From NCBI RefSeq assembly GCF_003034915.1, contig NZ_PZJX01000050.1, forward strand, positions 1 through 64,000: a stretch of DNA of 64,000 bases. Reading direction: 5' to 3'. Source of the stretch: Mesorhizobium helmanticense (GTDB lineage Bacteria; Pseudomonadota; Alphaproteobacteria; Rhizobiales; Rhizobiaceae). Each line of letters opens with the position of its first letter. Position 1 is the first letter of the stretch. Shown here piece by piece: positions 1 through 64,000 of the stretch. Under the pieces are notes generated by a model. The model was not told the origin of the DNA and ran no database searches. It was given only the letters and a program-made list of their open reading frames with translations. The position numbers and the translations under genes are program-made.

Positions 1-994
1 CGGCGACGTGGGTTCGTTCGACGGTGCGACGTCCGCCGATGTTGAGGACGGCGGCAGCAACGACACCTACTTCAAGCATGCCCGCCTCTCGCTGAAGACC
101 TGGACCGGCCAGGAAACCGAGCTCGGCACCTTGAAGACCTACACCGAGACCCGCTTCAACTTCCAGAACAACAACCGTGATGCGGGCTTCTACGGTGATG
201 TCAATCCTGCCGGCAACGGCACCGTTTCGCTGAACTTCGCCTGGATCCAGCTCGGTGGTCTCCGCGTTGGTAAGGACGAATCGGCCTTCGATACGTTCAT
301 CGGCTACGCCGGCAACGTCATCAACGATACGCTGGTTCCTTACGGTGGTTTCGACACCAACGTCGTCCAGTACTACTTCGACGCCGGCAACGGCTTCTCG
401 GCTGTTGTCTCTCTCGAAGAAGGCTCGGGCGGCGGCGTGGTAGATCCTATCACCGGCGCAGGCGTCTACGGCGTCGGCACGATCGACAGCTACGTTCCGC
501 ATATCGTCGGCGGCGTGAAGTGGACGCAGGGTTGGGGCGCCATCACCGGTGTCATCGCCTATGACAGCAACTATGAAGAAGTGTCCGGCAAGGTTCGTTT
601 GGACGTGACTGTCAACGATGCAATTTCGCTGTTCATCATGGGCGGCTACGGCACCGATGACAACCTGACGGACCCGACCTATGCGTTCCCGGCCGGCGGT
701 CGCGGCTTCTACAAGCCGTGGGATGGCAACTGGGCGTTTTGGGGTGGTGGCACCTACAAGTTCAACGAGAAGACCTCGTTCAACACCCAGATCTCTTATG
801 ACGAAGGTGAAAACCTCGGCATCGCGGCGAACATCGCCTACGATGTTGTCCCCGGCCTCACGATCACGGCCGAAGTCGACTACGTCAATGCAGGCAGCAT
901 CGACAGTACCGATGGCCTGAACCACAACTGGACCGGTATTACTGATGGCGACGACGCCATCGGCGGCATGCTCCGCTTCCAGCGCTCGTTCTAA
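1..994 (+). CDS. Porin (Omp2b-like), 5' truncated by window edge
   Basis: Outer-membrane beta-barrel porin, 3' part only: the reading frame is open from the first bases, so about 75 N-terminal residues including the signal peptide lie outside the window. The 330 visible residues match the complete porin at 23443-24612 almost throughout, for example TWTGQETELGTLKTYTETRF, DTFIGYAGNVI, VQYYFDAGNGFSAVVSLEEG, FIMGGYGTDDNL and the C-terminal GGMLRFQRSF. The terminal Phe is the usual outer-membrane assembly signal. It differs from the second copy mainly in loop segments, such as the GGGVVDPITGAG insertion. Role by family: general diffusion of small hydrophilic solutes. A strong terminator follows at once. 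Confidence 0.93.
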   Translation, partial: GDVGSFDGATSADVEDGGSNDTYFKHARLSLKTWTGQETELGTLKTYTETRFNFQNNNRDAGFYGDVNPAGNGTVSLNFAWIQLGGLRVGKDESAFDTFIGYAGNVINDTLVPYGGFDTNVVQYYFDAGNGFSAVVSLEEGSGGGVVDPITGAGVYGVGTIDSYVPHIVGGVKWTQGWGAITGVIAYDSNYEEVSGKVRLDVTVNDAISLFIMGGYGTDDNLTDPTYAFPAGGRGFYKPWDGNWAFWGGGTYKFNEKTSFNTQISYDEGENLGIAANIAYDVVPGLTITAEVDYVNAGSIDSTDGLNHNWTGITDGDDAIGGMLRFQRSF

Positions 995-1020
995 GGGCTG
1001 GCTTTAATACAGGTGAATAC

Positions 1021-1053
1021 CAGCCCGGGCGCTTCAACGCCCGGGCTGTTTTT
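1021..1053 (+). terminator. Rho-independent terminator of the first porin
   Basis: Perfect 11-bp stem CAGCCCGGGCG / CGCCCGGGCTG (1021-1031 and 1038-1048) with a 6-nt loop, followed by a run of five T. It lies 27 bp after the porin stop codon. Confidence 0.92.
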
Positions 1054-1235
1054 GTCTCGTGACTGGACCAAGGCAAACAGAAGGAACAGGGGGTAACGGT
1101 GGCTGAATAGGTCCGTGGGATGATTTCGTGGGATCCGTCGATGGGCGGATGAAATCACGACTGCGTGATCAAAACTCTTGAAAGGGCGCTTCCAAGCGGA
1201 TAGGTGTGAATCCCATCCACTCGGGGGTGTGGCGA

Positions 1236-2309
1236 ATGATGACGACCGAAGCGATTCAAGAGGAAGAACCCTCTGATCATTTTTCGATGTTTTCTTCTCA
1301 AATCTCCAAGATAAAATACAGTTACAACAAGATACGGGAAGTAAAGTCGTACAGGGTCGGAGAGCTGTTTTCAGCATACCGGGACATACTTTGGGATGAC
1401 GGGCGGCATAAATACAATGTCAGCTCGTTTATCGGCGAAATCGATGAGATTCTCCTCGGGGAGCGTTTCAGCGCTTTTGACCAGGGCACCCTGGACAATC
1501 TAATCGGCACCTTGCGCCAGCGCGGCAACAGCAACGCAACCATCAACCGAAAGATGGCTGCCCTCAGCAAACTGCTGCGCAAGGCTCATAAGATGGGAGA
1601 TATCCACAGCCTGCCCGAGTTCCGCCGCCAGAAGGAGCGGGCGGGACGGATTCGTTTCCTGGAAAGGGACGAAGAGGCCAGGCTGTTCGCCGCCATCAAG
1701 AGCCGCAGCGAGGATGCCTACCGGCTCTCCGTTTTTCTCGTCGACACCGGCTGCCGTCTCGGCGAGGCACTCGGCTTGATCTGGAACGATATCCAGGAGC
1801 ATCGCGTCAGTTTCTGGATCACCAAATCCGGCCGCAGCCGCACCATTCCGATGACTGAACGGGTGAAAGAGGTGATCAAACTGCCGCCCACCGAGGGCCG
1901 TCGGCCCAAGGGTCCGTTCACCAAGCTCAGCCAGGCGCAGTTTCGCGCCATCTGGAACGATGCCAAAGCCGAGGTTGGTCTTGGCGCCGACGATCAGGTG
2001 GTGCCGCACATCTTGCGTCACACCTGCGCCTCGCGTCTTGTCCAGGGCGGCATCGACATCCGGCGCGTGCAGATGTGGCTCGGCCACCAGACACTTTCGA
2101 TGACCATGCGTTACGCGCATCTTGCCACCAACGATCTCGATGGTTGCGTCACCGTGCTGGAAACGCCTCGCAGCGGGGCGGCGGCTGGGAGTGCTGAAGG
2201 CTCTGTGTTTTCGTCCCCATTGATGACGGCGCCTTCCGCATCGCCGAGCAAGCAGAAGGCGGAGCCGGCGGCCGCAAAGGCACCGAGGAAAAGCTCGAAA
2301 GCCAAGTAA
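1236..2309 (+). CDS. Site-specific tyrosine recombinase (phage integrase family)
   Basis: DNA strand-exchange enzyme of the tyrosine recombinase family, 357 residues from the ATG at 1236, which has GGGGG 8 bp upstream; a GTG at 1206 would add 10 residues. An N-terminal SAM-like core-binding region (about 35-130) precedes the catalytic domain. The catalytic residues are visible: Arg174 in TGCRLGEALGL, His258 and Arg261 in HILRHTCASRL, His284 in WLGHQ and the nucleophile Tyr293 in MRYAHL. The C-terminal 50 residues are low-complexity, rich in Ala, Ser, Lys and Pro. No excisionase, phage or conjugation gene is nearby and no tRNA adjoins it, so it stands alone. XerC/XerD function is unlikely because those proteins are shorter and lack this tail. 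Confidence 0.88.
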   Translation: MMTTEAIQEEEPSDHFSMFSSQISKIKYSYNKIREVKSYRVGELFSAYRDILWDDGRHKYNVSSFIGEIDEILLGERFSAFDQGTLDNLIGTLRQRGNSNATINRKMAALSKLLRKAHKMGDIHSLPEFRRQKERAGRIRFLERDEEARLFAAIKSRSEDAYRLSVFLVDTGCRLGEALGLIWNDIQEHRVSFWITKSGRSRTIPMTERVKEVIKLPPTEGRRPKGPFTKLSQAQFRAIWNDAKAEVGLGADDQVVPHILRHTCASRLVQGGIDIRRVQMWLGHQTLSMTMRYAHLATNDLDGCVTVLETPRSGAAAGSAEGSVFSSPLMTAPSASPSKQKAEPAAAKAPRKSSKAK

Positions 2310-2339
2310 TCCCTGGCCATTTTCTATACTGCTGTAACC

Positions 2340-2368
2340 ACCCCAAGGCCGATCAGGTCTTGGGGTTT
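2340..2368 (+). terminator. Terminator after the recombinase gene
   Basis: 8-bp stem ACCCCAAG / CTTGGGGT (2340-2347, 2359-2366) with a short T run on the + strand. It sits between two convergent genes. Confidence 0.65.
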
Positions 2369-2371
2369 ACT

Positions 2372-3256
2372 TCAACTGAACTTGAGCTCCGCTCGATCGA
2401 GAAAAGTCGCGATGGCGCCGGGCAGGCCGCCGGTCTCGAGGAAAGGCGCGTGGCCCTGGCCTTCGACCGTGATCGTCTCGATATCGCGATGCCGCTTTCG
2501 CATCTGTTCGAGCGTCTCGACCGAAAGCAGCTTTGAATTGGCGCCGCGTATGGCAAGCAGCGGTATCGCCGCCAGCGCTTCGAATTGCGGCCACAGGTCG
2601 GGAAGCGGCTGGGTGAGGTCGAGACCTGCCAGCGCCTCGATCAGTCGAGGGTCGAAATCCGGCATCAGCCCTTCCTCCGTCTCGCGGTAGAGCGCCGACA
2701 CCATCCGCTCCCAATCCGCAGCGGTCAGGGCAGGAAAATCGCTGCCATGCGCATCGCGCTGGGCATTGATCGCCTCGGCACGGGTTTTCGGCTTCGGCAA
2801 GGGGTCGAGATAGGACCGGATATGAGCAAGGCCTTCAGCCTCGACCACCGGACCGATGTCGTTGAGAACAATGGCTTTCAGCACGGAAGGCTTCATCGCG
2901 CCGAGCACATGGATGATCAGCCCGCCGCGCGACGTGCCGATAAAGGCCGCTTCCTCGATCCCCAGCGTCGTCAGCCCGGCGAGGATATCGCCGGCTTCGA
3001 TGCCGACATTGTAGTGGCTGACATCGGGGTCGTAGGCCGACTGTCCGCGGCCGCGATAGTCGAAAGCGACAACCTTTCTCGCCGCCCGCCCCGACAGATG
3101 CAGCGCCAGTTCGTGGAAATCGCGGCAGTTGCGGGTCAGGCCCGGCAGGCAGACGACCGGCCAATGGCCGGAATTTGCTTCGCCGTAGATGCGGGCGTGA
3201 AGTTTCAGCCCGTCCGATGCGGCGTAGAAGAAATCGGGAAAGCCTTCGCTTGTCAT
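2372..3256 (-). CDS. Alpha/beta hydrolase
   Basis: Alpha/beta-hydrolase fold enzyme of 294 residues. The start chosen (3256) has AAGGAA 6 bp upstream; the open frame extends 66 codons further, but that part is translated from a repeat element. Visible features are the oxyanion-region motif CLPGLTRN (36-43), FDYRGRG (65-71), the nucleophile elbow GTSRGG with Ser109, and a late GQGHAPF supplying the catalytic His. The substrate cannot be read from the sequence; members with this pattern are mostly esterases or lactonases. It lies downstream of the lytic transglycosylase gene on the same strand, separated by the palindromic element at 3319-3464. Confidence 0.88.
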   Translation of the reverse strand: MTSEGFPDFFYAASDGLKLHARIYGEANSGHWPVVCLPGLTRNCRDFHELALHLSGRAARKVVAFDYRGRGQSAYDPDVSHYNVGIEAGDILAGLTTLGIEEAAFIGTSRGGLIIHVLGAMKPSVLKAIVLNDIGPVVEAEGLAHIRSYLDPLPKPKTRAEAINAQRDAHGSDFPALTAADWERMVSALYRETEEGLMPDFDPRLIEALAGLDLTQPLPDLWPQFEALAAIPLLAIRGANSKLLSVETLEQMRKRHRDIETITVEGQGHAPFLETGGLPGAIATFLDRAELKFS

Positions 3257-3318
3257 GGTATTCCTTGCCTCGTCCGGGTCGTTTCCGACAGCTACAGGTG
3301 AGGACGAGACAAGCTTCC

Positions 3319-3464
3319 CCTTCTCCCCTTGTGGGAGAAGGTGGCCGAGCGAAGCTCGGTCGGATGAGGGGCGTTCCAGCTTGGCAACGACAGCGATCCG
3401 TCCAGCACCCCTCGACCGTCTCGGCGCTGCGCGCCGATCCACCTTCTCCCACAAGGGGAGAAGG
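3319..3464. repeat. RIME-like palindromic intergenic element, copy 1
   Basis: 146-bp element bounded by perfect 26-bp inverted ends (3319-3344 and 3439-3464). Each end is itself a hairpin CCTTCTCCC-loop-GGGAGAAGG. Inside are a small palindrome CCGAGC/GCTCGG, the motif GGATGAGGGG, and near the right end CGGCGC/GCGCCG. A second copy is at 56497-56682. The structure resembles the rhizobial RIME class of mosaic elements. No target-site duplication is evident. It lies in the spacer between two same-strand genes. Confidence 0.85.
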
Positions 3465-3475
3465 AAAGGAATGCT

Positions 3476-5518
3476 TCACCCCCGCCCGTTCACCATATCT
3501 CCCACAATATCGTACTTGCCGGAAATACGCATCTTGTAGACCTCGTAATTCTCCATCACGCGCTGGACGTAACTTCTTGTTTCCGTGTAGGGAATCCGTT
3601 CGATCCAGTCGACGACGGCATCCACGTCCTTGCCGCGCGGGTCGCCGTACTTTGCCACCCACTGGGCGGCGCGGTTGGGACCGGCATTATAGCCGGCGAA
3701 GGTCAGCACATAGGAGCCGTTGAAGCGGCCGAGCTGTTCGCCGAGGAAGGCGGCGCCCAGCGTCGCATTGTAGCCGGCATCGGTGGTCAGCCGCGCCTGA
3801 GAGAAGGCCATGCCGGCCTTCTTCGCCAATTGCCTGGCGGTCCCCGGCATGAGCTGCAAGAGCCCGCGCGCGCCGGCGCTGGACACCGCGCCGATGTTGA
3901 ATTCGCTTTCCTGGCGGGCGATGGCATAGGCCAGCGCCTTGCCGGAGCCGGAAATGTTGGCGGTATCGGGAATGACGCCGAGCGGATGCGACAGCGCGCC
4001 GACGTCGATGCCGCGCGCCCCGGCGATCTTGCCGACTTTCAGCGCCAGGAAATGATTGCCCTGCTTTTCCGCCATCACGGCGAGCAGCGCCAGTTCTCCC
4101 GGACTGGTCAATTGCCCGGCAAGGTCGCGGTAAAGCGTATCGGCATAGCGCTCGTAGCCTGCCTCCTGCAGCCGCTTGATGGCGCTGACGGCCTCACGGC
4201 CGGCGAAATTGCGGCGGTCTACGGCGCTGGGCGAGGGATAGGCGATGTTGAGGGCCTGCCGGCCGACACGCTCGCCGGCGAGCTGGCCGTAGAAGGTGGT
4301 GCCGTATGTGGCGGCGCGGGCGAAATAATCCTTGGCGCTGCCGGGGCCGCCGGCTTCGGCGGCGCGGCCGAGCCAGTAATAGGCGCGCGACAGCGACATC
4401 GGCCCCTGGGCGAGATCCGCGATCCGCGCAAAATGCTTGGCGGCGGTGTCGGGGTCGTTGAGGCCGCGCAGCGCATACCAGCCGGCATGGAACTCAGCTT
4501 CCGCCGCGTTTGTGGCGCTTTCGGCGGCGTGTGACGCGACGATCTTGTAAGCGGTCTTCATGTCGCCCTGGTCGACCAGCTCGCGCGACAGCACCCGGCG
4601 CTCGACCCACCACGCGTCCGGGTCGACCAGCGCGTCGCGGTCAGCGGGCGCCCGCATCACAACCGCGGCGGCGTCGGAAAACTTCTCCTGCTTGCGCAGA
4701 TATTCGGCCTCGGCAAAGAGATAGCCGGCAGCGCGCTGCGCCGTCGGCACCGCCTTCAGCAGCTTGGCGGCGTTCTTGTCGCCCCTGGATACCGCCGCCC
4801 AGGCGTCGGCCAGCGGCTGGGTGCCCGACAGGGGCGCGACCCGCAGCGCCGAATTGACCCGGTCGGCATAAAACATGCGCTCCATGCGGAAACGATGGTC
4901 GGCAGCCGGGATGAGCTTGCCGAACTCCCTGATGATATTGGCTTCGTCCCTGGCTTCGAGCTTTTCAGTGCGCCAGAACGGCGAGAGCACCGAGAGCGCG
5001 GCCTTGGCGTTGCCCAGCGCCACGTAGGAGCGAACCAGGATCACCACGCCCTCTGGTGTCCGCGGCTGGCTGCCGCCAAAGGCCTGGACCACGACTTGAG
5101 GGGCGGGGTTCTCGCGGTAGAGCGCGCGCTCGCTGTTTTCGCGCAAGGCCATCGTGCCTGGCCAGGTCGGCAGCATCCTGGCGGCATCGGCAATGTCGCC
5201 GCTCGGCACCTGATCGCCACCATAGAGCGCGATCGCCCAGGCAAGGATATGCCGGTCGAGCGAATTGGCCGGCAGGCTCTCGCGCACCTGGCGCGCGCGG
5301 GCAATGTCGTTGGCCGCCAGTGCATCGAGGCCGCTCTTCAACCTGGCGATACCGGCCGATGGCAAGGAATCTGGCCTGTGTTGCAGGTTCGGCATCGGGA
5401 TGGCCGACGTGACCTGCACATCGACGTTGCTGCCGACGGCCACGCCCGGCACCAGCATGGCAGCGACGCCAAGCAGAGCGAAAAGGTGAGGCCGTCCGGT
5501 CGGCATGGTTTGCGTCAT
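3476..5518 (-). CDS. Soluble lytic murein transglycosylase (Slt family)
   Basis: Periplasmic enzyme that cleaves the MurNAc-GlcNAc bond of peptidoglycan with formation of the 1,6-anhydro product. It has 680 residues from the ATG at 5518, which has AGGACAGGA immediately upstream; the ORF could begin 7 codons earlier. Residues 1-30 form a signal peptide (PHLFALLGVAAMLVPGVAVGS). A long alpha-superhelical region (U/L domains) follows, then the SLT catalytic domain in the last quarter: IARQESEFN with the catalytic Glu, SSAGARGLLQLMPGTA, and GYNAGPNRAAQW. Length and order fit the Slt70 type. Confidence 0.93.
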   Translation of the reverse strand: MTQTMPTGRPHLFALLGVAAMLVPGVAVGSNVDVQVTSAIPMPNLQHRPDSLPSAGIARLKSGLDALAANDIARARQVRESLPANSLDRHILAWAIALYGGDQVPSGDIADAARMLPTWPGTMALRENSERALYRENPAPQVVVQAFGGSQPRTPEGVVILVRSYVALGNAKAALSVLSPFWRTEKLEARDEANIIREFGKLIPAADHRFRMERMFYADRVNSALRVAPLSGTQPLADAWAAVSRGDKNAAKLLKAVPTAQRAAGYLFAEAEYLRKQEKFSDAAAVVMRAPADRDALVDPDAWWVERRVLSRELVDQGDMKTAYKIVASHAAESATNAAEAEFHAGWYALRGLNDPDTAAKHFARIADLAQGPMSLSRAYYWLGRAAEAGGPGSAKDYFARAATYGTTFYGQLAGERVGRQALNIAYPSPSAVDRRNFAGREAVSAIKRLQEAGYERYADTLYRDLAGQLTSPGELALLAVMAEKQGNHFLALKVGKIAGARGIDVGALSHPLGVIPDTANISGSGKALAYAIARQESEFNIGAVSSAGARGLLQLMPGTARQLAKKAGMAFSQARLTTDAGYNATLGAAFLGEQLGRFNGSYVLTFAGYNAGPNRAAQWVAKYGDPRGKDVDAVVDWIERIPYTETRSYVQRVMENYEVYKMRISGKYDIVGDMVNGRG

Positions 5519-5637
5519 TCCTGTCCTTGCACGGACCAAAAGGCACAGATGTTCTGAAGCCTAGTCGCCCGTGGTGAAGAGCACGTAAACAAAAGCTTAT
5601 CGAGGTCGTTCAAATTGCGCTTGCTGGTTCTTGTTTA

Positions 5638-5686
5638 TGCATGTCGTTATCCCCAAAATCGGTTTCCACTTTTGGGGTGACATGCA
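5638..5686. repeat. Palindromic intergenic repeat (TGCATGTC type)
   Basis: Nested inverted repeat: outer arms TGCATGTC/GACATGCA (5638-5645, 5679-5686) and inner arms CCCCAAAA/TTTTGGGG (5651-5658, 5670-5677). A related but shorter version occurs at 28847-28881. It lies in the spacer between the divergent slt and dapA genes. Confidence 0.7.
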
Positions 5687-5804
5687 TTGACGCCATGCTT
5701 GCCGCGCAACAATGTCGAGACTATGGTGCGCCGCTTCGCTTTCGGCTAGAAGGCGCGCGACAATAAATACCAAGAACCAGAAAAGTCCCAAGGAGTTGGA
5801 CGAC

Positions 5805-6686
5805 ATGCTGAGAGGCTCGCTCACCGCGCTCGTGACACCGTTCGAAAAGAGCGGCCGTTTCGACGAGAAAGCCTTCCGTGCGTTCATCGAATGGCAACTC
5901 GGCGAGGGCACCACGGGCCTCGTCCCGGTTGGCACGACAGGCGAGTCGCCGACGCTGTCGCATGATGAGCATCGCCAAGTCGTCAAGGTCTGCATCGAGG
6001 TGGCCAAGGGCCGTGTTCCCGTCGTTGCAGGCGCCGGCTCCAACAACACCGAAGAGGCGGTCGGTCTGGTCCAGTATGCCGAGAAGGCCGGCGCCGACGC
6101 AGTACTCGTCGTCACGCCCTATTACAACAGGCCGACACAGCGCGGTCTCTATGCGCATTTCGCCGCCGTCGCGAAGGCGACGAAGCTACCGATCATCATC
6201 TACAACATCCCGCCGCGTTCTGTGGTCGACATGACGCCCGAGACGATGGGCCGGCTGGCCCACGACTTCAAGAATATCGTCGGCGTCAAGGACGCCACCG
6301 GCAAGGTCGAGCGGGTTTCCGAACAGCGCGCCACCTGCGGCAAGGATTTCATCCAGCTTTCGGGCGAGGATGCCTCGGCGCTCGGCTTCAATGCGCATGG
6401 CGGCGTCGGCTGCATCTCGGTGACGTCGAACGTCGCGCCCAGGCTCTGCGCCGAATTCCAGGAGGCGACGCTTTCCGGCGACAGCGCCAAGGCGCTGGAC
6501 TTGCAGGACCGCCTGCTGCCGCTGCACAAGGCGATCTTCCTGGAACCCGGTGTGTCGGGCGCGAAATACGCGCTGTCGAAGCTAGGCAAGGTCGAGAATG
6601 TGCTGCGTTTGCCGCTGATGACGGTCGAGTCCTCGACCGCCGAGAAGATCGATGCGGCGATGAAGCACGCCGGCTTGATTAACTAG
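5805..6686 (+). CDS. dapA: 4-hydroxy-tetrahydrodipicolinate synthase
   Basis: Condenses pyruvate with aspartate semialdehyde, the first committed step of the diaminopimelate/lysine branch, in the cytoplasm. It has 293 residues, the normal length. The start at 5805 has AAGGAG 9 bp upstream; an upstream in-frame extension has no support. The TIM-barrel motifs are intact: GTTGE (43-47), TPYYNRP (104-110), the proton-relay Tyr133 in IIYNIPP, and the Schiff-base Lys162 in VGVKDATG. smpB follows 25 bp later, the usual rhizobial arrangement. Confidence 0.97.
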
Positions 6687-6711
6687 GGATGAGGCGCCAC
6701 CTCTCCGTATC

Positions 6712-7191
6712 ATGAATCAAGTCAGAAAAGCCGATCCCAACAACAAGACCGTTGCGGAAAACCGCAAGGCGCGGTTTTCCTATGAGGTGCTCGACACGAT
6801 CGAGGCCGGCCTGGTGCTGACCGGCACCGAGGTCAAGTCGCTGCGCCAAGGGCAAGCCAACATCCAGGACAGCTACGCCTCGGTCGAAGGCGGCGAGATC
6901 TGGCTGATCAACTCCTATCTGCCCGAATATCTGCAGGCCAACCGCTTCAACCACGAGCCGCGTCGACGCCGCAAGCTGCTGCTCAACAAGCGCGAGATGG
7001 CGAAACTGTCGCAGAGTGTCGACCGCGAAGGCATGACGCTGGTGCCGCTGAAAATCTATTTCAACGACCAGGGCCGCGCCAAACTCTTGCTCGCCGTCGG
7101 CCGCGGCAAGAAGCTGCACGACAAGCGCGAGACCGAGAAACAGCGTGACTGGTCGCGTGAGAAGGGCCGGCTTCTAAAAGAGCGTGGCTAA
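6712..7191 (+). CDS. smpB: SsrA-binding protein
   Basis: tmRNA-binding protein needed for trans-translation and rescue of stalled ribosomes. It has 159 residues. Hallmarks are [31 protein letters not shown] and the C-terminal tail [14 protein letters not shown], which enters the ribosome A site. The ssrA RNA gene is not in this window. It probably shares a transcript with dapA. Confidence 0.97.
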
Positions 7192-7193
7192 GC

Positions 7194-7940
7194 TTGAAGA
7201 GCCGGATCCTCCTCTGGGGCACGGCTGGCCTGGTTTTTGCCGGTCTCGTCGCGGCCGGCGGCCTTTTCTATTTCCATACGTTCTCGCCGGACCGTGACAG
7301 ATTTCCGGTCAGGGGCATCGACGTTTCCCACCATCAGGGCAAGATCGACTGGCAGCGTGTTGCCGCCGACGATGTCGCCTTCGCCGTCATCAAGGCGACC
7401 GAAGGCGGCGACCATGTCGACGATGCCTTCGCCACCAATCTGAGTGAGGCCCGCGCCGCCGGTCTTGCCGTCGGCGCCTATCATTTCTTCACCTTTTGCA
7501 GGCCGGGTGCCGATCAGGCGAGGAATTTCATCTCCATTGTGCCGCGCGATCAACCTCTGCTGCCGCCGGTGGTGGATGTCGAATTCGGCGGTAATTGCCC
7601 GCAGCGGCCGTCGCCTGAGCAGTTGCAGGCCGAGCTCTCGGCATTTCTCGGCCCGGTCGAGGCAGCGTTCGGCAAGACGGCGATCGTCTATGTGACGGAC
7701 GAGGCCGCCAGGATCTATGCCGAACAGATCGCCGCCCGCCCGCACTGGCGTCGTTCGCTGGCGCTGCGGCCAAGCCACGACAACTGGATCTATTGGCAGT
7801 ACCACGACAAAGGCCGCGTCGACGGCATCGTCGGCGACGTCGACCTGAATGTCCTGCAGGGCGGACCGGAGAAATTGGCCGAGCTTTTTGCCGCGACGCC
7901 TTCCGACTCTATTCCTGCAGAAACGCCGCGATCTCCTTGA
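7194..7940 (+). CDS. Glycoside hydrolase family 25 muramidase, membrane-anchored or secreted
   Basis: Lysozyme-type peptidoglycan hydrolase of 248 residues, starting at TTG 2 bp after the smpB stop. Residues 5-28 form a hydrophobic segment (signal anchor or signal peptide). The GH25 domain begins at GIDVSHHQGKIDW (Asp43) and contains VIKATEGGDH, GAYHFF and the catalytic DVE motif (Asp128, Glu130) in VVDVEFGGNC. The last 11 codons and the stop (7905-7940) are written in sequence that resembles, antisense, the 3' end of the uracil-DNA glycosylase gene at 9507. The native C-terminus may therefore have been replaced. Confidence 0.9.
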   Translation: MKSRILLWGTAGLVFAGLVAAGGLFYFHTFSPDRDRFPVRGIDVSHHQGKIDWQRVAADDVAFAVIKATEGGDHVDDAFATNLSEARAAGLAVGAYHFFTFCRPGADQARNFISIVPRDQPLLPPVVDVEFGGNCPQRPSPEQLQAELSAFLGPVEAAFGKTAIVYVTDEAARIYAEQIAARPHWRRSLALRPSHDNWIYWQYHDKGRVDGIVGDVDLNVLQGGPEKLAELFAATPSDSIPAETPRSP

Positions 7941-7997
7941 ACAGGTTGAGGAACATCTCTGCTGTCGAAACGCCGATTGTAGCGCGAGGGTGACTGG
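7905..7997 (-). pseudogene. Remnant of the 3' end of a family-5 uracil-DNA glycosylase gene
   Basis: Read on the minus strand this segment encodes SRYN and, after a deletion of about 7 nt, GVSTAEMFLNLFKEIAAFLQ plus a stop. This matches the end of the intact glycosylase at 9507-10190 (SRYN...GVLTEAMFVNVFREIAAFLQ). The DNA aligns with 9503-9607 at roughly 80% identity over the first 70 bp by eye. The reading frame is broken and nothing more of the gene is present. It forms a direct repeat with 9503-9607 around the HxlR/dehydrogenase pair. Confidence 0.8.
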
Positions 7998-8007
7998 AAT
8001 CCTGCGC

Positions 8008-8370
8008 TCACGCCGCGGCTTGTGACGCCTGCGGGCCGAGCATCACATTCGCATCGCCCCAGGCCTTGAGCGCTGTGATTACCGGCTCCAGGCTCCTGCC
8101 GCGCGGCGTCAGGCTGTATTCCACCTTCGGCGGCACCTCGGCATAGACTTTGCGGGCGATGAGCCTATCGGCTTCCAACTCGCGAAGCTGGTTGGTCAGC
8201 ATGCGCTGTGTGCAGTTCGGAATGCGTCGGCGTATCTCGTTGAAGCGCAGCGTGCCTTCGAACAGATGGTAGAGCACGACGCCTTTCCACTTCCCGTCGA
8301 TGTAGCGGAGCGTGCCCTCCACGGTGCAGCCGGGGCTGCAGTCGAATCGCTCATGGCGAATGCGCGGCAT
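8008..8370 (-). CDS. HxlR family transcriptional regulator
   Basis: Winged-helix DNA-binding regulator of 120 residues with the HxlR pattern: CTVEGTLRYIDGKWKGVVLY, LRFNEIRRRIPNCTQRMLT and a C-terminal EYSLTPRGRSLEPV. Cys11 and Cys15 lie in DCSPGC; in YodB/QorR-type relatives N-terminal Cys residues sense electrophiles or oxidants. It is transcribed divergently from the adjacent dehydrogenase gene, and a direct repeat in the shared spacer is a candidate operator. It probably regulates that gene and itself. Confidence 0.9.
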   Translation of the reverse strand: MPRIRHERFDCSPGCTVEGTLRYIDGKWKGVVLYHLFEGTLRFNEIRRRIPNCTQRMLTNQLRELEADRLIARKVYAEVPPKVEYSLTPRGRSLEPVITALKAWGDANVMLGPQASQAAA

Positions 8371-8390
8371 GACGGTATCCTTTTCAACAC

Positions 8391-8411
8391 TATGTGCATT
8401 ATATGTGCATT
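8391..8411. promoter_or_regulatory. Direct-repeat operator candidate for the HxlR regulator
   Basis: Two copies of TATGTGCATT (8391-8400 and 8402-8411) with 11-bp period, about one helical turn, in the 110-bp spacer between the divergent HxlR and dehydrogenase genes. A TTGACG hexamer at 8419-8424 just downstream could be the -35 box of the dehydrogenase promoter. Confidence 0.45.
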
Positions 8412-8480
8412 CTTGCGCTTGACGCGCATAATCCGCATCTCTGCCCTAGACATCGCTCAACAGCAATCGCGGAGATCAGA

Positions 8481-9494
8481 ATGCGCGCCGTCGGCTATCA
8501 AATCCCAGCCCCCATCACCGATGAGTCGTCCCTCGTCGATATCGACTTGCCCAAGCCAGAGCCGAAAGGCCGTCAACTGCTGGTCGAGGTGAAGGCGATC
8601 TCGGTCAATCCGGTCGACACCAAGATCCGGAAAAGCGCCAAACCCGAAGCCGGAAGCTGGCGCGTGCTTGGTTGGGACGCTGCCGGCCGGGTGGTCGCCA
8701 CGGGTCCGGATGCCAACCTGTTCAAACCCGGAGACGACGTCTTCTATTCCGGTGCGCTGGCGCCGCAAGGCACCAATGCCGAGTTCCACCTCGTCGATGA
8801 GCGCCTTGTCGGCCGCAAGCCCGGCTCGCTCGACTATGCGCCAGCGGCGGCGCTGCCGCTGACGGCAATTACCGCCTTTGAGGCGCTGTTCGATCGCCTT
8901 GACGTGAAGAAGCCGGTCGTAGGCGCCGCGAATGCCATCGTGATCATCGGCGGTGCAGGCGGTGTCGGTTCAATTGCGGTCCAGCTTGCGCGCCAGCTGA
9001 CCGACCTGACCGTGATCGCCACCGCATCGAGGCCTGAAACGCGTGACTGGGTGCTTGGGCTTGGCGCCCATCACGTCGTCAATCATTCCAGGCCGCTCGC
9101 TGCAGAAGTCGCAGCCCTCGGCACCGGCGCACCGGCCTTCGTGTTCTCTACGACCAACACTGACAAACACCTGGCCGAAATCGCCGAATTGATCGCACCG
9201 CAGGGCCGTTTCGGGTTGATCGACGACCCCCAGACGCTCGACATCAATCCGTTCAAGCGCAAGAGCGTTTCGGTCCATTGGGAACTGATGTTCACCCGCT
9301 CGCTGTTCGAGACGCAGGATATGGCCGCGCAGGGCGAGCATCTGAACGAATTGGCACGGCTTGTCGACGCCGGCACTATCCGCACCACATTGAGCGAGAC
9401 GTTCGGTCGTATCAATGCCGCCAATCTGAAGCGCGCCCATGCGCTGATCGAGACCGGCAAGGCCAAGGGCAAGATCGTGCTGGAAGGCTTCTGA
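8481..9494 (+). CDS. Zinc-type alcohol dehydrogenase / quinone oxidoreductase-like MDR enzyme
   Basis: Medium-chain dehydrogenase/reductase of 337 residues, most likely NADPH-dependent reduction of quinones or unsaturated carbonyls. The start at 8481 has GGAG about 9 bp upstream. N-terminal GroES-like domain: VEVKAISVNPVDTKIR, GWDAAGRVVATG and FKPGDDVFYSG. Rossmann domain: VIIGGAGGVGSIAVQLAR. No structural-zinc Cys cluster is present, as in quinone oxidoreductases. The divergent HxlR gene is the likely regulator; the pairing resembles qorR-qorA-type quinone/aldehyde response modules. Confidence 0.88.
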   Translation: MRAVGYQIPAPITDESSLVDIDLPKPEPKGRQLLVEVKAISVNPVDTKIRKSAKPEAGSWRVLGWDAAGRVVATGPDANLFKPGDDVFYSGALAPQGTNAEFHLVDERLVGRKPGSLDYAPAAALPLTAITAFEALFDRLDVKKPVVGAANAIVIIGGAGGVGSIAVQLARQLTDLTVIATASRPETRDWVLGLGAHHVVNHSRPLAAEVAALGTGAPAFVFSTTNTDKHLAEIAELIAPQGRFGLIDDPQTLDINPFKRKSVSVHWELMFTRSLFETQDMAAQGEHLNELARLVDAGTIRTTLSETFGRINAANLKRAHALIETGKAKGKIVLEGF

Positions 9495-9506
9495 CAGCGT
9501 TCGACT

Positions 9507-10190
9507 CTACGCCTGCAGAAACGCCGCTATCTCCCTGAACACATTGACGAACATCGCTTCGGTCAAAACACCGGTATTGGTGTTGTAGCGTGAGCAGTGA
9601 TAGCTGGAAAATAGCGCAATGCCGCCGATTTGCTGCTGTCCGCCGTGCTTGAAGGGATGGGCGGCGACACGCCCGCCCAGCGCCCGCACGGTCGACTGGT
9701 GGGCGATCGAGCCCAGCGCCAGCACGGCGCGCAGATTGGGAAACCGCGCAATCGTCGGCACCAGAAACGTCCGGCAGGTGGCGATCTCGGCGCCCACCGG
9801 CTTGTTCTCCGGCGGCACGCAGCGCACCGCATTGGTGATCGCCGTCTGGACAAGCTCCAGCCCGTCGTCGGGTCGCGCCTTGAATTCGCCGCGCGCCAGA
9901 CCGTGCGCGATCAGCGTGCCGTAGAGCAGGTCGCCGGCATAGTCGCCGGTGAAGGGACGCCCGGTTCGGTTGGCGCCGCGCAGGCCGGGCGCCAGCCCGA
10001 CGATCAACAGCCGCACCGCATCCTCGCCCCCGGGCGGCAGGAAAGTCGGCACCGGCGCGTTGAACCAGGATGGTTCGCGTCGCCGCCATTCGGCAATGAA
10101 ATCGTGCAGCCGCGGGCAAAGCGGGCAATTGCGGTCGGGTTCTGGGGAGGCGACCAAGGAAGCGGGGGCAGTCAAGGCTGCCGCCGTCAA
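9507..10190 (-). CDS. Uracil-DNA glycosylase, family 5 (UDGb type), 4Fe-4S
   Basis: Base-excision repair enzyme that removes uracil and other deaminated bases. It has 227 residues and begins at TTG, overlapping the stop of the upstream NYN gene by 4 nt, with GAGGA upstream. Motif 1 is GLAPGLRGANRTGRPFTGDY (65-84), typical of family 5 and lacking the catalytic Asp/Asn of other families. Motif 2 is SYHCSRYNTNTG with His198. Cys22, Cys25, Cys124 and Cys139 are placed to bind the iron-sulfur cluster. Its last 90 bp are duplicated as a broken copy at 7905-7997. Confidence 0.9.
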   Translation of the reverse strand: MTAAALTAPASLVASPEPDRNCPLCPRLHDFIAEWRRREPSWFNAPVPTFLPPGGEDAVRLLIVGLAPGLRGANRTGRPFTGDYAGDLLYGTLIAHGLARGEFKARPDDGLELVQTAITNAVRCVPPENKPVGAEIATCRTFLVPTIARFPNLRAVLALGSIAHQSTVRALGGRVAAHPFKHGGQQQIGGIALFSSYHCSRYNTNTGVLTEAMFVNVFREIAAFLQA

Positions 10191-10768
10191 AAGTCGTCCT
10201 CGTCGACCTCGGCCGGCTCGGGCCGGCGCACCGGCCTTTCGGACGGATCGCGGCCCACATCGTTCTTCAGCGTCATCAGATCGATGAAATGGTCGGCCTG
10301 GCGGCGCAGATCGTCGGAGATCATCGGCGGCTGCGAGGCCATGGTCGAGACGATCGACACCTTGCGGCCGCGCCGCTGCAGCGCCTCGACCAGCGTGCGG
10401 AAATCGCCATCGCCGGAAAAGATGACATAGTGGTCGACGACATCGGCGAGCTCCAGTGCATCGACCGTCAGTTCGATGTCCATATTGCCCTTGATCTTGC
10501 GGCGGCCGGTCGAGTCGGTGAATTCCTTGGCCGGCTTGGTCACCACCTTGAAGCCATTATAGTCGAGCCAGTCGATCAGCGGCCGGATCGAGGAATATTC
10601 CTGATCCTCGACCAGCGCCGTGTAATAGTAGGCGCGCAGCAGGTAGCCGCGCTTCTGGAAGCTCGACAAAAGCTTGCGGTAATCGATGTCGAAGCCGAGC
10701 GCGCGAGACGTGGCGTAGAGATTGGCGCCGTCGATGAAAAGGGCGATTTTCTCACGAGGATCGAACAT
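10187..10768 (-). CDS. NYN domain protein (LabA/DUF88 family)
   Basis: Predicted metal-dependent ribonuclease of the PIN-like NYN fold, 193 residues. The conserved acidic residues are Asp13 in LFIDGANLY, Asp97 and Asp103 in KGNMDIELTVDAL, and Asp120/Asp122 in FSGDGDF. The C-terminal 20 residues are charged and disordered-looking. AAGGAT lies 6 bp before the start. It is translationally coupled to the downstream uracil-DNA glycosylase gene. Its RNA target is unknown. Confidence 0.9.
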   Translation of the reverse strand: MFDPREKIALFIDGANLYATSRALGFDIDYRKLLSSFQKRGYLLRAYYYTALVEDQEYSSIRPLIDWLDYNGFKVVTKPAKEFTDSTGRRKIKGNMDIELTVDALELADVVDHYVIFSGDGDFRTLVEALQRRGRKVSIVSTMASQPPMISDDLRRQADHFIDLMTLKNDVGRDPSERPVRRPEPAEVDEDDF

Positions 10769-11084
10769 GGAAATATCCTTTTTCGAAATAAACGGTCGTC
10801 TAAATGCGTGAGTGACTATCGGTCCGCCCTTAATAAACCGGCTGACCTCTCATCGTTCGAGATAACGCCAGTTTTGCGGCAATCCAAGGGTGCGGTGCTG
10901 TACTGCAAGCAATTGTGATCGGACGCCGGATCGTCGCTGGCTGTCGGCGCCCCGAATCACGGTGTTGAATCCCGGCATTGGCCCGGCCCGGCCCCATATT
11001 GCCATGAAGCTTGTATTTTGGCGGCGTTCGGGTTATGGACCGCGCCTGTTTTCCATCAAATCCATCGCATGAAAGGGGCAATCC
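10769..11084. other. Intergenic region upstream of rpoZ
   Basis: 316 bp between the divergent NYN and rpoZ genes. It must hold both promoters. A possible rpoZ promoter is TTGTAT near 11010 with TTATGG about 17 bp downstream, but the match is weak. No RNA gene or conserved small ORF was recognised. Confidence 0.5.
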
Positions 11085-11486
11085 ATGGCCCGCGTAACCG
11101 TTGAAGATTGCATCGACAAGGTCGACAACCGCTTCGAGCTGGTGCTGCTCGCCGGTCATCGTGCCCGTCAGATCAGCCAGGGCGCGCCGATCACCGTTCC
11201 TCGCGACAACGACAAGAACCCGGTCATCGCGCTGCGCGAGATCGCAGACGAGACGCTGTCGCCCGACGATCTCAAGGAAGATCTGATCCACTCGCTGCAG
11301 AAGCATGTCGAGGTCGATGAGCCGGAAGCCGACGGCGAGGCGATCGCCGACCAGACCGGCACCGCCGTTGCAGCAGCCGACGCCGACGACGCCGAGGACA
11401 ACATCGCTTTCGACCGCATGACCGAGGAAGACCTGCTGGCCGGCATCGAAGGCCTGGTGCCGCCGGAAAAAAGCGACGACTATTGA
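11085..11486 (+). CDS. rpoZ: RNA polymerase omega subunit
   Basis: Small subunit that helps assemble beta-prime and contributes to ppGpp binding in other proteobacteria. It has 133 residues, longer than the 91 of E. coli, as in other rhizobia, with an acidic C-terminal extension. The N-terminus [20 protein letters not shown] and [10 protein letters not shown] are diagnostic, as is [21 protein letters not shown] lies before the start. The stringent-response gene rsh follows, a widely conserved pairing. Confidence 0.96.
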
Positions 11487-11498
11487 GCCTTGGCATAG

Positions 11499-11526
11499 CT
11501 GCCGACACTTTCGTATCGGCAGTTTC
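11499..11526 (+). terminator. Terminator-like hairpin after rpoZ
   Basis: Stem CTGCCGA/TCGGCAG (11499-11505, 11516-11522) with a 10-nt loop, followed by TTTC. Confidence 0.6.
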
Positions 11527-11540
11527 GTGGCTATCTATGA

Positions 11541-11568
11541 CATGCGCCGCATTCCTGTGCGGCGCATG
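11541..11568. other. Strong hairpin between rpoZ and rsh
   Basis: Perfect 11-bp stem CATGCGCCGCA/TGCGGCGCATG with a 6-nt loop and no T tract, ending 29 bp before the rsh start. It could be a second terminator, an mRNA-end stabiliser or a 5' UTR structure of rsh. Confidence 0.5.
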
Positions 11569-11597
11569 ATTCATTTCAGCACCGCGAGATCCCGCCC

Positions 11598-13826
11598 ATG
11601 ATGCGTCAGTATGAGCTTGTCGAGCGCGTCCAGCGCTACAAGCCTGACGTCAACGAGGCGTTGCTCAACAAGGCCTATGTCTATGCCATGCAGAAGCATG
11701 GCCACCAGAAGCGCGCCTCCGGCGATCCCTATTTCTCGCATCCGCTCGAAGTCGCCGCCATCCTCACCGAAATGCACATGGACGAGGCGACCATTGCGGT
11801 TGCCCTGCTGCACGATACGATCGAGGACACCACGGCGACGCGGGCCGAGATCGATGAGCTCTTCGGCCCGGAAATGGGCAAGCTGGTCGAGGGCCTGACC
11901 AAGCTGAAGAAGCTCGATCTCGTCTCCAAGAAGGCCGAGCAGGCGGAAAACCTGCGCAAGCTCCTGCTGGCGATCTCGGAAGATGTGCGCGTGCTTCTGG
12001 TCAAGCTTGCCGACCGTTTGCACAATATGCGTACCCTCGACCATGTGCCGGAGGCCAAGCGCCTGCGCATCGCCGAGGAGACGATGGATATCTATGCGCC
12101 GCTGGCCGGGCGCATGGGCATGCAAGGCATGCGCGAGGAGCTGGAGGAGATTGCCTTCCGTTACATCAATGCGGAAGCCTATCGCGCCGTCACGGCCCGG
12201 CTGGCAGAGATATTCGAGCGCAACAAGGGGGTGCTCTCCGAGATCGAGAAGTCGCTCTCCACGCTGTTCGACAAATATGCGATCAAGGCCGAGGTCAAGA
12301 GCCGCCAGAAAAAGCCGTGGTCGGTGTTCCGCAAGATGGAGGCCAAGGCGCTGTCTTTCGAGCAGCTCTCCGACATCTTCGGCTTCCGCGTCGTCGTCGA
12401 GACGGTCGAAGATTGCTATCGGGCGCTCGGCGCCATTCACATCACCTGGTCGATGGTGCCCGGCCGCTTCAAGGATTACATCTCGACGCCGAAGCAGAAC
12501 GACTATCGTTCGATCCACACCACCATCGTCGGGCCGTCGCGCCAGCGTGTCGAGTTGCAGATCCGTACCCAGCAGATGAACAAGATCGCCGAATACGGCG
12601 TTGCCGCGCATTCGATCTACAAGGATACCGGCGGCAAGGTGAACGGAACCGTCCATGCGATCTCGAAGGAGACCAACGCCTATGCCTGGCTGCGGCGCAC
12701 CATCGAGCAGCTTGCCGAAGGCGACAATCCCGAGGATTTCCTCGAAAACACCAAGCTGGAGCTTTTCCAGGACCAGGTGTTCTGCTTCACCCCCAAGGGC
12801 ATGCTGATCGCGCTGCCGCGAGGCGCCACGCCGATCGACTTCGCCTACGCCGTGCACACCGATGTCGGCGACACCTGCGTCGGCGCCAAGGTCAATGGCC
12901 GCATCATGCCGCTGATGACCGAACTGAAGAACGGCGACGAGGTCGAGATCATCCGCTCCAAGGCGCAGGTACCGCCTGCGGCCTGGGAATCGGTCGTCGT
13001 CACCGGCAAGGCGCGCTCGGCGATCCGCCGTGCCACCAAGAACGCTATCCGCAAGCAGTATTCGGGTCTCGGAATCCGCATTCTCGAACGTGCCTTCGAA
13101 AGGTCCGGCAAGACCTTCACCAAGGAAAGCTTGAAGTCGGTGCTGCACCGGCTGGCGCGCAAGGACATCGAGGATGTGTTGGCCTCGGTCGGCCGTGGCG
13201 AGCTTGCCTCCACCGATGTCATGAAGGCGGTATTCCCGGACTTCAAGGACGAACGCGTGACGCTGGCAGCACCCAAGCAGCGCGAGGAGGGCTGGTCGAA
13301 GATCCGCAACGCCGCCGGCATGTTGTTCCAGATCCCCGGCCGCGCCGCACGCAAGGACAAGAACCAGCCGCGCGACGGCGCCGTGCCGATTCGCGGTGTG
13401 CGCGGCGACCTGCCGGTGCGCTTCGCGCCGGAAGGTGCCGTGCCCGGCGACCGCATCGTCGGCATCATCCAGCCGGGAACCGGCATCACCATCTACCCGA
13501 TCCAGTCGCCGGCGCTGCAGGCTTTCGACGACCAGCCCGAGCGCTGGATCGATGTGCGCTGGGACATAGACGAGCGCACCAAGGAGCGGTTTCCCGCACG
13601 CGTCTCGGTCACCGCCATCAATGCGCCGGGTTCGCTGGCCGACATCGCCCAGGTCGTTGCCTCGAATGACGCCAACATCCATACCTTGTCGATGGTGCGC
13701 ACGGCGCCCGATTTCACCGAAATGCTGATCGATCTCGAAGTCTGGGATTTAAAACACCTGAACCGGCTGCTGTCGCAGCTCAAGGAAAATTCGAGCGTCA
13801 GCGATGCTCGGCGCGTGAATGGCTAG
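11598..13826 (+). CDS. rsh: Bifunctional (p)ppGpp synthetase/hydrolase (RSH)
   Basis: Makes and degrades the alarmone (p)ppGpp; the single long RSH protein of alphaproteobacteria, 742 residues. Domain order: hydrolase HD domain (about 25-180; SHPLEVAAIL, ALLHDTIEDT with His72-Asp73), synthetase domain (about 235-350; DIFGFRVVVE, DYISTPKQNDYRSIHTTI), TGS domain (about 395-455; FTPKGMLIALPRGATPIDFA), and a C-terminal ACT domain (about 665-740; VTAINAPGSLADIAQVVASN). Both catalytic sites look intact. A very long antisense open frame overlaps it and is only a high-GC shadow. Confidence 0.97.
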   Translation: MMRQYELVERVQRYKPDVNEALLNKAYVYAMQKHGHQKRASGDPYFSHPLEVAAILTEMHMDEATIAVALLHDTIEDTTATRAEIDELFGPEMGKLVEGLTKLKKLDLVSKKAEQAENLRKLLLAISEDVRVLLVKLADRLHNMRTLDHVPEAKRLRIAEETMDIYAPLAGRMGMQGMREELEEIAFRYINAEAYRAVTARLAEIFERNKGVLSEIEKSLSTLFDKYAIKAEVKSRQKKPWSVFRKMEAKALSFEQLSDIFGFRVVVETVEDCYRALGAIHITWSMVPGRFKDYISTPKQNDYRSIHTTIVGPSRQRVELQIRTQQMNKIAEYGVAAHSIYKDTGGKVNGTVHAISKETNAYAWLRRTIEQLAEGDNPEDFLENTKLELFQDQVFCFTPKGMLIALPRGATPIDFAYAVHTDVGDTCVGAKVNGRIMPLMTELKNGDEVEIIRSKAQVPPAAWESVVVTGKARSAIRRATKNAIRKQYSGLGIRILERAFERSGKTFTKESLKSVLHRLARKDIEDVLASVGRGELASTDVMKAVFPDFKDERVTLAAPKQREEGWSKIRNAAGMLFQIPGRAARKDKNQPRDGAVPIRGVRGDLPVRFAPEGAVPGDRIVGIIQPGTGITIYPIQSPALQAFDDQPERWIDVRWDIDERTKERFPARVSVTAINAPGSLADIAQVVASNDANIHTLSMVRTAPDFTEMLIDLEVWDLKHLNRLLSQLKENSSVSDARRVNG

Positions 13827-13895
13827 ACCATGATCCCGAACCGAAGGTCCGCGCAGCGAAAAGTGGGAACCGGTTTTCGGACAAAAATCATGGTC
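13826..13895. repeat. Palindromic intergenic repeat (GACCATGAT type)
   Basis: Outer inverted arms GACCATGAT/ATCATGGTC (13826-13834, 13887-13895) around an interior containing AAAGTGGGAACCGGTTTTCG. This type of sequence recurs in intergenic regions of many Rhizobiales. It fills almost the entire space between rsh and pyrE, beginning at the last base of the rsh stop codon. Confidence 0.7.
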
Positions 13896-13913
13896 AATAA
13901 AAAAGAGGCGCAG

Positions 13914-14492
13914 ATGAACACCGATGAAGTTCTGGGCATTTTCCGCGAAGCCGGCGCCGTTCTCGAAGGGCATTTCATCCTGACGTCGGGGTTGCGGAGC
14001 CCGGTCTTCCTGCAGAAGGCCCGCGTCTTCATGCATGCCGACAAGACCGAGCGCCTGTGCAAGGCGCTGGCCGAAAAGATCCGCGCCGCCGTGCCAGGTC
14101 CGATCGACTATGTCGTCGGTCCGGCGATCGGCGGGCTGATCCCGGCCTATGAAACCTCGCGCCATCTTGGCGCGCCGGCAATCTGGGTCGAGCGGGAAGG
14201 GGGCGAGTTCAGGCTCCGCCGCTTCGAGATCGCCAAGGGGTCGCGCGTCGTCATCGTCGAGGACATCGTCACCACCGGCCTGTCGATCCGCGAGACCATC
14301 GACTGCCTGCGTGCGCTCGGCGCCGAGGTCGTTGCCGCCGCCTGCATCATCGACCGCTCGGCCGGCAAGACCGATGTCGGTGTGCCGCTGATCGCGCTCG
14401 CCGAATATGAGGTTCCAGCCTATCCGGCCGACAGGCTGCCCCCCGAACTCGCCGCCATACCGGCCATCAAGCCCGGCAGCCGCAATATCTGA
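13914..14492 (+). CDS. pyrE: Orotate phosphoribosyltransferase
   Basis: Converts orotate and PRPP to orotidine 5'-phosphate in pyrimidine synthesis. It has 192 residues from the ATG at 13914 (AGAGGCGCAG just upstream); the open frame upstream is written in a repeat element. Hallmarks are [28 protein letters not shown] and the PRPP-binding loop [13 protein letters not shown]. It follows rsh as in other rhizobia. The dihydroorotase gene of the same pathway lies at 39228. Confidence 0.96.
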
Positions 14493-14549
14493 TGCCGCCA
14501 TGCATGAAAACAAGCACTTGAGCGCGTCGCTTGAATCTCTTCGGGAGCG

Positions 14550-14954
14550 GTGCGCGCCGACCGCGGCGCCGTCGTGATCGCCGGGATCGACCATTTCGTG
14601 CTGACGGTCTGTTCGGTGGACGACGCCTGTGACTTCTACCAGCGTGTGCTTGGCATGAAGCGCCACGACGAGCCGAACCGGCCGACGGCGCTGCTGTTTG
14701 GATTGCAAAAGATCAATCTGCATGAGGTCGGGCGCACCTTCGAGCCGAAGGCCAAGGCGTCGACGCCGGGTTCAGGCGATTTCTGCCTGGTCGCCGCAAG
14801 GCCGCTTGCCGAAATCTGCGCCAGCCTCGCCGCCAACAACGTTGCCATTGAAGTCGGGCCGGTCGAGCGAATCGGTGCCCGTGGTCCGATGATGTCGGTC
14901 TATTTCCGCGACCCGGACGGCAATCTGGTCGAGGTCAGCGACTACGGATTTTGA
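14550..14954 (+). CDS. VOC family protein (glyoxalase/bleomycin-resistance fold)
   Basis: Small metal-dependent VOC-superfamily protein of 134 residues or slightly fewer. Start: GTG at 14550 lies too close to GGGAG, and a second GTG at 14574 is possible. Beta-alpha-beta-beta-beta units are visible: IDHFVLTVCSVDDACDFYQRVLGM and YFRDPDGNLVEVSDYG, with candidate metal ligands in IDHF, INLHEVG and the Glu of NLVEV. Substrate unknown. Confidence 0.87.
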   Translation: MRADRGAVVIAGIDHFVLTVCSVDDACDFYQRVLGMKRHDEPNRPTALLFGLQKINLHEVGRTFEPKAKASTPGSGDFCLVAARPLAEICASLAANNVAIEVGPVERIGARGPMMSVYFRDPDGNLVEVSDYGF

Positions 14955-15037
14955 TCGCTACGGATTGCCTCTGATTTCCACGGCGCCTGTGCCTCCTCAA
15001 ATCCGCCGCGATTGTACCATCCTCGAAGCGGCGAAAC

Positions 15038-15058
15038 ACCGGCGCAGACAACGCCGGT
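15038..15058. other. Small hairpin upstream of the DUF2062 gene
   Basis: Stem ACCGGCG/CGCCGGT (15038-15044, 15052-15058) with a 7-nt loop and no T run, in the 261-bp spacer 14955-15215. It may be a weak terminator for the VOC gene. Nothing else was recognised in the spacer. Confidence 0.4.
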
Positions 15059-15215
15059 ACAGACAAGGGGCTACATGCAACTTCGGTTGTTCGGCGGACG
15101 CTGTATCGCTATATCAAAGTCGTTGTTGCCTTTCGATGACCGCAAAGCGCAAGATGTGGACGTCGAGCCCTTGGCCCGCGATGGTCGAGCGTAGTGAACC
15201 GGGAACTGGAACAGA

Positions 15216-15788
15216 GTGCTTTTTCGACGCCGCAAGCCTGATGGTGTTTTCGATCGCGTGCGTACCTATCTGTGGCCGCGCCGCTCGTTTTCGCGCTCGC
15301 TGCGGTATTTTTCCAAGCGCATCCTGCGGCTGAAAGCCACTCCGCATGCCGTGGCGGCCGGCGTCGCGGCGGGCGTTTTCGCCTCGTTCTTTCCGCTCGG
15401 CTTTCACTTCATCATCGCCTTTGCAGTCTCATGGGTGATAGCAGGCAATCTGGTGGCGGCGGCACTCGGTACCGCACTTGGCAATCCGCTGACCTTCCCG
15501 CTGTTGTGGGGCGCTTCCTGGGAGACCGGCAAGCTGATCCTGCACGAGCGCCTGCCGGCGCATGGGCCGCCCGCGCATCTCGGCGACATGCTGCACAACC
15601 TTGCCTTTTCGCAATTGTGGGGACCGATACTGAAGCCGATGACGATCGGCGCGGTGCCGCTTGGCCTGATCTTCGGGCTTATATTCTACGGCATCACGCG
15701 CTGGGGCATGGCCACCTTCCGCGAGCAGCGGCGCAAGCGCCTGGCCGACAGAGCCGGCAGGACCGGGCGGGAAGTTCCCGCGGAATGA
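15216..15788 (+). CDS. DUF2062 domain membrane protein
   Basis: 190-residue protein of unknown function starting at GTG. Three hydrophobic segments (about 46-66, 68-88 and 140-165) and the DUF2062 core [20 protein letters not shown] plus [11 protein letters not shown]. The ends are basic. Its stop overlaps the acpS start (ATGA), so the two are translationally coupled. This gene sits before acpS-lepB in rhizobial genomes, which suggests a link with envelope or lipid functions but does not establish one. Confidence 0.88.
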
Positions 15789-16198
15789 TCATCGGCATCG
15801 GCAGCGACCTGATCGATATCAGACGCATCGAAAAATCGCTGGAACGCCATGGCCAGCGCTTCATCCAGCGCATCTACACCGCGGTTGAACAGGCCCGTTC
15901 CGAAAACCGCGGCGCCCGCGCTGCCTCCTATGCCAAGCGCTTCGCCGCCAAGGAGGCCTGCGCCAAGGCGCTGGGCAGCGGCATCGCGCAAGGCGTGTTC
16001 TGGCGCGACATGGGCGTCGTCAACCTGGCCAGTGGCAAGCCGACCATGGCGCTGACCGGCGGGGCTGCCGATCGGCTGGCCAAAATCCTGCCTGCGGGGC
16101 ACACAGCGGCAATCCACCTCACCATCACCGACGAATTTCCGCTTGCTCAAGCCTTTGTGATCATCGAGGCGTTGCCGGTCGAACAAGCGCCACATTGA
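15785..16198 (+). CDS. acpS: Holo-[acyl-carrier-protein] synthase
   Basis: Transfers 4'-phosphopantetheine from CoA to apo-ACP, activating fatty acid synthesis. It has 137 residues. The start at 15785 overlaps the upstream stop. [15 protein letters not shown] carries the Mg-binding Asp, and [18 protein letters not shown] carries the second metal ligand Glu with its Lys. lepB follows after 77 bp. Confidence 0.96.
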
Positions 16199-16275
16199 TT
16201 GCATCTGACCACCGGCATGACGTTGCCCAGCGCGCGCCGAGACTCTATACCAACCAACGCACAATCGAGGACGAC

Positions 16276-17025
16276 ATGAGCGTGGCTGAAAAATCCCAGA
16301 AGAAATCCGGCGGGCTTGGCGAAACCGTCAGCGTCATCGTCCAGGCGCTTTTGCTCGCGCTTGTCATCCGCACGCTCCTGTTCCAGCCGTTCTCGATCCC
16401 CTCCGGGTCGATGCGGCCGACCTTGCTCGAGGGGGACTATCTCTTCGTCACCAAATGGTCCTACGGCTTTTCCCGGTATTCGCTGCCGTTCGGGCCGAAC
16501 ATCTTTTCTGGCCGCATCTGGGGCGCCGAGCCGAAGCGCGGCGACGTGGTGGTGTTCAAGTTCCCGCCGGACCCTTCCATCGACTACATCAAGCGCGTCG
16601 TCGGCCTGCCGGGCGACAAGATCCAGGTCAAGGACGGCCAGCTCTTCATCAATGGCGTCGGCGTGCCGCGCCAGAAGGTCGGCCAGATCGACAATCGCGA
16701 CATCACCGAGGAGAACGGACCGGTCGACGTCTATCGCGAGACCCTGCCGAACGGCGTCAGCTATGACACGCTCGACCTGACGCCGAATTCGATCGGCGAC
16801 AACACCCGTGTATTTGACGTGCCGCCCGGTCACTATTTCATGATGGGCGACAACCGCGACAACTCCGCCGACAGCCGCTTCACTGTCGGTTTCGTGCCGG
16901 ACGAGAATTTGGTCGGCCGCGCCAACCTCATCTTCTTCTCGATCGCCGGCGGCGCCAGCCCGCTCGAAATCTGGAAGTGGCCGTCGCAGATGCGGGCGTC
17001 GCGCCTGTTCCACTTCGTCAACTGA
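16276..17025 (+). CDS. lepB: Signal peptidase I
   Basis: Inner-membrane serine protease that removes signal peptides from exported proteins. It has 249 residues from the ATG at 16276 (GAGGAC upstream). One N-terminal membrane segment (about 17-38) is followed by box B FSIPSGSMRPTLLEGDY with nucleophile Ser45, box D YIKRVVGLPGDK with general base Lys106, and box E MGDNRDNSADSR. It overlaps the rnc start by one base (TGATG). Confidence 0.97.
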   Translation: MSVAEKSQKKSGGLGETVSVIVQALLLALVIRTLLFQPFSIPSGSMRPTLLEGDYLFVTKWSYGFSRYSLPFGPNIFSGRIWGAEPKRGDVVVFKFPPDPSIDYIKRVVGLPGDKIQVKDGQLFINGVGVPRQKVGQIDNRDITEENGPVDVYRETLPNGVSYDTLDLTPNSIGDNTRVFDVPPGHYFMMGDNRDNSADSRFTVGFVPDENLVGRANLIFFSIAGGASPLEIWKWPSQMRASRLFHFVN

Positions 17026-17741
17026 TGGCTTTGAAACGCCCGACTGGCGAAACATTGGCTGGTGTTGTCGAGGCCAGGACAGGGCATGCATTCAGGGACA
17101 TGCGGCTGCTCGAGACTGCGCTGACCCATTCCAGCGCGGTCAAGGCGGTCAGGAACAATGAGCGTCTCGAGTTTCTCGGCGATCGGGTGCTTGGCCTCAT
17201 CGTCGCCGATATGCTTTTCCAGCAGTTTCCCGACGCTCCTGAAGGAGAAATCGCACCGCGCTTCAACGCACTGGTCGATTCGCGCACATGCTCCGACATC
17301 GGCATTGAAATGGAGCTGGAAGATCTGGTTCGCGCCGACGCTGCCTTGAAGTCGCGGTCGCGGGGCTCGGGCGGCAATTATCTCGCCGATGCGGTCGAAG
17401 CCCTGATTGCGGCGATTTACGTCGATGGCGGCATCGATGCTGCTCGACGTTTCGTCATGCGTTACTGGGAGCCGCGCTCCAGCATGGTGGTCGTCAAGCC
17501 ACCCAATCCCAAATCCGAATTGCAGGAATGGGTTGCCAAGACCAGCGATGCCCGTCCTGAATACGTGATCCAAAACCGCGAAGGGCCGGACCACCAGCCC
17601 GTTTTCACGGTTTCGGTGCGGGTTGACGGTTTTGCGCCGTCAAGTGGCACAGGCGGGTCGCGCAGGGCTGCCGAAGAGGCGGCGGCGTCGGCCTTCCTGC
17701 TTCGCGAAGGCGTCTGGTCTAACCAAGGGGGTGCGGCATGA
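17025..17741 (+). CDS. rnc: Ribonuclease III
   Basis: Double-strand-specific endoribonuclease for rRNA and mRNA processing. It has 238 residues from the ATG at 17025. The signature NERLEFLGDRVLGLIVADML and the second acidic cluster YLADAVEALIAAIYVDGG form the catalytic site. A dsRNA-binding domain occupies about 160-232 (PKSELQEWVAK, GSRRAAEEAAASAFL). It overlaps lepB upstream and era downstream, giving a lepB-rnc-era operon. Confidence 0.97.
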   Translation: MALKRPTGETLAGVVEARTGHAFRDMRLLETALTHSSAVKAVRNNERLEFLGDRVLGLIVADMLFQQFPDAPEGEIAPRFNALVDSRTCSDIGIEMELEDLVRADAALKSRSRGSGGNYLADAVEALIAAIYVDGGIDAARRFVMRYWEPRSSMVVVKPPNPKSELQEWVAKTSDARPEYVIQNREGPDHQPVFTVSVRVDGFAPSSGTGGSRRAAEEAAASAFLLREGVWSNQGGAA

Positions 17742-18670
17742 CCGCCACTGAAGACGCCGCCCCGCCTGCGGAAGCCGCCGCTACCCGTTCGGGTTTCGTC
17801 GCGCTGATCGGCGCGCCCAATGCCGGAAAATCGACGCTGGTCAATCAACTGGTTGGCGCCAAGGTGTCGATTGTCACCCACAAGGTGCAAACCACCCGCG
17901 CGATCGTGCGCGGCATCGCCACGCATGAGAACGCGCAAATCGTTTTTGTCGACACGCCCGGCATCTTCAAGCCGAAGCGGCGGCTGGACACGGCAATGGT
18001 GACCACAGCCTGGGGCGGCGCCAAGGATGCCGATGTCGTGCTGCTGCTGATCGACGCGGAACGCGGCATCAGGGGCGATGCCGAGGCCATCCTCGAACGG
18101 CTGAAGGACGTCCGCCAGCCAATGGTGCTGATCCTCAACAAGGTCGACCGGGTCAGACCCGAAGCGCTTTTGGCCCTGTCCGCGGCAGCGAATGAAAAAG
18201 TGCCCTTCAAGCGCACCTTCATGGTTTCGGCGCTGACCGGCTCGGGCTGCAAGGATTTGCTAGACTATCTCGCACAAGCCCTGCCGGCCGGCCCCTGGTA
18301 TTATCCGGAGGACCAGATCTCAGATCTTCCGATGCGCCAGCTCGCGGCCGAGATCACCCGCGAGAAGCTGTATCTCAGGCTGCACCAGGAACTGCCCTAT
18401 TCCTCGCATGTCGAAACCGAGAAATGGGAAGAAAAGAAGGACGGCTCGGTCCGCATCGAGCAGGTCATCTATGTCGAGCGCGACAGCCAGAAGAAGATCG
18501 TGCTCGGCCACAAGGGCGAGACGATCCGCGCCATAGGTCAGGCGGCGCGCATGGAGATAGCAGGCATCCTCGAGCAGAAGGTGCACCTCTTCCTGTTCGT
18601 CAAGGTGCGCGAGAACTGGGGCGACGACCCCGAGCGTTATCGCGAGATGGGGCTAGAGTTTCCGCATTAG
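17738..18670 (+). CDS. era: GTPase Era
   Basis: Ribosome-assembly GTPase that binds the 3' end of 16S rRNA. It has 310 residues. G1 is GAPNAGKST, G3 is DTPG, G4 is NKVD, and a C-terminal KH domain covers about 215-300 (RIEQVIYVERDSQKKIVLGH, GETIRAIGQAARMEI). It overlaps rnc by 4 bp. In many rhizobia recO follows directly; here recO is about 6 kb downstream. Confidence 0.97.
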   Translation: MTATEDAAPPAEAAATRSGFVALIGAPNAGKSTLVNQLVGAKVSIVTHKVQTTRAIVRGIATHENAQIVFVDTPGIFKPKRRLDTAMVTTAWGGAKDADVVLLLIDAERGIRGDAEAILERLKDVRQPMVLILNKVDRVRPEALLALSAAANEKVPFKRTFMVSALTGSGCKDLLDYLAQALPAGPWYYPEDQISDLPMRQLAAEITREKLYLRLHQELPYSSHVETEKWEEKKDGSVRIEQVIYVERDSQKKIVLGHKGETIRAIGQAARMEIAGILEQKVHLFLFVKVRENWGDDPERYREMGLEFPH

Positions 18671-18676
18671 GGTTCT

Positions 18677-19570
18677 ATGGACGGCAAGCTGAATATCGAT
18701 ACAGCTCTCGTCAGCCGACTGGTCGCCACGCAATTCCCCCGGTGGAAGCACCTTGCGGTCAGGCCGGTTGAACCAGGCGGCTGGGACAACAGGACCTTTC
18801 ACCTCGGCGACGAGATGCTCGTGCGGCTGCCGAGCGCTGCCGCCTATTCCCTGCAAGTCGAAAAGGAGCATCGCTGGTTGCCGAGGCTGGCACCGCTGCT
18901 GCCGCTGCCGATCCCGGTGCCCCTGGCGATGGGGATCCCGGCCGAGAGCTATCCCTGGCATTGGTCGATCTATCGCTGGATCGAAGGCGACACGGCGAAG
19001 CGCGAACGCATCGCCAGCCTGTCGCAATTCGCGGCCAGCCTGGCCGAGTTCCTGGTCGCCTTGCAACGGATCGATCCCACCGGCGGGCCGCCGCCCGGGC
19101 AACACAACTTTTTTCGCGGCGGACCGCTCAGCGTCTACGATGGCGAAACCAAAGAAGCCATTGCCGCCCTCGACGGCAGGATCGACGCCGAGGCTGCGAA
19201 CGCGGTGTGGGAGGCAGCACTTGCCGCGCCGTGGCATGGCGCTCCCGTCTGGTTTCATGGCGACGTCAATTGGGGGAATCTGCTGGTGAGGCACGGCCGG
19301 CTGAGCGCCGTGATCGATTTCGGAACGTCGGGCGTCGGTGATCCCTCATGCGATCTGGCGATTGCGTGGACGCTGTTCGAAGGCAAGAGCCGGGAGACGT
19401 TCCGTGCCGGCGTTCCAGCCGATGAAGCCATGTGGGCGCGCGGCCGTGGCTGGACGCTGTGGAAGGCGCTGATCACGCTCGCCGGACACATCGACGTCAA
19501 TCCGGTCGAAACTGAAAAGTCCCGACATGTGATCGACGAGGTGCTTGCCGACCACACGCGCGGGACGTGA
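18677..19570 (+). CDS. Aminoglycoside phosphotransferase (APH) family kinase
   Basis: Kinase-like protein of 297 residues with the APH fold. The Brenner motif HGDVNWGNLL carries the catalytic Asp, and VIDFGTSGVGDPSCDLAIAW carries the Mg-binding Asp. The N-lobe contains PGGWDNRTFHLGDEMLVRLP. AGGG lies 6 bp before the ATG, which is only 6 bp after the era stop. Relatives include macrolide or aminoglycoside kinases and many small-molecule kinases of unknown substrate. Drug resistance is possible but not shown. Confidence 0.87.
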   Translation: MDGKLNIDTALVSRLVATQFPRWKHLAVRPVEPGGWDNRTFHLGDEMLVRLPSAAAYSLQVEKEHRWLPRLAPLLPLPIPVPLAMGIPAESYPWHWSIYRWIEGDTAKRERIASLSQFAASLAEFLVALQRIDPTGGPPPGQHNFFRGGPLSVYDGETKEAIAALDGRIDAEAANAVWEAALAAPWHGAPVWFHGDVNWGNLLVRHGRLSAVIDFGTSGVGDPSCDLAIAWTLFEGKSRETFRAGVPADEAMWARGRGWTLWKALITLAGHIDVNPVETEKSRHVIDEVLADHTRGT

Positions 19571-19587
19571 TGCCGTCGCAAATTGGC

Positions 19588-21093
19588 CTATCCACGCTGT
19601 CCGAGTGCAAGCAGCACGCCGCTGACAAGGTGCTCCACGTCGGACGGATTTTCAAACGGAACGCCTGTCCTCGCATAGTCGATCGGCGAGAAACCGGATC
19701 CGTCGGCGTTGATGAGCGCGGCATGGCGCCTCGCCGCCTCCATCTTGCCAAGCTGCGCGTAGCAGGCGGCAAGTCGTGTCCTGATCCACGGTGTTGGCCG
19801 TGTTGCCAGTTCCAGCGCCTCGGCAGCTGGCAGGTATTCGCCAAGCATATAGAGCGCGAGCGCGCGGTCGTATTGATACCAGTGCGGATGCAGCGGGTTG
19901 ATGCGAATGGCGCGCGCCAGCCAGGCGAGGCCATCGAGCGGGCGGCCGCGCATCGTCAGCAGATGTCCCATCTGCTCGATACAATCGGCATCATTTGGAT
20001 TGAGTTCGAGCGCGATCCGCAAATGATGCTCGGCTGCCTTATGGTCGCGCATGTTGAGCCGCACCAGCGACTGGATGCGGTGCGCAGTCGCCTGGTCGGG
20101 CGACAGTGCAATGCCGCGGTCTGCAAGATCGCGGGCTTTCTCAAGATCGGCCTCGCAGGTGGGCCCGAACTCGCTGTGCAGCACACGCGATAGTGCCAGA
20201 TAGGTATAGGCGAGGCCGTAGGCCGGATCCTTGACGATCGCTGCCTCGAAGAACGCCGCCGCTCCTTTCAGGTCGCTTTGCGCCGGGTCGCGCAACAAGG
20301 CGACGCCGCGCAGCACCAACTCATAGGCGGCAAGGCTGGTAACCGGCCGACGCGAGGCGTGCTGCAGGCCGGCATTGTTCACCCGCACCACCAGCCGACC
20401 GACGATCTCCTCGACAATATCCTGTTGGATGGCGAGCAGCCCGGCGCCCTCGACCTGGTATCGATCGCCCCAGAGCTGGGTCGCACTGGTGGCATCGACG
20501 AGGTTGACTGCAACGACGAAGCCATTTGCCTGCCGTCGCACCGACCCCTCGACGAGATAGTCGGCGCCGATGCGCGAGCGGATCGCCGGCCACTCCGCGG
20601 GCGAGTGGGAGGCAAACGAAAAGCTCGAATTGCGCGCCAGGACCGTTATCGTGCCAAAGCGTGCCAGGCCATTGATAATGTCTTCAGCAAAGCCATCGAC
20701 GATCGCTTCGTCAGCAGGACCGGTGCCGTCGTTACGAAATCTGAGCACCGCCACGATCGGCTGCGCACCGGCTTCGGGCACCGCTTCCGTCTCGGGCACC
20801 AGCATGTAGCCGCGCTTCGACACTGTTCGCACCAAGTCCTCGCCCAGCACTTTGCGGATTTCGCGGATCGACTGCGTCAGCGAATCCTCGGTGACGAAGA
20901 CGCCGGGCCACACCGTGTCCATCAATTCCGACTTCGGCACCACGCGGCCGACGTTGCGGGCGAGATGCGTCAGCAATGCATAAGCCTTCGGCCGCAGGAA
21001 GGCCGGCTGATCGGCCCGGCTGAGCATGCCCTTGCCCAGGTCGAGCGTGAAACCGCCGAATTGAAATACCTGATCGGTGATCGAGGCCGTCAT
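19588..21093 (-). CDS. Winged-helix transcriptional regulator with TolB-like and TPR regions
   Basis: 501-residue regulator, starting at the ATG with GGAG 11 bp upstream. An OmpR/CadC-type winged helix (about 10-100) contains LRPKAYALLTHLARNVGRVV and DSLTQSIREIRKVLGED. Next is a TolB-like region as found in bacterial adenylate cyclase-associated regulators (IVAVLRFRNDG, GADYLVEGSVRRQ, LVDATSATQLWGDRY). The C-terminal half is tetratricopeptide-like (AIVKDPAYGLAYTYLALS, ALELNPNDADCIEQMGHLL). No catalytic cyclase domain and no membrane segment is seen. Target genes are unknown; the CPBP protease gene upstream is a neighbour on the same strand. Confidence 0.85.
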   Translation of the reverse strand: MTASITDQVFQFGGFTLDLGKGMLSRADQPAFLRPKAYALLTHLARNVGRVVPKSELMDTVWPGVFVTEDSLTQSIREIRKVLGEDLVRTVSKRGYMLVPETEAVPEAGAQPIVAVLRFRNDGTGPADEAIVDGFAEDIINGLARFGTITVLARNSSFSFASHSPAEWPAIRSRIGADYLVEGSVRRQANGFVVAVNLVDATSATQLWGDRYQVEGAGLLAIQQDIVEEIVGRLVVRVNNAGLQHASRRPVTSLAAYELVLRGVALLRDPAQSDLKGAAAFFEAAIVKDPAYGLAYTYLALSRVLHSEFGPTCEADLEKARDLADRGIALSPDQATAHRIQSLVRLNMRDHKAAEHHLRIALELNPNDADCIEQMGHLLTMRGRPLDGLAWLARAIRINPLHPHWYQYDRALALYMLGEYLPAAEALELATRPTPWIRTRLAACYAQLGKMEAARRHAALINADGSGFSPIDYARTGVPFENPSDVEHLVSGVLLALGQRG

Positions 21094-21231
21094 CAAAAGG
21101 CCCACTCCGTGGAAGCCATGCCGACATTGGGCTATGGCTGACGGGCTGGGTCAAGACCTCCGTTGTTTTGGTACGCCGATGAAACCGCAGCACCCGATTA
21201 CGAGCGCCGCGATCATTTGCAAATCGGTGGG

Positions 21232-22035
21232 CTAGACCGCACTGGCGACGGCAACCTCGGCTCGCGGTCTGCGGGCGAAACTTTCGCTGCCGTAGAAAGC
21301 GACGATGGCAATTGCGATCGCCGCCCAGATCGCAACCCCGATCCATTGCTGCTGCACATAGTCGCCGCCGGTGAACACCTTGCCGAGGAAGCGCACGCTG
21401 TTCTGATGCGTGACGTGCATCAGTATGGCGAGAAGCACGCTGCCGGTGTTCTGATAAAGCCAGGTGAACACCACCGCCGCCAAAACGACGTTGATCGTGC
21501 CATAGAGGCTGAGGTCGCCGACCAGACCAAGTGGGAAGTGCCAGATCGCCCAGATCACGCCGAGGATCAGGCTTCCGGCGAGCGCTGAGTGACCAGCCAG
21601 CAGACGTGGCGTCGCAAAACCGCGCCAGCCGGGCTCCTCGCCAAGCGGACCGCTGAAAACCGCATACAGCGCAACGATCGGCAGTATCTGCGAGAAGGCA
21701 GGAATATTGCCCCAGGCGGGTGCTGCCGCGCCAAACTGCGGATTGATCAGGATCGAGGCCAGTTGCGCCCCGAACGGTAGGCCGAACGCCACCAGATACC
21801 AAAACGGATGGACCCGCCATTTCACCATCGAAGCGAGGATCGCCTTGACCGAGGCCCAGCCACCGGAAAGTGCTGCGACGATGAAGCCGGCAACCATCGG
21901 CCCGAAGGTGAACCAGGGAATGCTGTCGCCATTCGACAAATAGAATGGAATGAAGGCCAGCCAGGTGAGGGCCAGCGCAAGCGAAAAGAAGGCGGTCAGC
22001 TGGTGCCTTCGCACCAGGTTCAGGAAGGAAGTCAT
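21232..22035 (-). CDS. CPBP family intramembrane glutamic protease
   Basis: Polytopic membrane protein of 267 residues with about 7-8 hydrophobic segments. CPBP/Abi motifs: motif 1 GEEPGWRGFA with Glu133, Glu134 and Arg138; motif 2 WAIWHFPLG with His166; and a later MHVTHQNS with another His. GAGGACTGG precedes the ATG. By family it acts on membrane substrates; it could be a CAAX-type processing enzyme or an immunity-type protein. No bacteriocin gene is seen nearby. Confidence 0.88.
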   Translation of the reverse strand: MTSFLNLVRRHQLTAFFSLALALTWLAFIPFYLSNGDSIPWFTFGPMVAGFIVAALSGGWASVKAILASMVKWRVHPFWYLVAFGLPFGAQLASILINPQFGAAAPAWGNIPAFSQILPIVALYAVFSGPLGEEPGWRGFATPRLLAGHSALAGSLILGVIWAIWHFPLGLVGDLSLYGTINVVLAAVVFTWLYQNTGSVLLAILMHVTHQNSVRFLGKVFTGGDYVQQQWIGVAIWAAIAIAIVAFYGSESFARRPRAEVAVASAV

Positions 22036-22384
22036 GTCCAGTCCTCACAGTGGGCAGACTGGGTCTGAGAGGTCGCCGAACTGCCCGATCGGCCGACATG
22101 CGTCTGAGTACGAGCCATCGGGACCACTCCGGCAGGCCGTCCGTCGACCACGTCGGTCAACCCGTTTTTATTGGCACCTGCACGGCGCAAAATCCCGAGC
22201 GCTTTCTGAGAAATTTCCGATGTTTCTCGGAGAGGGCTGTATTCGACCGGTTAGGAGTTACGCCAGTGCTGCCGTCGGGTGACGCTGTTCGTCGTGTCTC
22301 CGTCATACACCCTGCCTATAGGCTGTACGAAAGACCCGCTTCCGGGCTGACACGGAACAAGCGGGCATGCAGCCAGATTAGGAC
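22036..22384. other. Intergenic region, CPBP protease to orphan gene
   Basis: 349 bp between divergent genes. The only structure noticed is an inverted repeat CCCGCTT/AAGCGGG (22335-22341, 22359-22365) 20 bp before the downstream start codon, a possible operator or hairpin. No RNA gene was recognised. Confidence 0.4.
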
Positions 22385-23092
22385 ATGACCAAGCCTTGGA
22401 ATTGCACGGACCCGACCCATCAGACCGGGGTTACCCATCAGACGGGGTTCGCACGCGCCGTCGCTGTTGAGGTCGAGCAGGCGCTGCTGCGGCGAGACAA
22501 GATCAAGAATGGTGATGCGGTCGTTGCCGGCCAGATTGCCGGCGCCGTCGCCGCTGCGATCGTCCTGCTTGCGCCGGGGGATCTGCAGGCTATCGACACC
22601 ACGCTGGAAAGATTGCCCGGCATTGTACTGCAATTCGTGCGCGCGCTGGCGGCCGAAGCCACTAGCCGCGAGCCGGTCGCGTCAGCGTCTGGCGCCGTAC
22701 AGGTCCGAAGCCGGTTGGCCGGAAACGACGACATCGATCTGATGCGCGTAGAGGACTGGGCGGGGCGGGTCGCTGGACCGACATTTCTGGAAGAAAATTT
22801 TGGCATATCGCGATCGACGCTGCACCGCTGGCAGCGCAGCGGCAAGGTCGTCGCTTTGCGCACCGGCGGGCGCAAACATGTGTTCCCCCTGGCGCAGTTC
22901 GTCGATGGCAGGCCGGCGCCCGGCATCGGCGAGGTGTTGTCGTCGATGCCGAATCCGCGGCGCGCCTGGTCGTGGCTGATCAGCCCTGCCGCCGGGCTCG
23001 ACGGTCGCATTCCCATTGAGATGCTGAAACAGGATCTGGTTGCGGATGTTGTCCTTGCGGCGCAGGGCACATTGACGGCGAAATTTGAATAA
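22385..23092 (+). CDS. DNA-binding protein with MbcA/ParS-like C-terminus (orphan antitoxin-like)
   Basis: 235-residue protein, not confidently assigned. Residues about 125-165 look like a helix-turn-helix (LEENFGISRSTLHRWQRSGK). The C-terminal WLISPAAGLDGRIPIEMLK and the following Val/Leu-rich helix resemble the MbcA/ParS toxin-binding domain of Xre-RES antitoxins. No RES-type toxin gene adjoins it; the next gene is a porin 350 bp away. The N-terminus contains a tandem THQTG repeat, so the true start may be further downstream. It could be a lone regulator or a degenerate toxin-antitoxin remnant. Confidence 0.6.
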   Translation: MTKPWNCTDPTHQTGVTHQTGFARAVAVEVEQALLRRDKIKNGDAVVAGQIAGAVAAAIVLLAPGDLQAIDTTLERLPGIVLQFVRALAAEATSREPVASASGAVQVRSRLAGNDDIDLMRVEDWAGRVAGPTFLEENFGISRSTLHRWQRSGKVVALRTGGRKHVFPLAQFVDGRPAPGIGEVLSSMPNPRRAWSWLISPAAGLDGRIPIEMLKQDLVADVVLAAQGTLTAKFE

Positions 23093-23442
23093 TTTCCAGG
23101 AATTAGTAATTTTCTTACAAAAGATAGCGCTTAAAGAAAATACTCACGAATAGATTATGTTTATCCGCCTAACTTTATAACAATTATTTAACGATGTGCC
23201 AATGGTATCATTTGTATCATTGGTTCACATCATGAGTGATATTTGTGCAACATGGATTTAATCTTCTGTTTTGCCAGGGATTATTCCCAGAATCGCCATT
23301 GAACACGGAAGATCCATGGGTATGTTCGCCGCCGAAAAGGGAAAGCGGTGCGGGCCTTTTTCGACGTGGATGAGGTGGGTGATGTCACCGCTCCGCCACG
23401 CAATCCGAAGCCATTTTTAACTTTGACTGGAGAGGTCAGAAA
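23093..23442. promoter_or_regulatory. AT-rich regulatory region upstream of the second porin
   Basis: 350 bp, with the first 200 bp clearly richer in A+T than the rest of the window. It contains an interrupted palindrome with arms CCAATG/CATTGG (23199-23204, 23218-23223) and, inside it, the repeat GTATCATT. A 34-codon ORF with GGAAG before its ATG lies at 23316-23420. A regulated porin promoter is likely, but no clear -35/-10 pair was identified. Confidence 0.5.
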
Positions 23443-24612
23443 ATGAATATCAAGAGCCTTCTTCTCGGCTCAGCCGCGGCGTTGATCGCGGTCTCCGGCG
23501 CTCGCGCTGCCGACGCTGTGGTCGTCGCCGAACCGGAACCAGCCGAATACGTCAAGATCTGCGACGTCTACGGCGCCGGCTACTTCTATATCCCGGGCAC
23601 CGAGACCTGCCTGCGCATCGGCGGCTATGTCCGCTACGACATCGGCGTCGGCGATGCCGGTTCGCTCGATGGTGTCAACCATGTCCCGGACCACATGGAC
23701 GATGGGACGCATTCGACCTACTACAAGAACACCCGCTTCACGCTGAAGACCTGGACCGGTCAGGAGACTGAGCTCGGTACCCTTAAGACCTACACCGAGA
23801 CCCGCTTCAACTACGGCAACAGCAGCGGCGACTATCTTAATCAAAACGCCTCCAGTGCGGACGACTGGCAGGGCCGTAACAAGTCTCTCTCGCTGCGTTA
23901 TGCCTGGATTCAGCTCGGTGGCCTGCGCGTCGGCAAGGACGATACGGCTTTCGATACGTTCATCGGCTACGCCGGCAGCGTCATCCAGGATACGCTGGTT
24001 CCGTATGGCGGGCAGGAGAGCAACGTCGTTCAGTACTACTTCGACGCGGGCAATGGCTTCTCGGCCGTGGTCTCTCTCGAAGAAGGCGCCGGCAGGGTCG
24101 GCACCATCGACAGCTATGTTCCGCATGTCGTCGGCGGCTTGAAGTACAAGGGCGACTGGGGTGCGATCACCGGCGTCGTCGCCTACGACAGCAACTACGA
24201 GGAAGTGGCCGGCAAGGTTCGTTTGGACGTGAAGGCCACCGACGAACTGTCGCTGTTCATCATGGGCGGTTACGGCACGGACGACAACCTCAACGACAAT
24301 GCGGGCAACGCCATCGATGCCAGCGGTCGCGGCTTCTACAAGCAGTGGGGCGGCAACTGGGCAGTGTGGGGTGGCGGCACCTACAAGTTCAACGAAAAGA
24401 CTTCGTTCAACACCCAAATCTCCTATGACGACTGGAAGAACCTCGGCATCGCCGCTAACGTTGCCTACACCGTTGTGCCCGGCTTTACGATCACGGCAGA
24501 AGTCGATTACCTCAATGCGGGAAAGTTCGGCGACGCCGATTTCAACAACTGGACCAAGGCCACCAAGAAGAGCAACATCGGCGGCATTCTCCGCTTCCAG
24601 CGCTCGTTCTAA
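23443..24612 (+). CDS. Porin (Omp2b-like), complete
   Basis: Outer-membrane porin of 389 residues. The signal peptide MNIKSLLLGSAAALIAVSGARA ends at an Ala-x-Ala site, followed by ADAVVVAEPEPAEYVKIC. Two Cys (KICDVYG and ETCLRIGG) near the N-terminus are typical of Rhizobiales porins. The barrel ends in GGILRFQRSF with terminal Phe. GGAGAGG lies before the ATG. It is closely related to the truncated porin at the start of the window, in the same orientation about 23 kb away. Confidence 0.96.
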   Translation: MNIKSLLLGSAAALIAVSGARAADAVVVAEPEPAEYVKICDVYGAGYFYIPGTETCLRIGGYVRYDIGVGDAGSLDGVNHVPDHMDDGTHSTYYKNTRFTLKTWTGQETELGTLKTYTETRFNYGNSSGDYLNQNASSADDWQGRNKSLSLRYAWIQLGGLRVGKDDTAFDTFIGYAGSVIQDTLVPYGGQESNVVQYYFDAGNGFSAVVSLEEGAGRVGTIDSYVPHVVGGLKYKGDWGAITGVVAYDSNYEEVAGKVRLDVKATDELSLFIMGGYGTDDNLNDNAGNAIDASGRGFYKQWGGNWAVWGGGTYKFNEKTSFNTQISYDDWKNLGIAANVAYTVVPGFTITAEVDYLNAGKFGDADFNNWTKATKKSNIGGILRFQRSF

Positions 24613-24632
24613 CGGACGGCTGACCTTACCAG

Positions 24633-24664
24633 GCCGCCCGCAGCGTATCGCTGCGGGCGGCTTT
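24633..24664 (+). terminator. Rho-independent terminator of the second porin
   Basis: Perfect 13-bp stem GCCGCCCGCAGCG/CGCTGCGGGCGGC (24633-24645, 24649-24661) with a 3-nt loop, then TTT. Confidence 0.85.
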
Positions 24665-24745
24665 CATGCACGGTCCGGCGCCGCTTGGGCGGGCATCGAA
24701 ACCCATACCTTGATTTCGCCATCCAACCGGTGACAAGCTCCGTTC

Positions 24746-25522
24746 ATGGAATGGCGCGATGAGGGAATCATCCTCGGCACCCGCAAGCATGGCGAAACCA
24801 GCGCCATCCTCGAGGTGATGACGCGTGCGCATGGCCGCCACCTCGGCCTCGTGCGCGGTGGCCGTTCGCGCAAGCAGCAGCCCGTTCTCCAGCCTGGCAA
24901 CCGCGTCGACCTGTTGTGGCGGGCGCGGCTCGACGAGCACCTCGGCACCTTCCAGGCCGAGGCGATCGAGATGAACGCCGCCCGGCTGATGGACAGCGCC
25001 GTCGCCGTCTATGGGCTGCAAACCATGGCCGCGCATCTGCGCCTGCTGCCCGAGCGCGACGCTCATGGCGGCCTCTACGAGACACTCGCCGTGATGATCG
25101 TGCACCTCGACGATGCCGATGCCGCCGGCGAATTGGTGGCGCGCTTCGAGCTGCTCATTCTCGACGAACTCGGCTTCGGCCTCGATCTCAGCCAGTGCGC
25201 GGCGACCGGCGCCAGGCAGGACCTTGCCTATGTCTCACCGAAATCCGGGCGCGCCGTGTCGCGCCAGGCCGGCGCGCCTTGGCGCGACAAGATGCTGCCG
25301 CTGCCCGCCTTCCTGCAGCGCGGCTCCGGCCTGCGCGCCGATCCGGCGGCGATCGAGGATGCTTTCCGGCTGACCGGCTTCTTCTTTTCTCGCCATGTCT
25401 ACGAACCGCGTGGCATCGAGCCGCCCGGCGCCCGCGCCGGCTTCCTTGCGGCGCTGCGCAAACACCACGCGCCCGGCAAGCCCGTCGCTGCAGAAGCCGT
25501 TGCCGGAGAGATTACCCGATGA
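24746..25522 (+). CDS. recO: DNA repair protein RecO
   Basis: Recombination mediator that loads RecA with RecR at gaps (RecFOR pathway). It has 258 residues. An N-terminal OB-fold carries [17 protein letters not shown] and [15 protein letters not shown] occurs further on. The C-terminal helical domain contains [19 protein letters not shown]. Its stop overlaps the thioesterase start. It normally sits near era; here a block of five genes separates them. Confidence 0.95.
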
Positions 25523-26037
25523 GCGAAGTGGAACTCTATCCCGGCCGGGTCTCGCCGCTCGGCCTCGGCACCATTCCGCACGCCGACATCCTGGAATACA
25601 CCGGACTTGAGCTGCTCCAGCGCATCATCGACAACAAATACCCGGCGCCGCCGATTTCCTTCCAGCTTAGCTTCGACCTTGCCGAGGTGTCTGAAGGCCG
25701 CGCGGTGTTCCGCGGCATGCCGAACGAGCGCTATCTGAACCCGCTCGGCAGCGTGCATGGCGGCTGGGCCGCCGTGCTCCTGGATTCGGCACTCGGCTGC
25801 GCGGTGCAGACACTGCTCGACAAGGGTGAGGCCTATACGACGGCGGAGTTCAAGGTGAATCTGACGCGGCCGATCACGCCCAGGACCGGCGAAGTGGTCT
25901 GCGAGGGCAAGGTGGTGCACAAGGGGCGCACGCTGGCGGTTTCGGAAGCGACGCTCAAGGATGCCAACGGCAAGCTGCTGGCTTTCGGCACCGAAACATG
26001 CTCGATCTTTCCGGCGGCCAATCTGGCGGCCCGTTGA
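25519..26037 (+). CDS. PaaI family thioesterase (hotdog fold)
   Basis: Acyl-CoA thioesterase-type hotdog protein of 172 residues, starting at the ATG that overlaps the recO stop. The hallmark is [20 protein letters not shown], where the HGG region forms the active site with the following Asp. [20 protein letters not shown] is the second conserved strand. Substrate not determinable. Confidence 0.9.
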
Positions 26038-26044
26038 ATTTGCC

Positions 26045-26066
26045 CGGCCGTTTGGCGGCCGTATTT
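26045..26066 (+). terminator. Weak hairpin after the thioesterase gene
   Basis: CGGCCG, 5-nt loop, CGGCCG, then TATTT. It is short and only a possible terminator. Confidence 0.35.
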
Positions 26067-26104
26067 GAGTGTCAGTGAAATTGGCCTGGTTTGGGGGAAC
26101 CGCC

Positions 26105-28846
26105 ATGTTCGAAAGCCTGATCGGCCTTGTCGCCATCATCGCGCTGTTTGTCATCATTGCGCGCCAGCAGAGCCGCATCGGCCTGATCGAGCGCGAGCTT
26201 GGCGCGCTGCGCAGCCTCGTGCTTTCGGGCGCGCCTGTGGCTCCGCCGCAGCACAAGCCGGTGGAACCGGCCGCAAACGACAGCAAGCCGGCGAACGCAG
26301 CGGCAGCAACGGTGGCCGATACTGCGTCGTCACCGAAGGACAAGGCTGCGCCAAAGCGATTGGCGAAGGCTAAGATCGGCGAGATCGAATCCGGACCCTG
26401 GACCACGGGCAAAACGGCGCCGGCCGGGTCCGCGCCGGCAGAGCCGGCCGCCGCGACGGCGAAGGCGGCTCAAAAACCCGACATCGAAACGGCGCTCGGC
26501 ACCCGCTGGGCGGTCTGGGTTGGCGGCATCGCGCTGGCACTGGGTGGCCTGTTCCTGATCCGCTACACCATCGAGGCCGGCATCTTCGGCCCAGGCGTGC
26601 GGCTAAGCATGGCCGCATTGCTCGGGCTGGTGCTGGTCGGCGGCGGCGAGTTCATCCGCCGCACTGGCTTCAGGCTGCCGGTGCAGGGCGCTGCCGGCGC
26701 ATATATTCCAGCAATCCTGACGGCGGCCGGCGCTTTCATCCTGTTCGGCACGGTCTATGCCGCGCATGGCATCTACGGCTTCATCGGCCCGGCACTGGCC
26801 TTCACGCTGCTCGGCGCCATCGGCGTGGCGACCATTGCCGCGGCTCTCGTCCACGGCCAGGCGCTGGCCGGCATAGGCCTGCTCGGCGCGATGGTAACGC
26901 CGATGCTGATTGCCTCCGAGGCGCCCAATCCCTGGGCGCTGTTCGGCTATCTCGCGATCGTGCTTGCCGCCACCGGCGTCATCGCTCGCATGCGCGACTG
27001 GACTTTCCTGATGGCGGCCGCCTTTGTCGGCACCGGTATCTGGGTCGTCCTCTTCATGACCGATGCGCCGGGCGCCAACCTGCCGGTCATCCTGTTCATC
27101 GACGCCGTCACCCTGGCCGTGCTTGCCTTCGTTTGGCTCGGCCGTCGCGGTGGCGAAACGGAACCTGACAGGGGCTTCGACTGGCCCTCGATCGCCCCTG
27201 GTTTCTTCGTCGGTCTCTCGGCCTTGGCGTTGTTCGTCGACCCGGCCTACGCTGCCGCCAGTGGAGCCCTGGCTGGAGCAGCACTGATCGCGGCCCTGGT
27301 GGCGGTGGCGCTCTACAGGCCTCGGGCGCTGGCGCTCCTGCACGCCGCCGGGCTGGTGACGGTTCTGGTCTATCTCGGCATCATTCCGCCGACCTCAGTT
27401 GCTGCCGATTTTTCAGGCGGCGCTGTCGGCGTCGACGGCCAGCCGGCGCTGATATCCGACCCGCTGATGCTCAGGATCGGCATAGGTCTCGGGCTTGTTT
27501 TCATCGGCGCGGGCTTCTGGGCCGCGCGCAGGTTCGCGGTAACCGCCTGGGTGCGATCCGCTTCATGGGCGGCATGGGGCGTCGTTGCACCGCTGGTCAT
27601 TCTGCTGGCGCTCTGGTTCACCTTCGGCAATCTCGACCGCGATCTTGTCTATGCGGCGGCCGCGGCCCTTCTGGTCGCGGGCTTCGCCTCCGGCGGCGAG
27701 TGGATCGCGCGAGGCGAGGAACCGCCGCTACAGGGTGGCGCGGCTGTCTCCTTCGCGCTCGGTGGTGCGGCGGTCGCCGGTCTGCTGATGCTGCATATGG
27801 CTTTCGGGTCCGGCTTGACCACCATTCTTCTGGGCGCCGCGGCCGTCGTGCCGGCGCTGGCCACGCGCTGGCGCGCCTATCCGGTGCTCGGCTGGATTTC
27901 GGTCGGTGCGGTCATCGCCGTGCTCGCTCGCATCGCTTTCGATCCGACAATCGTCGGCGCCCAATTCCTGTCGACGACGCCGGTGTTCAACTGGCTGCTG
28001 CCGGGATATGGCGTGCCGGCGCTCGCCTTCGGCTTCGCCGCCTGGCAGCTCGCCCGCACTACCGATGGCCGGCCACGCCTCGCCATGGAGGCGGCGGCGG
28101 CGCTGTTTGCGCTGCTGACCATCGCCATGCTGGTGCGTCACGCCATGCATGGCGGCGTCATCGACACCGGTATGGTCACGCTCGCCGAGCAGGCGATCTA
28201 TACGCTGATCGCCCTCGGCGCCGGCGCCATCCTGGTCGCCATCGACATGCGCTCGCCAAGCTCGGTGCTGCGCTACGGCTCGATTGTCGCGGGCGTGGTC
28301 TCGGTCGCCTTCATCGTCATCCAGCATTTTCTCGCGCTGAACCCACTGTTCACGGACGAATCGACCGGTCGGATCCCGGTATTCGACCTCCTGTTCCTGG
28401 CCTATCTCCTGCCGGCGGTCGCTGCCGGGGGGCTCGCGCTCTACATCAGAGACAAGCGGCCGAAATGGTATGCCGCGATGCTGGCGGTGGTGGCGGCAGT
28501 GCTCGCCTTCGCCTATGCGACGCTGTCGGTCAGGCGGCTGTTCAAGGGCGAGTTCATCGGCCTGTGGAGCGGTCTCGGCCAGCTCGAAACCTACACCTAT
28601 TCGGCGCTCTGGCTGGTCATCGGCGTGGCGCTGCTCACCGCTGGCGTCCGGCTGAAATCGCAGGCGCTGCGCATCGCATCCGCGGCGCTGATCTCGATTG
28701 CCGTGCTGAAAGTCTTCGTCTTCGACATGTCGGAGCTGGAAGGCGTGCTGCGAGCGCTGTCCTTCATCGGCCTCGGCGCCGTGCTGATCGGCATCGGCCT
28801 GTTCTACCAGCGGCTGCTGACAAGGGCGGCGAAGGAGACGACCTAA
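26105..28846 (+). CDS. DUF2339 domain polytopic membrane protein
   Basis: Very large membrane protein of 913 residues, with more than 20 hydrophobic segments over about residues 140-900. The ATG at 26105 has GGGGGAA upstream; a GTG 36 bp earlier is less likely. The first segment is MFESLIGLVAIIALFVIIAR, followed by a short coiled region and an Ala/Pro/Lys-rich linker (about 50-135), then GTRWAVWVGGIALALGGLFL, which begins the DUF2339 region. No catalytic motif was recognised. Function unknown; relatives are annotated only as DUF2339 proteins. Confidence 0.87.
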   Translation: MFESLIGLVAIIALFVIIARQQSRIGLIERELGALRSLVLSGAPVAPPQHKPVEPAANDSKPANAAAATVADTASSPKDKAAPKRLAKAKIGEIESGPWTTGKTAPAGSAPAEPAAATAKAAQKPDIETALGTRWAVWVGGIALALGGLFLIRYTIEAGIFGPGVRLSMAALLGLVLVGGGEFIRRTGFRLPVQGAAGAYIPAILTAAGAFILFGTVYAAHGIYGFIGPALAFTLLGAIGVATIAAALVHGQALAGIGLLGAMVTPMLIASEAPNPWALFGYLAIVLAATGVIARMRDWTFLMAAAFVGTGIWVVLFMTDAPGANLPVILFIDAVTLAVLAFVWLGRRGGETEPDRGFDWPSIAPGFFVGLSALALFVDPAYAAASGALAGAALIAALVAVALYRPRALALLHAAGLVTVLVYLGIIPPTSVAADFSGGAVGVDGQPALISDPLMLRIGIGLGLVFIGAGFWAARRFAVTAWVRSASWAAWGVVAPLVILLALWFTFGNLDRDLVYAAAAALLVAGFASGGEWIARGEEPPLQGGAAVSFALGGAAVAGLLMLHMAFGSGLTTILLGAAAVVPALATRWRAYPVLGWISVGAVIAVLARIAFDPTIVGAQFLSTTPVFNWLLPGYGVPALAFGFAAWQLARTTDGRPRLAMEAAAALFALLTIAMLVRHAMHGGVIDTGMVTLAEQAIYTLIALGAGAILVAIDMRSPSSVLRYGSIVAGVVSVAFIVIQHFLALNPLFTDESTGRIPVFDLLFLAYLLPAVAAGGLALYIRDKRPKWYAAMLAVVAAVLAFAYATLSVRRLFKGEFIGLWSGLGQLETYTYSALWLVIGVALLTAGVRLKSQALRIASAALISIAVLKVFVFDMSELEGVLRALSFIGLGAVLIGIGLFYQRLLTRAAKETT

Positions 28847-28881
28847 TGCATGTCGCCCATAAAGTGCGGTTACGACATGCA
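28847..28881. repeat. Palindromic intergenic repeat (TGCATGTCG type)
   Basis: Perfect inverted arms TGCATGTCG/CGACATGCA (28847-28855, 28873-28881), starting directly after the stop codon of the DUF2339 gene. It shares the outer arm sequence with the element at 5638-5686 and may serve as a 3' end hairpin. Confidence 0.7.
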
Positions 28882-28955
28882 TGGAGACGAAAACCTAAAG
28901 CGTGGACGCTACGCGCCTTAGGACAAGCAACCACAATTGGATTTCAATCTAACCG

Positions 28956-28981
28956 GGAATAAACCGCTACCGGCCAGCGTT
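28956..28981 (+). promoter_or_regulatory. ECF-type promoter upstream of the sigma/anti-sigma operon
   Basis: GGAAT (28956-28960) and CGTT (28978-28981) separated by 17 bp. This is one base from the GGAAC-N16/17-CGTT pattern known for alphaproteobacterial ECF sigma factors. It lies 111 bp before the sigma gene start, so the operon is probably autoregulated. Confidence 0.6.
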
Positions 28982-29092
28982 ATTTTGTTGCTTGGGTGAC
29001 CGGGGCGGCAGGCCGCTTCGCTCTGGCCGCTTGCGCCGCGCCGCGAAGGCGCATTCAATCGGGAAGACAGGGCGACCTCAGAATCAGCGGTC

Positions 29093-29611
29093 ATGGACGA
29101 AAAGAAGGCAGCGATCCTTGGCGAAATACCGCGGCTGCGTCGCTACGCGCGCTCCCTGCTGCGTGACCGCGATTCCGCCGATGATCTCGTTCAGGACTGC
29201 CTGGAACGGGCGCTTGTGCGGCTCGACAACTGGCAGACTGGAGAAAGCCCCAGAAGGTGGCTGTTTACGATCATGCATCATTTGTTCATCGACCAGATGC
29301 GCAAGGTCAACCGGCGCGGTGAGGCCGCCATGCTGCCGCTGGAAGCGAGCGAAGCGCAGGCAGCACCTGCCGAACAGGTGGCGGGCATCGCCTCGCGCGA
29401 GATCATCGACGCGCTGCAGGCGATCAGCCCCGACCGGCGTGCGGCACTGGTCATGGTCGCCATCGAAGGCTTTTCTTATGCCGAGGCCGCCAACATCCTC
29501 GGCGTTCCCGCCGGCACATTGATGTCGCGCATCGCGCGCGGGCGTGAGGAATTGCGCGGATTGCTGGAGGACACCGCGCGCCGCCGCTCGATAAGGATCG
29601 TCGAGAAATGA
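29093..29611 (+). CDS. ECF-type RNA polymerase sigma factor
   Basis: Alternative sigma factor of 172 residues with only regions 2 and 4. Region 2: ARSLLRDRDSADDLVQDCLE and SPRRWLFTIMHHLFIDQMRK. Region 4: RAALVMVAIEGFSYAEAAN and LGVPAGTLMSRIARGREELR, a helix-turn-helix for the -35 box. The stop overlaps the next gene, an anti-sigma factor (ATGA), so the pair is co-translated. The inducing signal is unknown. Confidence 0.94.
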   Translation: MDEKKAAILGEIPRLRRYARSLLRDRDSADDLVQDCLERALVRLDNWQTGESPRRWLFTIMHHLFIDQMRKVNRRGEAAMLPLEASEAQAAPAEQVAGIASREIIDALQAISPDRRAALVMVAIEGFSYAEAANILGVPAGTLMSRIARGREELRGLLEDTARRRSIRIVEK

Positions 29612-30399
29612 GCCGGCACGATTTTTCCGAACGCGACATCCACATGGCTCTTGATGGCGAGTTGCCGGGCGACGAGCGCACGGCGTATGACGCCTGGCTC
29701 GACGCCAATCCCGAAATGAAGGTGAAGAGCGCCCGCTATGTCGCCGACCGTGCCGCGCTCCATGCCGCGTTCGCCGGTGTGCTCGATGAGCCGGTGCCGG
29801 CGCGGTTGCAGAAAATCGTCTTCGGCGAGACGCCGGCAAGGACGGCGGGAGGGCGCTCGCGCTGGTGGCTTGCAGCCGCCGCGGCGGCGGTGCTGGCCGT
29901 TGGCGGTGTCGGTGGTTATGTCGCCGGTATCGACCGTCTGGGCCTGGAAGATCCCGTCAACGACGAACTCGCCGAGCAGGCGATCGCGGCCCATGTCATC
30001 TATGCCGCCGAAAAACGGCACGCGGTGGAAGTGCCGGCCAGCGACAAGGATCATTTGCAGACCTGGCTGTCCAACCGGGTCGGCCTGAAATTGGTCGCAC
30101 CGAATCTGGCGGCGGAAGGGTTCCAACTCGTCGGCGGCCGGCTGCTGCCTGCCGGCCATGGCAAGGCTGCGATGCTGCTCTACGAGGACGACAAGGGCGA
30201 GCGCATTTCCCTCTTCGTCACTTCCGAATCGGCCGAAAAAGCCAAGGGCACCTACGGATCGGCAGAAAACGGCCCCGAGGCTGTCTACTGGCTGGACAAG
30301 GGATATGCCTGCGCCGTCGTCGGCTCGCTGCCGCGCGCGCAACTGACCTCGGTGGCCAAGAGCGCCTACAGCCAGCTTCTGGCGGGCCTTGCCGGCTGA
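29608..30399 (+). CDS. Membrane-anchored anti-sigma factor
   Basis: 263-residue protein coupled to the ECF sigma gene. The N-terminal cytoplasmic part (about 1-85; ERDIHMALDGELPGDERTAY) fits the sigma-binding anti-sigma fold but lacks the zinc HxxxCxxC motif. One membrane segment (WWLAAAAAAVLAVGGVGGYV, about 85-107) is followed by a periplasmic domain of about 155 residues. The topology suggests envelope-stress sensing with release by proteolysis or conformational change. Confidence 0.9.
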   Translation: MSRHDFSERDIHMALDGELPGDERTAYDAWLDANPEMKVKSARYVADRAALHAAFAGVLDEPVPARLQKIVFGETPARTAGGRSRWWLAAAAAAVLAVGGVGGYVAGIDRLGLEDPVNDELAEQAIAAHVIYAAEKRHAVEVPASDKDHLQTWLSNRVGLKLVAPNLAAEGFQLVGGRLLPAGHGKAAMLLYEDDKGERISLFVTSESAEKAKGTYGSAENGPEAVYWLDKGYACAVVGSLPRAQLTSVAKSAYSQLLAGLAG

Positions 30400-30558
30400 C
30401 AGCGCCATTTCTCGAAGCCGGCGCGGCCGCCGGAATTGTCACAATTCGGCCCGAATCGAGGTGCGATAGCGCTTGACGAATGCTGGTGTTTCCGCCGGTG
30501 TGACCGATGTTTCGACCAGGGCCGTTTCCACAACCCAATCGAGGTTTTCTGAGCCCGC

Positions 30559-31656
30559 ATGCCTGCCGAGATTCGCAAGGCCCGCGCGTCCGACGTCGAT
30601 GACCTCGCCGCCATCGAGAAAGCTGTTTTCTCGAGCGACCGTATTTCCCGCCGCTCCTTTCGCCAGTTGATCGAACGCGAGACCGCCAGCATGCTTGTCG
30701 CCGAAAGCGATGGCCGCATCGCCGGCTATGCGGTCGTGCTGTTTCGCAAGGGCAGCGGCGTCGCGCGGCTCTATTCCATTGCCGTCGGTTCCTTCTTCGG
30801 TGGGTTCGGCATTGGCCGCATGCTGCTGGAGCGGGCCGAGGAGGCCGCCTTCGAGCATGACCGCATGATGCTGCGCCTCGAAGTGCGCGAGGACAACAGC
30901 CGGGCGATCCGCATCTACGAGCAGAGCGGTTACCGCAAGATCGGCCGTGAACCCGGCTATTACGAGGACGGCGCCACTGCGCTTCGCTATGAGAAGACCT
31001 TGCGCGGCGACATTCCGGTCGCCACCAGGGTGCCGTTCTATCAGCAGACCTGCGAATTCACCTGCGGCCCGTGCTGCCTGATGATGGCGATGGCCAATTT
31101 CGATCCCGGCTTCGTGCCTGATCCGGTCATGGAAATCCGCCTGTGGCGCGAAGCGACCACCGTTTTCATGATGTCGGGGCCGGGCGGCTGCGAACCGTTC
31201 GGCCTCGCCGTCGCCGGCCATGAAGCCGGGCTCTCGGCGGAGATCTACGTGTCCTTCTATGGCGCGCTGTTCCTGCAGTCGGTGCGCAGCCAGGACAAAC
31301 GTCGGGTCATGGAACTGGCGCAGGTCGACTTTCGCCGGCGCGCGGAACTTTACGGCATCCCGGTGAATTACCGTCCATTCGCCATCGACGATATCCGCGC
31401 CGCCATCGCCGAAGGCAAACTGGTGCTGGTCCTGATCAGCGGCTTCCTGATGTTCGGTAAGAAAGTGCCGCATTGGGTGCTGGCCATCGGCGACGATGGC
31501 GACCATATCCTGATCCATGATCCCTGGGTCGAGGACGAGAGGCAGGAGACCATCCTTGATGCCGCCAACATTCCCGTGCCTTACGGCATCTTCATGAACA
31601 TGGCGCAGTTCGGCCGCGACGGACTGCGTGCCGCCATCACGCTAGGAAAGCGCTGA
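30559..31656 (+). CDS. GNAT acetyltransferase fused to C39-type cysteine peptidase
   Basis: 365-residue two-domain protein. Residues 1-150 form a GNAT N-acetyltransferase: YSIAVGSFFGGFGIGRMLL includes the acetyl-CoA loop, and EDNSRAIRIYEQSGYRKIGR is the C-terminal motif. Residues about 158-365 form a papain-like C39 domain: Gln163 and nucleophile Cys169 in QQTCEFTCGPCC, His305 in VPHWVLAIGD and Asp321 in ILIHDPW. No membrane segment or ABC transporter is fused or adjacent, so bacteriocin export is unlikely. The RimK-like ATP-grasp gene follows 5 bp later. This combination has been noted in comparative work on amidoligases as a predicted peptide-modification system; the actual substrate is unknown. 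Confidence 0.9.
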   Translation: MPAEIRKARASDVDDLAAIEKAVFSSDRISRRSFRQLIERETASMLVAESDGRIAGYAVVLFRKGSGVARLYSIAVGSFFGGFGIGRMLLERAEEAAFEHDRMMLRLEVREDNSRAIRIYEQSGYRKIGREPGYYEDGATALRYEKTLRGDIPVATRVPFYQQTCEFTCGPCCLMMAMANFDPGFVPDPVMEIRLWREATTVFMMSGPGGCEPFGLAVAGHEAGLSAEIYVSFYGALFLQSVRSQDKRRVMELAQVDFRRRAELYGIPVNYRPFAIDDIRAAIAEGKLVLVLISGFLMFGKKVPHWVLAIGDDGDHILIHDPWVEDERQETILDAANIPVPYGIFMNMAQFGRDGLRAAITLGKR

Positions 31657-31661
31657 AGACA

Positions 31662-33125
31662 ATGACCTGGGTCATCCTCACCGGCCGGCAGAACGATCTC
31701 GACCAGGTGGCGACGCCGCACAAGATCATCACCAACCGCGACTATCTTGCGCATCCGGCGCTGTTTCGCGGCCAGCGGCCGAAGGTCATCAACCTGTCGA
31801 ACAATTACGGCTATCAGAGCCGTGGCTATTATGCCTCGCTGCTCGCCGGCTCACGCGGCCACAAGGTCATCCCGACGGTCGAGACGATGATCGACCTGTC
31901 GGAGCGCAAGCTCTACGAGCATGCGCTGCCCGAACTCGAGCTCGCGCTCAACAAATGCCGCAAGGATCTCGGCGGCGCCTTTCCGCAGAAGGTCTGCATC
32001 TTCTTCGGCATCGGCCCGTCGAAAGTATGGGATCGATTCGCCAAGCTCCTGTTCGACTGGTTCCGGGCGCCGGCGCTGGAGGTCCACATCAAGGACAGCG
32101 CTGAATGGGCGGCGATCCGCAAGATCGGCTTCCATCCGCTGATCCGGATGACCGACGAGGAAAAAGAGCACTTCCTGCGGTGCCTCGAGACCTACACCAA
32201 CCGCGAGTGGCGCGATACCAAGGGCCGCACGCCGGCGCGCTACACCTTCGCCACGCTGGTCGATCCGCATGAGGAACTGCCGCCGTCGGAGATTTCGTCG
32301 CTTCGCTATTGGGCCAAGATCGCCGAGAAAATGGGCGTCGAAATCGAGCCAATCACCAAGAAGGATCTGGCCAAGCTCGCCAATTACGACGCGCTGTTCA
32401 TCCGCGAGACCACCTCGATTTCCAACCACACCTACCGCTTCGCCCGCCGCGCCCAGCAGGAAGGCATGCCGGTCATCGACGACCCGCTGTCGATGATCCG
32501 CTGCACCAACAAGGTCTATCTCAACGAGCTGATGACCTACAACAAGGTGCCGGTGCCGCCGACGGTGATGATCGCCGGCATTTCGGATCTCGAATTGGCG
32601 GCGCAGACGCTGGGTTTCCCGCTGGTGCTGAAGATCCCGGACTCGTCATTTTCGCGCGGTGTGAAGAAATGCGAGACCTTCGAGGAACTGAAGACGCTGG
32701 CCACCGAATGGCTGGAGGATTCCGACCTTTTGATCGCACAAAAATTCATTCCGACCGAGTATGATTGGCGTGTTGGCGTGCTTGGCGGCCAGCCCTTGTT
32801 TGCCGTGCATTATCTGATGGCCAAGAAGCACTGGCAGATCGTCAACCACAAGGCCAACGGCAAGCCCGACCAGGGCGGCATCAAGACCTTCACGCTGAAG
32901 GAGGCGCCGGCCCATGTCGTCGAGACGGCCGTGCGGGCGGCGCGTTGCATTGGTGATGGCCTCTATGGCGTCGACCTCAAGGAGACCAGGGACGGCGTCT
33001 TCGTCATCGAGGTCAACGACAATCCCAACCTCGACCATGGCTGGGAGGATTCCGGCGAAAAGGACGAGGTCTGGGTGCGGCTGACGCAGTGGTTCCTGGA
33101 GCGGCTCGACCGGCCGGGGCGATAA
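31662..33125 (+). CDS. RimK-like ATP-grasp ligase with RLAN-type N-terminal domain
   Basis: 487-residue predicted amidoligase. Residues about 1-150 (VILTGRQNDLDQVATPHKII, INLSNNYGYQSRGYYASLLA) match the RLAN domain found before RimK-like ATP-grasp modules. The ATP-grasp region spans about 280-480: PVPPTVMIAGISDL, the ATP-binding LGFPLVLKIPDSSFSRGVKK, IAQKFIPTEYDWRVGVLGG, and VFVIEVNDNPNLDHG with the metal-binding Glu and Asn. By family it forms an amide bond between a carboxylate and an amine or amino acid with ATP; RimK itself adds glutamate to ribosomal protein S6. The preceding GNAT/peptidase fusion and the following DUF3303 gene are co-oriented and closely spaced. Confidence 0.92.
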   Translation: MTWVILTGRQNDLDQVATPHKIITNRDYLAHPALFRGQRPKVINLSNNYGYQSRGYYASLLAGSRGHKVIPTVETMIDLSERKLYEHALPELELALNKCRKDLGGAFPQKVCIFFGIGPSKVWDRFAKLLFDWFRAPALEVHIKDSAEWAAIRKIGFHPLIRMTDEEKEHFLRCLETYTNREWRDTKGRTPARYTFATLVDPHEELPPSEISSLRYWAKIAEKMGVEIEPITKKDLAKLANYDALFIRETTSISNHTYRFARRAQQEGMPVIDDPLSMIRCTNKVYLNELMTYNKVPVPPTVMIAGISDLELAAQTLGFPLVLKIPDSSFSRGVKKCETFEELKTLATEWLEDSDLLIAQKFIPTEYDWRVGVLGGQPLFAVHYLMAKKHWQIVNHKANGKPDQGGIKTFTLKEAPAHVVETAVRAARCIGDGLYGVDLKETRDGVFVIEVNDNPNLDHGWEDSGEKDEVWVRLTQWFLERLDRPGR

Positions 33126-33146
33126 TCATCCGAATAGGGGGCAGCG

Positions 33147-33419
33147 ATGCTGTTTTTCGTGACCGAGGATTTTCACGGCTGTGACCGCAAGGAGATCTAC
33201 CGCCGCCTCCGCGACCAGGGCCGCCTGAAGCCGGACGCGCTTCTCGTGCACCACAGCTGGATCGCGGCGGATATGAGCCGCTGCTTCCTGCTGGTGGAGG
33301 CCGACGACGTCACGCTATTGCAGCGCTGGGTCATCGAATGGGCGGATCTGGTCGAATTCGAAATCGTTCCCGTGGCGACGAACAAGGACATGGTGGAAGC
33401 GTTGAGCGGACATCTCTGA
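33147..33419 (+). CDS. DUF3303 domain small protein
   Basis: 90-residue protein with the ferredoxin-like DUF3303 pattern: MLFFVTEDF, PDALLVHHSWIAADMSRCFL and WADLVEFEIVPV. GGGGGCAGCG precedes the ATG, 21 bp after the ATP-grasp stop, so it is the third gene of the cassette. Function unknown; the fold type often binds small ligands or dimerises. Confidence 0.87.
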   Translation: MLFFVTEDFHGCDRKEIYRRLRDQGRLKPDALLVHHSWIAADMSRCFLLVEADDVTLLQRWVIEWADLVEFEIVPVATNKDMVEALSGHL

Positions 33420-33433
33420 GCGAACAACCGCCG

Positions 33434-34381
33434 TCACCGGCCCTCGGATCGCCGAGTGATCAACGCCGGCGAACCCACCGAGCGCAGGCATTCCTCGATC
33501 AGCCATTCCTTGAACGCCGCAACCACATCGCGCCTCAAGCTTCGTTGCGGGATCGTCAGGCAATAGGGCTGGCGCAGCTCCAGCGCCTGTGCGACGGGCC
33601 TGACCAGCCTGCCGTCTTCCACCGCCTCGGCGCAGAAGACGCCCTGCGCCAGCGCCACGCCAAGGCCTGAGATGGCCAGATCGAGCGCCGCCCGCGACGA
33701 ATTCGCCGACAGACCGTGCTGGCTGGCGCGGCCAGGCTCGATGCCGGCCGTCTCGAACCAGCCGCGCCAGGATGGAAAGGAGGCGCCTGTCGGCCCCCAG
33801 TCGGTGTGGATCAACGGCAAGCGGGCAAGCGCAGCGGCGCCTTCGGGATCGCCGATCTCCCTTGCCAGGCCAGCTGCGCAAACAGGATAGACGGCGTCTC
33901 TCACGATGTCTTCCGTCGCCTGGTCGCGATAGTGGGCGCGCCCATAGGAAAGACGTATGTCGATCATGTCGCGGTCGAACGATACCGGATCGTCTTCGCC
34001 TCTCAGCGATATGTCGACCGCGCCATGGCTGGCGACAAAGCTCTTCAGCCGCGTCGAAAGCCAGCCCATCGCCATCGATGGCGGCACCGAGACGACAAGC
34101 CGCGATCGAAACTCCGCGCCGCTGAGCTCGCGCGACACGCTGCCGATCTCCTCGAAGGCCGTCGTCAGCCGAGGCAGCATTTCCCGGCCGGCATCGGTCA
34201 GCACGGCACGGCGGTTGACCCGGTGAAACAGCTTGCGGCCCATCTGGTCCTCGATGGTCCGGATCAATTGGCTGACCGCGGCCGCGGAAATTGAAAGCTC
34301 CTCGGCCGCGCCGGCAAAGCTGCCAAGCCGCGCTGCCGCCTCGAAAGCCTGCAGTCCGCGCAAGGATGGAAGTGCAACCAT
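33434..34381 (-). CDS. LysR family transcriptional regulator (GcvA-like)
   Basis: 315-residue LTTR. The winged HTH occupies 1-65 (LRGLQAFEAAARLGSFAGAA, ISAAAVSQLIRTIEDQMGRK), and the effector-binding domain begins near 95 (SRLVVSVPPSMAMGWLSTRL). It is divergent from the fatty acid desaturase gene, and a near-perfect dyad (34391-34413) lies 10 bp from its start. The desaturase is the likely target. Confidence 0.92.
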   Translation of the reverse strand: MVALPSLRGLQAFEAAARLGSFAGAAEELSISAAAVSQLIRTIEDQMGRKLFHRVNRRAVLTDAGREMLPRLTTAFEEIGSVSRELSGAEFRSRLVVSVPPSMAMGWLSTRLKSFVASHGAVDISLRGEDDPVSFDRDMIDIRLSYGRAHYRDQATEDIVRDAVYPVCAAGLAREIGDPEGAAALARLPLIHTDWGPTGASFPSWRGWFETAGIEPGRASQHGLSANSSRAALDLAISGLGVALAQGVFCAEAVEDGRLVRPVAQALELRQPYCLTIPQRSLRRDVVAAFKEWLIEECLRSVGSPALITRRSEGR

Positions 34382-34390
34382 ACCCCCCCA

Positions 34391-34413
34391 ATAGGTAAGT
34401 TAAGCTTATCTAT
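34391..34413. promoter_or_regulatory. LysR-type operator candidate
   Basis: 23-bp imperfect dyad with half-sites ATAGGTAAG and CTTATCTAT, in the spacer between the divergent LysR and desaturase genes and close to the LysR start. It fits autoregulation plus control of the desaturase. Confidence 0.5.
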
Positions 34414-34494
34414 CTGGCAGGAATCCTCGTTTTGCGAAAGCTATTTCCTCGATTAGGGTACTTTCGATTGGCAAGCATGAGAAACGGAACACCA

Positions 34495-35385
34495 ATGGAC
34501 CATCGCGACGTGATCGCGTCGCTGACGCAGCAACAGCGCGATCAGCTGACCGCCAAGTCAGATCGCCTCGGGCTGCTGCAGCTTGCCGCTCATTGGGGCG
34601 CGATCGTCGTCATCGGCGCGCTGATCATCGCCAAGGTGCCATACTGGCCGCTGCTGATGCTGCCGCAAGGCATTCTCATCGTTTTCCTGTTCACGCTTCT
34701 GCACGAGACGGTCCATCGCACGGCTTTCGAAACACAGCGGCTGAACGATGTCGTGGCGCGCGTCTGCAGCCTGGCGATCGCGCTGCCGGCAGACTGGTTC
34801 CGCTATTTCCATTTCGCCCATCACCGCTTCACCCAGGATCCGGAAAACGACCCGGAACTCGCCTTCCCGAAGCCCGAAACCTGGCGGCAGTATATCGTCC
34901 ACGTTTCCGGGATTCCGGTGTGGTGGGGCCACTTCAAGACGCTCTACACCAACGCGACCGGCGGCTGCCGGGACAGCTACGTGCCGTCAAAAGGCCTGCC
35001 CAAGGTGCGCGCCGAGGCCCGCGCCATGATTGCCTTCTATGCCGTGGTGCTGGTGCTGGCCCTCTGGTTTCGGGCAACCACGCTGCTCTATGTCTGGATC
35101 GTGCCGGCGCTGCTCGGGCAGCCATTCCTGCGCCTCTATCTGCTGGCCGAACATGGCCGTTGTCCGCTTGTCGCCAACATGCTGGAAAACACCCGGACCA
35201 CGCTGACCAACTGGTTTGTCCGCAGGCTCGCCTGGAACATGCCCTTCCACGCCGAGCATCATGCCTATCCGGGTGTGCCTTTCCATCAACTGCCGGCGTT
35301 TCATGCCCTGATCGAGCGTCATCTCAAGGAGATCGAAGCTGGTTACGTGCGCTTCCACGAAAAATACATCGAAACATTGCGCTGA
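34495..35385 (+). CDS. Membrane fatty acid desaturase
   Basis: Di-iron desaturase or hydroxylase of acyl chains in the inner membrane, 296 residues from the ATG at 34495. In-frame starts at 34432 and 34477 have no better ribosome site. The three histidine boxes are complete: HETVH, HFAHHRF and HAEHHAYP. Hydrophobic segments lie at about 26-70, 88-100 and 180-225. The substrate could be a fatty acid or a carotenoid-like lipid. It ends at a hairpin and converges on the GGDEF/EAL gene. Confidence 0.9.
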   Translation: MDHRDVIASLTQQQRDQLTAKSDRLGLLQLAAHWGAIVVIGALIIAKVPYWPLLMLPQGILIVFLFTLLHETVHRTAFETQRLNDVVARVCSLAIALPADWFRYFHFAHHRFTQDPENDPELAFPKPETWRQYIVHVSGIPVWWGHFKTLYTNATGGCRDSYVPSKGLPKVRAEARAMIAFYAVVLVLALWFRATTLLYVWIVPALLGQPFLRLYLLAEHGRCPLVANMLENTRTTLTNWFVRRLAWNMPFHAEHHAYPGVPFHQLPAFHALIERHLKEIEAGYVRFHEKYIETLR

Positions 35386-35392
35386 TGGCTGA

Positions 35393-35417
35393 GGCCGAGC
35401 CGCTGACTGGCTCGGCC
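35393..35417. terminator. Bidirectional terminator-like hairpin
   Basis: Stem GGCCGAGCC/GGCTCGGCC (35393-35401, 35409-35417), 7-nt loop, no clear T tract. It is positioned between the convergent desaturase and GGDEF/EAL genes. Confidence 0.5.
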
Positions 35418-35426
35418 CTGTCGTGC

Positions 35427-37592
35427 TCAGCCTGATTGCCTGCTCGCCGCGCGGGCCTCCAGCAGGCGAGCGATATCCGCCGCCTTCGATGGCACGCCGA
35501 TCAGATAGCCTTGGGCCTCGACACAGCCCTCCTTGCGCAGGAACTCCAGTTGAGCTTCGGTTTCGACACCCTCGGCGGTGACGGTGATGCCAAGCTGCGC
35601 GCCGAGCCCGATGACCGTGCGCACGATCGCCGCGGTATCGCGGTTGTCGATGTCACGGATGAAGGAGCGGTCGATCTTGATCTTGTCGACCGGGAAGCGG
35701 CGAAGATAGCCGAGCGACGAATAGCCTATGCCGAAATCGTCCAGCGCGATGTGGATGCCAAGCTCGCGCAACTGCCTGAGCGTCTTCAGCACCGTATCGC
35801 TTTCGTCCATCAGCACCGTTTCGGTGATTTCCAGTTCCAGCCGGTTGGCCGGCACACCGGAAAATGCCAGTGCGGAGATGACGCTGCGGGCAAAGGTGCC
35901 GCTTTTGATTTGCACAGCCGAGACATTGACCGCGATGCGCAGCCCATGCGGCCAACCCGCCGCCACCGTGCAGGCTTTCCTCAGCGCCCATTCGCCAAGC
36001 GGCACGATCAGCCCGATTTCTTCGGCGACGGGAATGAAATTGTCCGGCGCAACCCGGCCGCGTGCCGGCGAATGCCAACGCATCAATGCCTCGGCGCCTA
36101 CGATTTCGCCGGAAGCGATGTTCATGATGGGTTGGAAATCCAGCTCGAATTCCCGCCGCGGCAACGCTGCCTCGAGGTCAGTTTCCAGTGCCCGCCGCGC
36201 CCGCACCATCGCATCCATGCCGGGCTCGAAGAAGCGGTAAACGTTGCGCCCTTCGCTTTTTGCCCGGTAGAGGGCCATGTCGGCGTTTTTCAGGAGCGTG
36301 TCGGCGTCTGTGCCGTCGTCGGGGAAAAGCGCGATGCCGAGGCTGATGCCGACATGCATGTCGCGGCCCTTGTCGCGAAACGGTTTTCCAATCATGTCGA
36401 CGATGCGTTTTGCCAATATTTCCGCATCGGCAGCGCCCTTGGGATTGAACTGGATGATGACGAATTCGTCGCCGCCGAAACGGGCGACGACGTCGGTCTC
36501 GTTGCGCAGGCAGCGCTGCAGCCGTTCGGCCACGCATTTCAGCAGCCAGTCGCCCACCGGGTGCCCCCACGTGTCGTTGACGGCCTTGAAGCGGTCGAGG
36601 TCGAGCGACAGTATCGCCAGATTCGCAGCCTCGCCTAAGGCTTGGTCGAGCCGGTCGCGGAACATCGAGCGATTGGGCAGGTTGGTCAGCGTATCGTGAA
36701 GCGCAAGATGGGTCATGCGCTCTTCGGTGCGTCGGCGTTCGGTGATGTCGTCGAAGGTTGCCACCCAGCCGCCGCCGCTCATCGGTCGCTGCACGATCGA
36801 CAGAGTCCTGCCATCGGCAAGATGGCGCTGGATCGACCGCATTTTTCCAGCTTGAAGGCTGGCCATGGTGTTCGAGATTTCGCTATCGATGTCGATCCCC
36901 GCACAGATGCCCAGGCCCAAGAGTTGCTCGATCAGGTCATGGTGGCTCATGCCAAGCGGAAAGTCGGCCGGCGTTACCTTGTAGAGTTCCAGAAAGCGTT
37001 CGTTGCGCACGATCAGCTTGCCGTTCGCGTCGTACATCAACAGGCCTTGCGACATGTTGGCGAGTGCAGCGTCGAAGCGGCGGTGCTGTTCCTTCAGCTC
37101 CCGTTCGGCGCGTCGTTGCTCGGTGATGTCCTCGTAGATCGACACCCAGCCGCCCGAGGCCAGCGGTCTGTGCGAAATGTCGACGATGCGTCCGTCCGAC
37201 AGCGTTTCCTCGTAGGTCGAGGGTTTCGCCTGGTCGATATAGGGCTTACGGATGGCGTAGAGTTCCTGGGCGGTCTGCGAGGCGACGCCGATGTCGACGC
37301 TGTGCTGGAGGATGTCGAAAAACCGGATGCCTGGTCGCACGATTTCGGCGTCGAGGCAGAAGATGCTGACATAGTTGCCGTTACAGATAATCATCCGCTC
37401 GTCGGCGTCGAACATGCACAGCCCATGCGACATGTTCTCGACGGCTGCCGAAAAGCGTTCGTTCTGCTCGCGCGGTTCGTCTTCGATGCGCCGCTTCGGG
37501 CCGAAGCCTCCAGCGCCGCGCCTGCGTGCGGGCGAACCAGCCTTGGCATGAGCGACGGGCATGTATGGGCCTGCGGGACCGAGATCGGACAC
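35427..37592 (-). CDS. PAS-PAS-GGDEF-EAL cyclic-di-GMP protein
   Basis: 721-residue soluble signalling protein. Two similar PAS domains (about 45-160 and 170-285; MSHGLCMFDADERMIICNGN and MSQGLLMYDANGKLIVRNER) are followed by a GGDEF domain (about 295-455) with intact ARFGGDEFV, then an EAL domain (about 465-715) with VGAEALMRW, a Glu in LEITETVLMD and DDFGIGYSSLGYL. Both catalytic motifs look intact, so diguanylate cyclase and phosphodiesterase activity are both possible. No membrane segment. The start is GTG at 37592; a later ATG at 37562 is possible. Confidence 0.93.
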   Translation of the reverse strand: MSDLGPAGPYMPVAHAKAGSPARRRGAGGFGPKRRIEDEPREQNERFSAAVENMSHGLCMFDADERMIICNGNYVSIFCLDAEIVRPGIRFFDILQHSVDIGVASQTAQELYAIRKPYIDQAKPSTYEETLSDGRIVDISHRPLASGGWVSIYEDITEQRRAERELKEQHRRFDAALANMSQGLLMYDANGKLIVRNERFLELYKVTPADFPLGMSHHDLIEQLLGLGICAGIDIDSEISNTMASLQAGKMRSIQRHLADGRTLSIVQRPMSGGGWVATFDDITERRRTEERMTHLALHDTLTNLPNRSMFRDRLDQALGEAANLAILSLDLDRFKAVNDTWGHPVGDWLLKCVAERLQRCLRNETDVVARFGGDEFVIIQFNPKGAADAEILAKRIVDMIGKPFRDKGRDMHVGISLGIALFPDDGTDADTLLKNADMALYRAKSEGRNVYRFFEPGMDAMVRARRALETDLEAALPRREFELDFQPIMNIASGEIVGAEALMRWHSPARGRVAPDNFIPVAEEIGLIVPLGEWALRKACTVAAGWPHGLRIAVNVSAVQIKSGTFARSVISALAFSGVPANRLELEITETVLMDESDTVLKTLRQLRELGIHIALDDFGIGYSSLGYLRRFPVDKIKIDRSFIRDIDNRDTAAIVRTVIGLGAQLGITVTAEGVETEAQLEFLRKEGCVEAQGYLIGVPSKAADIARLLEARAASRQSG

Positions 37593-37628
37593 GGTACTGT
37601 GCTAGCCGCCGGTTAATTTAGCGTTCTT

Positions 37629-38267
37629 TTACTTCGCTGAGTGCACCGTAATCGCTGCCCGACGTTTCGTTTCAATCGCCGCATACCGCTTGAGGAAGGC
37701 GTCTTGCGCCCAGGTCACCGAACGCGGCATGAAATCGAAGCGCTCTGCATTGAAGCCGCGCGGCCGGCCGAAATACTCGGTCGCCTCCGCCGTCGAGAAG
37801 CCGGCCAACAATGTCGCCTCGTAGTAGGCGGCGATCTGGTCGGCGCGCTTGATCTCCTTGCGCAGGCCGCCGCCGAGTTCAGCCGGCAGCGAAAAGCGCT
37901 GGTGGATGGCGCGCTGAAGCCGAAGCTCGCAATCCTTGTAGCTGCCGCCCATCACCGATTTGAATGGTGAGATCATGTCGCCGATGACATATTCCGGCGC
38001 GTCGTGCAGCAAGGCGGCCAGCCGCGCATCAGCCGAGGCGTCCGGCGCCAGTTCGGAAAACAGCGCCTCGACCAGCAGCGAATGCTGGGCGACCGAAAAC
38101 GCGTGATCGCCGCTGGTCTGGCCGTTCCAGCGGGCGACGCGGGCAAGCCCGTGCGCGATGTCGGAAATCTCGATGTCGAGCGGCGAGGGGTCGAGCAGGT
38201 CGAGCCGCCGGCCAGACAACATGCGCTGCCAGGCGCGCGGCGGGGCGCCTGCGCGATCGGCCGCCAT
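37629..38267 (-). CDS. HD-domain hydrolase (YfbR-like 5'-nucleotidase type)
   Basis: 212-residue metal-dependent phosphohydrolase. HD signature: RWNGQTSGDHAFSVAQHSLL provides the first His, LAALLHDAPEYVIGDMISPF the HD pair, and IKRADQIAAYYEATLL the last Asp. The family hydrolyses deoxynucleoside 5'-monophosphates. The start overlaps the stop of ygfZ upstream by one base, so the two genes are coupled. Confidence 0.88.
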   Translation of the reverse strand: MAADRAGAPPRAWQRMLSGRRLDLLDPSPLDIEISDIAHGLARVARWNGQTSGDHAFSVAQHSLLVEALFSELAPDASADARLAALLHDAPEYVIGDMISPFKSVMGGSYKDCELRLQRAIHQRFSLPAELGGGLRKEIKRADQIAAYYEATLLAGFSTAEATEYFGRPRGFNAERFDFMPRSVTWAQDAFLKRYAAIETKRRAAITVHSAK

Positions 38268-39145
38268 CAGGCTTCCTCCGCGCCGACGGCTTCCTCCGCG
38301 CCGACGGCTTCCTGCGGAAAAGTGAATTTCGCCCAGGCCGGAATGGTGAGCGACACAGTGACATCACCCGCCATGACAGACTGGCCGGCGTCGAGCGCCG
38401 CCTTGACCCGGTCGATGCGGGCAATTGCAAGACCTGTCGTCCCGGCGGTAGAGCCGAGCATACCGACGGGCCGTCCGCCGACCGTCAGCTCGGTGCCTGA
38501 CGCGGGCAGCGGCCGCTCTGCCCTGGCGATCAGCACACGCCGCCTGGCGGTGCCGCGATGCTGCATGCGCGAAACCACTTCCTGGCCGACATAGCAGCCC
38601 TTTTTGAAACCGACGCCGCCGGTCTCGTCGAGCAGCACGTCATGCGGGAAGGCATCGCCAAGCTGGTAGTCGCTGCCGCTTTCGGCGATGCCATGGGCGA
38701 TGCGCAAGGCCTGCCATGCGGCGGGGTCGCCCCCTTCGGCCATGTCACCATATCGGCGCTCGACCTCCACATCGCGAAAGCGGGTATCGGCAACCCTGGT
38801 TGAATCAGATTGTGAAGCGGTTGAATCATTGCCCCACGCAACAACGACAAGCCCTTGGTCGGCTTTGGCAATCTCGACCTTGGCGCGCAGTTTGTAGAGC
38901 ATCAGCCGGCGCATGAAGTCGTCGGCGACATCGGCGCGGCATTCGAGGTGGAAGGCACTCCCGCCGGCGCGCGAAATCAGGAAATCGAACAGGATCTTGC
39001 CTTGCGGCGTCAAAAGCGCGCCTGGCTTTGCCTGGCCGGAAGCAAGCGTGTCGAGGTCGGTCGTCAGGATGTTCTGCAAAAAATGCTCGGCGTCCGAGCC
39101 TGACACCGAAATGAGCGCATGGTCGCTAAGCAGGGCAAAGGGCAT
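38267..39145 (-). CDS. ygfZ: Folate-binding protein YgfZ
   Basis: Tetrahydrofolate-dependent protein that supports iron-sulfur cluster enzymes (GcvT-like fold). It has 292 residues. The diagnostic motif KGCYVGQEVVSRMQHRG contains the conserved Cys, and LISVSGSDAEHFLQNILTTD is at the N-terminus. The last residues contain a tandem EEAVGA repeat encoded by an 18-bp DNA repeat. It is divergent from dihydroorotase. Confidence 0.93.
   Translation of the reverse strand: MPFALLSDHALISVSGSDAEHFLQNILTTDLDTLASGQAKPGALLTPQGKILFDFLISRAGGSAFHLECRADVADDFMRRLMLYKLRAKVEIAKADQGLVVVAWGNDSTASQSDSTRVADTRFRDVEVERRYGDMAEGGDPAAWQALRIAHGIAESGSDYQLGDAFPHDVLLDETGGVGFKKGCYVGQEVVSRMQHRGTARRRVLIARAERPLPASGTELTVGGRPVGMLGSTAGTTGLAIARIDRVKAALDAGQSVMAGDVTVSLTIPAWAKFTFPQEAVGAEEAVGAEEA
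38271..38317. repeat. 18-bp tandem repeat at the 3' end of ygfZ
   Basis: Unit GCTTCCTCCGCGCCGACG occurs twice exactly (38271-38288, 38289-38306) and partly a third time (from 38307). It keeps the reading frame and encodes repeated EEAVGA residues at the protein C-terminus. Confidence 0.85.
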
Positions 39146-39227
39146 GGGTTAGACAAAACCTGATCTTGCAAAACGGTCGGCCTTTACGTAAGCCGCTGAC
39201 ACTCCCCCCGCAAGAGACCGGATCGGC

Positions 39228-40559
39228 ATGGCCACGACCTACGACCTCATCCTGACAGGCGGCAACGTGGTCAACCATGACGGCGAAGGTCTTCGCGATG
39301 TCGGTGTCAAGCAGGGTCGCATCTCGGCGATAGGCGATCTCGGCCAGGCCTCGGCCGGCGAGACGATCGACTGCCGCGGCCTGCATATCCTGCCCGGTGT
39401 CGTCGACAGCCAGGTGCATTTCCGCGAGCCGGGGCTGGAGCACAAGGAAGATCTCGAGACCGGCTCCCGCGCGGCGGTGCTCGGCGGCGTCACCGCCGTG
39501 TTCGAAATGCCCAACACCAATCCGCTGACCACCAGCGAGGCCGCCCTTGCCGACAAGGTGCGGCGCGCTTCCGGGCGCATGCATTGCGACTTTGCCTTCT
39601 GGGTCGGCGGCACCCGCGACAATGCCGGCGATGCCGGTGAACTGGAGCGGCTGCCCGGCGCCGCCGGCATAAAAGTGTTCATGGGCTCGTCCACCGGCGA
39701 CCTGCTGGTCGAGGACGACGAGGGCGTCGCCGCGATCCTCAGGAATACGCGTCGCCGCGCCGCCTTCCACTCCGAGGACGAGTTCCGGCTGCGCGAGCGG
39801 CTTGGCGAACGCATCGAGGGCGATCCGTCCTCGCATCCGGTCTGGCGCGACGAGATCGCCGCACTGCGCTGCACCGAGCGGCTGGTTCGGATCGCCCGCA
39901 AGGCGCGCGCCCGCATTCACGTGCTGCACATCTCGACCGCTGAGGAGATCGCCTTCCTCGAACGGCACAAGGATGTCGCCACCTGTGAGGCGACGCCGCA
40001 TCATCTGACACTCGCAGCCGACGATTATGCGCGGCTCGGTACGCTGATCCAGATGAACCCGCCGGTGCGCGCCGCACGCCACCGCGACGGCATATGGCAC
40101 GGCATTCAGCAAGGCATCGTCGATGTGCTCGGTTCCGACCATGCGCCGCATACGCTGGCCGAGAAGGCAAAGTCCTATCCGGCCTCACCGTCGGGCATGA
40201 CCGGCGTGCAGACGCTGGTGCCGATCATGCTGGATCACGTCAATGCCGGCCGGCTGACCCTGCAGCGCTTCGTCGATCTTTCCAGCCATGGTCCGCACCG
40301 CATCTTCGGCATGGCCAGGAAAGGCCGTATCGCCGCCGGCTACGATGCCGATTTCACCATTGTCGACCTGAAGCGCCGCGAGACCATCACCAATGCGCAG
40401 GCCGGCTCCAAGGCCGGCTGGACGCCCTATGACGGCAAGGAGGTGACCGGTTGGCCGGTCGGCACCATCGTTCGCGGTCGGCGGATCATGTGGGAAGGCG
40501 AGATCGTCACGTCCGGACAGGGCAGGGCGGTGGAGTTTTCCGAAGCCTTGGTCGTTTGA
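39228..40559 (+). CDS. pyrC: Dihydroorotase
   Basis: Zinc amidohydrolase that closes carbamoyl-aspartate to dihydroorotate in pyrimidine synthesis. It has 443 residues. Metal motifs: VDSQVHFREPG (HxH), IKVFMGSSTG with the probable carboxylated Lys, AAFHSEDEFR, IHVLHISTAEE, and GSDHAPHT with the catalytic Asp. The complete metal set argues for an active enzyme rather than a PyrC2-type pseudo-dihydroorotase. Other cyclic amidohydrolases such as AllB are related, so the substrate is inferred. Confidence 0.9.
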   Translation: MATTYDLILTGGNVVNHDGEGLRDVGVKQGRISAIGDLGQASAGETIDCRGLHILPGVVDSQVHFREPGLEHKEDLETGSRAAVLGGVTAVFEMPNTNPLTTSEAALADKVRRASGRMHCDFAFWVGGTRDNAGDAGELERLPGAAGIKVFMGSSTGDLLVEDDEGVAAILRNTRRRAAFHSEDEFRLRERLGERIEGDPSSHPVWRDEIAALRCTERLVRIARKARARIHVLHISTAEEIAFLERHKDVATCEATPHHLTLAADDYARLGTLIQMNPPVRAARHRDGIWHGIQQGIVDVLGSDHAPHTLAEKAKSYPASPSGMTGVQTLVPIMLDHVNAGRLTLQRFVDLSSHGPHRIFGMARKGRIAAGYDADFTIVDLKRRETITNAQAGSKAGWTPYDGKEVTGWPVGTIVRGRRIMWEGEIVTSGQGRAVEFSEALVV

Positions 40560-40569
40560 GCGGACGCGC

Positions 40570-41373
40570 TCAATCCCCGGCGACGAAGAACGTCCACTCT
40601 CCGGCGGGCGTAATGCCGACGCGGTAGAAGATGTAGGCGCCGAACTGCTTCATGTCGTTATAGTCGCCGGCGGTGACGATCTTGAACAGCTCGACCCGTT
40701 GCCGGGCGTCGAGCTTGTCCAGCGGAAGGGCGAAGAAATACGGCCAGACATAGAGCTCCTGCGGCGTGCCGACGTCGACATGGACGAAGCCGGCATTGAG
40801 CACCTCTTCCATGATGGCGAGGATCTCCTGGCCTTCCGTGTCGCCCGCAAGACCTTTGAGGAAGGCGATCGGGTCGCCGTCGATCTCGCTCAGCGACAAT
40901 TGGGTCATCGCATCGCCCGTGCCGATCAACGGCCGGAGTTTTTCGATGTCGCCGCTCTTGCAGGCCTCGACCATCAAATCATGCATGCGCCTGACTGGCT
41001 CCGGCAGCTTGCCGAGGTCGTAGACGACTTCGGGCAAGGGAGCGTCGGGATCGGCATGGGGGCTGGCCATGCCGCCATCATTCGCCGGCCCCTCCGGTTC
41101 TTTTTGTCCCGGCTCGTCGGACGGTGCCGGCTGACTGGTCGCGGGCGGCGTGGTGCCAGGTTGGTCGGGCATCGGCACCGCGTTTCCTGGCGGCGACATG
41201 TCATCATTGGCGGGCGGCGTGACCGGCGCGGGAAGGTCCTCGCGCTTGATTTCACTCAGTGCATGGGCGGGGCTGATCGTCAGGCATAAGGTAATCGGAA
41301 TCGCAACGCTGCAAACGGCGAGCCAGATGCTAAGGACCAAGCCACACGGCTTGCCTGACATCGAAAAAATCAC
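40570..41373 (-). CDS. Secreted or lipobox-free envelope protein, proline-rich, function unknown
   Basis: 267 residues from a GTG with GGAG 9 bp upstream. The N-terminal hydrophobic segment LVLSIWLAVCSVAIPITLCL ends in a signal-peptidase-like AHALSE. A Pro/Asp-rich linker (about 45-115) precedes a folded domain (about 115-267) containing PVRRMHDLMVEACKSGDIEK, ELYVWPYFFALPLDKLDARQ and YIFYRVGITPAGEWTFFVAG. No family was recognised beyond conserved rhizobial hypothetical proteins. Likely periplasmic. Confidence 0.8.
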   Translation of the reverse strand: MIFSMSGKPCGLVLSIWLAVCSVAIPITLCLTISPAHALSEIKREDLPAPVTPPANDDMSPPGNAVPMPDQPGTTPPATSQPAPSDEPGQKEPEGPANDGGMASPHADPDAPLPEVVYDLGKLPEPVRRMHDLMVEACKSGDIEKLRPLIGTGDAMTQLSLSEIDGDPIAFLKGLAGDTEGQEILAIMEEVLNAGFVHVDVGTPQELYVWPYFFALPLDKLDARQRVELFKIVTAGDYNDMKQFGAYIFYRVGITPAGEWTFFVAGD

Positions 41374-41415
41374 TGCCTGCTTCTCCCTGGTTCCCGCGCC
41401 CGCCCGGGATGCCGG

Positions 41416-41673
41416 TTAGTGCCGCAGCTTTTCCGGTTCGAAGGCCCCGGCTATCACTTTTTCACGCATGCGGTCGAGCAGGGCAAGGGCGGAAGTCTCG
41501 CCGTTGGCGCGCAGCATCTCGCCAAACGCAGTCTCCAGCGCTGCCTCGGCGATGATTTCCGGCTCGATTCCGGCCGAAAGCCCTTCCGCCCAGGCCTCGC
41601 TGTGGCTTTCCACGGCGGTCAGGCGCTTTTCTTCCCTGACCAGCGCGTCGATGTCGTTGACGGCATGTTCCAT
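41416..41673 (-). CDS. Small hypothetical protein
   Basis: 85 residues from the ATG at 41673, with AAGGG 11-12 bp upstream; a GTG at 41742 would extend it but has no ribosome site. Acidic and helical, with no membrane segment: VNDIDALVREEKRLTAVESH, IIAEAALETAFGEMLRANGE. No domain recognised. Confidence 0.65.
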   Translation of the reverse strand: MEHAVNDIDALVREEKRLTAVESHSEAWAEGLSAGIEPEIIAEAALETAFGEMLRANGETSALALLDRMREKVIAGAFEPEKLRH

Positions 41674-42036
41674 TGCGATGTTCACCCTTTTCAAGCGGCG
41701 ATCCGATAGACACGGATCAGGCTTGGGCTGTCCCTTTTTCACGCGGATCTAATAAGCCATTGTAAATACGACATTTCCTGGGTCGTCTTCGACAAGGCTC
41801 GTCGCGTCTAGCAAACCTGCGTTCTATCCGATTCAAAACTTAGCCGATTAGACCGGCGAGCGGGATGAAAACCTTCAGTTTGAGTTAATTCCACATCTAC
41901 GCCGTAACGTTTCGTTAATGCTGTTGCAGAAGTGCAACATGAGGATTGCACCAAGATGCTCCCGGAAACAAGGAGGGAGGATCAAATGCCGACGTGGCGA
42001 ACGGCGCCGAGACGGAGGGCGGCCGAAAAATCGGCG
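41674..42036. other. Intergenic region with hairpin and a lone strong ribosome site
   Basis: 363 bp. It contains a perfect small hairpin GTTGCA-GAAG-TGCAAC (about 41924-41939) and, at about 41970-41985, AAGGAGGGAGGATCAA directly before an ATG. The ORF opened by that ATG runs antisense through the downstream TIGR02301 gene, so it is not called. No RNA gene was recognised. Confidence 0.45.
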
Positions 42037-42414
42037 TCAGTTGCCGTAGCGCGAGGCGATGTCGCGCGACAGCGTTTCGCCTTCCTTCATGTAACGGCTG
42101 ATGGCTTCCGTCGCCGAAGCGGTACATTGCGTGTAGGTGCCGCCGAAGGAACGATAGCCGCGGTTGAAACTGGCGATGAAGCGGGCGCGCCGCTGGGGGT
42201 CGGGGTTTTCCGAAGCCATCAGCTTCTCCATCTCGACGCGCCACTGGTCGCCTTTCTCGCCGCACAGATTGCGCAGGAAATGCAGCGAGCCAAGCACCTC
42301 CGCCAGCCGCATCAATCCGGGCTCGAACGAGGCTTCGGCACTGGACGCCGGCGGCACGCCGACAGCCATGCTGGCGGCGAGGCAAGCTGCGAGGAACAGC
42401 GAGGCGCGGGTCAT
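42037..42414 (-). CDS. TIGR02301 family secreted protein
   Basis: 125 residues with a signal peptide (MTRASLFLAACLAASMAVGV, cleavage near ASSAEA). The mature part contains LRNLCGEKGDQWRVEMEKL and ARFIASFNRGYRSFGGTYTQ, the pattern of the alphaproteobacterial TIGR02301 family. Two Cys may form a disulfide. Function unknown, periplasmic by inference. Confidence 0.83.
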   Translation of the reverse strand: MTRASLFLAACLAASMAVGVPPASSAEASFEPGLMRLAEVLGSLHFLRNLCGEKGDQWRVEMEKLMASENPDPQRRARFIASFNRGYRSFGGTYTQCTASATEAISRYMKEGETLSRDIASRYGN

Positions 42415-42464
42415 AAGTCTATGTGGCCAAACATTTTGTCGCCCGCAAGGCGGATTCTTGGGGG

Positions 42465-42881
42465 CTATTCCCCTGTCTTTCCGAGCAACTCCTCCGCCAC
42501 CTCAAACACCGAGCCGGCGAGTGGCAGCGTTGTCATTTCGCCGAGCGTATAGAAGGCTGCGGTCTCGGCGTCGTCGCTGGCCATCGCCTCGCCATCGGCA
42601 TAGGCCGCGCCGAACACCGTCAACCGGTAGTCGACCGGATGGTTCTCGTCGCTGCCGTCGATGTCGATTTCGCGCAGCGACCGATAGCCGTCCGCGCGCA
42701 GGCCGGTCTCCTCCAGCAGTTCGCGGGCTGCTGCCTCCTCCAGCGTCTCGCCGGCCTCGACCTTGCCGCCTGGAAAGGCGTAGAGGCCTTGTGAGGGCGG
42801 CCTGGCTCGCTTGACCAGCAGTACCGTGTTCCCACGCACGACGGCGACCGAGACTGCCGGAATGATCCTGCGTGTTTCCAT
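42465..42881 (-). CDS. NUDIX hydrolase
   Basis: 138-residue pyrophosphohydrolase acting on nucleoside diphosphate-X substrates. The Nudix box is GGKVEAGETLEEAAARELLE plus ETG, with all conserved Glu residues and the Arg. The N-terminus PAVSVAVVRGNTVLLVKRAR is typical of ADP-ribose or mutator-type members; exact substrate unknown. Confidence 0.9.
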   Translation of the reverse strand: METRRIIPAVSVAVVRGNTVLLVKRARPPSQGLYAFPGGKVEAGETLEEAAARELLEETGLRADGYRSLREIDIDGSDENHPVDYRLTVFGAAYADGEAMASDDAETAAFYTLGEMTTLPLAGSVFEVAEELLGKTGE

Positions 42882-42998
42882 GAGTTCCCGCTTGATAGAC
42901 AGCCCGTTGTGGACCGGCCGTCGGTGAACAGCTTTAGCGGTTGCGAAAGGCGGGTTCCATCGCCACTTTCACATGTCACCAATTCGAAAGCTGAATTC

Positions 42999-43760
42999 AT
43001 GTGCGGACGCTTTGCCCTGACCGCCACACCGGACCAGACCGCTGCCTTCCTCGGGCTGGCGGAACTGGAGGACTTTCCGGCCCGCTACAATATCGCGCCG
43101 ACGCAGCCGGTGCTGATGGCGCTCGCCGGTCCACCGCTTGCGCCGGGTTCGAACCTGCCTGACAGGCAAGCGATGCTGGTGCGCTGGGGACTGATTCCGG
43201 CCTGGGTGAAAGACACCAGGGAGTTTCCGCTGCTCTTCAATGCGCGCTCGGAAGGAGCCGTCGAAAAGGCCTCGTTCCGCGCCGCCATGCGCCACCGCCG
43301 CGCTCTGGTGCCGGCCTCCGGCTTCTACGAATGGCGGCAAACTGGTGGCAAGAGGGGGCAGCCCTATTGGATCAGGCCCAGGCATGGCGGGCTGGTCGCC
43401 TTCGCCGGGTTGATCGAGACCTATGCCGAGCCGGGCGGTTCTGAAATGGACACCGGCGCCATCCTGACCGTCCATGCCAATACCGACATCGCTCACATCC
43501 ATGACCGGATGCCGGTGGTGATCCACCCGCGGGATTTCGCCCGCTGGCTCGATTGCCGCGCGCTCGAGCCGCGCGACGTCATCGACCTGTTGCGGCCGGC
43601 GCAACTTGATTTCTTCGAAGCCATCCCGGTTTCCGACCTTGTCAACAAGGTTGCCAACACCGGGCCGGAGATTCAGGTGAGGGGTGTCGTCGGGCCGGAG
43701 CCCGAGAAGGTCAGGCGCCAGAAGCCCGGCGCGGACGACAGCCAGATGACCTTGTTCTAG
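42999..43760 (+). CDS. SOS response-associated peptidase (SRAP/YedK/HMCES family)
   Basis: Forms a stable DNA-protein crosslink with abasic sites in single-stranded DNA through its N-terminal Cys. It has 253 residues from the ATG at 42999, which puts the catalytic residue at Cys2 (MCGRFALT) as required; the upstream in-frame extension is therefore rejected. Other conserved motifs are ARYNIAPTQPV, NARSEGAVEKASFR, RALVPASGFYEW with the catalytic Glu, and IHDRMPVV with the conserved His. Confidence 0.94.
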   Translation: MCGRFALTATPDQTAAFLGLAELEDFPARYNIAPTQPVLMALAGPPLAPGSNLPDRQAMLVRWGLIPAWVKDTREFPLLFNARSEGAVEKASFRAAMRHRRALVPASGFYEWRQTGGKRGQPYWIRPRHGGLVAFAGLIETYAEPGGSEMDTGAILTVHANTDIAHIHDRMPVVIHPRDFARWLDCRALEPRDVIDLLRPAQLDFFEAIPVSDLVNKVANTGPEIQVRGVVGPEPEKVRRQKPGADDSQMTLF

Positions 43761-43773
43761 CTGCTATTTTCCT

Positions 43774-43789
43774 GGCGCCTTTCGGCGCC
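43774..43789 (+). terminator. Weak hairpin after the SRAP gene
   Basis: GGCGCC, TTTC loop, GGCGCC, with no T tract. It is only a possible transcript end between convergent genes. Confidence 0.3.
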
Positions 43790-43825
43790 GTCATTGCCTG
43801 CGCGTGGCGTCGGTTGGACGTCGCA

Positions 43826-43981
43826 TCAGGCAGCGCGCGGCGACGTGATCTTCTGTGCCGGGTTTTTCTTCTTCGCGGTGTGGAGAAGGGCGGCGACGAT
43901 CGCGGCCGGTCCGATCGCCCGGTACTGGCTGGCCAGCGTCGGTTGCTTGGCGCGGTTGGTGTCTTGCTTGGTTCGAGGCAT
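43826..43981 (-). CDS. 51-residue basic hypothetical protein
   Basis: Small Lys/Arg/Ala-rich protein (MPRTKQDTNRAKQPTLASQY, then IGPAAIVAALLHTAKKKN). It has a good ribosome site (AGGGAAGAGAAG) before the ATG at 43981; the longer open frame upstream has none. A perfect palindrome TGGTCG-AATC-CGACCA lies 42 bp upstream. No domain recognised. The size, charge and short hydrophobic stretch fit several small-protein classes, so no function is proposed. Confidence 0.6.
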   Translation of the reverse strand: MPRTKQDTNRAKQPTLASQYRAIGPAAIVAALLHTAKKKNPAQKITSPRAA

Positions 43982-44373
43982 TGTCTTCTCTTCCCTGGTA
44001 ACGTCTTCGTGTCTGCGTTTGCTGGTCGAATCCGACCAAATCGTGACGTTTGGCGATCTAGCCGGCGAATGTTTCATGACTGTGCCGACATGTTTAATAA
44101 AATGTTTCAGTGCATCATTACCTGTGATCCACCGACGCTTTTGCTTGCTGTTGCGACTTGACGGCAACACCGGGTGAGGCGATAAAGCCGCCCATGAAAA
44201 CGTCTTTCGCCATTTGTGGCATTTGCATTATTGGCTAGCCTCGCGCTGGTCCGGACGTTTTCGCCTCATCTTTCCCTAGAGTGGACAAACGCCCCGGCCA
44301 GCAGGCTGGAGTCGGTTTGCGTGTGAGCGCAAGCCTGGTTCCATCCAGAAACTAACGGACCGGGAAGGCACGA
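43982..44373. other. Intergenic region upstream of cysS
   Basis: 392 bp between divergent genes. The palindrome TGGTCG-AATC-CGACCA (44023-44038) is the only clear element. The cysS start has GGGAAGG 7 bp upstream. No T-box or other aminoacyl-tRNA-synthetase leader was recognised. Confidence 0.45.
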
Positions 44374-45810
44374 ATGTCTGACGCATCGAAGGGCCTGCGC
44401 CTCTACAACACGCTGACGCGGACGAAGGAGGATTTTGTCCCGATCGATCCGCGCAATGTGCGCATGTATGTTTGCGGTCCGACGGTCTACGATTTTGCCC
44501 ATATCGGCAATGCGCGGCCGGTGATCGTCTTCGATGTGCTGTTCCGTCTGTTGCGCCAACTTTACGGCGAAAAGCACGTCACGTATGTGCGCAACATCAC
44601 GGATGTCGACGACAAGATCAACGACCGCGCCCTGCGCGATTTCGGCGCCGAGATCACTTCCGGAAAGCTGTCGTTGAACGAGGCGATCCGAAGGGTCACC
44701 GAAAAGACCGCCGATCAGTTCCACAAGGACGTGGCGATGCTCGGCTGCCTCGAGCCGACGGTCGAGCCGCGCGCCACCGAATTCGTCGCACCCAGGCCCG
44801 ACGGCAAGGCCGACATGATCTCCTTGATTCAACGCTTGATCGAACGCGGCCATGCCTATGTTGCGGCAGGCGAAGTTCTGTTCGACACCGCCTCGATGCC
44901 GGACTACGGGCAGTTGTCGAAGCGCAATCTCGATGAACAGCAGGCCGGCGCCCGGGTCGCCGTCGACGCGCACAAGAAGAACCCGCAGGATTTCGTGCTG
45001 TGGAAACTGTCATCGCCGGAGGAGCCGGGCTGGGACAGCCCGTGGGGCAGGGGCAGGCCGGGCTGGCACATCGAGTGCTCGGCGATGTCGGCCGCCTATC
45101 TCGGCGAGGTCTTCGACATCCATGGCGGCGGGCTCGATTTGATCTTCCCGCACCACGAGAACGAGATTGCCCAGTCGCGCTGCGCCCACGGCACCGAAAC
45201 GATGGCCAAGGTGTGGATGCACAACGGCTTCCTGCAGGTCGAGGGGCAGAAGATGTCCAAGAGCCTGGGCAATTTCTATTCGATCAACGAGCTCCTGGAG
45301 ACCGACATTTTTGGCGGCCGCAAATGGCCGGGCGAGGTGCTCAGGCTGGCGATGCTGATGACGCACTACCGCGAGCCGATCGACTTTTCCGTGCGGAAAC
45401 TGGAAGAGGCGGAAAACACCCTGCGCAAATGGAAACGCGCCGCGGATCTGGCGCCGGCGGCAGCACAACAATTGCCGGCGGCCGTGGTGGACGCCCTGTC
45501 GGACGATCTTGCCACCTATGCCGCCTTCCAGGTGCTGACGCAGCTTGCTGGTGAAGCGGCGGAGGGCAACGATGCCGCCACTTCGCTGAAGGCGTCGCTT
45601 CTGTTCCTCGGCTTCGATGTCGGCGCGGCCAAGGTCGATGAAGGCGAGATCGCCAAGGCCATCGCCAGGCGCCTGGAACTGATCGCCGCGAAAAACTGGA
45701 CCGAGGCCGACCGCATCCGCGACGAGCTTCTGGCGCAAGGTGTCCAGTTGAAGGACGGCAAGGATCCGATCACCGGCGGACGGATCACCACTTGGGAGGT
45801 AAAAAGATGA
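44374..45810 (+). CDS. cysS: Cysteine-tRNA ligase
   Basis: Class I aminoacyl-tRNA synthetase charging tRNA-Cys. It has 478 residues. Motifs: the zinc Cys in [19 protein letters not shown], which also carries the HIGH-type [15 protein letters not shown] and [15 protein letters not shown] for zinc and substrate; and the KMSKS loop [11 protein letters not shown]. The C-terminal anticodon-binding region is helical. The stop overlaps the next VOC gene. Confidence 0.97.
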
Positions 45811-46193
45811 TCGACCATCTTGGCATCACTGTTTCCGATTTCGACGCGTCGAAGGCGTTCTACGACAAGGCATTGAGACCGCTCGGCGCGTCGCTGCTCT
45901 ACATGGTGCCCACGGAATATACCGGCGGCGCCAAGGTTGGCGGCTATGGCCGCGACCGGCCGGTCTTCTGGCTGAGTGCCGGCAAGGACAAGCCCCGGGA
46001 CCATCAGCATGTCGCCTTCACCGCGCGCAGCCGCGCCGAGGTCGACGCCTTCCACGCCGCGGCAATCGCCGCCGGCGGCAAGGACAATGGCGGGCCGGGC
46101 CTGCGCCCGCACTACCATGCGAACTATTACGGCGCCTTCGTCTTCGATCCAGACGGCAACAATGTCGAGGCGGTCTGCCATGCTCCGGAGTGA
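45807..46193 (+). CDS. VOC family protein (glyoxalase-like)
   Basis: 128 residues from the ATG at 45807 (GGGAGG upstream), overlapping the cysS stop by 4 bp. Conserved elements are [40 protein letters not shown] and [16 protein letters not shown]. Metal ligands are likely His (IDHLG), His (HQHVAF) and Glu (NVEAV). Substrate unknown. Confidence 0.9.
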
Positions 46194-46199
46194 CCTGCA

Positions 46200-46687
46200 A
46201 TGAGCCTCGACAACCGGCCGGTCTATACCGGTGGCTGCCAGTGCGGCGCGGTGCGCTTCCGCGTCGAAGGCGCACTGGGTGATGCCTCCGTCTGCCATTG
46301 CCGCATGTGCCAGAAGGCGAGCGGCAATTTCTACCTGCCGCTGGTGTCCGTGCGTGGCGCCAAGCTCGACTGGACGCGTGGCGAACCGAAACGCTTTCGC
46401 TCTTCCAGCGCCGCGCTACGCGGCTTCTGCGCGGAGTGCGGCACGCCACTGACCTTCGAGGCGCCCGACGGTGTCGCGCTTGCCATCGCCGCCTTCGACG
46501 ATCCGGCCGGCATCGTGCCGACCATCCAGTGGGGCACCGAAGCAAAACTCGCCTATGTCGATCACATCCACGAATTGCCGGGCGAAGACACCATGGCTGA
46601 TATCTCGTCGGCGCCCTATCTCGCCGAACTCGTCTCCTACCAGCATCCCGACCACGACACTGAACAATGGCCGCCAGAGGAAAGATC

Positions 46688-46691
<4 letters not shown>
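46200..46691 (+). CDS. GFA family protein (CENP-V/formaldehyde-activating type), copy 1
   Basis: 163-residue zinc protein. Cys clusters: GGCQCGAVRFRVEGAL, CHCRMCQKASGNFY and FCAECGTPLTF. The family is named for glutathione-dependent formaldehyde-activating enzyme, but most members have no tested function. A related paralog follows with a 4-bp overlap, and proline iminopeptidase overlaps that one, so cysS-VOC-GFA-GFA-pip-cimA form a tight run. Confidence 0.9.
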
Positions 46692-48132
<1,441 letters not shown>

Positions 48133-48134
48133 CC

Positions 48135-49751
48135 ATGGCTCGCGAGCGTCTCTATCTCTTCGACACAACCCTTCGCGATGGCCAGCAGACGCCTGGCATC
48201 GACTTTTCGGTCGAGGACAAGATCGCCATCGCCAAGCTGCTCGATGCGTTCGGCATCGACTATGTCGAGGGCGGCTATCCCGGCGCCAACCCGACCGACA
48301 CCGCCTTCTTTCAGAAGAAGCGCACGGCCAGCGCCAAATTCGTCGCCTTCGGCATGACCAAGCGGGCAGGGGTGTCGGCCTCCAACGATCCCGGCCTCGC
48401 CGCACTCATCCAGTCGCAGTCGGACGCCATCTGCTTCGTCGCCAAGAGCTGGGACTATCATGTCCGTGTCGCGCTCGGCTGCACCAACGAGGAAAACCTT
48501 GACTCCATCAAGGCTTCGGTCGAAGCGGCGGTTGCCGCCGGCAAGGAAGCCATGGTCGACTGCGAGCATTTCTTCGACGGCTTCAAGGCCAATGCCTCCT
48601 ACGCGCTGGCCTGCGCAAAGACCGCCTTCGAGGCCGGCGCGCGCTGGGTGGTGCTATGCGACACCAATGGCGGCACGCAGCCCTCGGAAGTCCGCGCCAT
48701 CATCAAGAACGTCATCGCGGCGGGCATTCCGGGTGATCATCTCGGCATCCATGCCCATGACGACACCGGCCAGGCGGTGGCGAATTCGCTTGCTGCCGTC
48801 GAAGCGGGCGTCCGCCAGATCCAGGGTACGCTGAACGGCATCGGCGAGCGCTGCGGTAATGCCAATTTGATCTCGATCGTGCCGACGCTGGCGTTGAAGC
48901 CGGCTTTCGCCGACCGCTTCGAAACCGGCATTTCGGCCGAGGCGCTGACCGGCATATCGCGCCTGTCGCGCGCATTCGACGAATTGCTGAACCGCGCGCC
49001 GGAAGCACAGGCGCCTTATGTCGGCGCCTCTGCCTTCGCCACCAAGGCCGGCATCCATGCCTCGGCGCTGGCCAAGGAGCCGGCGACCTATGAGCATGTG
49101 CCCCCGGAAACTGTCGGCAACCGGCGCCGCGTCATGGTCTCGGACCAGGGCGGCAAGGCCAATTTCCTCGCCGAGCTGAAGCGGCGTGGCATCGACGTGC
49201 CGAAGGACGACCACCGGCTCGATGCGCTGATATCAGTGGTCAAGGAACGCGAGGCCGAGGGCTACGCCTATGAAGGCGCCGACGCGTCTTTCGAGCTTTT
49301 GGCGCGCAAGATGCTGCATGGCCTACCGGAGTTCTTTAGCGTCACCTCATTCCGCTGCATGGTCGAGCGCCGCTTCGACGCCAATGGCAATCTGAAGACG
49401 GTCTCCGAGGCGATCGTCAAGGTGCTGGTCGAGGGCGAGGAGAAGATGTCGGTGGCCGAAGGGCACGGCCCCGTCAACGCGCTCGACATCGCGCTGCGCA
49501 AGGATCTCGGCAAATACCAGAACGAGATCGCCGACCTCGAACTCGCCGACTTCAAGGTGCGTATCCTGAATGGCGGCACCGAGGCGATCACCCGCGTGCT
49601 GGTCGAATCGCACGACTCGACGGGTGCCCGCTGGTGGACGGTCGGCGTCTCCGAAAACATCATAGACGCATCCTTCCAGGCTTTGATGGATTCGATCGTC
49701 TACAAGCTGATGAAGAACCGCGAGATGGCCGGGCTGGTGGCGGCGGAGTAG
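48135..49751 (+). CDS. cimA: (R)-citramalate synthase
   Basis: Condenses acetyl-CoA and pyruvate to citramalate, feeding 2-oxobutyrate for isoleucine. It has 538 residues from the ATG at 48135 (GGGGAAA upstream); an ATG 6 bp earlier overlaps the pip stop and is also possible. HMGL-like TIM barrel: LFDTTLRDGQQTPG, VEGGYPGANPTD, HAHDDTGQAVANS with metal-binding His residues. The C-terminal LeuA-type dimerisation domain (about 380-530) starts near FSVTSFRCMVERRF. The length and the GYPGANPTD motif favour CimA over 2-isopropylmalate synthase. Confidence 0.92.
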   Translation: MARERLYLFDTTLRDGQQTPGIDFSVEDKIAIAKLLDAFGIDYVEGGYPGANPTDTAFFQKKRTASAKFVAFGMTKRAGVSASNDPGLAALIQSQSDAICFVAKSWDYHVRVALGCTNEENLDSIKASVEAAVAAGKEAMVDCEHFFDGFKANASYALACAKTAFEAGARWVVLCDTNGGTQPSEVRAIIKNVIAAGIPGDHLGIHAHDDTGQAVANSLAAVEAGVRQIQGTLNGIGERCGNANLISIVPTLALKPAFADRFETGISAEALTGISRLSRAFDELLNRAPEAQAPYVGASAFATKAGIHASALAKEPATYEHVPPETVGNRRRVMVSDQGGKANFLAELKRRGIDVPKDDHRLDALISVVKEREAEGYAYEGADASFELLARKMLHGLPEFFSVTSFRCMVERRFDANGNLKTVSEAIVKVLVEGEEKMSVAEGHGPVNALDIALRKDLGKYQNEIADLELADFKVRILNGGTEAITRVLVESHDSTGARWWTVGVSENIIDASFQALMDSIVYKLMKNREMAGLVAAE

Positions 49752-49834
49752 TCTTGAACCATCAGCGAAAGTCCATTGATCCATCAGCAATTTGCGATGG
49801 TCTTGGCAAGACGGCTGGCGCATAGCGTTGGGCC

Positions 49835-50743
49835 ATGGCCACGCAAGGACTTCAACTGGACGCAGCCTCCAACGCCCGTCGCGGCTTCCTCCTGGCGCTG
49901 GGCGCCTATCTCCTGTGGGGGCTGCTGCCCTTCTATATGAAGGCGGTCGCGCATCTGCCGCTGGCCGAAGTCATCGCGCACCGCATCGTCTGGTCGGTGC
50001 CGATCGCCGCCGCCGTTCTGGTCTGGGCCGGCCGCACCGCGGACTTCAAGGCCGCAATCCGCTCGCCGCGCACCATCGCAATGGCCGCGCTGACGGCGGC
50101 GCTGATCTCGGTCAACTGGGGCATCTATGTCTGGGCGATCGCCGTCGACCGCACCGTGGAGACCGCGCTGGGCTACTATATCAACCCGCTGGTCAGCGTC
50201 GTCGTCGGCGCGCTGCTGCTCAGCGAACAGCTTGGCCGGCTTCAGGTTGCCGCTGTGGTGCTGGCGGCCGTCGCGGTCGCGGTGCTGACCGTCGATGCCG
50301 GCAAGCTGCCCTGGGTGTCGCTGGCGCTGGCGTTTTCTTTCGCTGCCTACGGCTTCTTCCGCAAAACGCTGCCGATCGGCCCAAGTCAGGGTTTTCTACT
50401 CGAAGTGCTGCTCTTGTCGGTGCCGGCGCTTGCCTACATCGTCTTCCTGATCGCCAACGGACAGGACCATTTTGTAGCGGGCGATGCGGCCGACACAGCG
50501 CTGCTCATCGGCTGCGGCCCGGTCACCGCGGTGCCGCTGCTGTTGTTCGCGTTCGGCGCCAGGCTGCTGCGCCTCTCTACCATCGGCATCATGCAATATA
50601 TCGCGCCGACCATTGTGTTTCTGATCGCCGTGCTGATTTTCGGCGAACCCTTCGGCAGCACCCAGGCCATTGCCTTCGGCCTCATCTGGACGGCGCTGGC
50701 GATCTACTCCTGGTCGATGTTCACCTCGGCGAGAAAGGCTTGA
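49835..50743 (+). CDS. rarD: EamA family transporter RarD
   Basis: Inner-membrane transporter of 302 residues with about 10 helices. The RarD signature is ARRGFLLALGAYLLWGLLPF with VAHLPLAEVIAHRIVWSVP and LISVNWGIYVWAI. RarD proteins are annotated as chloramphenicol-sensitivity permeases, but the natural substrate is unclear. It converges on the ZntB-type gene with 10 bp between the stop codons. Confidence 0.93.
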   Translation: MATQGLQLDAASNARRGFLLALGAYLLWGLLPFYMKAVAHLPLAEVIAHRIVWSVPIAAAVLVWAGRTADFKAAIRSPRTIAMAALTAALISVNWGIYVWAIAVDRTVETALGYYINPLVSVVVGALLLSEQLGRLQVAAVVLAAVAVAVLTVDAGKLPWVSLALAFSFAAYGFFRKTLPIGPSQGFLLEVLLLSVPALAYIVFLIANGQDHFVAGDAADTALLIGCGPVTAVPLLLFAFGARLLRLSTIGIMQYIAPTIVFLIAVLIFGEPFGSTQAIAFGLIWTALAIYSWSMFTSARKA

Positions 50744-50753
50744 ACGCGACGCT

Positions 50754-51755
50754 TTAAACGTTGCGGCCCAACCGCGTGACGACGAAGAAAACGATAGCCG
50801 CCACCGCGAAGGAAAACAGGGTGACGATCCAGAAGCCGGAAGGCGTTTCCAGGAACGGCAGGCCGCCGACATTCATGCCGAACAGACCGGAGATGATGGT
50901 CATCGGCAGCAGCACCGCCGTCATCACCGAGAGCACGTAAAGCAAGCGGTTCGACTCCGTCGTCAGCTTGGCCATCAATTCGTCCTGCAACAGCCGGGCG
51001 CGCGCCTGCAATTGTTCGCCGTCGTGGTAGAGCGTATGCGCCCGGTGCGACAGCCGCGCCGCCATGTCGTTGATTGTGTCCGGCAGGTCGTTGCGATGCG
51101 AATGGTCGAGATGGCGAAACAGATTGCTCAGCGTCGCCATCTGCCGGTGGATCACCACCAGATGCCGGCGAGCGTCTACAAGCGCCTGCCGCTCATTGTG
51201 CCATGCGTCGCAGACGATACGATCCTCGATGCCATCGAGCGTGTCGCCGAGGCGGGTGAGTTCCGCCACCATGCCGTCGAACGACTGGCCAACGACGGCC
51301 TCGATCAGCTCGGCCGGCGAGCGGAACTTGCGCGATCCGTTCTCGATGGCCTTGCGGATATTGTCGACCGACTGCAGCGGTTGCTTGCGGGCGCCGACCA
51401 GCATTGTGTCGTTGAGGGCGAAGCGGAAATGGCCAAGTCCGCGCGCTTCCGCCGAATAGTCGTGGCGCAGGTCCGGCAGGTCGCCATAGAGCCAATCATC
51501 CTCGAGGTCGATGTGGCAGCCATGGCTGGTGGACAGGAAGGCTTCGCGCACCGGCGGCGGCAAAGCCTGATCGGCGGCGATCTCGTGGCGGGCGCGCATG
51601 TCGGAGAGCTGGTAGCTGCGCCAGGTCCAGTACGCTTGCGCGGCGTCCTTGGTGCGCACGCCTTCGGCGGTGAAGTGATAGATGAAGAACAGCCCGTGCT
51701 CGTCGGGCAGGTAAGGGGACAGGTCGGTGCCTTCCGCATTGAGAGCGATGTTCAT
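50754..51755 (-). CDS. zntB: CorA-family transporter, ZntB type
   Basis: 333-residue inner-membrane divalent-cation transporter. A large cytoplasmic N-terminal domain (about 1-265) is followed by two C-terminal helices with the CorA-family motif GMNVGG in SGLFGMNVGGLPF. ZntB in enterics transports zinc. The cation cannot be decided from the sequence; the GMNVGG variant, rather than a Mg-specific context, favours ZntB. Confidence 0.9.
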   Translation of the reverse strand: MNIALNAEGTDLSPYLPDEHGLFFIYHFTAEGVRTKDAAQAYWTWRSYQLSDMRARHEIAADQALPPPVREAFLSTSHGCHIDLEDDWLYGDLPDLRHDYSAEARGLGHFRFALNDTMLVGARKQPLQSVDNIRKAIENGSRKFRSPAELIEAVVGQSFDGMVAELTRLGDTLDGIEDRIVCDAWHNERQALVDARRHLVVIHRQMATLSNLFRHLDHSHRNDLPDTINDMAARLSHRAHTLYHDGEQLQARARLLQDELMAKLTTESNRLLYVLSVMTAVLLPMTIISGLFGMNVGGLPFLETPSGFWIVTLFSFAVAAIVFFVVTRLGRNV

Positions 51756-51869
51756 CGTCGCTTCGCCAGTTTCTTGAACGCGGCATCGCGCGAGTGGCTG
51801 CCGGCCCTGAATCCTAGCATGGCCGCTGCAGGTTTTGTGTGACGGTTTCTTGACAGCCGGTCACAGCAG

Positions 51870-51944
51870 TGGGGCAGTAGGGCAGTAGGAGGAGGCTTTC
51901 TTTGCAATTCACGTACTGCCTTACTGCCCTACTCCCTTACTCCC
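51870..51944. repeat. 8-bp tandem repeats forming a large inverted structure
   Basis: On the minus strand four consecutive units of the form RGGSAGTA (GGGGAGTA, AGGGAGTA, GGGCAGTA, AGGCAGTA) lie just after the stop of the LOG gene. The plus-strand arm GGGGCAGTAGGGCAGTAGG at about 51871-51889 is complementary to part of them. The two arms can pair as a stem of about 17 bp with mismatches around a 30-nt loop. Confidence 0.7.
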
Positions 51945-52556
51945 CTACATCTTGTCGATCACCGACTGCACGCCCTCGGTTGGCGCATCGACCGAGGACC
52001 CCGCCACCATGATGGCTGCGACAATGGCTTCAGGGTCGTCGACCACCAGCGGCTTGACCCGCTGGGCGGTGTGGATGAAGCCTTCGGCCGACATGTGATC
52101 GAGCAGCGAAAGCATCGGATCCCAAAACCCCTTTATGTTGGCGAAGACGATCGGCTTGCGGTGGTGGCCCAGTTGGCCCCAGGTCATGATCTCGACGATC
52201 TCCTCGACCGTGCCGATGCCGCCCGGCAGCGCCACAAAGGCGTCGGATTTCTCGAACATCCTGTGCTTGCGCTCGTGCATGTTGTCGGTGATCACCAGTT
52301 CATCGAGCTTGTCGAGGGCGCTCTCGGTTGCTTCCCTGTTGATCAGGAAGCGCGGAATGATGCCAGTCACCTTGCCACCGGCCTTGAGCGCGCCATCGGC
52401 GACGGCGCCCATGATGCCTTTGGTGCCGCCGCCATAGATCAGACGCAGGCCGGACCTGGCAATCGAGCGGCCAAGCAAGTGCCCGGCCTTGGCGTAGGTT
52501 TCATCGCGGCCCGGAGACGAACCGCAATAGACGCAGACGGATCGAATCGTGTTCAT
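51945..52556 (-). CDS. LOG family protein (TIGR00730 Rossmann fold)
   Basis: 203 residues. The LOG motif is PGGIGTVEEIVEIMTWGQLG, and the nucleotide-binding region is VCVYCGSSPGRDETY and LIYGGGTKGIMGAVADGAL. Relatives hydrolyse cytokinin or adenosine 5'-monophosphates at the N-glycosidic bond (phosphoribohydrolase). Plant-cytokinin activation is possible in a rhizobium, but most bacterial LOG proteins act on plain nucleotides. Confidence 0.91.
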   Translation of the reverse strand: MNTIRSVCVYCGSSPGRDETYAKAGHLLGRSIARSGLRLIYGGGTKGIMGAVADGALKAGGKVTGIIPRFLINREATESALDKLDELVITDNMHERKHRMFEKSDAFVALPGGIGTVEEIVEIMTWGQLGHHRKPIVFANIKGFWDPMLSLLDHMSAEGFIHTAQRVKPLVVDDPEAIVAAIMVAGSSVDAPTEGVQSVIDKM

Positions 52557-52605
52557 ACCGATGATTGGTGATAGGGACGGCAGGTGTGGTCAAGCCCGGG
52601 GCGAA

Positions 52606-52637
52606 CCTTTTTCTTGCGGGGCCCTTTTTCTTGTAGG
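52606..52637 (+). repeat. Short tandem repeat in the promoter region of the LysM gene
   Basis: CCTTTTTCTTGCGGG (52606-52620) and CCTTTTTCTTGTAGG (52623-52637), period 17. The second copy provides TTGTAG, which with TAGACC 17 bp downstream could be a sigma-70-type promoter for the LysM gene. Confidence 0.45.
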
Positions 52638-52688
52638 GTTTGCTAAAACAGGCTAGACCGGCGTTAGGTGGCTAAGGGGCAGGGAACT

Positions 52689-54185
52689 ATGGCAATTAAC
52701 CCATTAAAGGCGCTTTTATTCGCGGCAGGTGGCTCGGTAGCCGCGGCGGGAACCGCCTATGTGTCGGGCGCGCTCGACCCGTATCTCAATCGTGCGCCGC
52801 CGGCCGAAGTGGCGACGCTGACGCCCCCAACGGCCACCGACGCGAAGACACCGGCCGCACCCGCGCCGGACAGCAACGCAATGGCGCCCGCTGCGCCGGC
52901 TTCGGATGCGGCTGCTCCGGCTGCTCCAGCAGCACCTGCTGCACCCGCCGCGACCGGCCCGATCGCGCCGACCTTCGACATCGTTCGGGTCGAAAGCAAC
53001 GGCTCGATCGTCATCGCCGGCAATGCGGTGCCCAACGCCAAGGTCGAGGTCCTCAATGGTTCGACAGTTCTCGGCTCGACGGTCGCAGGTTCGGATGGCG
53101 CCTTTGCCATCGTTCTCGACAATCCGCTGAAGCCTGGCGACTATACGATCACGTTGCGCTCGACTGGCACTGTGGTGATCAACTCGGCACAGACCGCTGT
53201 TGTCTCGATTCCCCAGAATCCGGCGGGCCAGGTGCTGGCCATGGTCGAGGAACCGGGCAAGCCATCCGAGCTGCTCACGGTTCCCGCGCCCGAGACAAAG
53301 CCGCAAACACCGCCCGCCGGCGAGCAGGCGGCCGCTCCGGCGATGGAAGCGCCCGCCGCGACGCAACCGGCGCCCGACGCGCCTGCTGTAGTGGAAGCCG
53401 CACCCGCGCCGGCTCCGGCAACACCTCCAGCACCTGCCACGCCGGGGGCGGAACCCAAGATCGTCGTCGAGGCAGTCGAGATCGACGGCAAGAAGATTTT
53501 CGTCGCCGGCATCGGCGATCCAGGCCGCAAGGTTCGCGCCTATGCCAACGACATTCTGCTTGGCGACGCGAAAACCTCGCCGGATGGCCATTTCCTGGTC
53601 GAGGCGACGCGCGACATTCCGGTCGGCACCTACACCATCCATGTCGATGCGCTCGATGCCGACGGGGTCAAGGTGGTGGCCCGCGCCGCCGTGCCGTTCG
53701 AGCGCGAGCCGGGTGAGGCGGTTGCCGCCGTGGCGCCCGCCGAGGCCAAGCCAACCGAGGTCAAACCAGCCCAGCCGGCGGTCGCCGGCGCCGAGGCACC
53801 GGCGGCATCCGCAACAGAGCCTTCCACGCCGCCCGCCGTTGCTGCCACCAATCCGGCTGCACCTGCGCCCGAGGCGCCTGCCGACATTGCCACGGCGACG
53901 CCACCAACTGAAGTTCCCGAGACGGTGGCGCCCAAGCTCGAGCATGCCGACAGCGCCGTCATCATCCGCCGCCACGATACGCTGTGGCGGATTTCGCGGC
54001 GGGTCTACGGCCAGGGCATGCGCTATTCGACCATCTACCTCGCCAACCAGGATCAGATCGCCGATCCCGACCGCATCTGGCCGGGGCAGGTGTTCAAGGT
54101 TCCGGAAAAGTCGAAGGAAGGCGAACCCGCCAACCTCAAGGCAATGGGCGACCAGATGACGACGGCTCCGGCGAAGACAGAGTAG
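52689..54185 (+). CDS. LysM-domain envelope protein with Ala/Pro-rich linkers
   Basis: 498 residues from the ATG at 52689 (AGGGAACT upstream). The N-terminal hydrophobic segment ALLFAAGGSVAAAGTAYVSG probably anchors or exports it. Two Ig/Big-like repeats follow: one near 100-165 (VPNAKVEVLNGSTVLGSTVA, DGAFAIVLDNPLKPGDYTI) and one near 255-340 (GDPGRKVRAYANDILLGDAK, DGHFLVEATRDIPVGTYTI), separated by Ala/Pro/Glu-rich linkers. A C-terminal LysM (about 425-480; IIRRHDTLWRISRRVYGQGM, IWPGQVFKVP) binds peptidoglycan by family. Confidence 0.9.
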   Translation: MAINPLKALLFAAGGSVAAAGTAYVSGALDPYLNRAPPAEVATLTPPTATDAKTPAAPAPDSNAMAPAAPASDAAAPAAPAAPAAPAATGPIAPTFDIVRVESNGSIVIAGNAVPNAKVEVLNGSTVLGSTVAGSDGAFAIVLDNPLKPGDYTITLRSTGTVVINSAQTAVVSIPQNPAGQVLAMVEEPGKPSELLTVPAPETKPQTPPAGEQAAAPAMEAPAATQPAPDAPAVVEAAPAPAPATPPAPATPGAEPKIVVEAVEIDGKKIFVAGIGDPGRKVRAYANDILLGDAKTSPDGHFLVEATRDIPVGTYTIHVDALDADGVKVVARAAVPFEREPGEAVAAVAPAEAKPTEVKPAQPAVAGAEAPAASATEPSTPPAVAATNPAAPAPEAPADIATATPPTEVPETVAPKLEHADSAVIIRRHDTLWRISRRVYGQGMRYSTIYLANQDQIADPDRIWPGQVFKVPEKSKEGEPANLKAMGDQMTTAPAKTE

Positions 54186-54211
54186 AAATCTTTTTTCTCC
54201 TTTCCAAGGTC

Positions 54212-54240
54212 TTGAAGAAACTTCATTCATCGTCTATCGC
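54212..54240 (+). promoter_or_regulatory. Sigma-70-type promoter of the arsR-type gene
   Basis: TTGAAG (54212-54217) and TATCGC (54235-54240) with 17-bp spacing. The predicted transcription start falls at about 54247-54250, essentially at the ATG, so the mRNA may be leaderless. Confidence 0.5.
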
Positions 54241-54254
54241 CGATAGACGATGAA
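54226..54254. promoter_or_regulatory. Perfect 29-bp operator palindrome overlapping the arsR start
   Basis: Arms TTCATCGTCTATCG and CGATAGACGATGAA around one central C, with no mismatch. It covers the -10 box and runs through the ATG (54250-54252). It is most simply the binding site of the ArsR-family repressor encoded here, giving autoregulation of the regulator/exporter operon. Confidence 0.8.
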
Positions 54255-54582
54255 TACTCTCCTGATTGAGCCCCGGAACACCTGCGGCTTCGCCGACAGC
54301 CAGGCCGTTGCCGCCAAGCTCGCTGCACTTTCGCATCCGGCCCGCATCGAGATCCTCAAACATCTGTCGGCCAGCCACTCCTGCTGCTGCCGGGAGGTGG
54401 TCGACCATCTCGACCTGGCGCAGTCCACCGTCTCCCAGCACCTGAAGATACTGGTCGATGCCGGTCTGGTCCGCTACGAGCCCGACCGCCAGCGTTCACG
54501 CTACCAGGTCGACCGCGATGCGCTCGCCGGTCTTTCCGTGTCGCTGGCCGCGCTCGTCAACTCCTGCTGCTCCGGCTGCTGA
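54250..54582 (+). CDS. ArsR family metal-responsive repressor
   Basis: 110-residue winged-helix regulator. HTH: CREVVDHLDLAQSTVSQHLK with ILVDAGLVRYEPDRQRSRYQ as the wing. It is unusually rich in Cys: NTCGF near the N-terminus, SHSCCC before the HTH and NSCCSGC at the C-terminus, which could bind soft metals or arsenic. The only ATG lies inside the operator palindrome and no ribosome site is visible. The ABC exporter starts 15 bp after its stop. Confidence 0.93.
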   Translation: MNTLLIEPRNTCGFADSQAVAAKLAALSHPARIEILKHLSASHSCCCREVVDHLDLAQSTVSQHLKILVDAGLVRYEPDRQRSRYQVDRDALAGLSVSLAALVNSCCSGC

Positions 54583-54597
54583 GAACAGGACAAGAAA

Positions 54598-56487
54598 ATG
54601 GCCGAAAAAACCGTCTCCGCCGACTCCGGCTCGACCCTCGATACATTGCGCAATCTGTGGCCGTACATGTATCCGGCCGATCGCCCGGATCTGCGCTGGC
54701 GCGTAACCTGGGCGACCTTGCTGCTTGTCGTCGCCAAACTCGTGCTCGTCGCCGGGCCGTACTTCTTCAAATGGGCAACCAATGCGCTGGCGGGGCAGGG
54801 CGCGGCCCTGCCGCCGTTGTTGCCAGCTTTCCTTTTGGCGCCGGTCGCTCTCGTGATCGCCTACAATTTTCTGCGTCTCGTCCAACTCGGCTTCAACCAG
54901 TTGCGCGACGCGCTGTTTGCCCGCGTCGGGCAGTATGCGGTGCGCCAGCTCGCTTTCCGCACCTTCGTCCACATGCATGAACTGTCGCTGCGCTTCCATC
55001 TCGAGCGCCGCACCGGCGGCCTTTCGCGCATCATCGAGCGCGGCACCAAGGGCATCGAGACGATCGTTCGCTTCATCATGCTCAACACGGCGCCGACCAT
55101 TCTCGAATTCGCGCTCACAGCCGGCATCTTCGCCTTCACCTATGGCTGGAAATATGTCGCCGTCGTTGCCGTGACCGTATGGATCTACGTCTGGTTCACG
55201 GTGAAGGCGAGCGATTGGCGCATCACCATCCGCCGCGACATGAACGACAGCGACACCGACGCCAACACCAAGGCGATCGATTCGCTGCTCAATTTCGAAA
55301 CGGTCAAATATTTCGGCAACGAGGCGATGGAGGCCGAGCGCTTCGACCGCTCGATGGCGCGCTATGAGAGCGCCGCGACCAGGATCTGGACCTCGCTCGG
55401 CTGGTTGAACTTCGGCCAGGGCGTTATCTTCGGCCTCGGCACGGTCGTCGTCATGTGCATGTCGGCACTGGAGGTGCAGGCCGGCACGCAGACGGTCGGC
55501 GACTTCGTCTTCATCAATGCCATGCTGATGCAGCTTTCGGTGCCGCTCAACTTCATCGGCTTCATCTATCGCGAAATCCGGCAAGGGCTGACTGACATCG
55601 AGCAGATGTTCGACCTGCTCGATGTCCGCCAGGAGATCGTCGACAAACCAGACGCCAGGCCGCTTGCCGTCTCGGCCGGCAAGATCGAATTCCGCGACGT
55701 GCATTTCTCCTATGACCCCAACCGCAAGATCCTGAAAGGCGTCAGCTTCGAGGTGCCGGCCGGCAAGACGGTCGCCATCGTCGGGCCATCGGGTGCTGGC
55801 AAGTCGACCATTTCGCGGCTGCTGTTCCGCTTCTATGATGTCCAGGATGGCCAGGTGCTGATTGACGACCAGGATGTCAGGGACGTGACGCAGGAGAGCC
55901 TGCGCGCGTCGATCGGCATGGTGCCGCAGGACACCGTGCTGTTCAACGACACCATCGCCTACAACATCCGCTACGGCCGCATCGACGCCAGCGAGGACGA
56001 CGTACGCAAGGCCGCCGAGCTTGCCCAGATCGGACCTTTCATCGACCGGCTGCCCGACGGTTACCGTTCGATGGTCGGCGAGCGCGGGTTGAAACTCTCC
56101 GGCGGCGAGAAGCAGCGCGTGGCCATTGCCCGCACCATCCTGAAGGCGCCGCCGATCCTGATACTCGACGAGGCGACCTCGGCGCTGGACAGCCACACCG
56201 AGCAGGAGATCCAGGCCGCACTCGATCTTGTCAGCAAGGGCCGCACCACCATCGTCATTGCCCATCGGCTGTCGACTGTGATCACCGCCGACGAGATCAT
56301 TGTGCTCAAGGACGGCCAGATCGCCGAGCGCGGCACCCATGCCGATCTGCTGCGCAAGCACGGCCTCTACGCCTCGATGTGGGATCGTCAGCGCGAGGCG
56401 ACCGAGGCCGAGGAGCGGCTGCGCATCGCCCGCGAGACCGACGAGCTGGGTGTGGTGGTGCGGCGGCGGACGTCAGAGGTGTCGTAG
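54598..56487 (+). CDS. ABC exporter of the Atm1/HMT1 type (fused permease and ATPase)
   Basis: 629-residue half-transporter. Six membrane helices (about 35-330) precede the ATPase domain (about 360-595). Walker A is GPSGAGKST, the signature is LSGGEKQRVAIAR, Walker B is PPILILDEATSALD, and AHRLSTV is the H-loop. The substrate-cavity signature TDANTKAIDSLLNFETVKYF is typical of Atm1. Bacterial relatives export glutathione conjugates and heavy-metal-glutathione complexes. The Cys-rich ArsR repressor just upstream supports metal detoxification over mitochondrial-style Fe-S export. Confidence 0.94.
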   Translation: MAEKTVSADSGSTLDTLRNLWPYMYPADRPDLRWRVTWATLLLVVAKLVLVAGPYFFKWATNALAGQGAALPPLLPAFLLAPVALVIAYNFLRLVQLGFNQLRDALFARVGQYAVRQLAFRTFVHMHELSLRFHLERRTGGLSRIIERGTKGIETIVRFIMLNTAPTILEFALTAGIFAFTYGWKYVAVVAVTVWIYVWFTVKASDWRITIRRDMNDSDTDANTKAIDSLLNFETVKYFGNEAMEAERFDRSMARYESAATRIWTSLGWLNFGQGVIFGLGTVVVMCMSALEVQAGTQTVGDFVFINAMLMQLSVPLNFIGFIYREIRQGLTDIEQMFDLLDVRQEIVDKPDARPLAVSAGKIEFRDVHFSYDPNRKILKGVSFEVPAGKTVAIVGPSGAGKSTISRLLFRFYDVQDGQVLIDDQDVRDVTQESLRASIGMVPQDTVLFNDTIAYNIRYGRIDASEDDVRKAAELAQIGPFIDRLPDGYRSMVGERGLKLSGGEKQRVAIARTILKAPPILILDEATSALDSHTEQEIQAALDLVSKGRTTIVIAHRLSTVITADEIIVLKDGQIAERGTHADLLRKHGLYASMWDRQREATEAEERLRIARETDELGVVVRRRTSEVS

Positions 56488-56496
56488 CGCCACTTT

Positions 56497-56682
56497 CCTT
56501 CTCCCCTTGTGGGAGAAGGTGGCCTCGCGAAGCGAGGTCGGATGAGGGGTGCTGGAAGGATCGCCGCCTTGAAAGCAAGCGATTGAAATCATTCGATATT
56601 TTAACACATGGTGTTTCTTCCAATACCCCTCATCTATCTCGGCGCTACGCGCCGATCCACCTTCTCCCACAAGGGGAGAAGG
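56497..56682. repeat. RIME-like palindromic intergenic element, copy 2
   Basis: 186 bp with the same perfect 26-bp inverted ends as copy 1 (56497-56522, 56657-56682). Inner palindromes are CCTCGC/GCGAGG on the left and CGGCGC/GCGCCG on the right, with GGATGAGGGG conserved. The centre is longer and unlike copy 1. It lies just after the ABC exporter gene and may form its transcript end. Confidence 0.85.
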
Positions 56683-56779
56683 CTAAACCGAAATTCCCGC
56701 TTGACCTCAACTTAAGTTGAGATCGTAGACGTCGGCCGAAGGTGCGTCGTGCGCCTGTTTGCGATCGGAGACAGACGAA

Positions 56780-57127
56780 ATGAATCAACTGAATCAAAAG
56801 CTTGGCAATGACAGCGTGTTCAGGGTCGACAAGTTCGTCGTCCCGGCCGAGGCCCGCGAGGAGATACTGCGCAAGGTCAGGGCGACGCATGAATTGCTGC
56901 GCCTCCAGCAAGGCTTCGTGCAGGATTTCCTGCTCGAGCAATTCTCGGGGCCAGGCGAATTCAACCTCGTCACCATCGTCGAATGGGAGAGCCAGGCGGC
57001 CATCGACAACGTCGTGCCGATCGTCAGGGCGGCGCATGAGCGGGCGGGCTTCAACCCGCAGGAGACAATCGCCCGGCTTGGCGTGCGGGCCGACATCGCC
57101 AACTATCAGCGCTTGCCCGAGTTGTAG
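56780..57127 (+). CDS. Antibiotic biosynthesis monooxygenase (ABM) domain protein
   Basis: 115 residues from the ATG at 56780 (GGAG 9 bp upstream). It has the dimeric alpha/beta-barrel ABM pattern: VFRVDKFVVPAEAREEILRK, GFVQDFLLEQF and NLVTIVEWESQAAIDNVVPI. ABM proteins include heme-degrading enzymes and quinol monooxygenases as well as members of unknown role. No cofactor ligand can be assigned. Confidence 0.85.
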   Translation: MNQLNQKLGNDSVFRVDKFVVPAEAREEILRKVRATHELLRLQQGFVQDFLLEQFSGPGEFNLVTIVEWESQAAIDNVVPIVRAAHERAGFNPQETIARLGVRADIANYQRLPEL

Positions 57128-57256
57128 GAAGGTTAGCCCGCGCCTGGCGCCGGGTGAGCCAGGCCACTCCCATTGTTGCGTTGCGGGAAGGGGGGCTTTC
57201 GGCTATTGAGGCCGGACCTGAAACAGGGACCGCCCCCATCCCATGAGCTCCATCCA

Positions 57257-57955
57257 ATGAGTATCGTCGATACGATCAAGAATGCGTTCGTTCCGATCCA
57301 TCGCGAGGGCTATCCCTTCATTGCCGCCTTCGGCGCGGCGACGTTGGTGCTTGGGTATTTCTCCACATTCCTGTTCTGGATTGGCCTCATACTGACGGCG
57401 TGGTGCGCCTATTTCTTCCGTGACCCCGAGCGCGTCACGCCCGTCGACGACCGGCTGGTGGTGAGCCCCGCCGACGGCATCATCTCGGCGGTTGGCCCGG
57501 CCGTTCCGCCGCGCGAACTGGGTCTCGGCAGTGGCGAGATGACCCGTATCTCGGTGTTCATGAACGTCTTTTCCTGCCATGTGAACCGCGCCCCGGTGCG
57601 TGGCCGCATTTCCAGGATCGAGCACCGGCCGGGCAAATTCCTCAATGCCGAACTCGACAAGGCAAGCTCCGAGAACGAGCGCAACGGGCTGGTCATCGAC
57701 AGCCCCAACGGCACGGTGGCGGCGGTGCAGGTCGCCGGGCTGGTGGCGCGGCGCATCGTCTGCTGGGCCGAGCCCGGCAACGCGCTTGCCATCGGCGAAC
57801 GTTTCGGGCTGATCCGCTTCGGCTCGCGCGTCGACGTGTTCCTGCCGTCCACCGCGACGCCGCGCGTTGCCGTCGGCCAGACCGCAGTCGGCGGCGAGAC
57901 CGTATTGGCCGAATTCGGCGGCGTTGCCGCGACGCCGCTCGTGCGGATTTCCTGA
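57257..57955 (+). CDS. psd: Phosphatidylserine decarboxylase
   Basis: Converts phosphatidylserine to phosphatidylethanolamine; a pyruvoyl enzyme that self-cleaves. It has 232 residues, the short type common in rhizobia. The start at 57257 was chosen because [20 protein letters not shown] is the conserved N-terminus. Two hydrophobic segments lie near 20-50. [16 protein letters not shown] and the cleavage-site Ser in [11 protein letters not shown] are visible. pssA follows 3 bp later, so both steps of PE synthesis are in one operon. Confidence 0.95.
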
Positions 57956-57958
57956 CCG

Positions 57959-58777
57959 GTGGGCGCGCCGTTCAAGAAATTCGAGGCGCATGCCAGCGGC
58001 GGCCCGCGCATCCGCGAAATCCCGATGCGCATGGTGCTGCCCAACCTCGTCACCGTGCTTGCCATCTGCGCCGGCCTGTCCGGCATCCGCTTCGGCTTCG
58101 AAGGGCGCTTCGAGCCGGCGGTGGTCATGGTGCTGCTTGCCGCCTTTCTCGACGGTATCGACGGCCGCCTGGCGCGGATGCTGAAAGCGACCTCCAAATT
58201 CGGCGCGCAGATGGATTCGCTGGCCGACATCGTCAATTTCGGCGTCGCGCCGGCATTGGTGCTCTATGCCTTCCTGCTCGATCGCGCCGGCTCGCCCGGC
58301 TGGATCGCGGCACTGTTGTTCACCATCGCCTGTGGGTTGAGGCTTGCCCGCTTCAACGTGCTTGACGAGGAGAAGGCCGAACGTCCGCTTTGGCAGAGCG
58401 AATATTTCGTCGGCGTACCGGCGCCGGCCGGCGCCGTGCTGGTCATGCTGCCGCTCTACCTCTATTTCCTGCGCCTTGGCCTGGAGCCGAGCCGCCTGGC
58501 CGCCTTCATCGGCACCGGCTTCACCATCCTCGTCGCCTTCCTGCTTGTCAGCCGGCTTCCGGTCTATTCCGGCAAGAGCATAAGGATACCGGGCGACAAG
58601 GTGCTGCCAGTTATTCTCGGCGTCGTCCTCTATGTGCTGTTGCTGATGACCTACCCCTGGTACACGCTGACCGCGTCGGTCGCCGGCTATCTGATCTTCC
58701 TGCCGTTCAGCGTGCGTGCCTATACCAGGCGCGCCAAGCGCGAGGGCGAGAAGGTTCCACCTTCTGATATTGGTTAA
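57959..58777 (+). CDS. pssA: CDP-diacylglycerol-serine O-phosphatidyltransferase
   Basis: Makes phosphatidylserine from CDP-diacylglycerol and serine in the inner membrane. It has 272 residues, starting at GTG 3 bp after the psd stop. The CDP-alcohol phosphotransferase motif is complete: DGRLARMLKATSKFGAQMDS followed by LAD, with all catalytic Asp residues. About 7 hydrophobic segments. The product is the substrate of the upstream Psd. Confidence 0.95.
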   Translation: MGAPFKKFEAHASGGPRIREIPMRMVLPNLVTVLAICAGLSGIRFGFEGRFEPAVVMVLLAAFLDGIDGRLARMLKATSKFGAQMDSLADIVNFGVAPALVLYAFLLDRAGSPGWIAALLFTIACGLRLARFNVLDEEKAERPLWQSEYFVGVPAPAGAVLVMLPLYLYFLRLGLEPSRLAAFIGTGFTILVAFLLVSRLPVYSGKSIRIPGDKVLPVILGVVLYVLLLMTYPWYTLTASVAGYLIFLPFSVRAYTRRAKREGEKVPPSDIG

Positions 58778-58805
58778 GAAACGCCGGGCAAGCCGCTGAT
58801 CGGAT

Positions 58806-61028
58806 TCAGGCCGCCGCGCTCAGCCCCAGCCTGTCGATCGCCAGCTTGCGGGTCGAGACATAGTCGGTCTTGCCAGAACCCAGCACCGGGATCTCTTCGA
58901 CCTTGATGATGTCGTTGGGCACCATCAATTCGGCGGCACCTGCCTTCTTGCCGAACTTGCGCAATTCTTCCGCGTCGGCGTCGTCCGCGGTGGTGACCAG
59001 CACGATGCGCTCGCCGCGCCGTTTGTCCGGCACCGAGACCGCGGCATGGCGTTCTTCCGGCCACAGCGACTGCACCAGCATCTCCACCGCGCCCAGCGAT
59101 ACCATCTCGCCGGCGATCTTGGCGAAACGCTTGGCGCGGCCGCGAATGGTGATGAAGCCCTCGCGATCGATCGAAACGATGTCGCCGGTGTCGTGCCAGC
59201 CCTCGAGCGGCTGCAATTCGCCTGGCCGGTCCGCGGTCATGTAGCCCATCATCAGGTTTGGCCCGTTGAGCCACAACTGCCCGGCATCGCTGATGCCCTC
59301 GACCGGTTGCAGCTTCATGCGTATCGCCGGCAGCAGGCGTCCCACCGTACCGTCGCGGCCGTGGATGGCGGTGTTGACGGCGACAACGGGGGCGGCCTCG
59401 GTCAACCCGAAGCCTTCGATGATCTCGGCCTGGAAGCGCTCGCGGTAGACGCGGCGCGTCTCCGGCTTCACCGCCTCGGCGCCGGCGACGACGAAGCGCA
59501 GGCTGGAGAAGTCGCCGTCCTTGGCGGTGCGCGCATAGTTGGCGAGGAACGTGTCGGTGCCGAACATGACGGTCGGCCGCACCTTGCGCGCGATCTCCGG
59601 AATGATCTTGTAGTGAAGCGGCGAGGGATAGAGGAACAGCCTTACCCCGGTGACCAGCGGCAGGATGGTGCCGCCCGTCAGACCGAAGGAGTGGAACACC
59701 GGCAGCACGTTGAGCAGGATATCGGCCGGCGAGATGGTGATGCGGGCCTCGGCCTGCATGGCGTTGGCGTAGAGGTTCCGGTGCGACAGCAGCACCGCCT
59801 TGGGCGTGCCTTCCGAGCCTGACGTGAACAGGATCACCGCCGGCTTGGCCGAGTCCTGCCGCTGCAGCGGCCAGCGCCAGCGCAAGGCTGCCGCGAACTT
59901 CTCCAGCGTGGTCACGCTTTCGCGGATATCCTCCAGCCACAACAGCTTCGCGCCACCCTTCTCGACCGCCGCCACGATGTCGGCAAGGTCGGCCTTTTCG
60001 ACGAAGGCGCGGGACGAAACCACCGTGCGGATCACCGCCGTGCGCACGGCTGCGGTGACGCTGGCCGGCCCTGCGGTGTAGTTGATCATCGCCGCCACCC
60101 GGCCGGCCGACAGCAGGCCGACGAAAGACAACACGACGCCATTGGCATTCGGCAGAAGCAGCCCGACCGCTTCGCCCGGCGCGGTTACAGCTTCGAAGCG
60201 GCGGCCCAGCACCCGCGCGCCGATGAACAGTTTTCGGTAGCTCAGCGCGCCCGAGATGACGTCCTCGACGATCGGGTGCGAGGCGCCGACGCGGTCGGCG
60301 GCGTCACGCATGGCCAGGAACAGACCGCGATCGAGATCGCTGCCGAACAGGCGGGCCTCGGCAACGCGGTCGAACAGCGCATTGGTGTTCGAGGCCTGGT
60401 CGGGGTTTCGCGCCACGAGCTCGGCGATGGTCAATGGCTCCAGCACGCTGATCGACAGGCGCGCAAACCAGTGGCGCGGCGCCTTGTCCGCTGGCGTCAA
60501 CGACGCCGGCAAGGTGCGCGTACCGGCGACGAAGATCGGCACGATGCTGGCGTTGGCTTGCATGGCGATGCGGGTGACGGCGCGAAACAGGCGAAACGTC
60601 TTGACGTCGGGCTCGACCGCGTCGGGCAGGTAGACGGCGAGGCGGCCCTTGCCCTTCAGCACTCGTACCAGCCGGCGGCTGACGAAGACATGCTCGGCGT
60701 TGAAGGTGATGGTGCGGCCAAGCTCGCGCCACGGCTCCAGCCAGGGAGACCGCGCCGAGACATCGTCGAGGATGTGCAAAGTGTCATCAGGCAAGAGCGA
60801 CAGCATCAGCGCCGGCTCGATGCGCGACTGGTGGGAGATGACATAGATGACCGGCGCTGGCGCGTTGCGCGCGATCCTGATGCGGTCGTCGCTGATTCGG
60901 TAGGCAAGCTTGAACGGCACATAGAGCAGCGCCTGGGTAAAGCGCAGGCCGAGGCGGAACTTTTCCACCACGCCAATCAGCAGCCAGGCCGCAACGAGGC
61001 CCGCAAGCAACGCCAGTGTCAGGATCAT
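58806..61028 (-). CDS. Aas-like bifunctional acyltransferase / acyl-ACP (AMP-forming) ligase
   Basis: 740-residue two-domain protein from the ATG at 61028 (GGGAGAGA upstream). After an N-terminal membrane segment, a PlsC-like acyltransferase domain (about 40-200) has VISHQSRIEPALM in place of the HxxxxD motif, with ending FVAGTRTLPASL. The AMP-binding ligase domain (about 230-735) has the P-loop ILFTSGSEGTPKAVLLSHRN and ends in VEEIPVLGSGKTDYVSTRKL with the catalytic Lys. E. coli Aas reacylates lysophosphatidylethanolamine. The divergence of the HxxxxD motif leaves the acyltransferase activity uncertain. It faces psd-pssA convergently. Confidence 0.88.
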   Translation of the reverse strand: MILTLALLAGLVAAWLLIGVVEKFRLGLRFTQALLYVPFKLAYRISDDRIRIARNAPAPVIYVISHQSRIEPALMLSLLPDDTLHILDDVSARSPWLEPWRELGRTITFNAEHVFVSRRLVRVLKGKGRLAVYLPDAVEPDVKTFRLFRAVTRIAMQANASIVPIFVAGTRTLPASLTPADKAPRHWFARLSISVLEPLTIAELVARNPDQASNTNALFDRVAEARLFGSDLDRGLFLAMRDAADRVGASHPIVEDVISGALSYRKLFIGARVLGRRFEAVTAPGEAVGLLLPNANGVVLSFVGLLSAGRVAAMINYTAGPASVTAAVRTAVIRTVVSSRAFVEKADLADIVAAVEKGGAKLLWLEDIRESVTTLEKFAAALRWRWPLQRQDSAKPAVILFTSGSEGTPKAVLLSHRNLYANAMQAEARITISPADILLNVLPVFHSFGLTGGTILPLVTGVRLFLYPSPLHYKIIPEIARKVRPTVMFGTDTFLANYARTAKDGDFSSLRFVVAGAEAVKPETRRVYRERFQAEIIEGFGLTEAAPVVAVNTAIHGRDGTVGRLLPAIRMKLQPVEGISDAGQLWLNGPNLMMGYMTADRPGELQPLEGWHDTGDIVSIDREGFITIRGRAKRFAKIAGEMVSLGAVEMLVQSLWPEERHAAVSVPDKRRGERIVLVTTADDADAEELRKFGKKAGAAELMVPNDIIKVEEIPVLGSGKTDYVSTRKLAIDRLGLSAAA

Positions 61029-61171
61029 TGCCGCATCTCTCCCAACGGATTTTCGCACCACGGCTCTTTCACGGCCGCTTCGGGGGAGAACCTAGCGAAA
61101 GTGGGGGAGACGTCAATGCGGAGTGAGGACGCTCTGACCTTCTCCTGCATGGGAAAGGGAAGTCGGCCTCC

Positions 61172-61579
61172 TCACACTGCCTTCAATCTGCCGCTGATGA
61201 AGCGGAATTCCTGCGACTTGCCGCCGAAACCATAGGCGGCCGCGGGGACCTCGTGCACCAGGGCGTAGCTTTCCTCGTGCACATTTCCCAGGATCTGGCC
61301 GAAGGCGGCAAAGATCGCTCGCAGATAAGCCTCCAGCTCGAGCTTGGTGTTGGTGCCATCGACGACCTTGATGTCGAGCCAGAAAGTGTTGGCGCTATGC
61401 TCGGCCAGTGACTTGCCGCCGGCGAACCAGTGTTGCGGGTCGAGATAGGTGATCGCGACCGCGGTAATCGTCGGGTCCTTGCGCAGATGCGTGGCGGTCA
61501 GCCCGGTGACTTCCCTGGCGATTGTCGCGGACAAGGCGGCGTCCGGCTTGCCGGTGACGCTGACATTGATGATCGGCAT
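61172..61579 (-). CDS. Tautomerase-superfamily protein
   Basis: 135 residues. The start at 61579 was chosen so that Pro2 becomes the N-terminal catalytic proline after Met removal (MPIINVSVTGKPDAALSATI), as the superfamily requires; the earlier ORF start lacks a ribosome site. It is longer than 4-oxalocrotonate tautomerase subunits and looks like two fused beta-alpha-beta units. It is divergent from the LysR gene at 61694, which probably regulates it. Confidence 0.85.
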   Translation of the reverse strand: MPIINVSVTGKPDAALSATIAREVTGLTATHLRKDPTITAVAITYLDPQHWFAGGKSLAEHSANTFWLDIKVVDGTNTKLELEAYLRAIFAAFGQILGNVHEESYALVHEVPAAAYGFGGKSQEFRFISGRLKAV

Positions 61580-61659
61580 TTTTCTCTCCTTGGTTTGGGA
61601 CGGACGGCTATCAACCGCCGAACAAACCATGCCATTACAGCCACATCAAAAAAATCAAA

Positions 61660-61692
61660 TTGTTTTCAAATAAAGGTTCGATAAAATCGAAC
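61660..61692 (+). promoter_or_regulatory. Promoter and palindromic operator of the LysR gene
   Basis: TTGTTT (61660-61665) and TAAAAT (61682-61687) with 16-bp spacing. A perfect palindrome GTTCGAT-AAA-ATCGAAC (61676-61692) covers the -10 box and ends one base before the ATG. It is probably an autoregulatory site shared with the divergent tautomerase gene. The message may be leaderless. Confidence 0.55.
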
Positions 61693-61693
61693 T

Positions 61694-62623
61694 ATGCAGA
61701 TGCTCGATCCAGACCTCCTGAAAACCTTCCTCGCTTTCGTCGACGGCGGCTCGCTGGCACAGGCGGCGACGATCGTCGGCCGCTCACCCTCGGCCGTCAC
61801 CACGCAGATGCAACGGCTTGAGGAAATCGTCGGCGAGCAGCTTCTGACGCCAAAGGGCAGGGGCCGCGGCCTGACACCGGCGGGCGAGGACCTCGTCGGC
61901 CACGCCAGACGCATCCTGGCGGCTCATCGCGAGGCTTGGCTGGCGCTGAAGGGCGCGCGGGCTGCCGGGCACGTCGCCATCGGCACGACACAGGATTTCG
62001 CCGATAGCGGTTTGCCGGACCTGCTGCGGGCCTTCGCCGTCAGTCATCCGCGCGTCAGGATCGAATTGCGCGTTGGCCGCTCCGCCGAATTGACCCAGGC
62101 GCTGCAGGCCGGCGGTCTCGATCTGGCGATCGCCATGCGCCAGGCCTCCGCGCCGGACGAAGTCGGCCTGCTCAGGGAGCCGATGGTGTGGCTCTGTTCA
62201 CAAAAGGGATTGGCCGTGCGCCAGGACGAGATACCGCTGGCGCTGCTCGATCCGCATTGCGGCTTTCGCGAAGCAGCGATCGCCGCACTTGATGCGGCAG
62301 GCCGCCGCTATCGCATCGCGGCTGGCAGCGCCAGCCTGGCCGGCCTGCGCACAGCCGTGAATGCCGGCATCGCGCTGACGTTGAGGACGGCGCGCTTCGC
62401 CCACTCCGGCATCGTCGAAGCGCCGCGCGATCTTGCCCTGCCGGCGGTTCCGATTGCCGAATTCGCCATTCGGCTGCGCAAAGGCGCCGAGCGGCCGGCG
62501 CAGGATCTTGCCGCGCTGCTGAGCGCAGTCTTTCAATGTCCGCCTGATCGTCGCAAAGAGTGGGCGCCCGCAAGAATGAGCGCTGCAAAGAAAAAGCCGA
62601 CCTTACGATCGGCTGGAGGTTAG
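61694..62623 (+). CDS. LysR family transcriptional regulator
   Basis: 309-residue LTTR: HTH in LLKTFLAFVDGGSLAQAATI and RSPSAVTTQMQRLEEIVGEQ, effector domain from about 90 (GHVAIGTTQDFADSGLPDLL). The last 20 residues are basic and contain the stem GCCGA/TCGGC in their DNA (about 62596-62613). No ribosome site is visible before the ATG. Confidence 0.92.
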   Translation: MQMLDPDLLKTFLAFVDGGSLAQAATIVGRSPSAVTTQMQRLEEIVGEQLLTPKGRGRGLTPAGEDLVGHARRILAAHREAWLALKGARAAGHVAIGTTQDFADSGLPDLLRAFAVSHPRVRIELRVGRSAELTQALQAGGLDLAIAMRQASAPDEVGLLREPMVWLCSQKGLAVRQDEIPLALLDPHCGFREAAIAALDAAGRRYRIAAGSASLAGLRTAVNAGIALTLRTARFAHSGIVEAPRDLALPAVPIAEFAIRLRKGAERPAQDLAALLSAVFQCPPDRRKEWAPARMSAAKKKPTLRSAGG

Positions 62624-62663
62624 ACGGGTCGAGGGGTTTGGGGGGACTTGGGGGTGACCCGTC
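62623..62663. other. Inverted repeat after the LysR gene
   Basis: Arms GACGGGTC (62623-62630) and GACCCGTC (62656-62663) around a G-rich 25-nt centre (62631-62655). The first arm starts at the last base of the LysR stop codon. A transcript-end structure is likely; the G-rich centre is unusual. Confidence 0.45.
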
Positions 62664-62726
62664 ACGGCCACAATGCCTAAACCCCGTGATGGTTCCATGA
62701 CTTTGCAGATTTATTTCAGCACATGA

Positions 62727-63632
62727 TCAAAGTGCGGCGCGTTGCCTTGCCACCAGCCAGTCGCGCCCGGCATGGGCGAATACGGCGCAGAGCACGATGG
62801 CGCCGCCGATCATGCTGGCGGCCGGCGGAATCTCGGCCAGGAACAGGAAGGCGAACAGGATCGCAAACGGCACTTCGGCCGAACCGAGCAGGCCGGATTC
62901 CGCCGCTGGAATGAGGCGCGCGCCCTCCGTCCACAGGATCGAGGCGAGTGCGAAGGAGGCGCCAAAGGTGGCGAGCAGCACGGCATCCCTTGGCGACACC
63001 GCCAGCGGATCGGTAACGAGCCAGCCGAGCACGAACAGAAGGAATGCCGCCACCGCACCGGCCCACACCACCGGCGTATCGCGAAAGGCACGCACCATGA
63101 TCATGTAGAGCGCGCCGCCGATCGTCATCAGCAGCGCCAGCCCGTCGCCCAACAGATGCCCGGTGCCGAAGCCGGACCAGACCATGATGCCCACGCCGCA
63201 GAGGGAGACGGCGGCGGCCAACATCGTCTGCAGCCGGAATCTCTCGTGCACCAGAGCCCAGGCCAGCAGCGCGGTGACGAAGGGCGCGGTGGCGTAAATG
63301 ACGGCGACATTGGCGACGTAGGTGAATTTGAACGCAGAGATGAAGGCGATGCTGGCCAGCGCTCCCTCGACGGCCAGTAGCCAGCCTCGCCAGCCAAGCC
63401 GCAGGCTTTCGCGCCCGCCGGAGCGGCGGCGGCGCCAAAGCACATAGAGCGTGATCAGGATCGAGCCGACAAAGCCGCGCCAGCAGGTGATGGTCAGCGG
63501 ATCGGCATGGATCGACTTGGTCAGCACGCCGGTGAGGCCGAAGACAGCCGCCGACGCCGAAACCAGGATGATGCCAAGGGTTCGCTCGGCGGCGGCGTCG
63601 GTGGTGCCCGGCATGCTCAAGACCTCTGTCAT
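62727..63632 (-). CDS. EamA/DMT family transporter
   Basis: 301-residue inner-membrane transporter with about 10 helices and two EamA repeats (GIILVSASAAVFGLTGVLTK at the start of the first; the second begins near GLALLMTIGGALYMIMVRAF). Characteristic SAFKFTYVANVAVIYATAPF and LWTEGARLIPAAESGLLGSA. The substrate is unknown: amino acids, metabolites or drugs in other members. Confidence 0.91.
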   Translation of the reverse strand: MTEVLSMPGTTDAAAERTLGIILVSASAAVFGLTGVLTKSIHADPLTITCWRGFVGSILITLYVLWRRRRSGGRESLRLGWRGWLLAVEGALASIAFISAFKFTYVANVAVIYATAPFVTALLAWALVHERFRLQTMLAAAVSLCGVGIMVWSGFGTGHLLGDGLALLMTIGGALYMIMVRAFRDTPVVWAGAVAAFLLFVLGWLVTDPLAVSPRDAVLLATFGASFALASILWTEGARLIPAAESGLLGSAEVPFAILFAFLFLAEIPPAASMIGGAIVLCAVFAHAGRDWLVARQRAAL

Positions 63633-63854
63633 TTCGCCAGACTACGCCGTCTCGTCCTGACACCATACTGTCAGCAGGATTGCCAGATCCTACAGCCGCT
63701 TGCGGGAATGTTCGTTGCCAACGATCAGCAGGCCGGCCGTGAAGATCAGGGCAGCCTTTGGCCGCGGGACACACTTCGAACGTCGCTGTTGACTTGGCCC
63801 CTGGGTCAGCCCCGATAAGATAAGAAAGCGGTCAGCCAGCAACAAGGTGATTCC

Positions 63855-64000
63855 ATGCGCTCCTCCGCCCAGTTCCTGAACGCTTCCGAAGCCGCCAGCC
63901 GGCTAGGCGTGTCGGCCAAGGCCCTGCGGCTCTATGAGCAGCGAGGCCTGATCGCTCCGATCCGCACCGCGGCCGGATGGCGGGCCTACGGTCCTGTCGA
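63855..64000 (+). CDS. MerR family transcriptional regulator, 3' truncated by window edge
   Basis: First 48 codons of a regulator. MRSSAQFLNASEAASRLGVS and AKALRLYEQRGLIAPIRTAA followed by GWRAYGPV is the MerR winged-helix DNA-binding domain; the usual R-x-Y appears as RAYG. AAGGTGA lies 7 bp before the ATG. The effector domain is outside the window, so the inducer cannot be judged. Confidence 0.88.
   Translation, partial: MRSSAQFLNASEAASRLGVSAKALRLYEQRGLIAPIRTAAGWRAYGPV

What the first reader, a model, noticed from the sequence alone, without database searches (positions are those of the whole stretch)
30559..33419. GNAT/C39-peptidase fusion, RLAN ATP-grasp ligase and DUF3303 cassette: a possible peptide-modifying system
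Three close, co-oriented genes join an acetyltransferase, a papain-like peptidase with an intact catalytic triad (Cys169, His305, Asp321), and a RimK-like amide ligase with a complete ATP-grasp site. Acetylation, proteolysis and amide ligation in one operon suggests building or trimming of a peptide or a peptide tag. A related association was predicted in comparative studies of amidoligases, but the substrate is not established as far as I know. No transporter or obvious precursor-peptide gene adjoins; DUF3303 could be a carrier, sensor or substrate-binding partner.
Basis: partly seen in the sequence, partly recalled or inferred. Interest (0 to 1): 0.65.

Follow-up and report, generated by a model that had tools for sequence, protein, structure and literature searches.

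The report
Acetyltransferase, peptidase and amide-ligase gene cassette
Three neighbouring genes in a nitrogen-fixing soil bacterium encode enzymes that probably put an acetyl cap on an amino acid or short peptide, join it to a second building block, and cut it again; the core pair is widespread and was predicted before, but what it makes is not known from the papers searched.

Summary
In a Mesorhizobium-like genome, 30559-33419 encodes a GNAT-DUF3335 (C39, papain-like) fusion, an RLAN-RimK-like ATP-grasp ligase and a DUF3303 protein, co-oriented with gaps of 5 and 21 bp. Peptidase and ligase active sites are conserved. RLAN occurs in 72 of 398 genomes of the phylum; 57 of these also have DUF3335.

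Three results change the reading. (1) The core is GNAT plus ligase: of 113 ligases, 76 have GNAT-C39 nearby, 21 GNAT alone, 12 GCS2, 4 neither. (2) The 12 GCS2 ligases (11 with an N-formylglutamate-amidohydrolase-like gene, 10 with a separate C39-type peptidase) lie in one nested clade: GNAT was apparently replaced once by a gamma-glutamyl-type amine ligase. (3) Four phage-like contigs carry a bare GNAT+ligase pair without RLAN or C39. DUF3303 looks accessory.

Most likely it makes an N-acylated dipeptide-like product: GNAT (or GCS2) caps an amine, the ligase forms an amide, C39 trims or recycles. N-acetylglutaminylglutamine-amide synthesis works similarly, but sequence tests exclude membership. 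Protein modification remains a serious rival. The cassette is a new member of a predicted, uncharacterised kind.

The parts
30559..31002 (+). GNAT acetyltransferase domain (aa 1-148) of gene A, RimI/Ard1-like
   Evidence: Pfam PF00583/PF13673; TIGR01575 RimI 81 bits, cut-off 86.4; Foldseek best matches 9mto (RimI-type by the name) and Ard1 4pv6
31030..31644 (+). DUF3335 / C39-like papain-fold peptidase domain (aa 158-362) of gene A; Cys169, His305, Asp321
   Evidence: PF11814 4.6e-76; triad conservation
30559..31656 (+). gene A: GNAT-C39 fusion, 365 aa
31737..32177 (+). RLAN domain (aa 26-172) of gene B
   Evidence: PF14401; fold not resolved (pLDDT under 50 in aa 72-97, 107-163 and 175-191)
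32508..33038 (+). RimK-like ATP-grasp domain (aa 283-459) of gene B
   Evidence: PF08443; Ddl, ArgX, LysX and RimK fold matches; unchanged K284, K324, D438, E450, N452
31662..33125 (+). gene B: RLAN-ATP-grasp amide ligase, 487 aa
33147..33419 (+). gene C: DUF3303 protein, 90 aa; accessory, seen beside the cassette only in Mesorhizobium-type loci
   Evidence: PF11746; present in 72 of 80 loci, otherwise only in L214 of 117 loci
30437..30452 (+). conserved upstream element of unknown role, 106 bp before gene A; one copy in the genome at up to 1 mismatch
   Evidence: alignment of 13 upstream regions (window and 12 loci), present with at most 1 mismatch in 10 (read by eye); genome search
29093..30399 (+). 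context only: ECF sigma factor (29093-29611) and likely anti-sigma factor (29608-30399) upstream on the same strand
   Evidence: anti-sigma by weak NCBIfam matches under the cut-off

Best explanation
The cassette is an N-acyl-amide (dipeptide-like) biosynthesis and turnover unit. Step 1 (inferred): the GNAT domain acetylates the amine of an amino acid or short peptide. Step 2 (chemistry inferred from an intact site): the RLAN-ATP-grasp ligase activates a carboxylate as an acyl-phosphate with ATP and joins it to an amine, giving an N-acetylated dipeptide or amide. Step 3 (inferred): the C39 cysteine hydrolase trims, transfers or recycles the product. Shown by comparison: GNAT+ligase is the commonest minimum; the loci with GCS2 instead of GNAT lie in one clade, and GCS2 is an enzyme class that acylates amines with gamma-glutamate (established knowledge); a C39-type enzyme is kept as a separate gene in most of that clade. 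So an exchangeable N-acyl cap (acetyl or gamma-glutamyl) plus one amide bond is the simplest common logic. The building blocks are unknown.
For: Active sites of peptidase and ligase are conserved. Partners within 1500 bp in 113 ligases: GNAT-C39 76, GNAT 21, GCS2 12, neither 4, both GNAT and GCS2 0; GCS2 versus GNAT needs one change on the tree (3 if the one 'neither' row and the one viral row inside the clade are counted as other). GCS2-type loci carry FGase (11 of 12), and 10 of the 12, plus L274, a C39_2 peptidase homologous to DUF3335 (hhalign probability 96.9, E 1.8e-10). One locus fuses GNAT to RLAN-ATP-grasp (L165, 659 aa); from recall and the positions matched, NAGGN synthetase has the same order, GNAT before ATP-grasp. 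Other hydrolase families recur beside the core: DUF2817 in 10 loci, an M20 family in 11 and an M14 family in 5 (one member of each checked). The ligase fold is nearest to Ddl, ArgX/LysX and RimK, all carboxylate-amine ligases. Precedent: Ngg does both the N-acetylation and the peptide bond of NAGGN, in an operon with an aminopeptidase gene (passages of PMC8070244).
Against: No substrate or product is identified. The GNAT is closest in sequence and fold to RimI/Ard1 protein N-terminal acetyltransferases, which points to protein substrates as much as to metabolites. Phage pairs are hard to explain by an ordinary metabolite such as an osmolyte. The window's GNAT lacks the consensus Arg/Gln at position 81. 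The M20 and ArgA-like neighbours may be conserved gene order among related lineages. The RLAN fold is unresolved. The C39 domain could be a transferase rather than a hydrolase. Four of 113 ligases have no partner in reach.
Confidence: 0.45

Rival explanations
1. Protein modification: the RimI-like GNAT and RimK-like ligase act on the termini of one protein or complex (for example ribosomal proteins, as RimI and RimK act on S18 and S6), and C39 reverses the ligation.
For: GNAT close to RimI (81 bits against a cut-off of 86.4) and to RimI/Ard1 folds; ligase close to RimK folds; four phage-like contigs carry the bare pair, and PMC7824862 (passages) proposes that jumbo-phage GNATs related to ribosomal-protein GNATs, and ATP-grasp ligases of the R2K family, modify host proteins; the rim and rlo operons pair an ATP-grasp enzyme with a protease (passages of PMC12239564).
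Against: A GCS2+FGase partner set fits small molecules better. Canonical RimK is not replaced: 53 of 72 RLAN genomes also have a strong RimK match (best E 2e-97 or below; hand count from the tables, and the bits of the weakest, G358, are not listed), against 147 of 398 over the cut-off in the whole sample. I recognised no ribosomal protein by eye among the 30 neighbour clusters printed.
Confidence: 0.28
2. Ribosomally made peptide (RiPP or graspetide-like) maturation: the ligase cyclises or extends a precursor, C39 removes its leader, GNAT caps it.
For: C39 peptidases remove leaders during export (passage of PMC10318531) and ATP-grasp ligases make graspetides (abstract start of PMC8939145 in the listing).
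Against: No widely conserved ORF of 20-90 aa within 500 bp of the core (largest cluster 6 of 117 loci). No transporter family at a fixed close position: one ABC-ATPase cluster appears in 8 loci at scattered distances (469 to over 4000 bp).
Confidence: 0.07
3. Salvage or detoxification: GNAT and C39 process foreign or damaged amino acids or peptides, and the ligase builds them into a storage or disposal form.
For: Recurrent peptidase-family neighbours; C39 is lost or gained often (14 changes between fused and GNAT-only on this tree).
Against: GNAT and ligase go together (97 of 113) more often than the ligase goes with a GNAT-fused C39 (76 of 113); nothing ties the cassette to a particular compound.
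Confidence: 0.15
4. Chance adjacency or annotation artefact.
For: None.
Against: A GNAT lies within 1500 bp in 97 of 113 ligase loci examined.
Confidence: 0.01

Closest known systems
RLAN-ATP-grasp with GNAT-papain-like peptidase gene neighbourhood (Iyer et al. 2009, Pfam RLAN and DUF3335)
   Same: Same domains and adjacency; this locus is a member. PMC10318531 (passage) states that DUF3335 is often fused to GNAT and cites Iyer 2009.
   Different: DUF3303 added in Mesorhizobium-type loci. The single GNAT-to-GCS2 swap and the RLAN-less phage pair were not seen in the listings and passages I got from the held papers. Iyer 2009 itself is not held, and I recall, from no call, that the Pfam text already mentions GNAT-papain and GCS2 neighbours.
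NAGGN (N-acetylglutaminylglutamine amide) operon asnO-ngg-peptidase
   Same: N-acetylation plus peptide-bond formation plus a peptidase gene in one operon (passages of PMC8070244)
   Different: Different peptidase and an amidotransferase there; the RLAN of gene B is not part of it as far as I recall; sequence far below the TIGR03103 cut-off
rimABK and rlo operons of Pseudomonas
   Same: RimK-like ATP-grasp enzyme paired with a protease (passages of PMC12239564)
   Different: Retropepsin-like proteases and, in rlo, an inactive transglutaminase membrane protein; neither is among the eight window proteins scanned
ArgX/LysX and glutathione-type two-ligase pathways
   Same: ArgX/LysX are among the nearest folds, with RimK and Ddl; GCS2+ATP-grasp in the swapped clade recalls glutathione-type logic
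   Different: No LysW carrier was sought; gene B is under the LysX cut-off (84.3 against 275.6 bits)

Membership tests
RLAN-ATP-grasp / GNAT-papain-like cassette | RLAN domain over its cut-off, fused to an ATP-grasp domain | tested here: met
   125.9 bits against 25; RimK 37.5 against 21
RLAN-ATP-grasp / GNAT-papain-like cassette | adjacent GNAT, usually fused to DUF3335 with an intact triad | tested here: met
RLAN-ATP-grasp / GNAT-papain-like cassette | intact ATP-grasp catalytic residues | tested here: met
   unchanged in 113 of 113 rows
NAGGN synthetase (TIGR03103) | score over the equivalog cut-off | tested here: not met
   gene A 17.8 bits against 569, no match listed for gene B at E 0.01; no match over cut-off in the whole genome, best 23.2 bits
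RimK, S6 glutamate ligase | score over NF007764 / TIGR00768 cut-offs | tested here: not met
   26.3 against 331 and 83.8 against 143.4 bits
RimI, S18-alanine acetyltransferase | score over TIGR01575 cut-off | tested here: not met
   81 against 86.4 bits, a narrow miss; substrate not testable here
graspetide or other RiPP cluster | conserved precursor-peptide gene | tested here: inconclusive
   no widely conserved 20-90 aa ORF within 500 bp of the core (largest cluster 6 of 117 loci); very short or divergent peptides could be missed
rlo operon | inactive transglutaminase membrane protein and retropepsin-like protease next to the ATP-grasp gene | tested here: not met
   neither among the eight window proteins around and in the cassette scanned by Pfam
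N-acyl dipeptide synthesis | product identified | not testable with these tools
   needs biochemistry

The most novel reading that the evidence does not exclude
A widespread, undescribed pathway in which an exchangeable N-acyl cap (acetyl from GNAT, or gamma-glutamyl from GCS2 after one evolutionary swap) marks an amine before one conserved ligase forms an amide, giving an unknown metabolite or tag; some phages carry the stripped two-enzyme version to make or mimic it during infection.
Probability: 0.25. Interest if true: 0.75.

Novelty: new member of a known kind. Interest (0 to 1): 0.5.

Why it matters
RLAN ligases occur in 72 of 398 sampled genomes of the phylum and in 81 of 369 genomes of one further class sample, yet I found no product in the papers I could search. 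The partner swap gives a handle: both versions should give products that share the ligated part and differ in the cap, so comparative metabolomics of a GNAT-type and a GCS2-type organism could identify it. The phage pair offers a minimal two-enzyme system to express and assay. If the product is a metabolite, it would be a common but overlooked N-acylated peptide; if it is a protein mark, a new bacterial modification.

Tried and rejected
Tried with little result. The genome-contig scan kept the best 80 of 310 relatives, nearly all titled Mesorhizobium, so wider sampling was done with the genome search. Structure prediction from the permitted shallow alignments resolved the ATP-grasp part of B and the GNAT part of A, but not RLAN nor C39, so no structural claim is made for those two. 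A viral scan for the C39 alignment found no relative. The conserved upstream sequence looked like a possible shared operator but occurs once in the genome and is missing in 3 of 13 aligned regions, so no regulon is claimed. A paper search for DUF3335, DUF3303 and RLAN terms gave one paper.

Considered and rejected: membership of NAGGN synthetase; replacement of canonical RimK (53 of 72 RLAN genomes have both; tables); DUF3303 as a core part; chance adjacency. A RiPP precursor is unsupported, not excluded.

Rows dropped and limits. The tree used 113 cellular ligases: the window plus 112 loci, mostly chosen by me as about one per genus from the 72 hits, six hits, the 81 hits (60 regions fetched), and three plasmid loci; five of the 117 loci hold no ligase match and were left out (L169, L181, L201, L207, L208). 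Seven of the nine viral loci were added (not L285, which looks the same as L284, nor the fragment L290). The tree is a 'quick' one with SH-aLRT support only and a midpoint root; the GCS2 clade (14 rows: 12 GCS2, 1 'neither', 1 viral) has 100 and the wider clade that holds it 93; several viral rows are long branches. Partner labels use a 1500-bp limit, so 'neither' can mean 'elsewhere': G248 has a GNAT-C39 on another contig. ArgA, M14 and M20 names were checked by Pfam for one member each. Some of the 108 GNAT rows are ArgA-like proteins. ORFs in scripts start at the first possible start codon, so some are too long. The class of the sample is unnamed; I take it to be Gammaproteobacteria because the ligases of its centre's family group with that of a Pseudomonas aeruginosa plasmid.
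Full report
What is there. The window lies in a 6.88-Mb genome whose nearest named relatives are Mesorhizobium (99% identity of gene B's protein to STM 4661 and M. metallidurans). Three + strand ORFs at 30559-31656, 31662-33125 and 33147-33419 encode a GNAT-DUF3335 fusion, an RLAN-RimK-like ATP-grasp protein and a DUF3303 protein. Upstream on the same strand are an ECF sigma factor and a likely anti-sigma factor; downstream are a LysR gene on the other strand and a fatty-acid desaturase.

Is it more than chance? RLAN is in 72 of 398 sampled genomes of the phylum, in 81 of 369 genomes of the class of genome G116 (probably Gammaproteobacteria; a few genomes are in both samples) and in 39 of 61 near and order-level relatives, the window's own genome counted. 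DUF3335 is in 58 of the same 398, and 57 of those 58 are RLAN genomes (my comparison of the two tables; G068 is the exception). The 14 control genomes hold no RLAN; one, Methanosarcina acetivorans, holds DUF3335.

Active sites. In 81 aligned C39 domains Cys169 and His305 never change, and position 321 is Asp (74) or Glu (7). In 113 ligases K284, K324, D438, E450 and N452 never change. In 108 GNAT rows the acetyl-CoA loop position 81 is R in 83 and Q in 12; the window has G (all). The model of B (pLDDT 78-97 in most ten-residue blocks from aa 191 to 480, 69 in one) matches Ddl, ArgX, LysX and RimK; the model of A matches RimI and Ard1 acetyltransferases over its GNAT part. RLAN and C39 were not resolved.

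Anatomy across species. I read 117 loci (parsed). With the window, 113 ligases could be labelled by neighbours within 1500 bp: 76 GNAT-C39, 21 GNAT alone, 12 GCS2, 4 neither, none with both GNAT and GCS2. DUF3303 appears only in L214, a genome of the window's own genus; among the 80 loci it follows the ligase in 72. In one locus GNAT is fused in front of RLAN-ATP-grasp. Recurrent extra neighbours are hydrolase families and one RMND1-type protein: DUF2817 in 10 loci and DUF155 in 13 (Pfam), an M20 family in 11, an M14 family in 5 (one member of each checked). An ABC-ATPase cluster appears in 8 loci at scattered distances.

The swap. The 12 GCS2 ligases fall in one clade of 14 rows (support 100), nested among GNAT-C39 ligases (support 93 for the wider clade). 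GNAT versus GCS2 needs one change on the tree when the clade's 'neither' row and viral row are not counted, three when they count as other. Eleven of the 12 have an FGase-family gene. Ten of the 12, plus L274, have an adjacent separate C39_2 peptidase that is homologous to DUF3335 by profile comparison, with the catalytic Cys, His and Asp regions aligned. So the ligase and the C39 activity stayed while the amine-acylating enzyme was exchanged.

Phage versions. Nine viral-collection loci encode relatives of the ligase. Seven match only from query residue 187 or later, so without RLAN; L290 is a fragment at a contig end; L291 matches residues 1-482 with a large internal gap (a 386-aa ORF). In four (L286-L289) a GNAT ORF lies immediately upstream and overlaps the ligase ORF. 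Phage-type genes stand nearby: baseplate and integrase (L286), terminase and portal (L284), integrase (L288), replication protein (L289), ssDNA annealing protein (L287). None of the nine loci gave a DUF3335-type, GCS2 or FGase match. Among isolate phages only weaker ligase relatives covering under 80% of the query were found.

How it probably works. The unit that evolution keeps most often is an amine acylator plus a carboxylate-amine ligase; the fused C39 comes and goes (14 changes between GNAT-C39 and GNAT alone on this tree). The nearest worked example is NAGGN synthesis, where one protein acetylates glutamine and forms the peptide bond, next to a peptidase gene (passages of PMC8070244). 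I therefore favour an N-acylated dipeptide or amide, with C39 as trimming or recycling enzyme. The RimI-like GNAT and the phage pairs keep protein modification alive. Canonical RimK is not replaced: 53 of the 72 RLAN genomes also show a strong RimK match (hand count from the tables), against 147 of 398 over the cut-off in all, while the window's own genome has no RimK-family match over the cut-off and its best one is gene B itself.

What is known. The fusion of DUF3335 to GNAT is in print (PMC10318531, passage), citing Iyer et al. 2009, which is not held. PMC4431377 (passages) describes linked ATP-grasp and GNAT genes in another ATP-grasp clade and proposes peptide ligation capped by an acyl group. 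Eight searches showed me no functional study of this cassette; I saw listings, and passages of five papers. The library holds open-licence papers only. From memory, not from a call, Pfam's RLAN text already mentions GNAT-papain and GCS2 neighbours.

Verdict. DUF3303 should be dropped from the core. The informative newer pieces are the single GNAT-to-GCS2 exchange and the phage minimal pair.

Noticed in passing
window 30437-30452: A sequence present with at most one mismatch in 10 of 13 aligned upstream regions, found once in the whole genome at up to one mismatch; possible promoter or operator, lying between an anti-sigma gene and gene A.
   Followed up: partly
L286-L289, around 5493-6906: Phage-like contigs with a GNAT ORF overlapping an RLAN-less ATP-grasp ligase ORF.
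   Followed up: partly
L284, 4469-9396: A ligase relative (5977-6912) sits between a terminase large subunit and a portal gene on a phage contig.
   Followed up: no
L207 and L208: Extra DUF3335 copies in two genomes of the window's genus (G252, G328) without a nearby RLAN ligase and with a weak or undetected GNAT part.
   Followed up: no
L169, L185, L189, L211, L212, L223, L239, L271 and others: A DUF155/RMND1-family gene recurs near the cassette in 13 of 117 loci.
   Followed up: no
L292, 5638-7059: Yersinia phage YerA41 has a weak ligase relative annotated as a structural protein, with a LysW-like note on a gene about 4 kb away.
   Followed up: no
window 26069-28846: Large DUF2339 predicted membrane protein upstream.
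   Followed up: no
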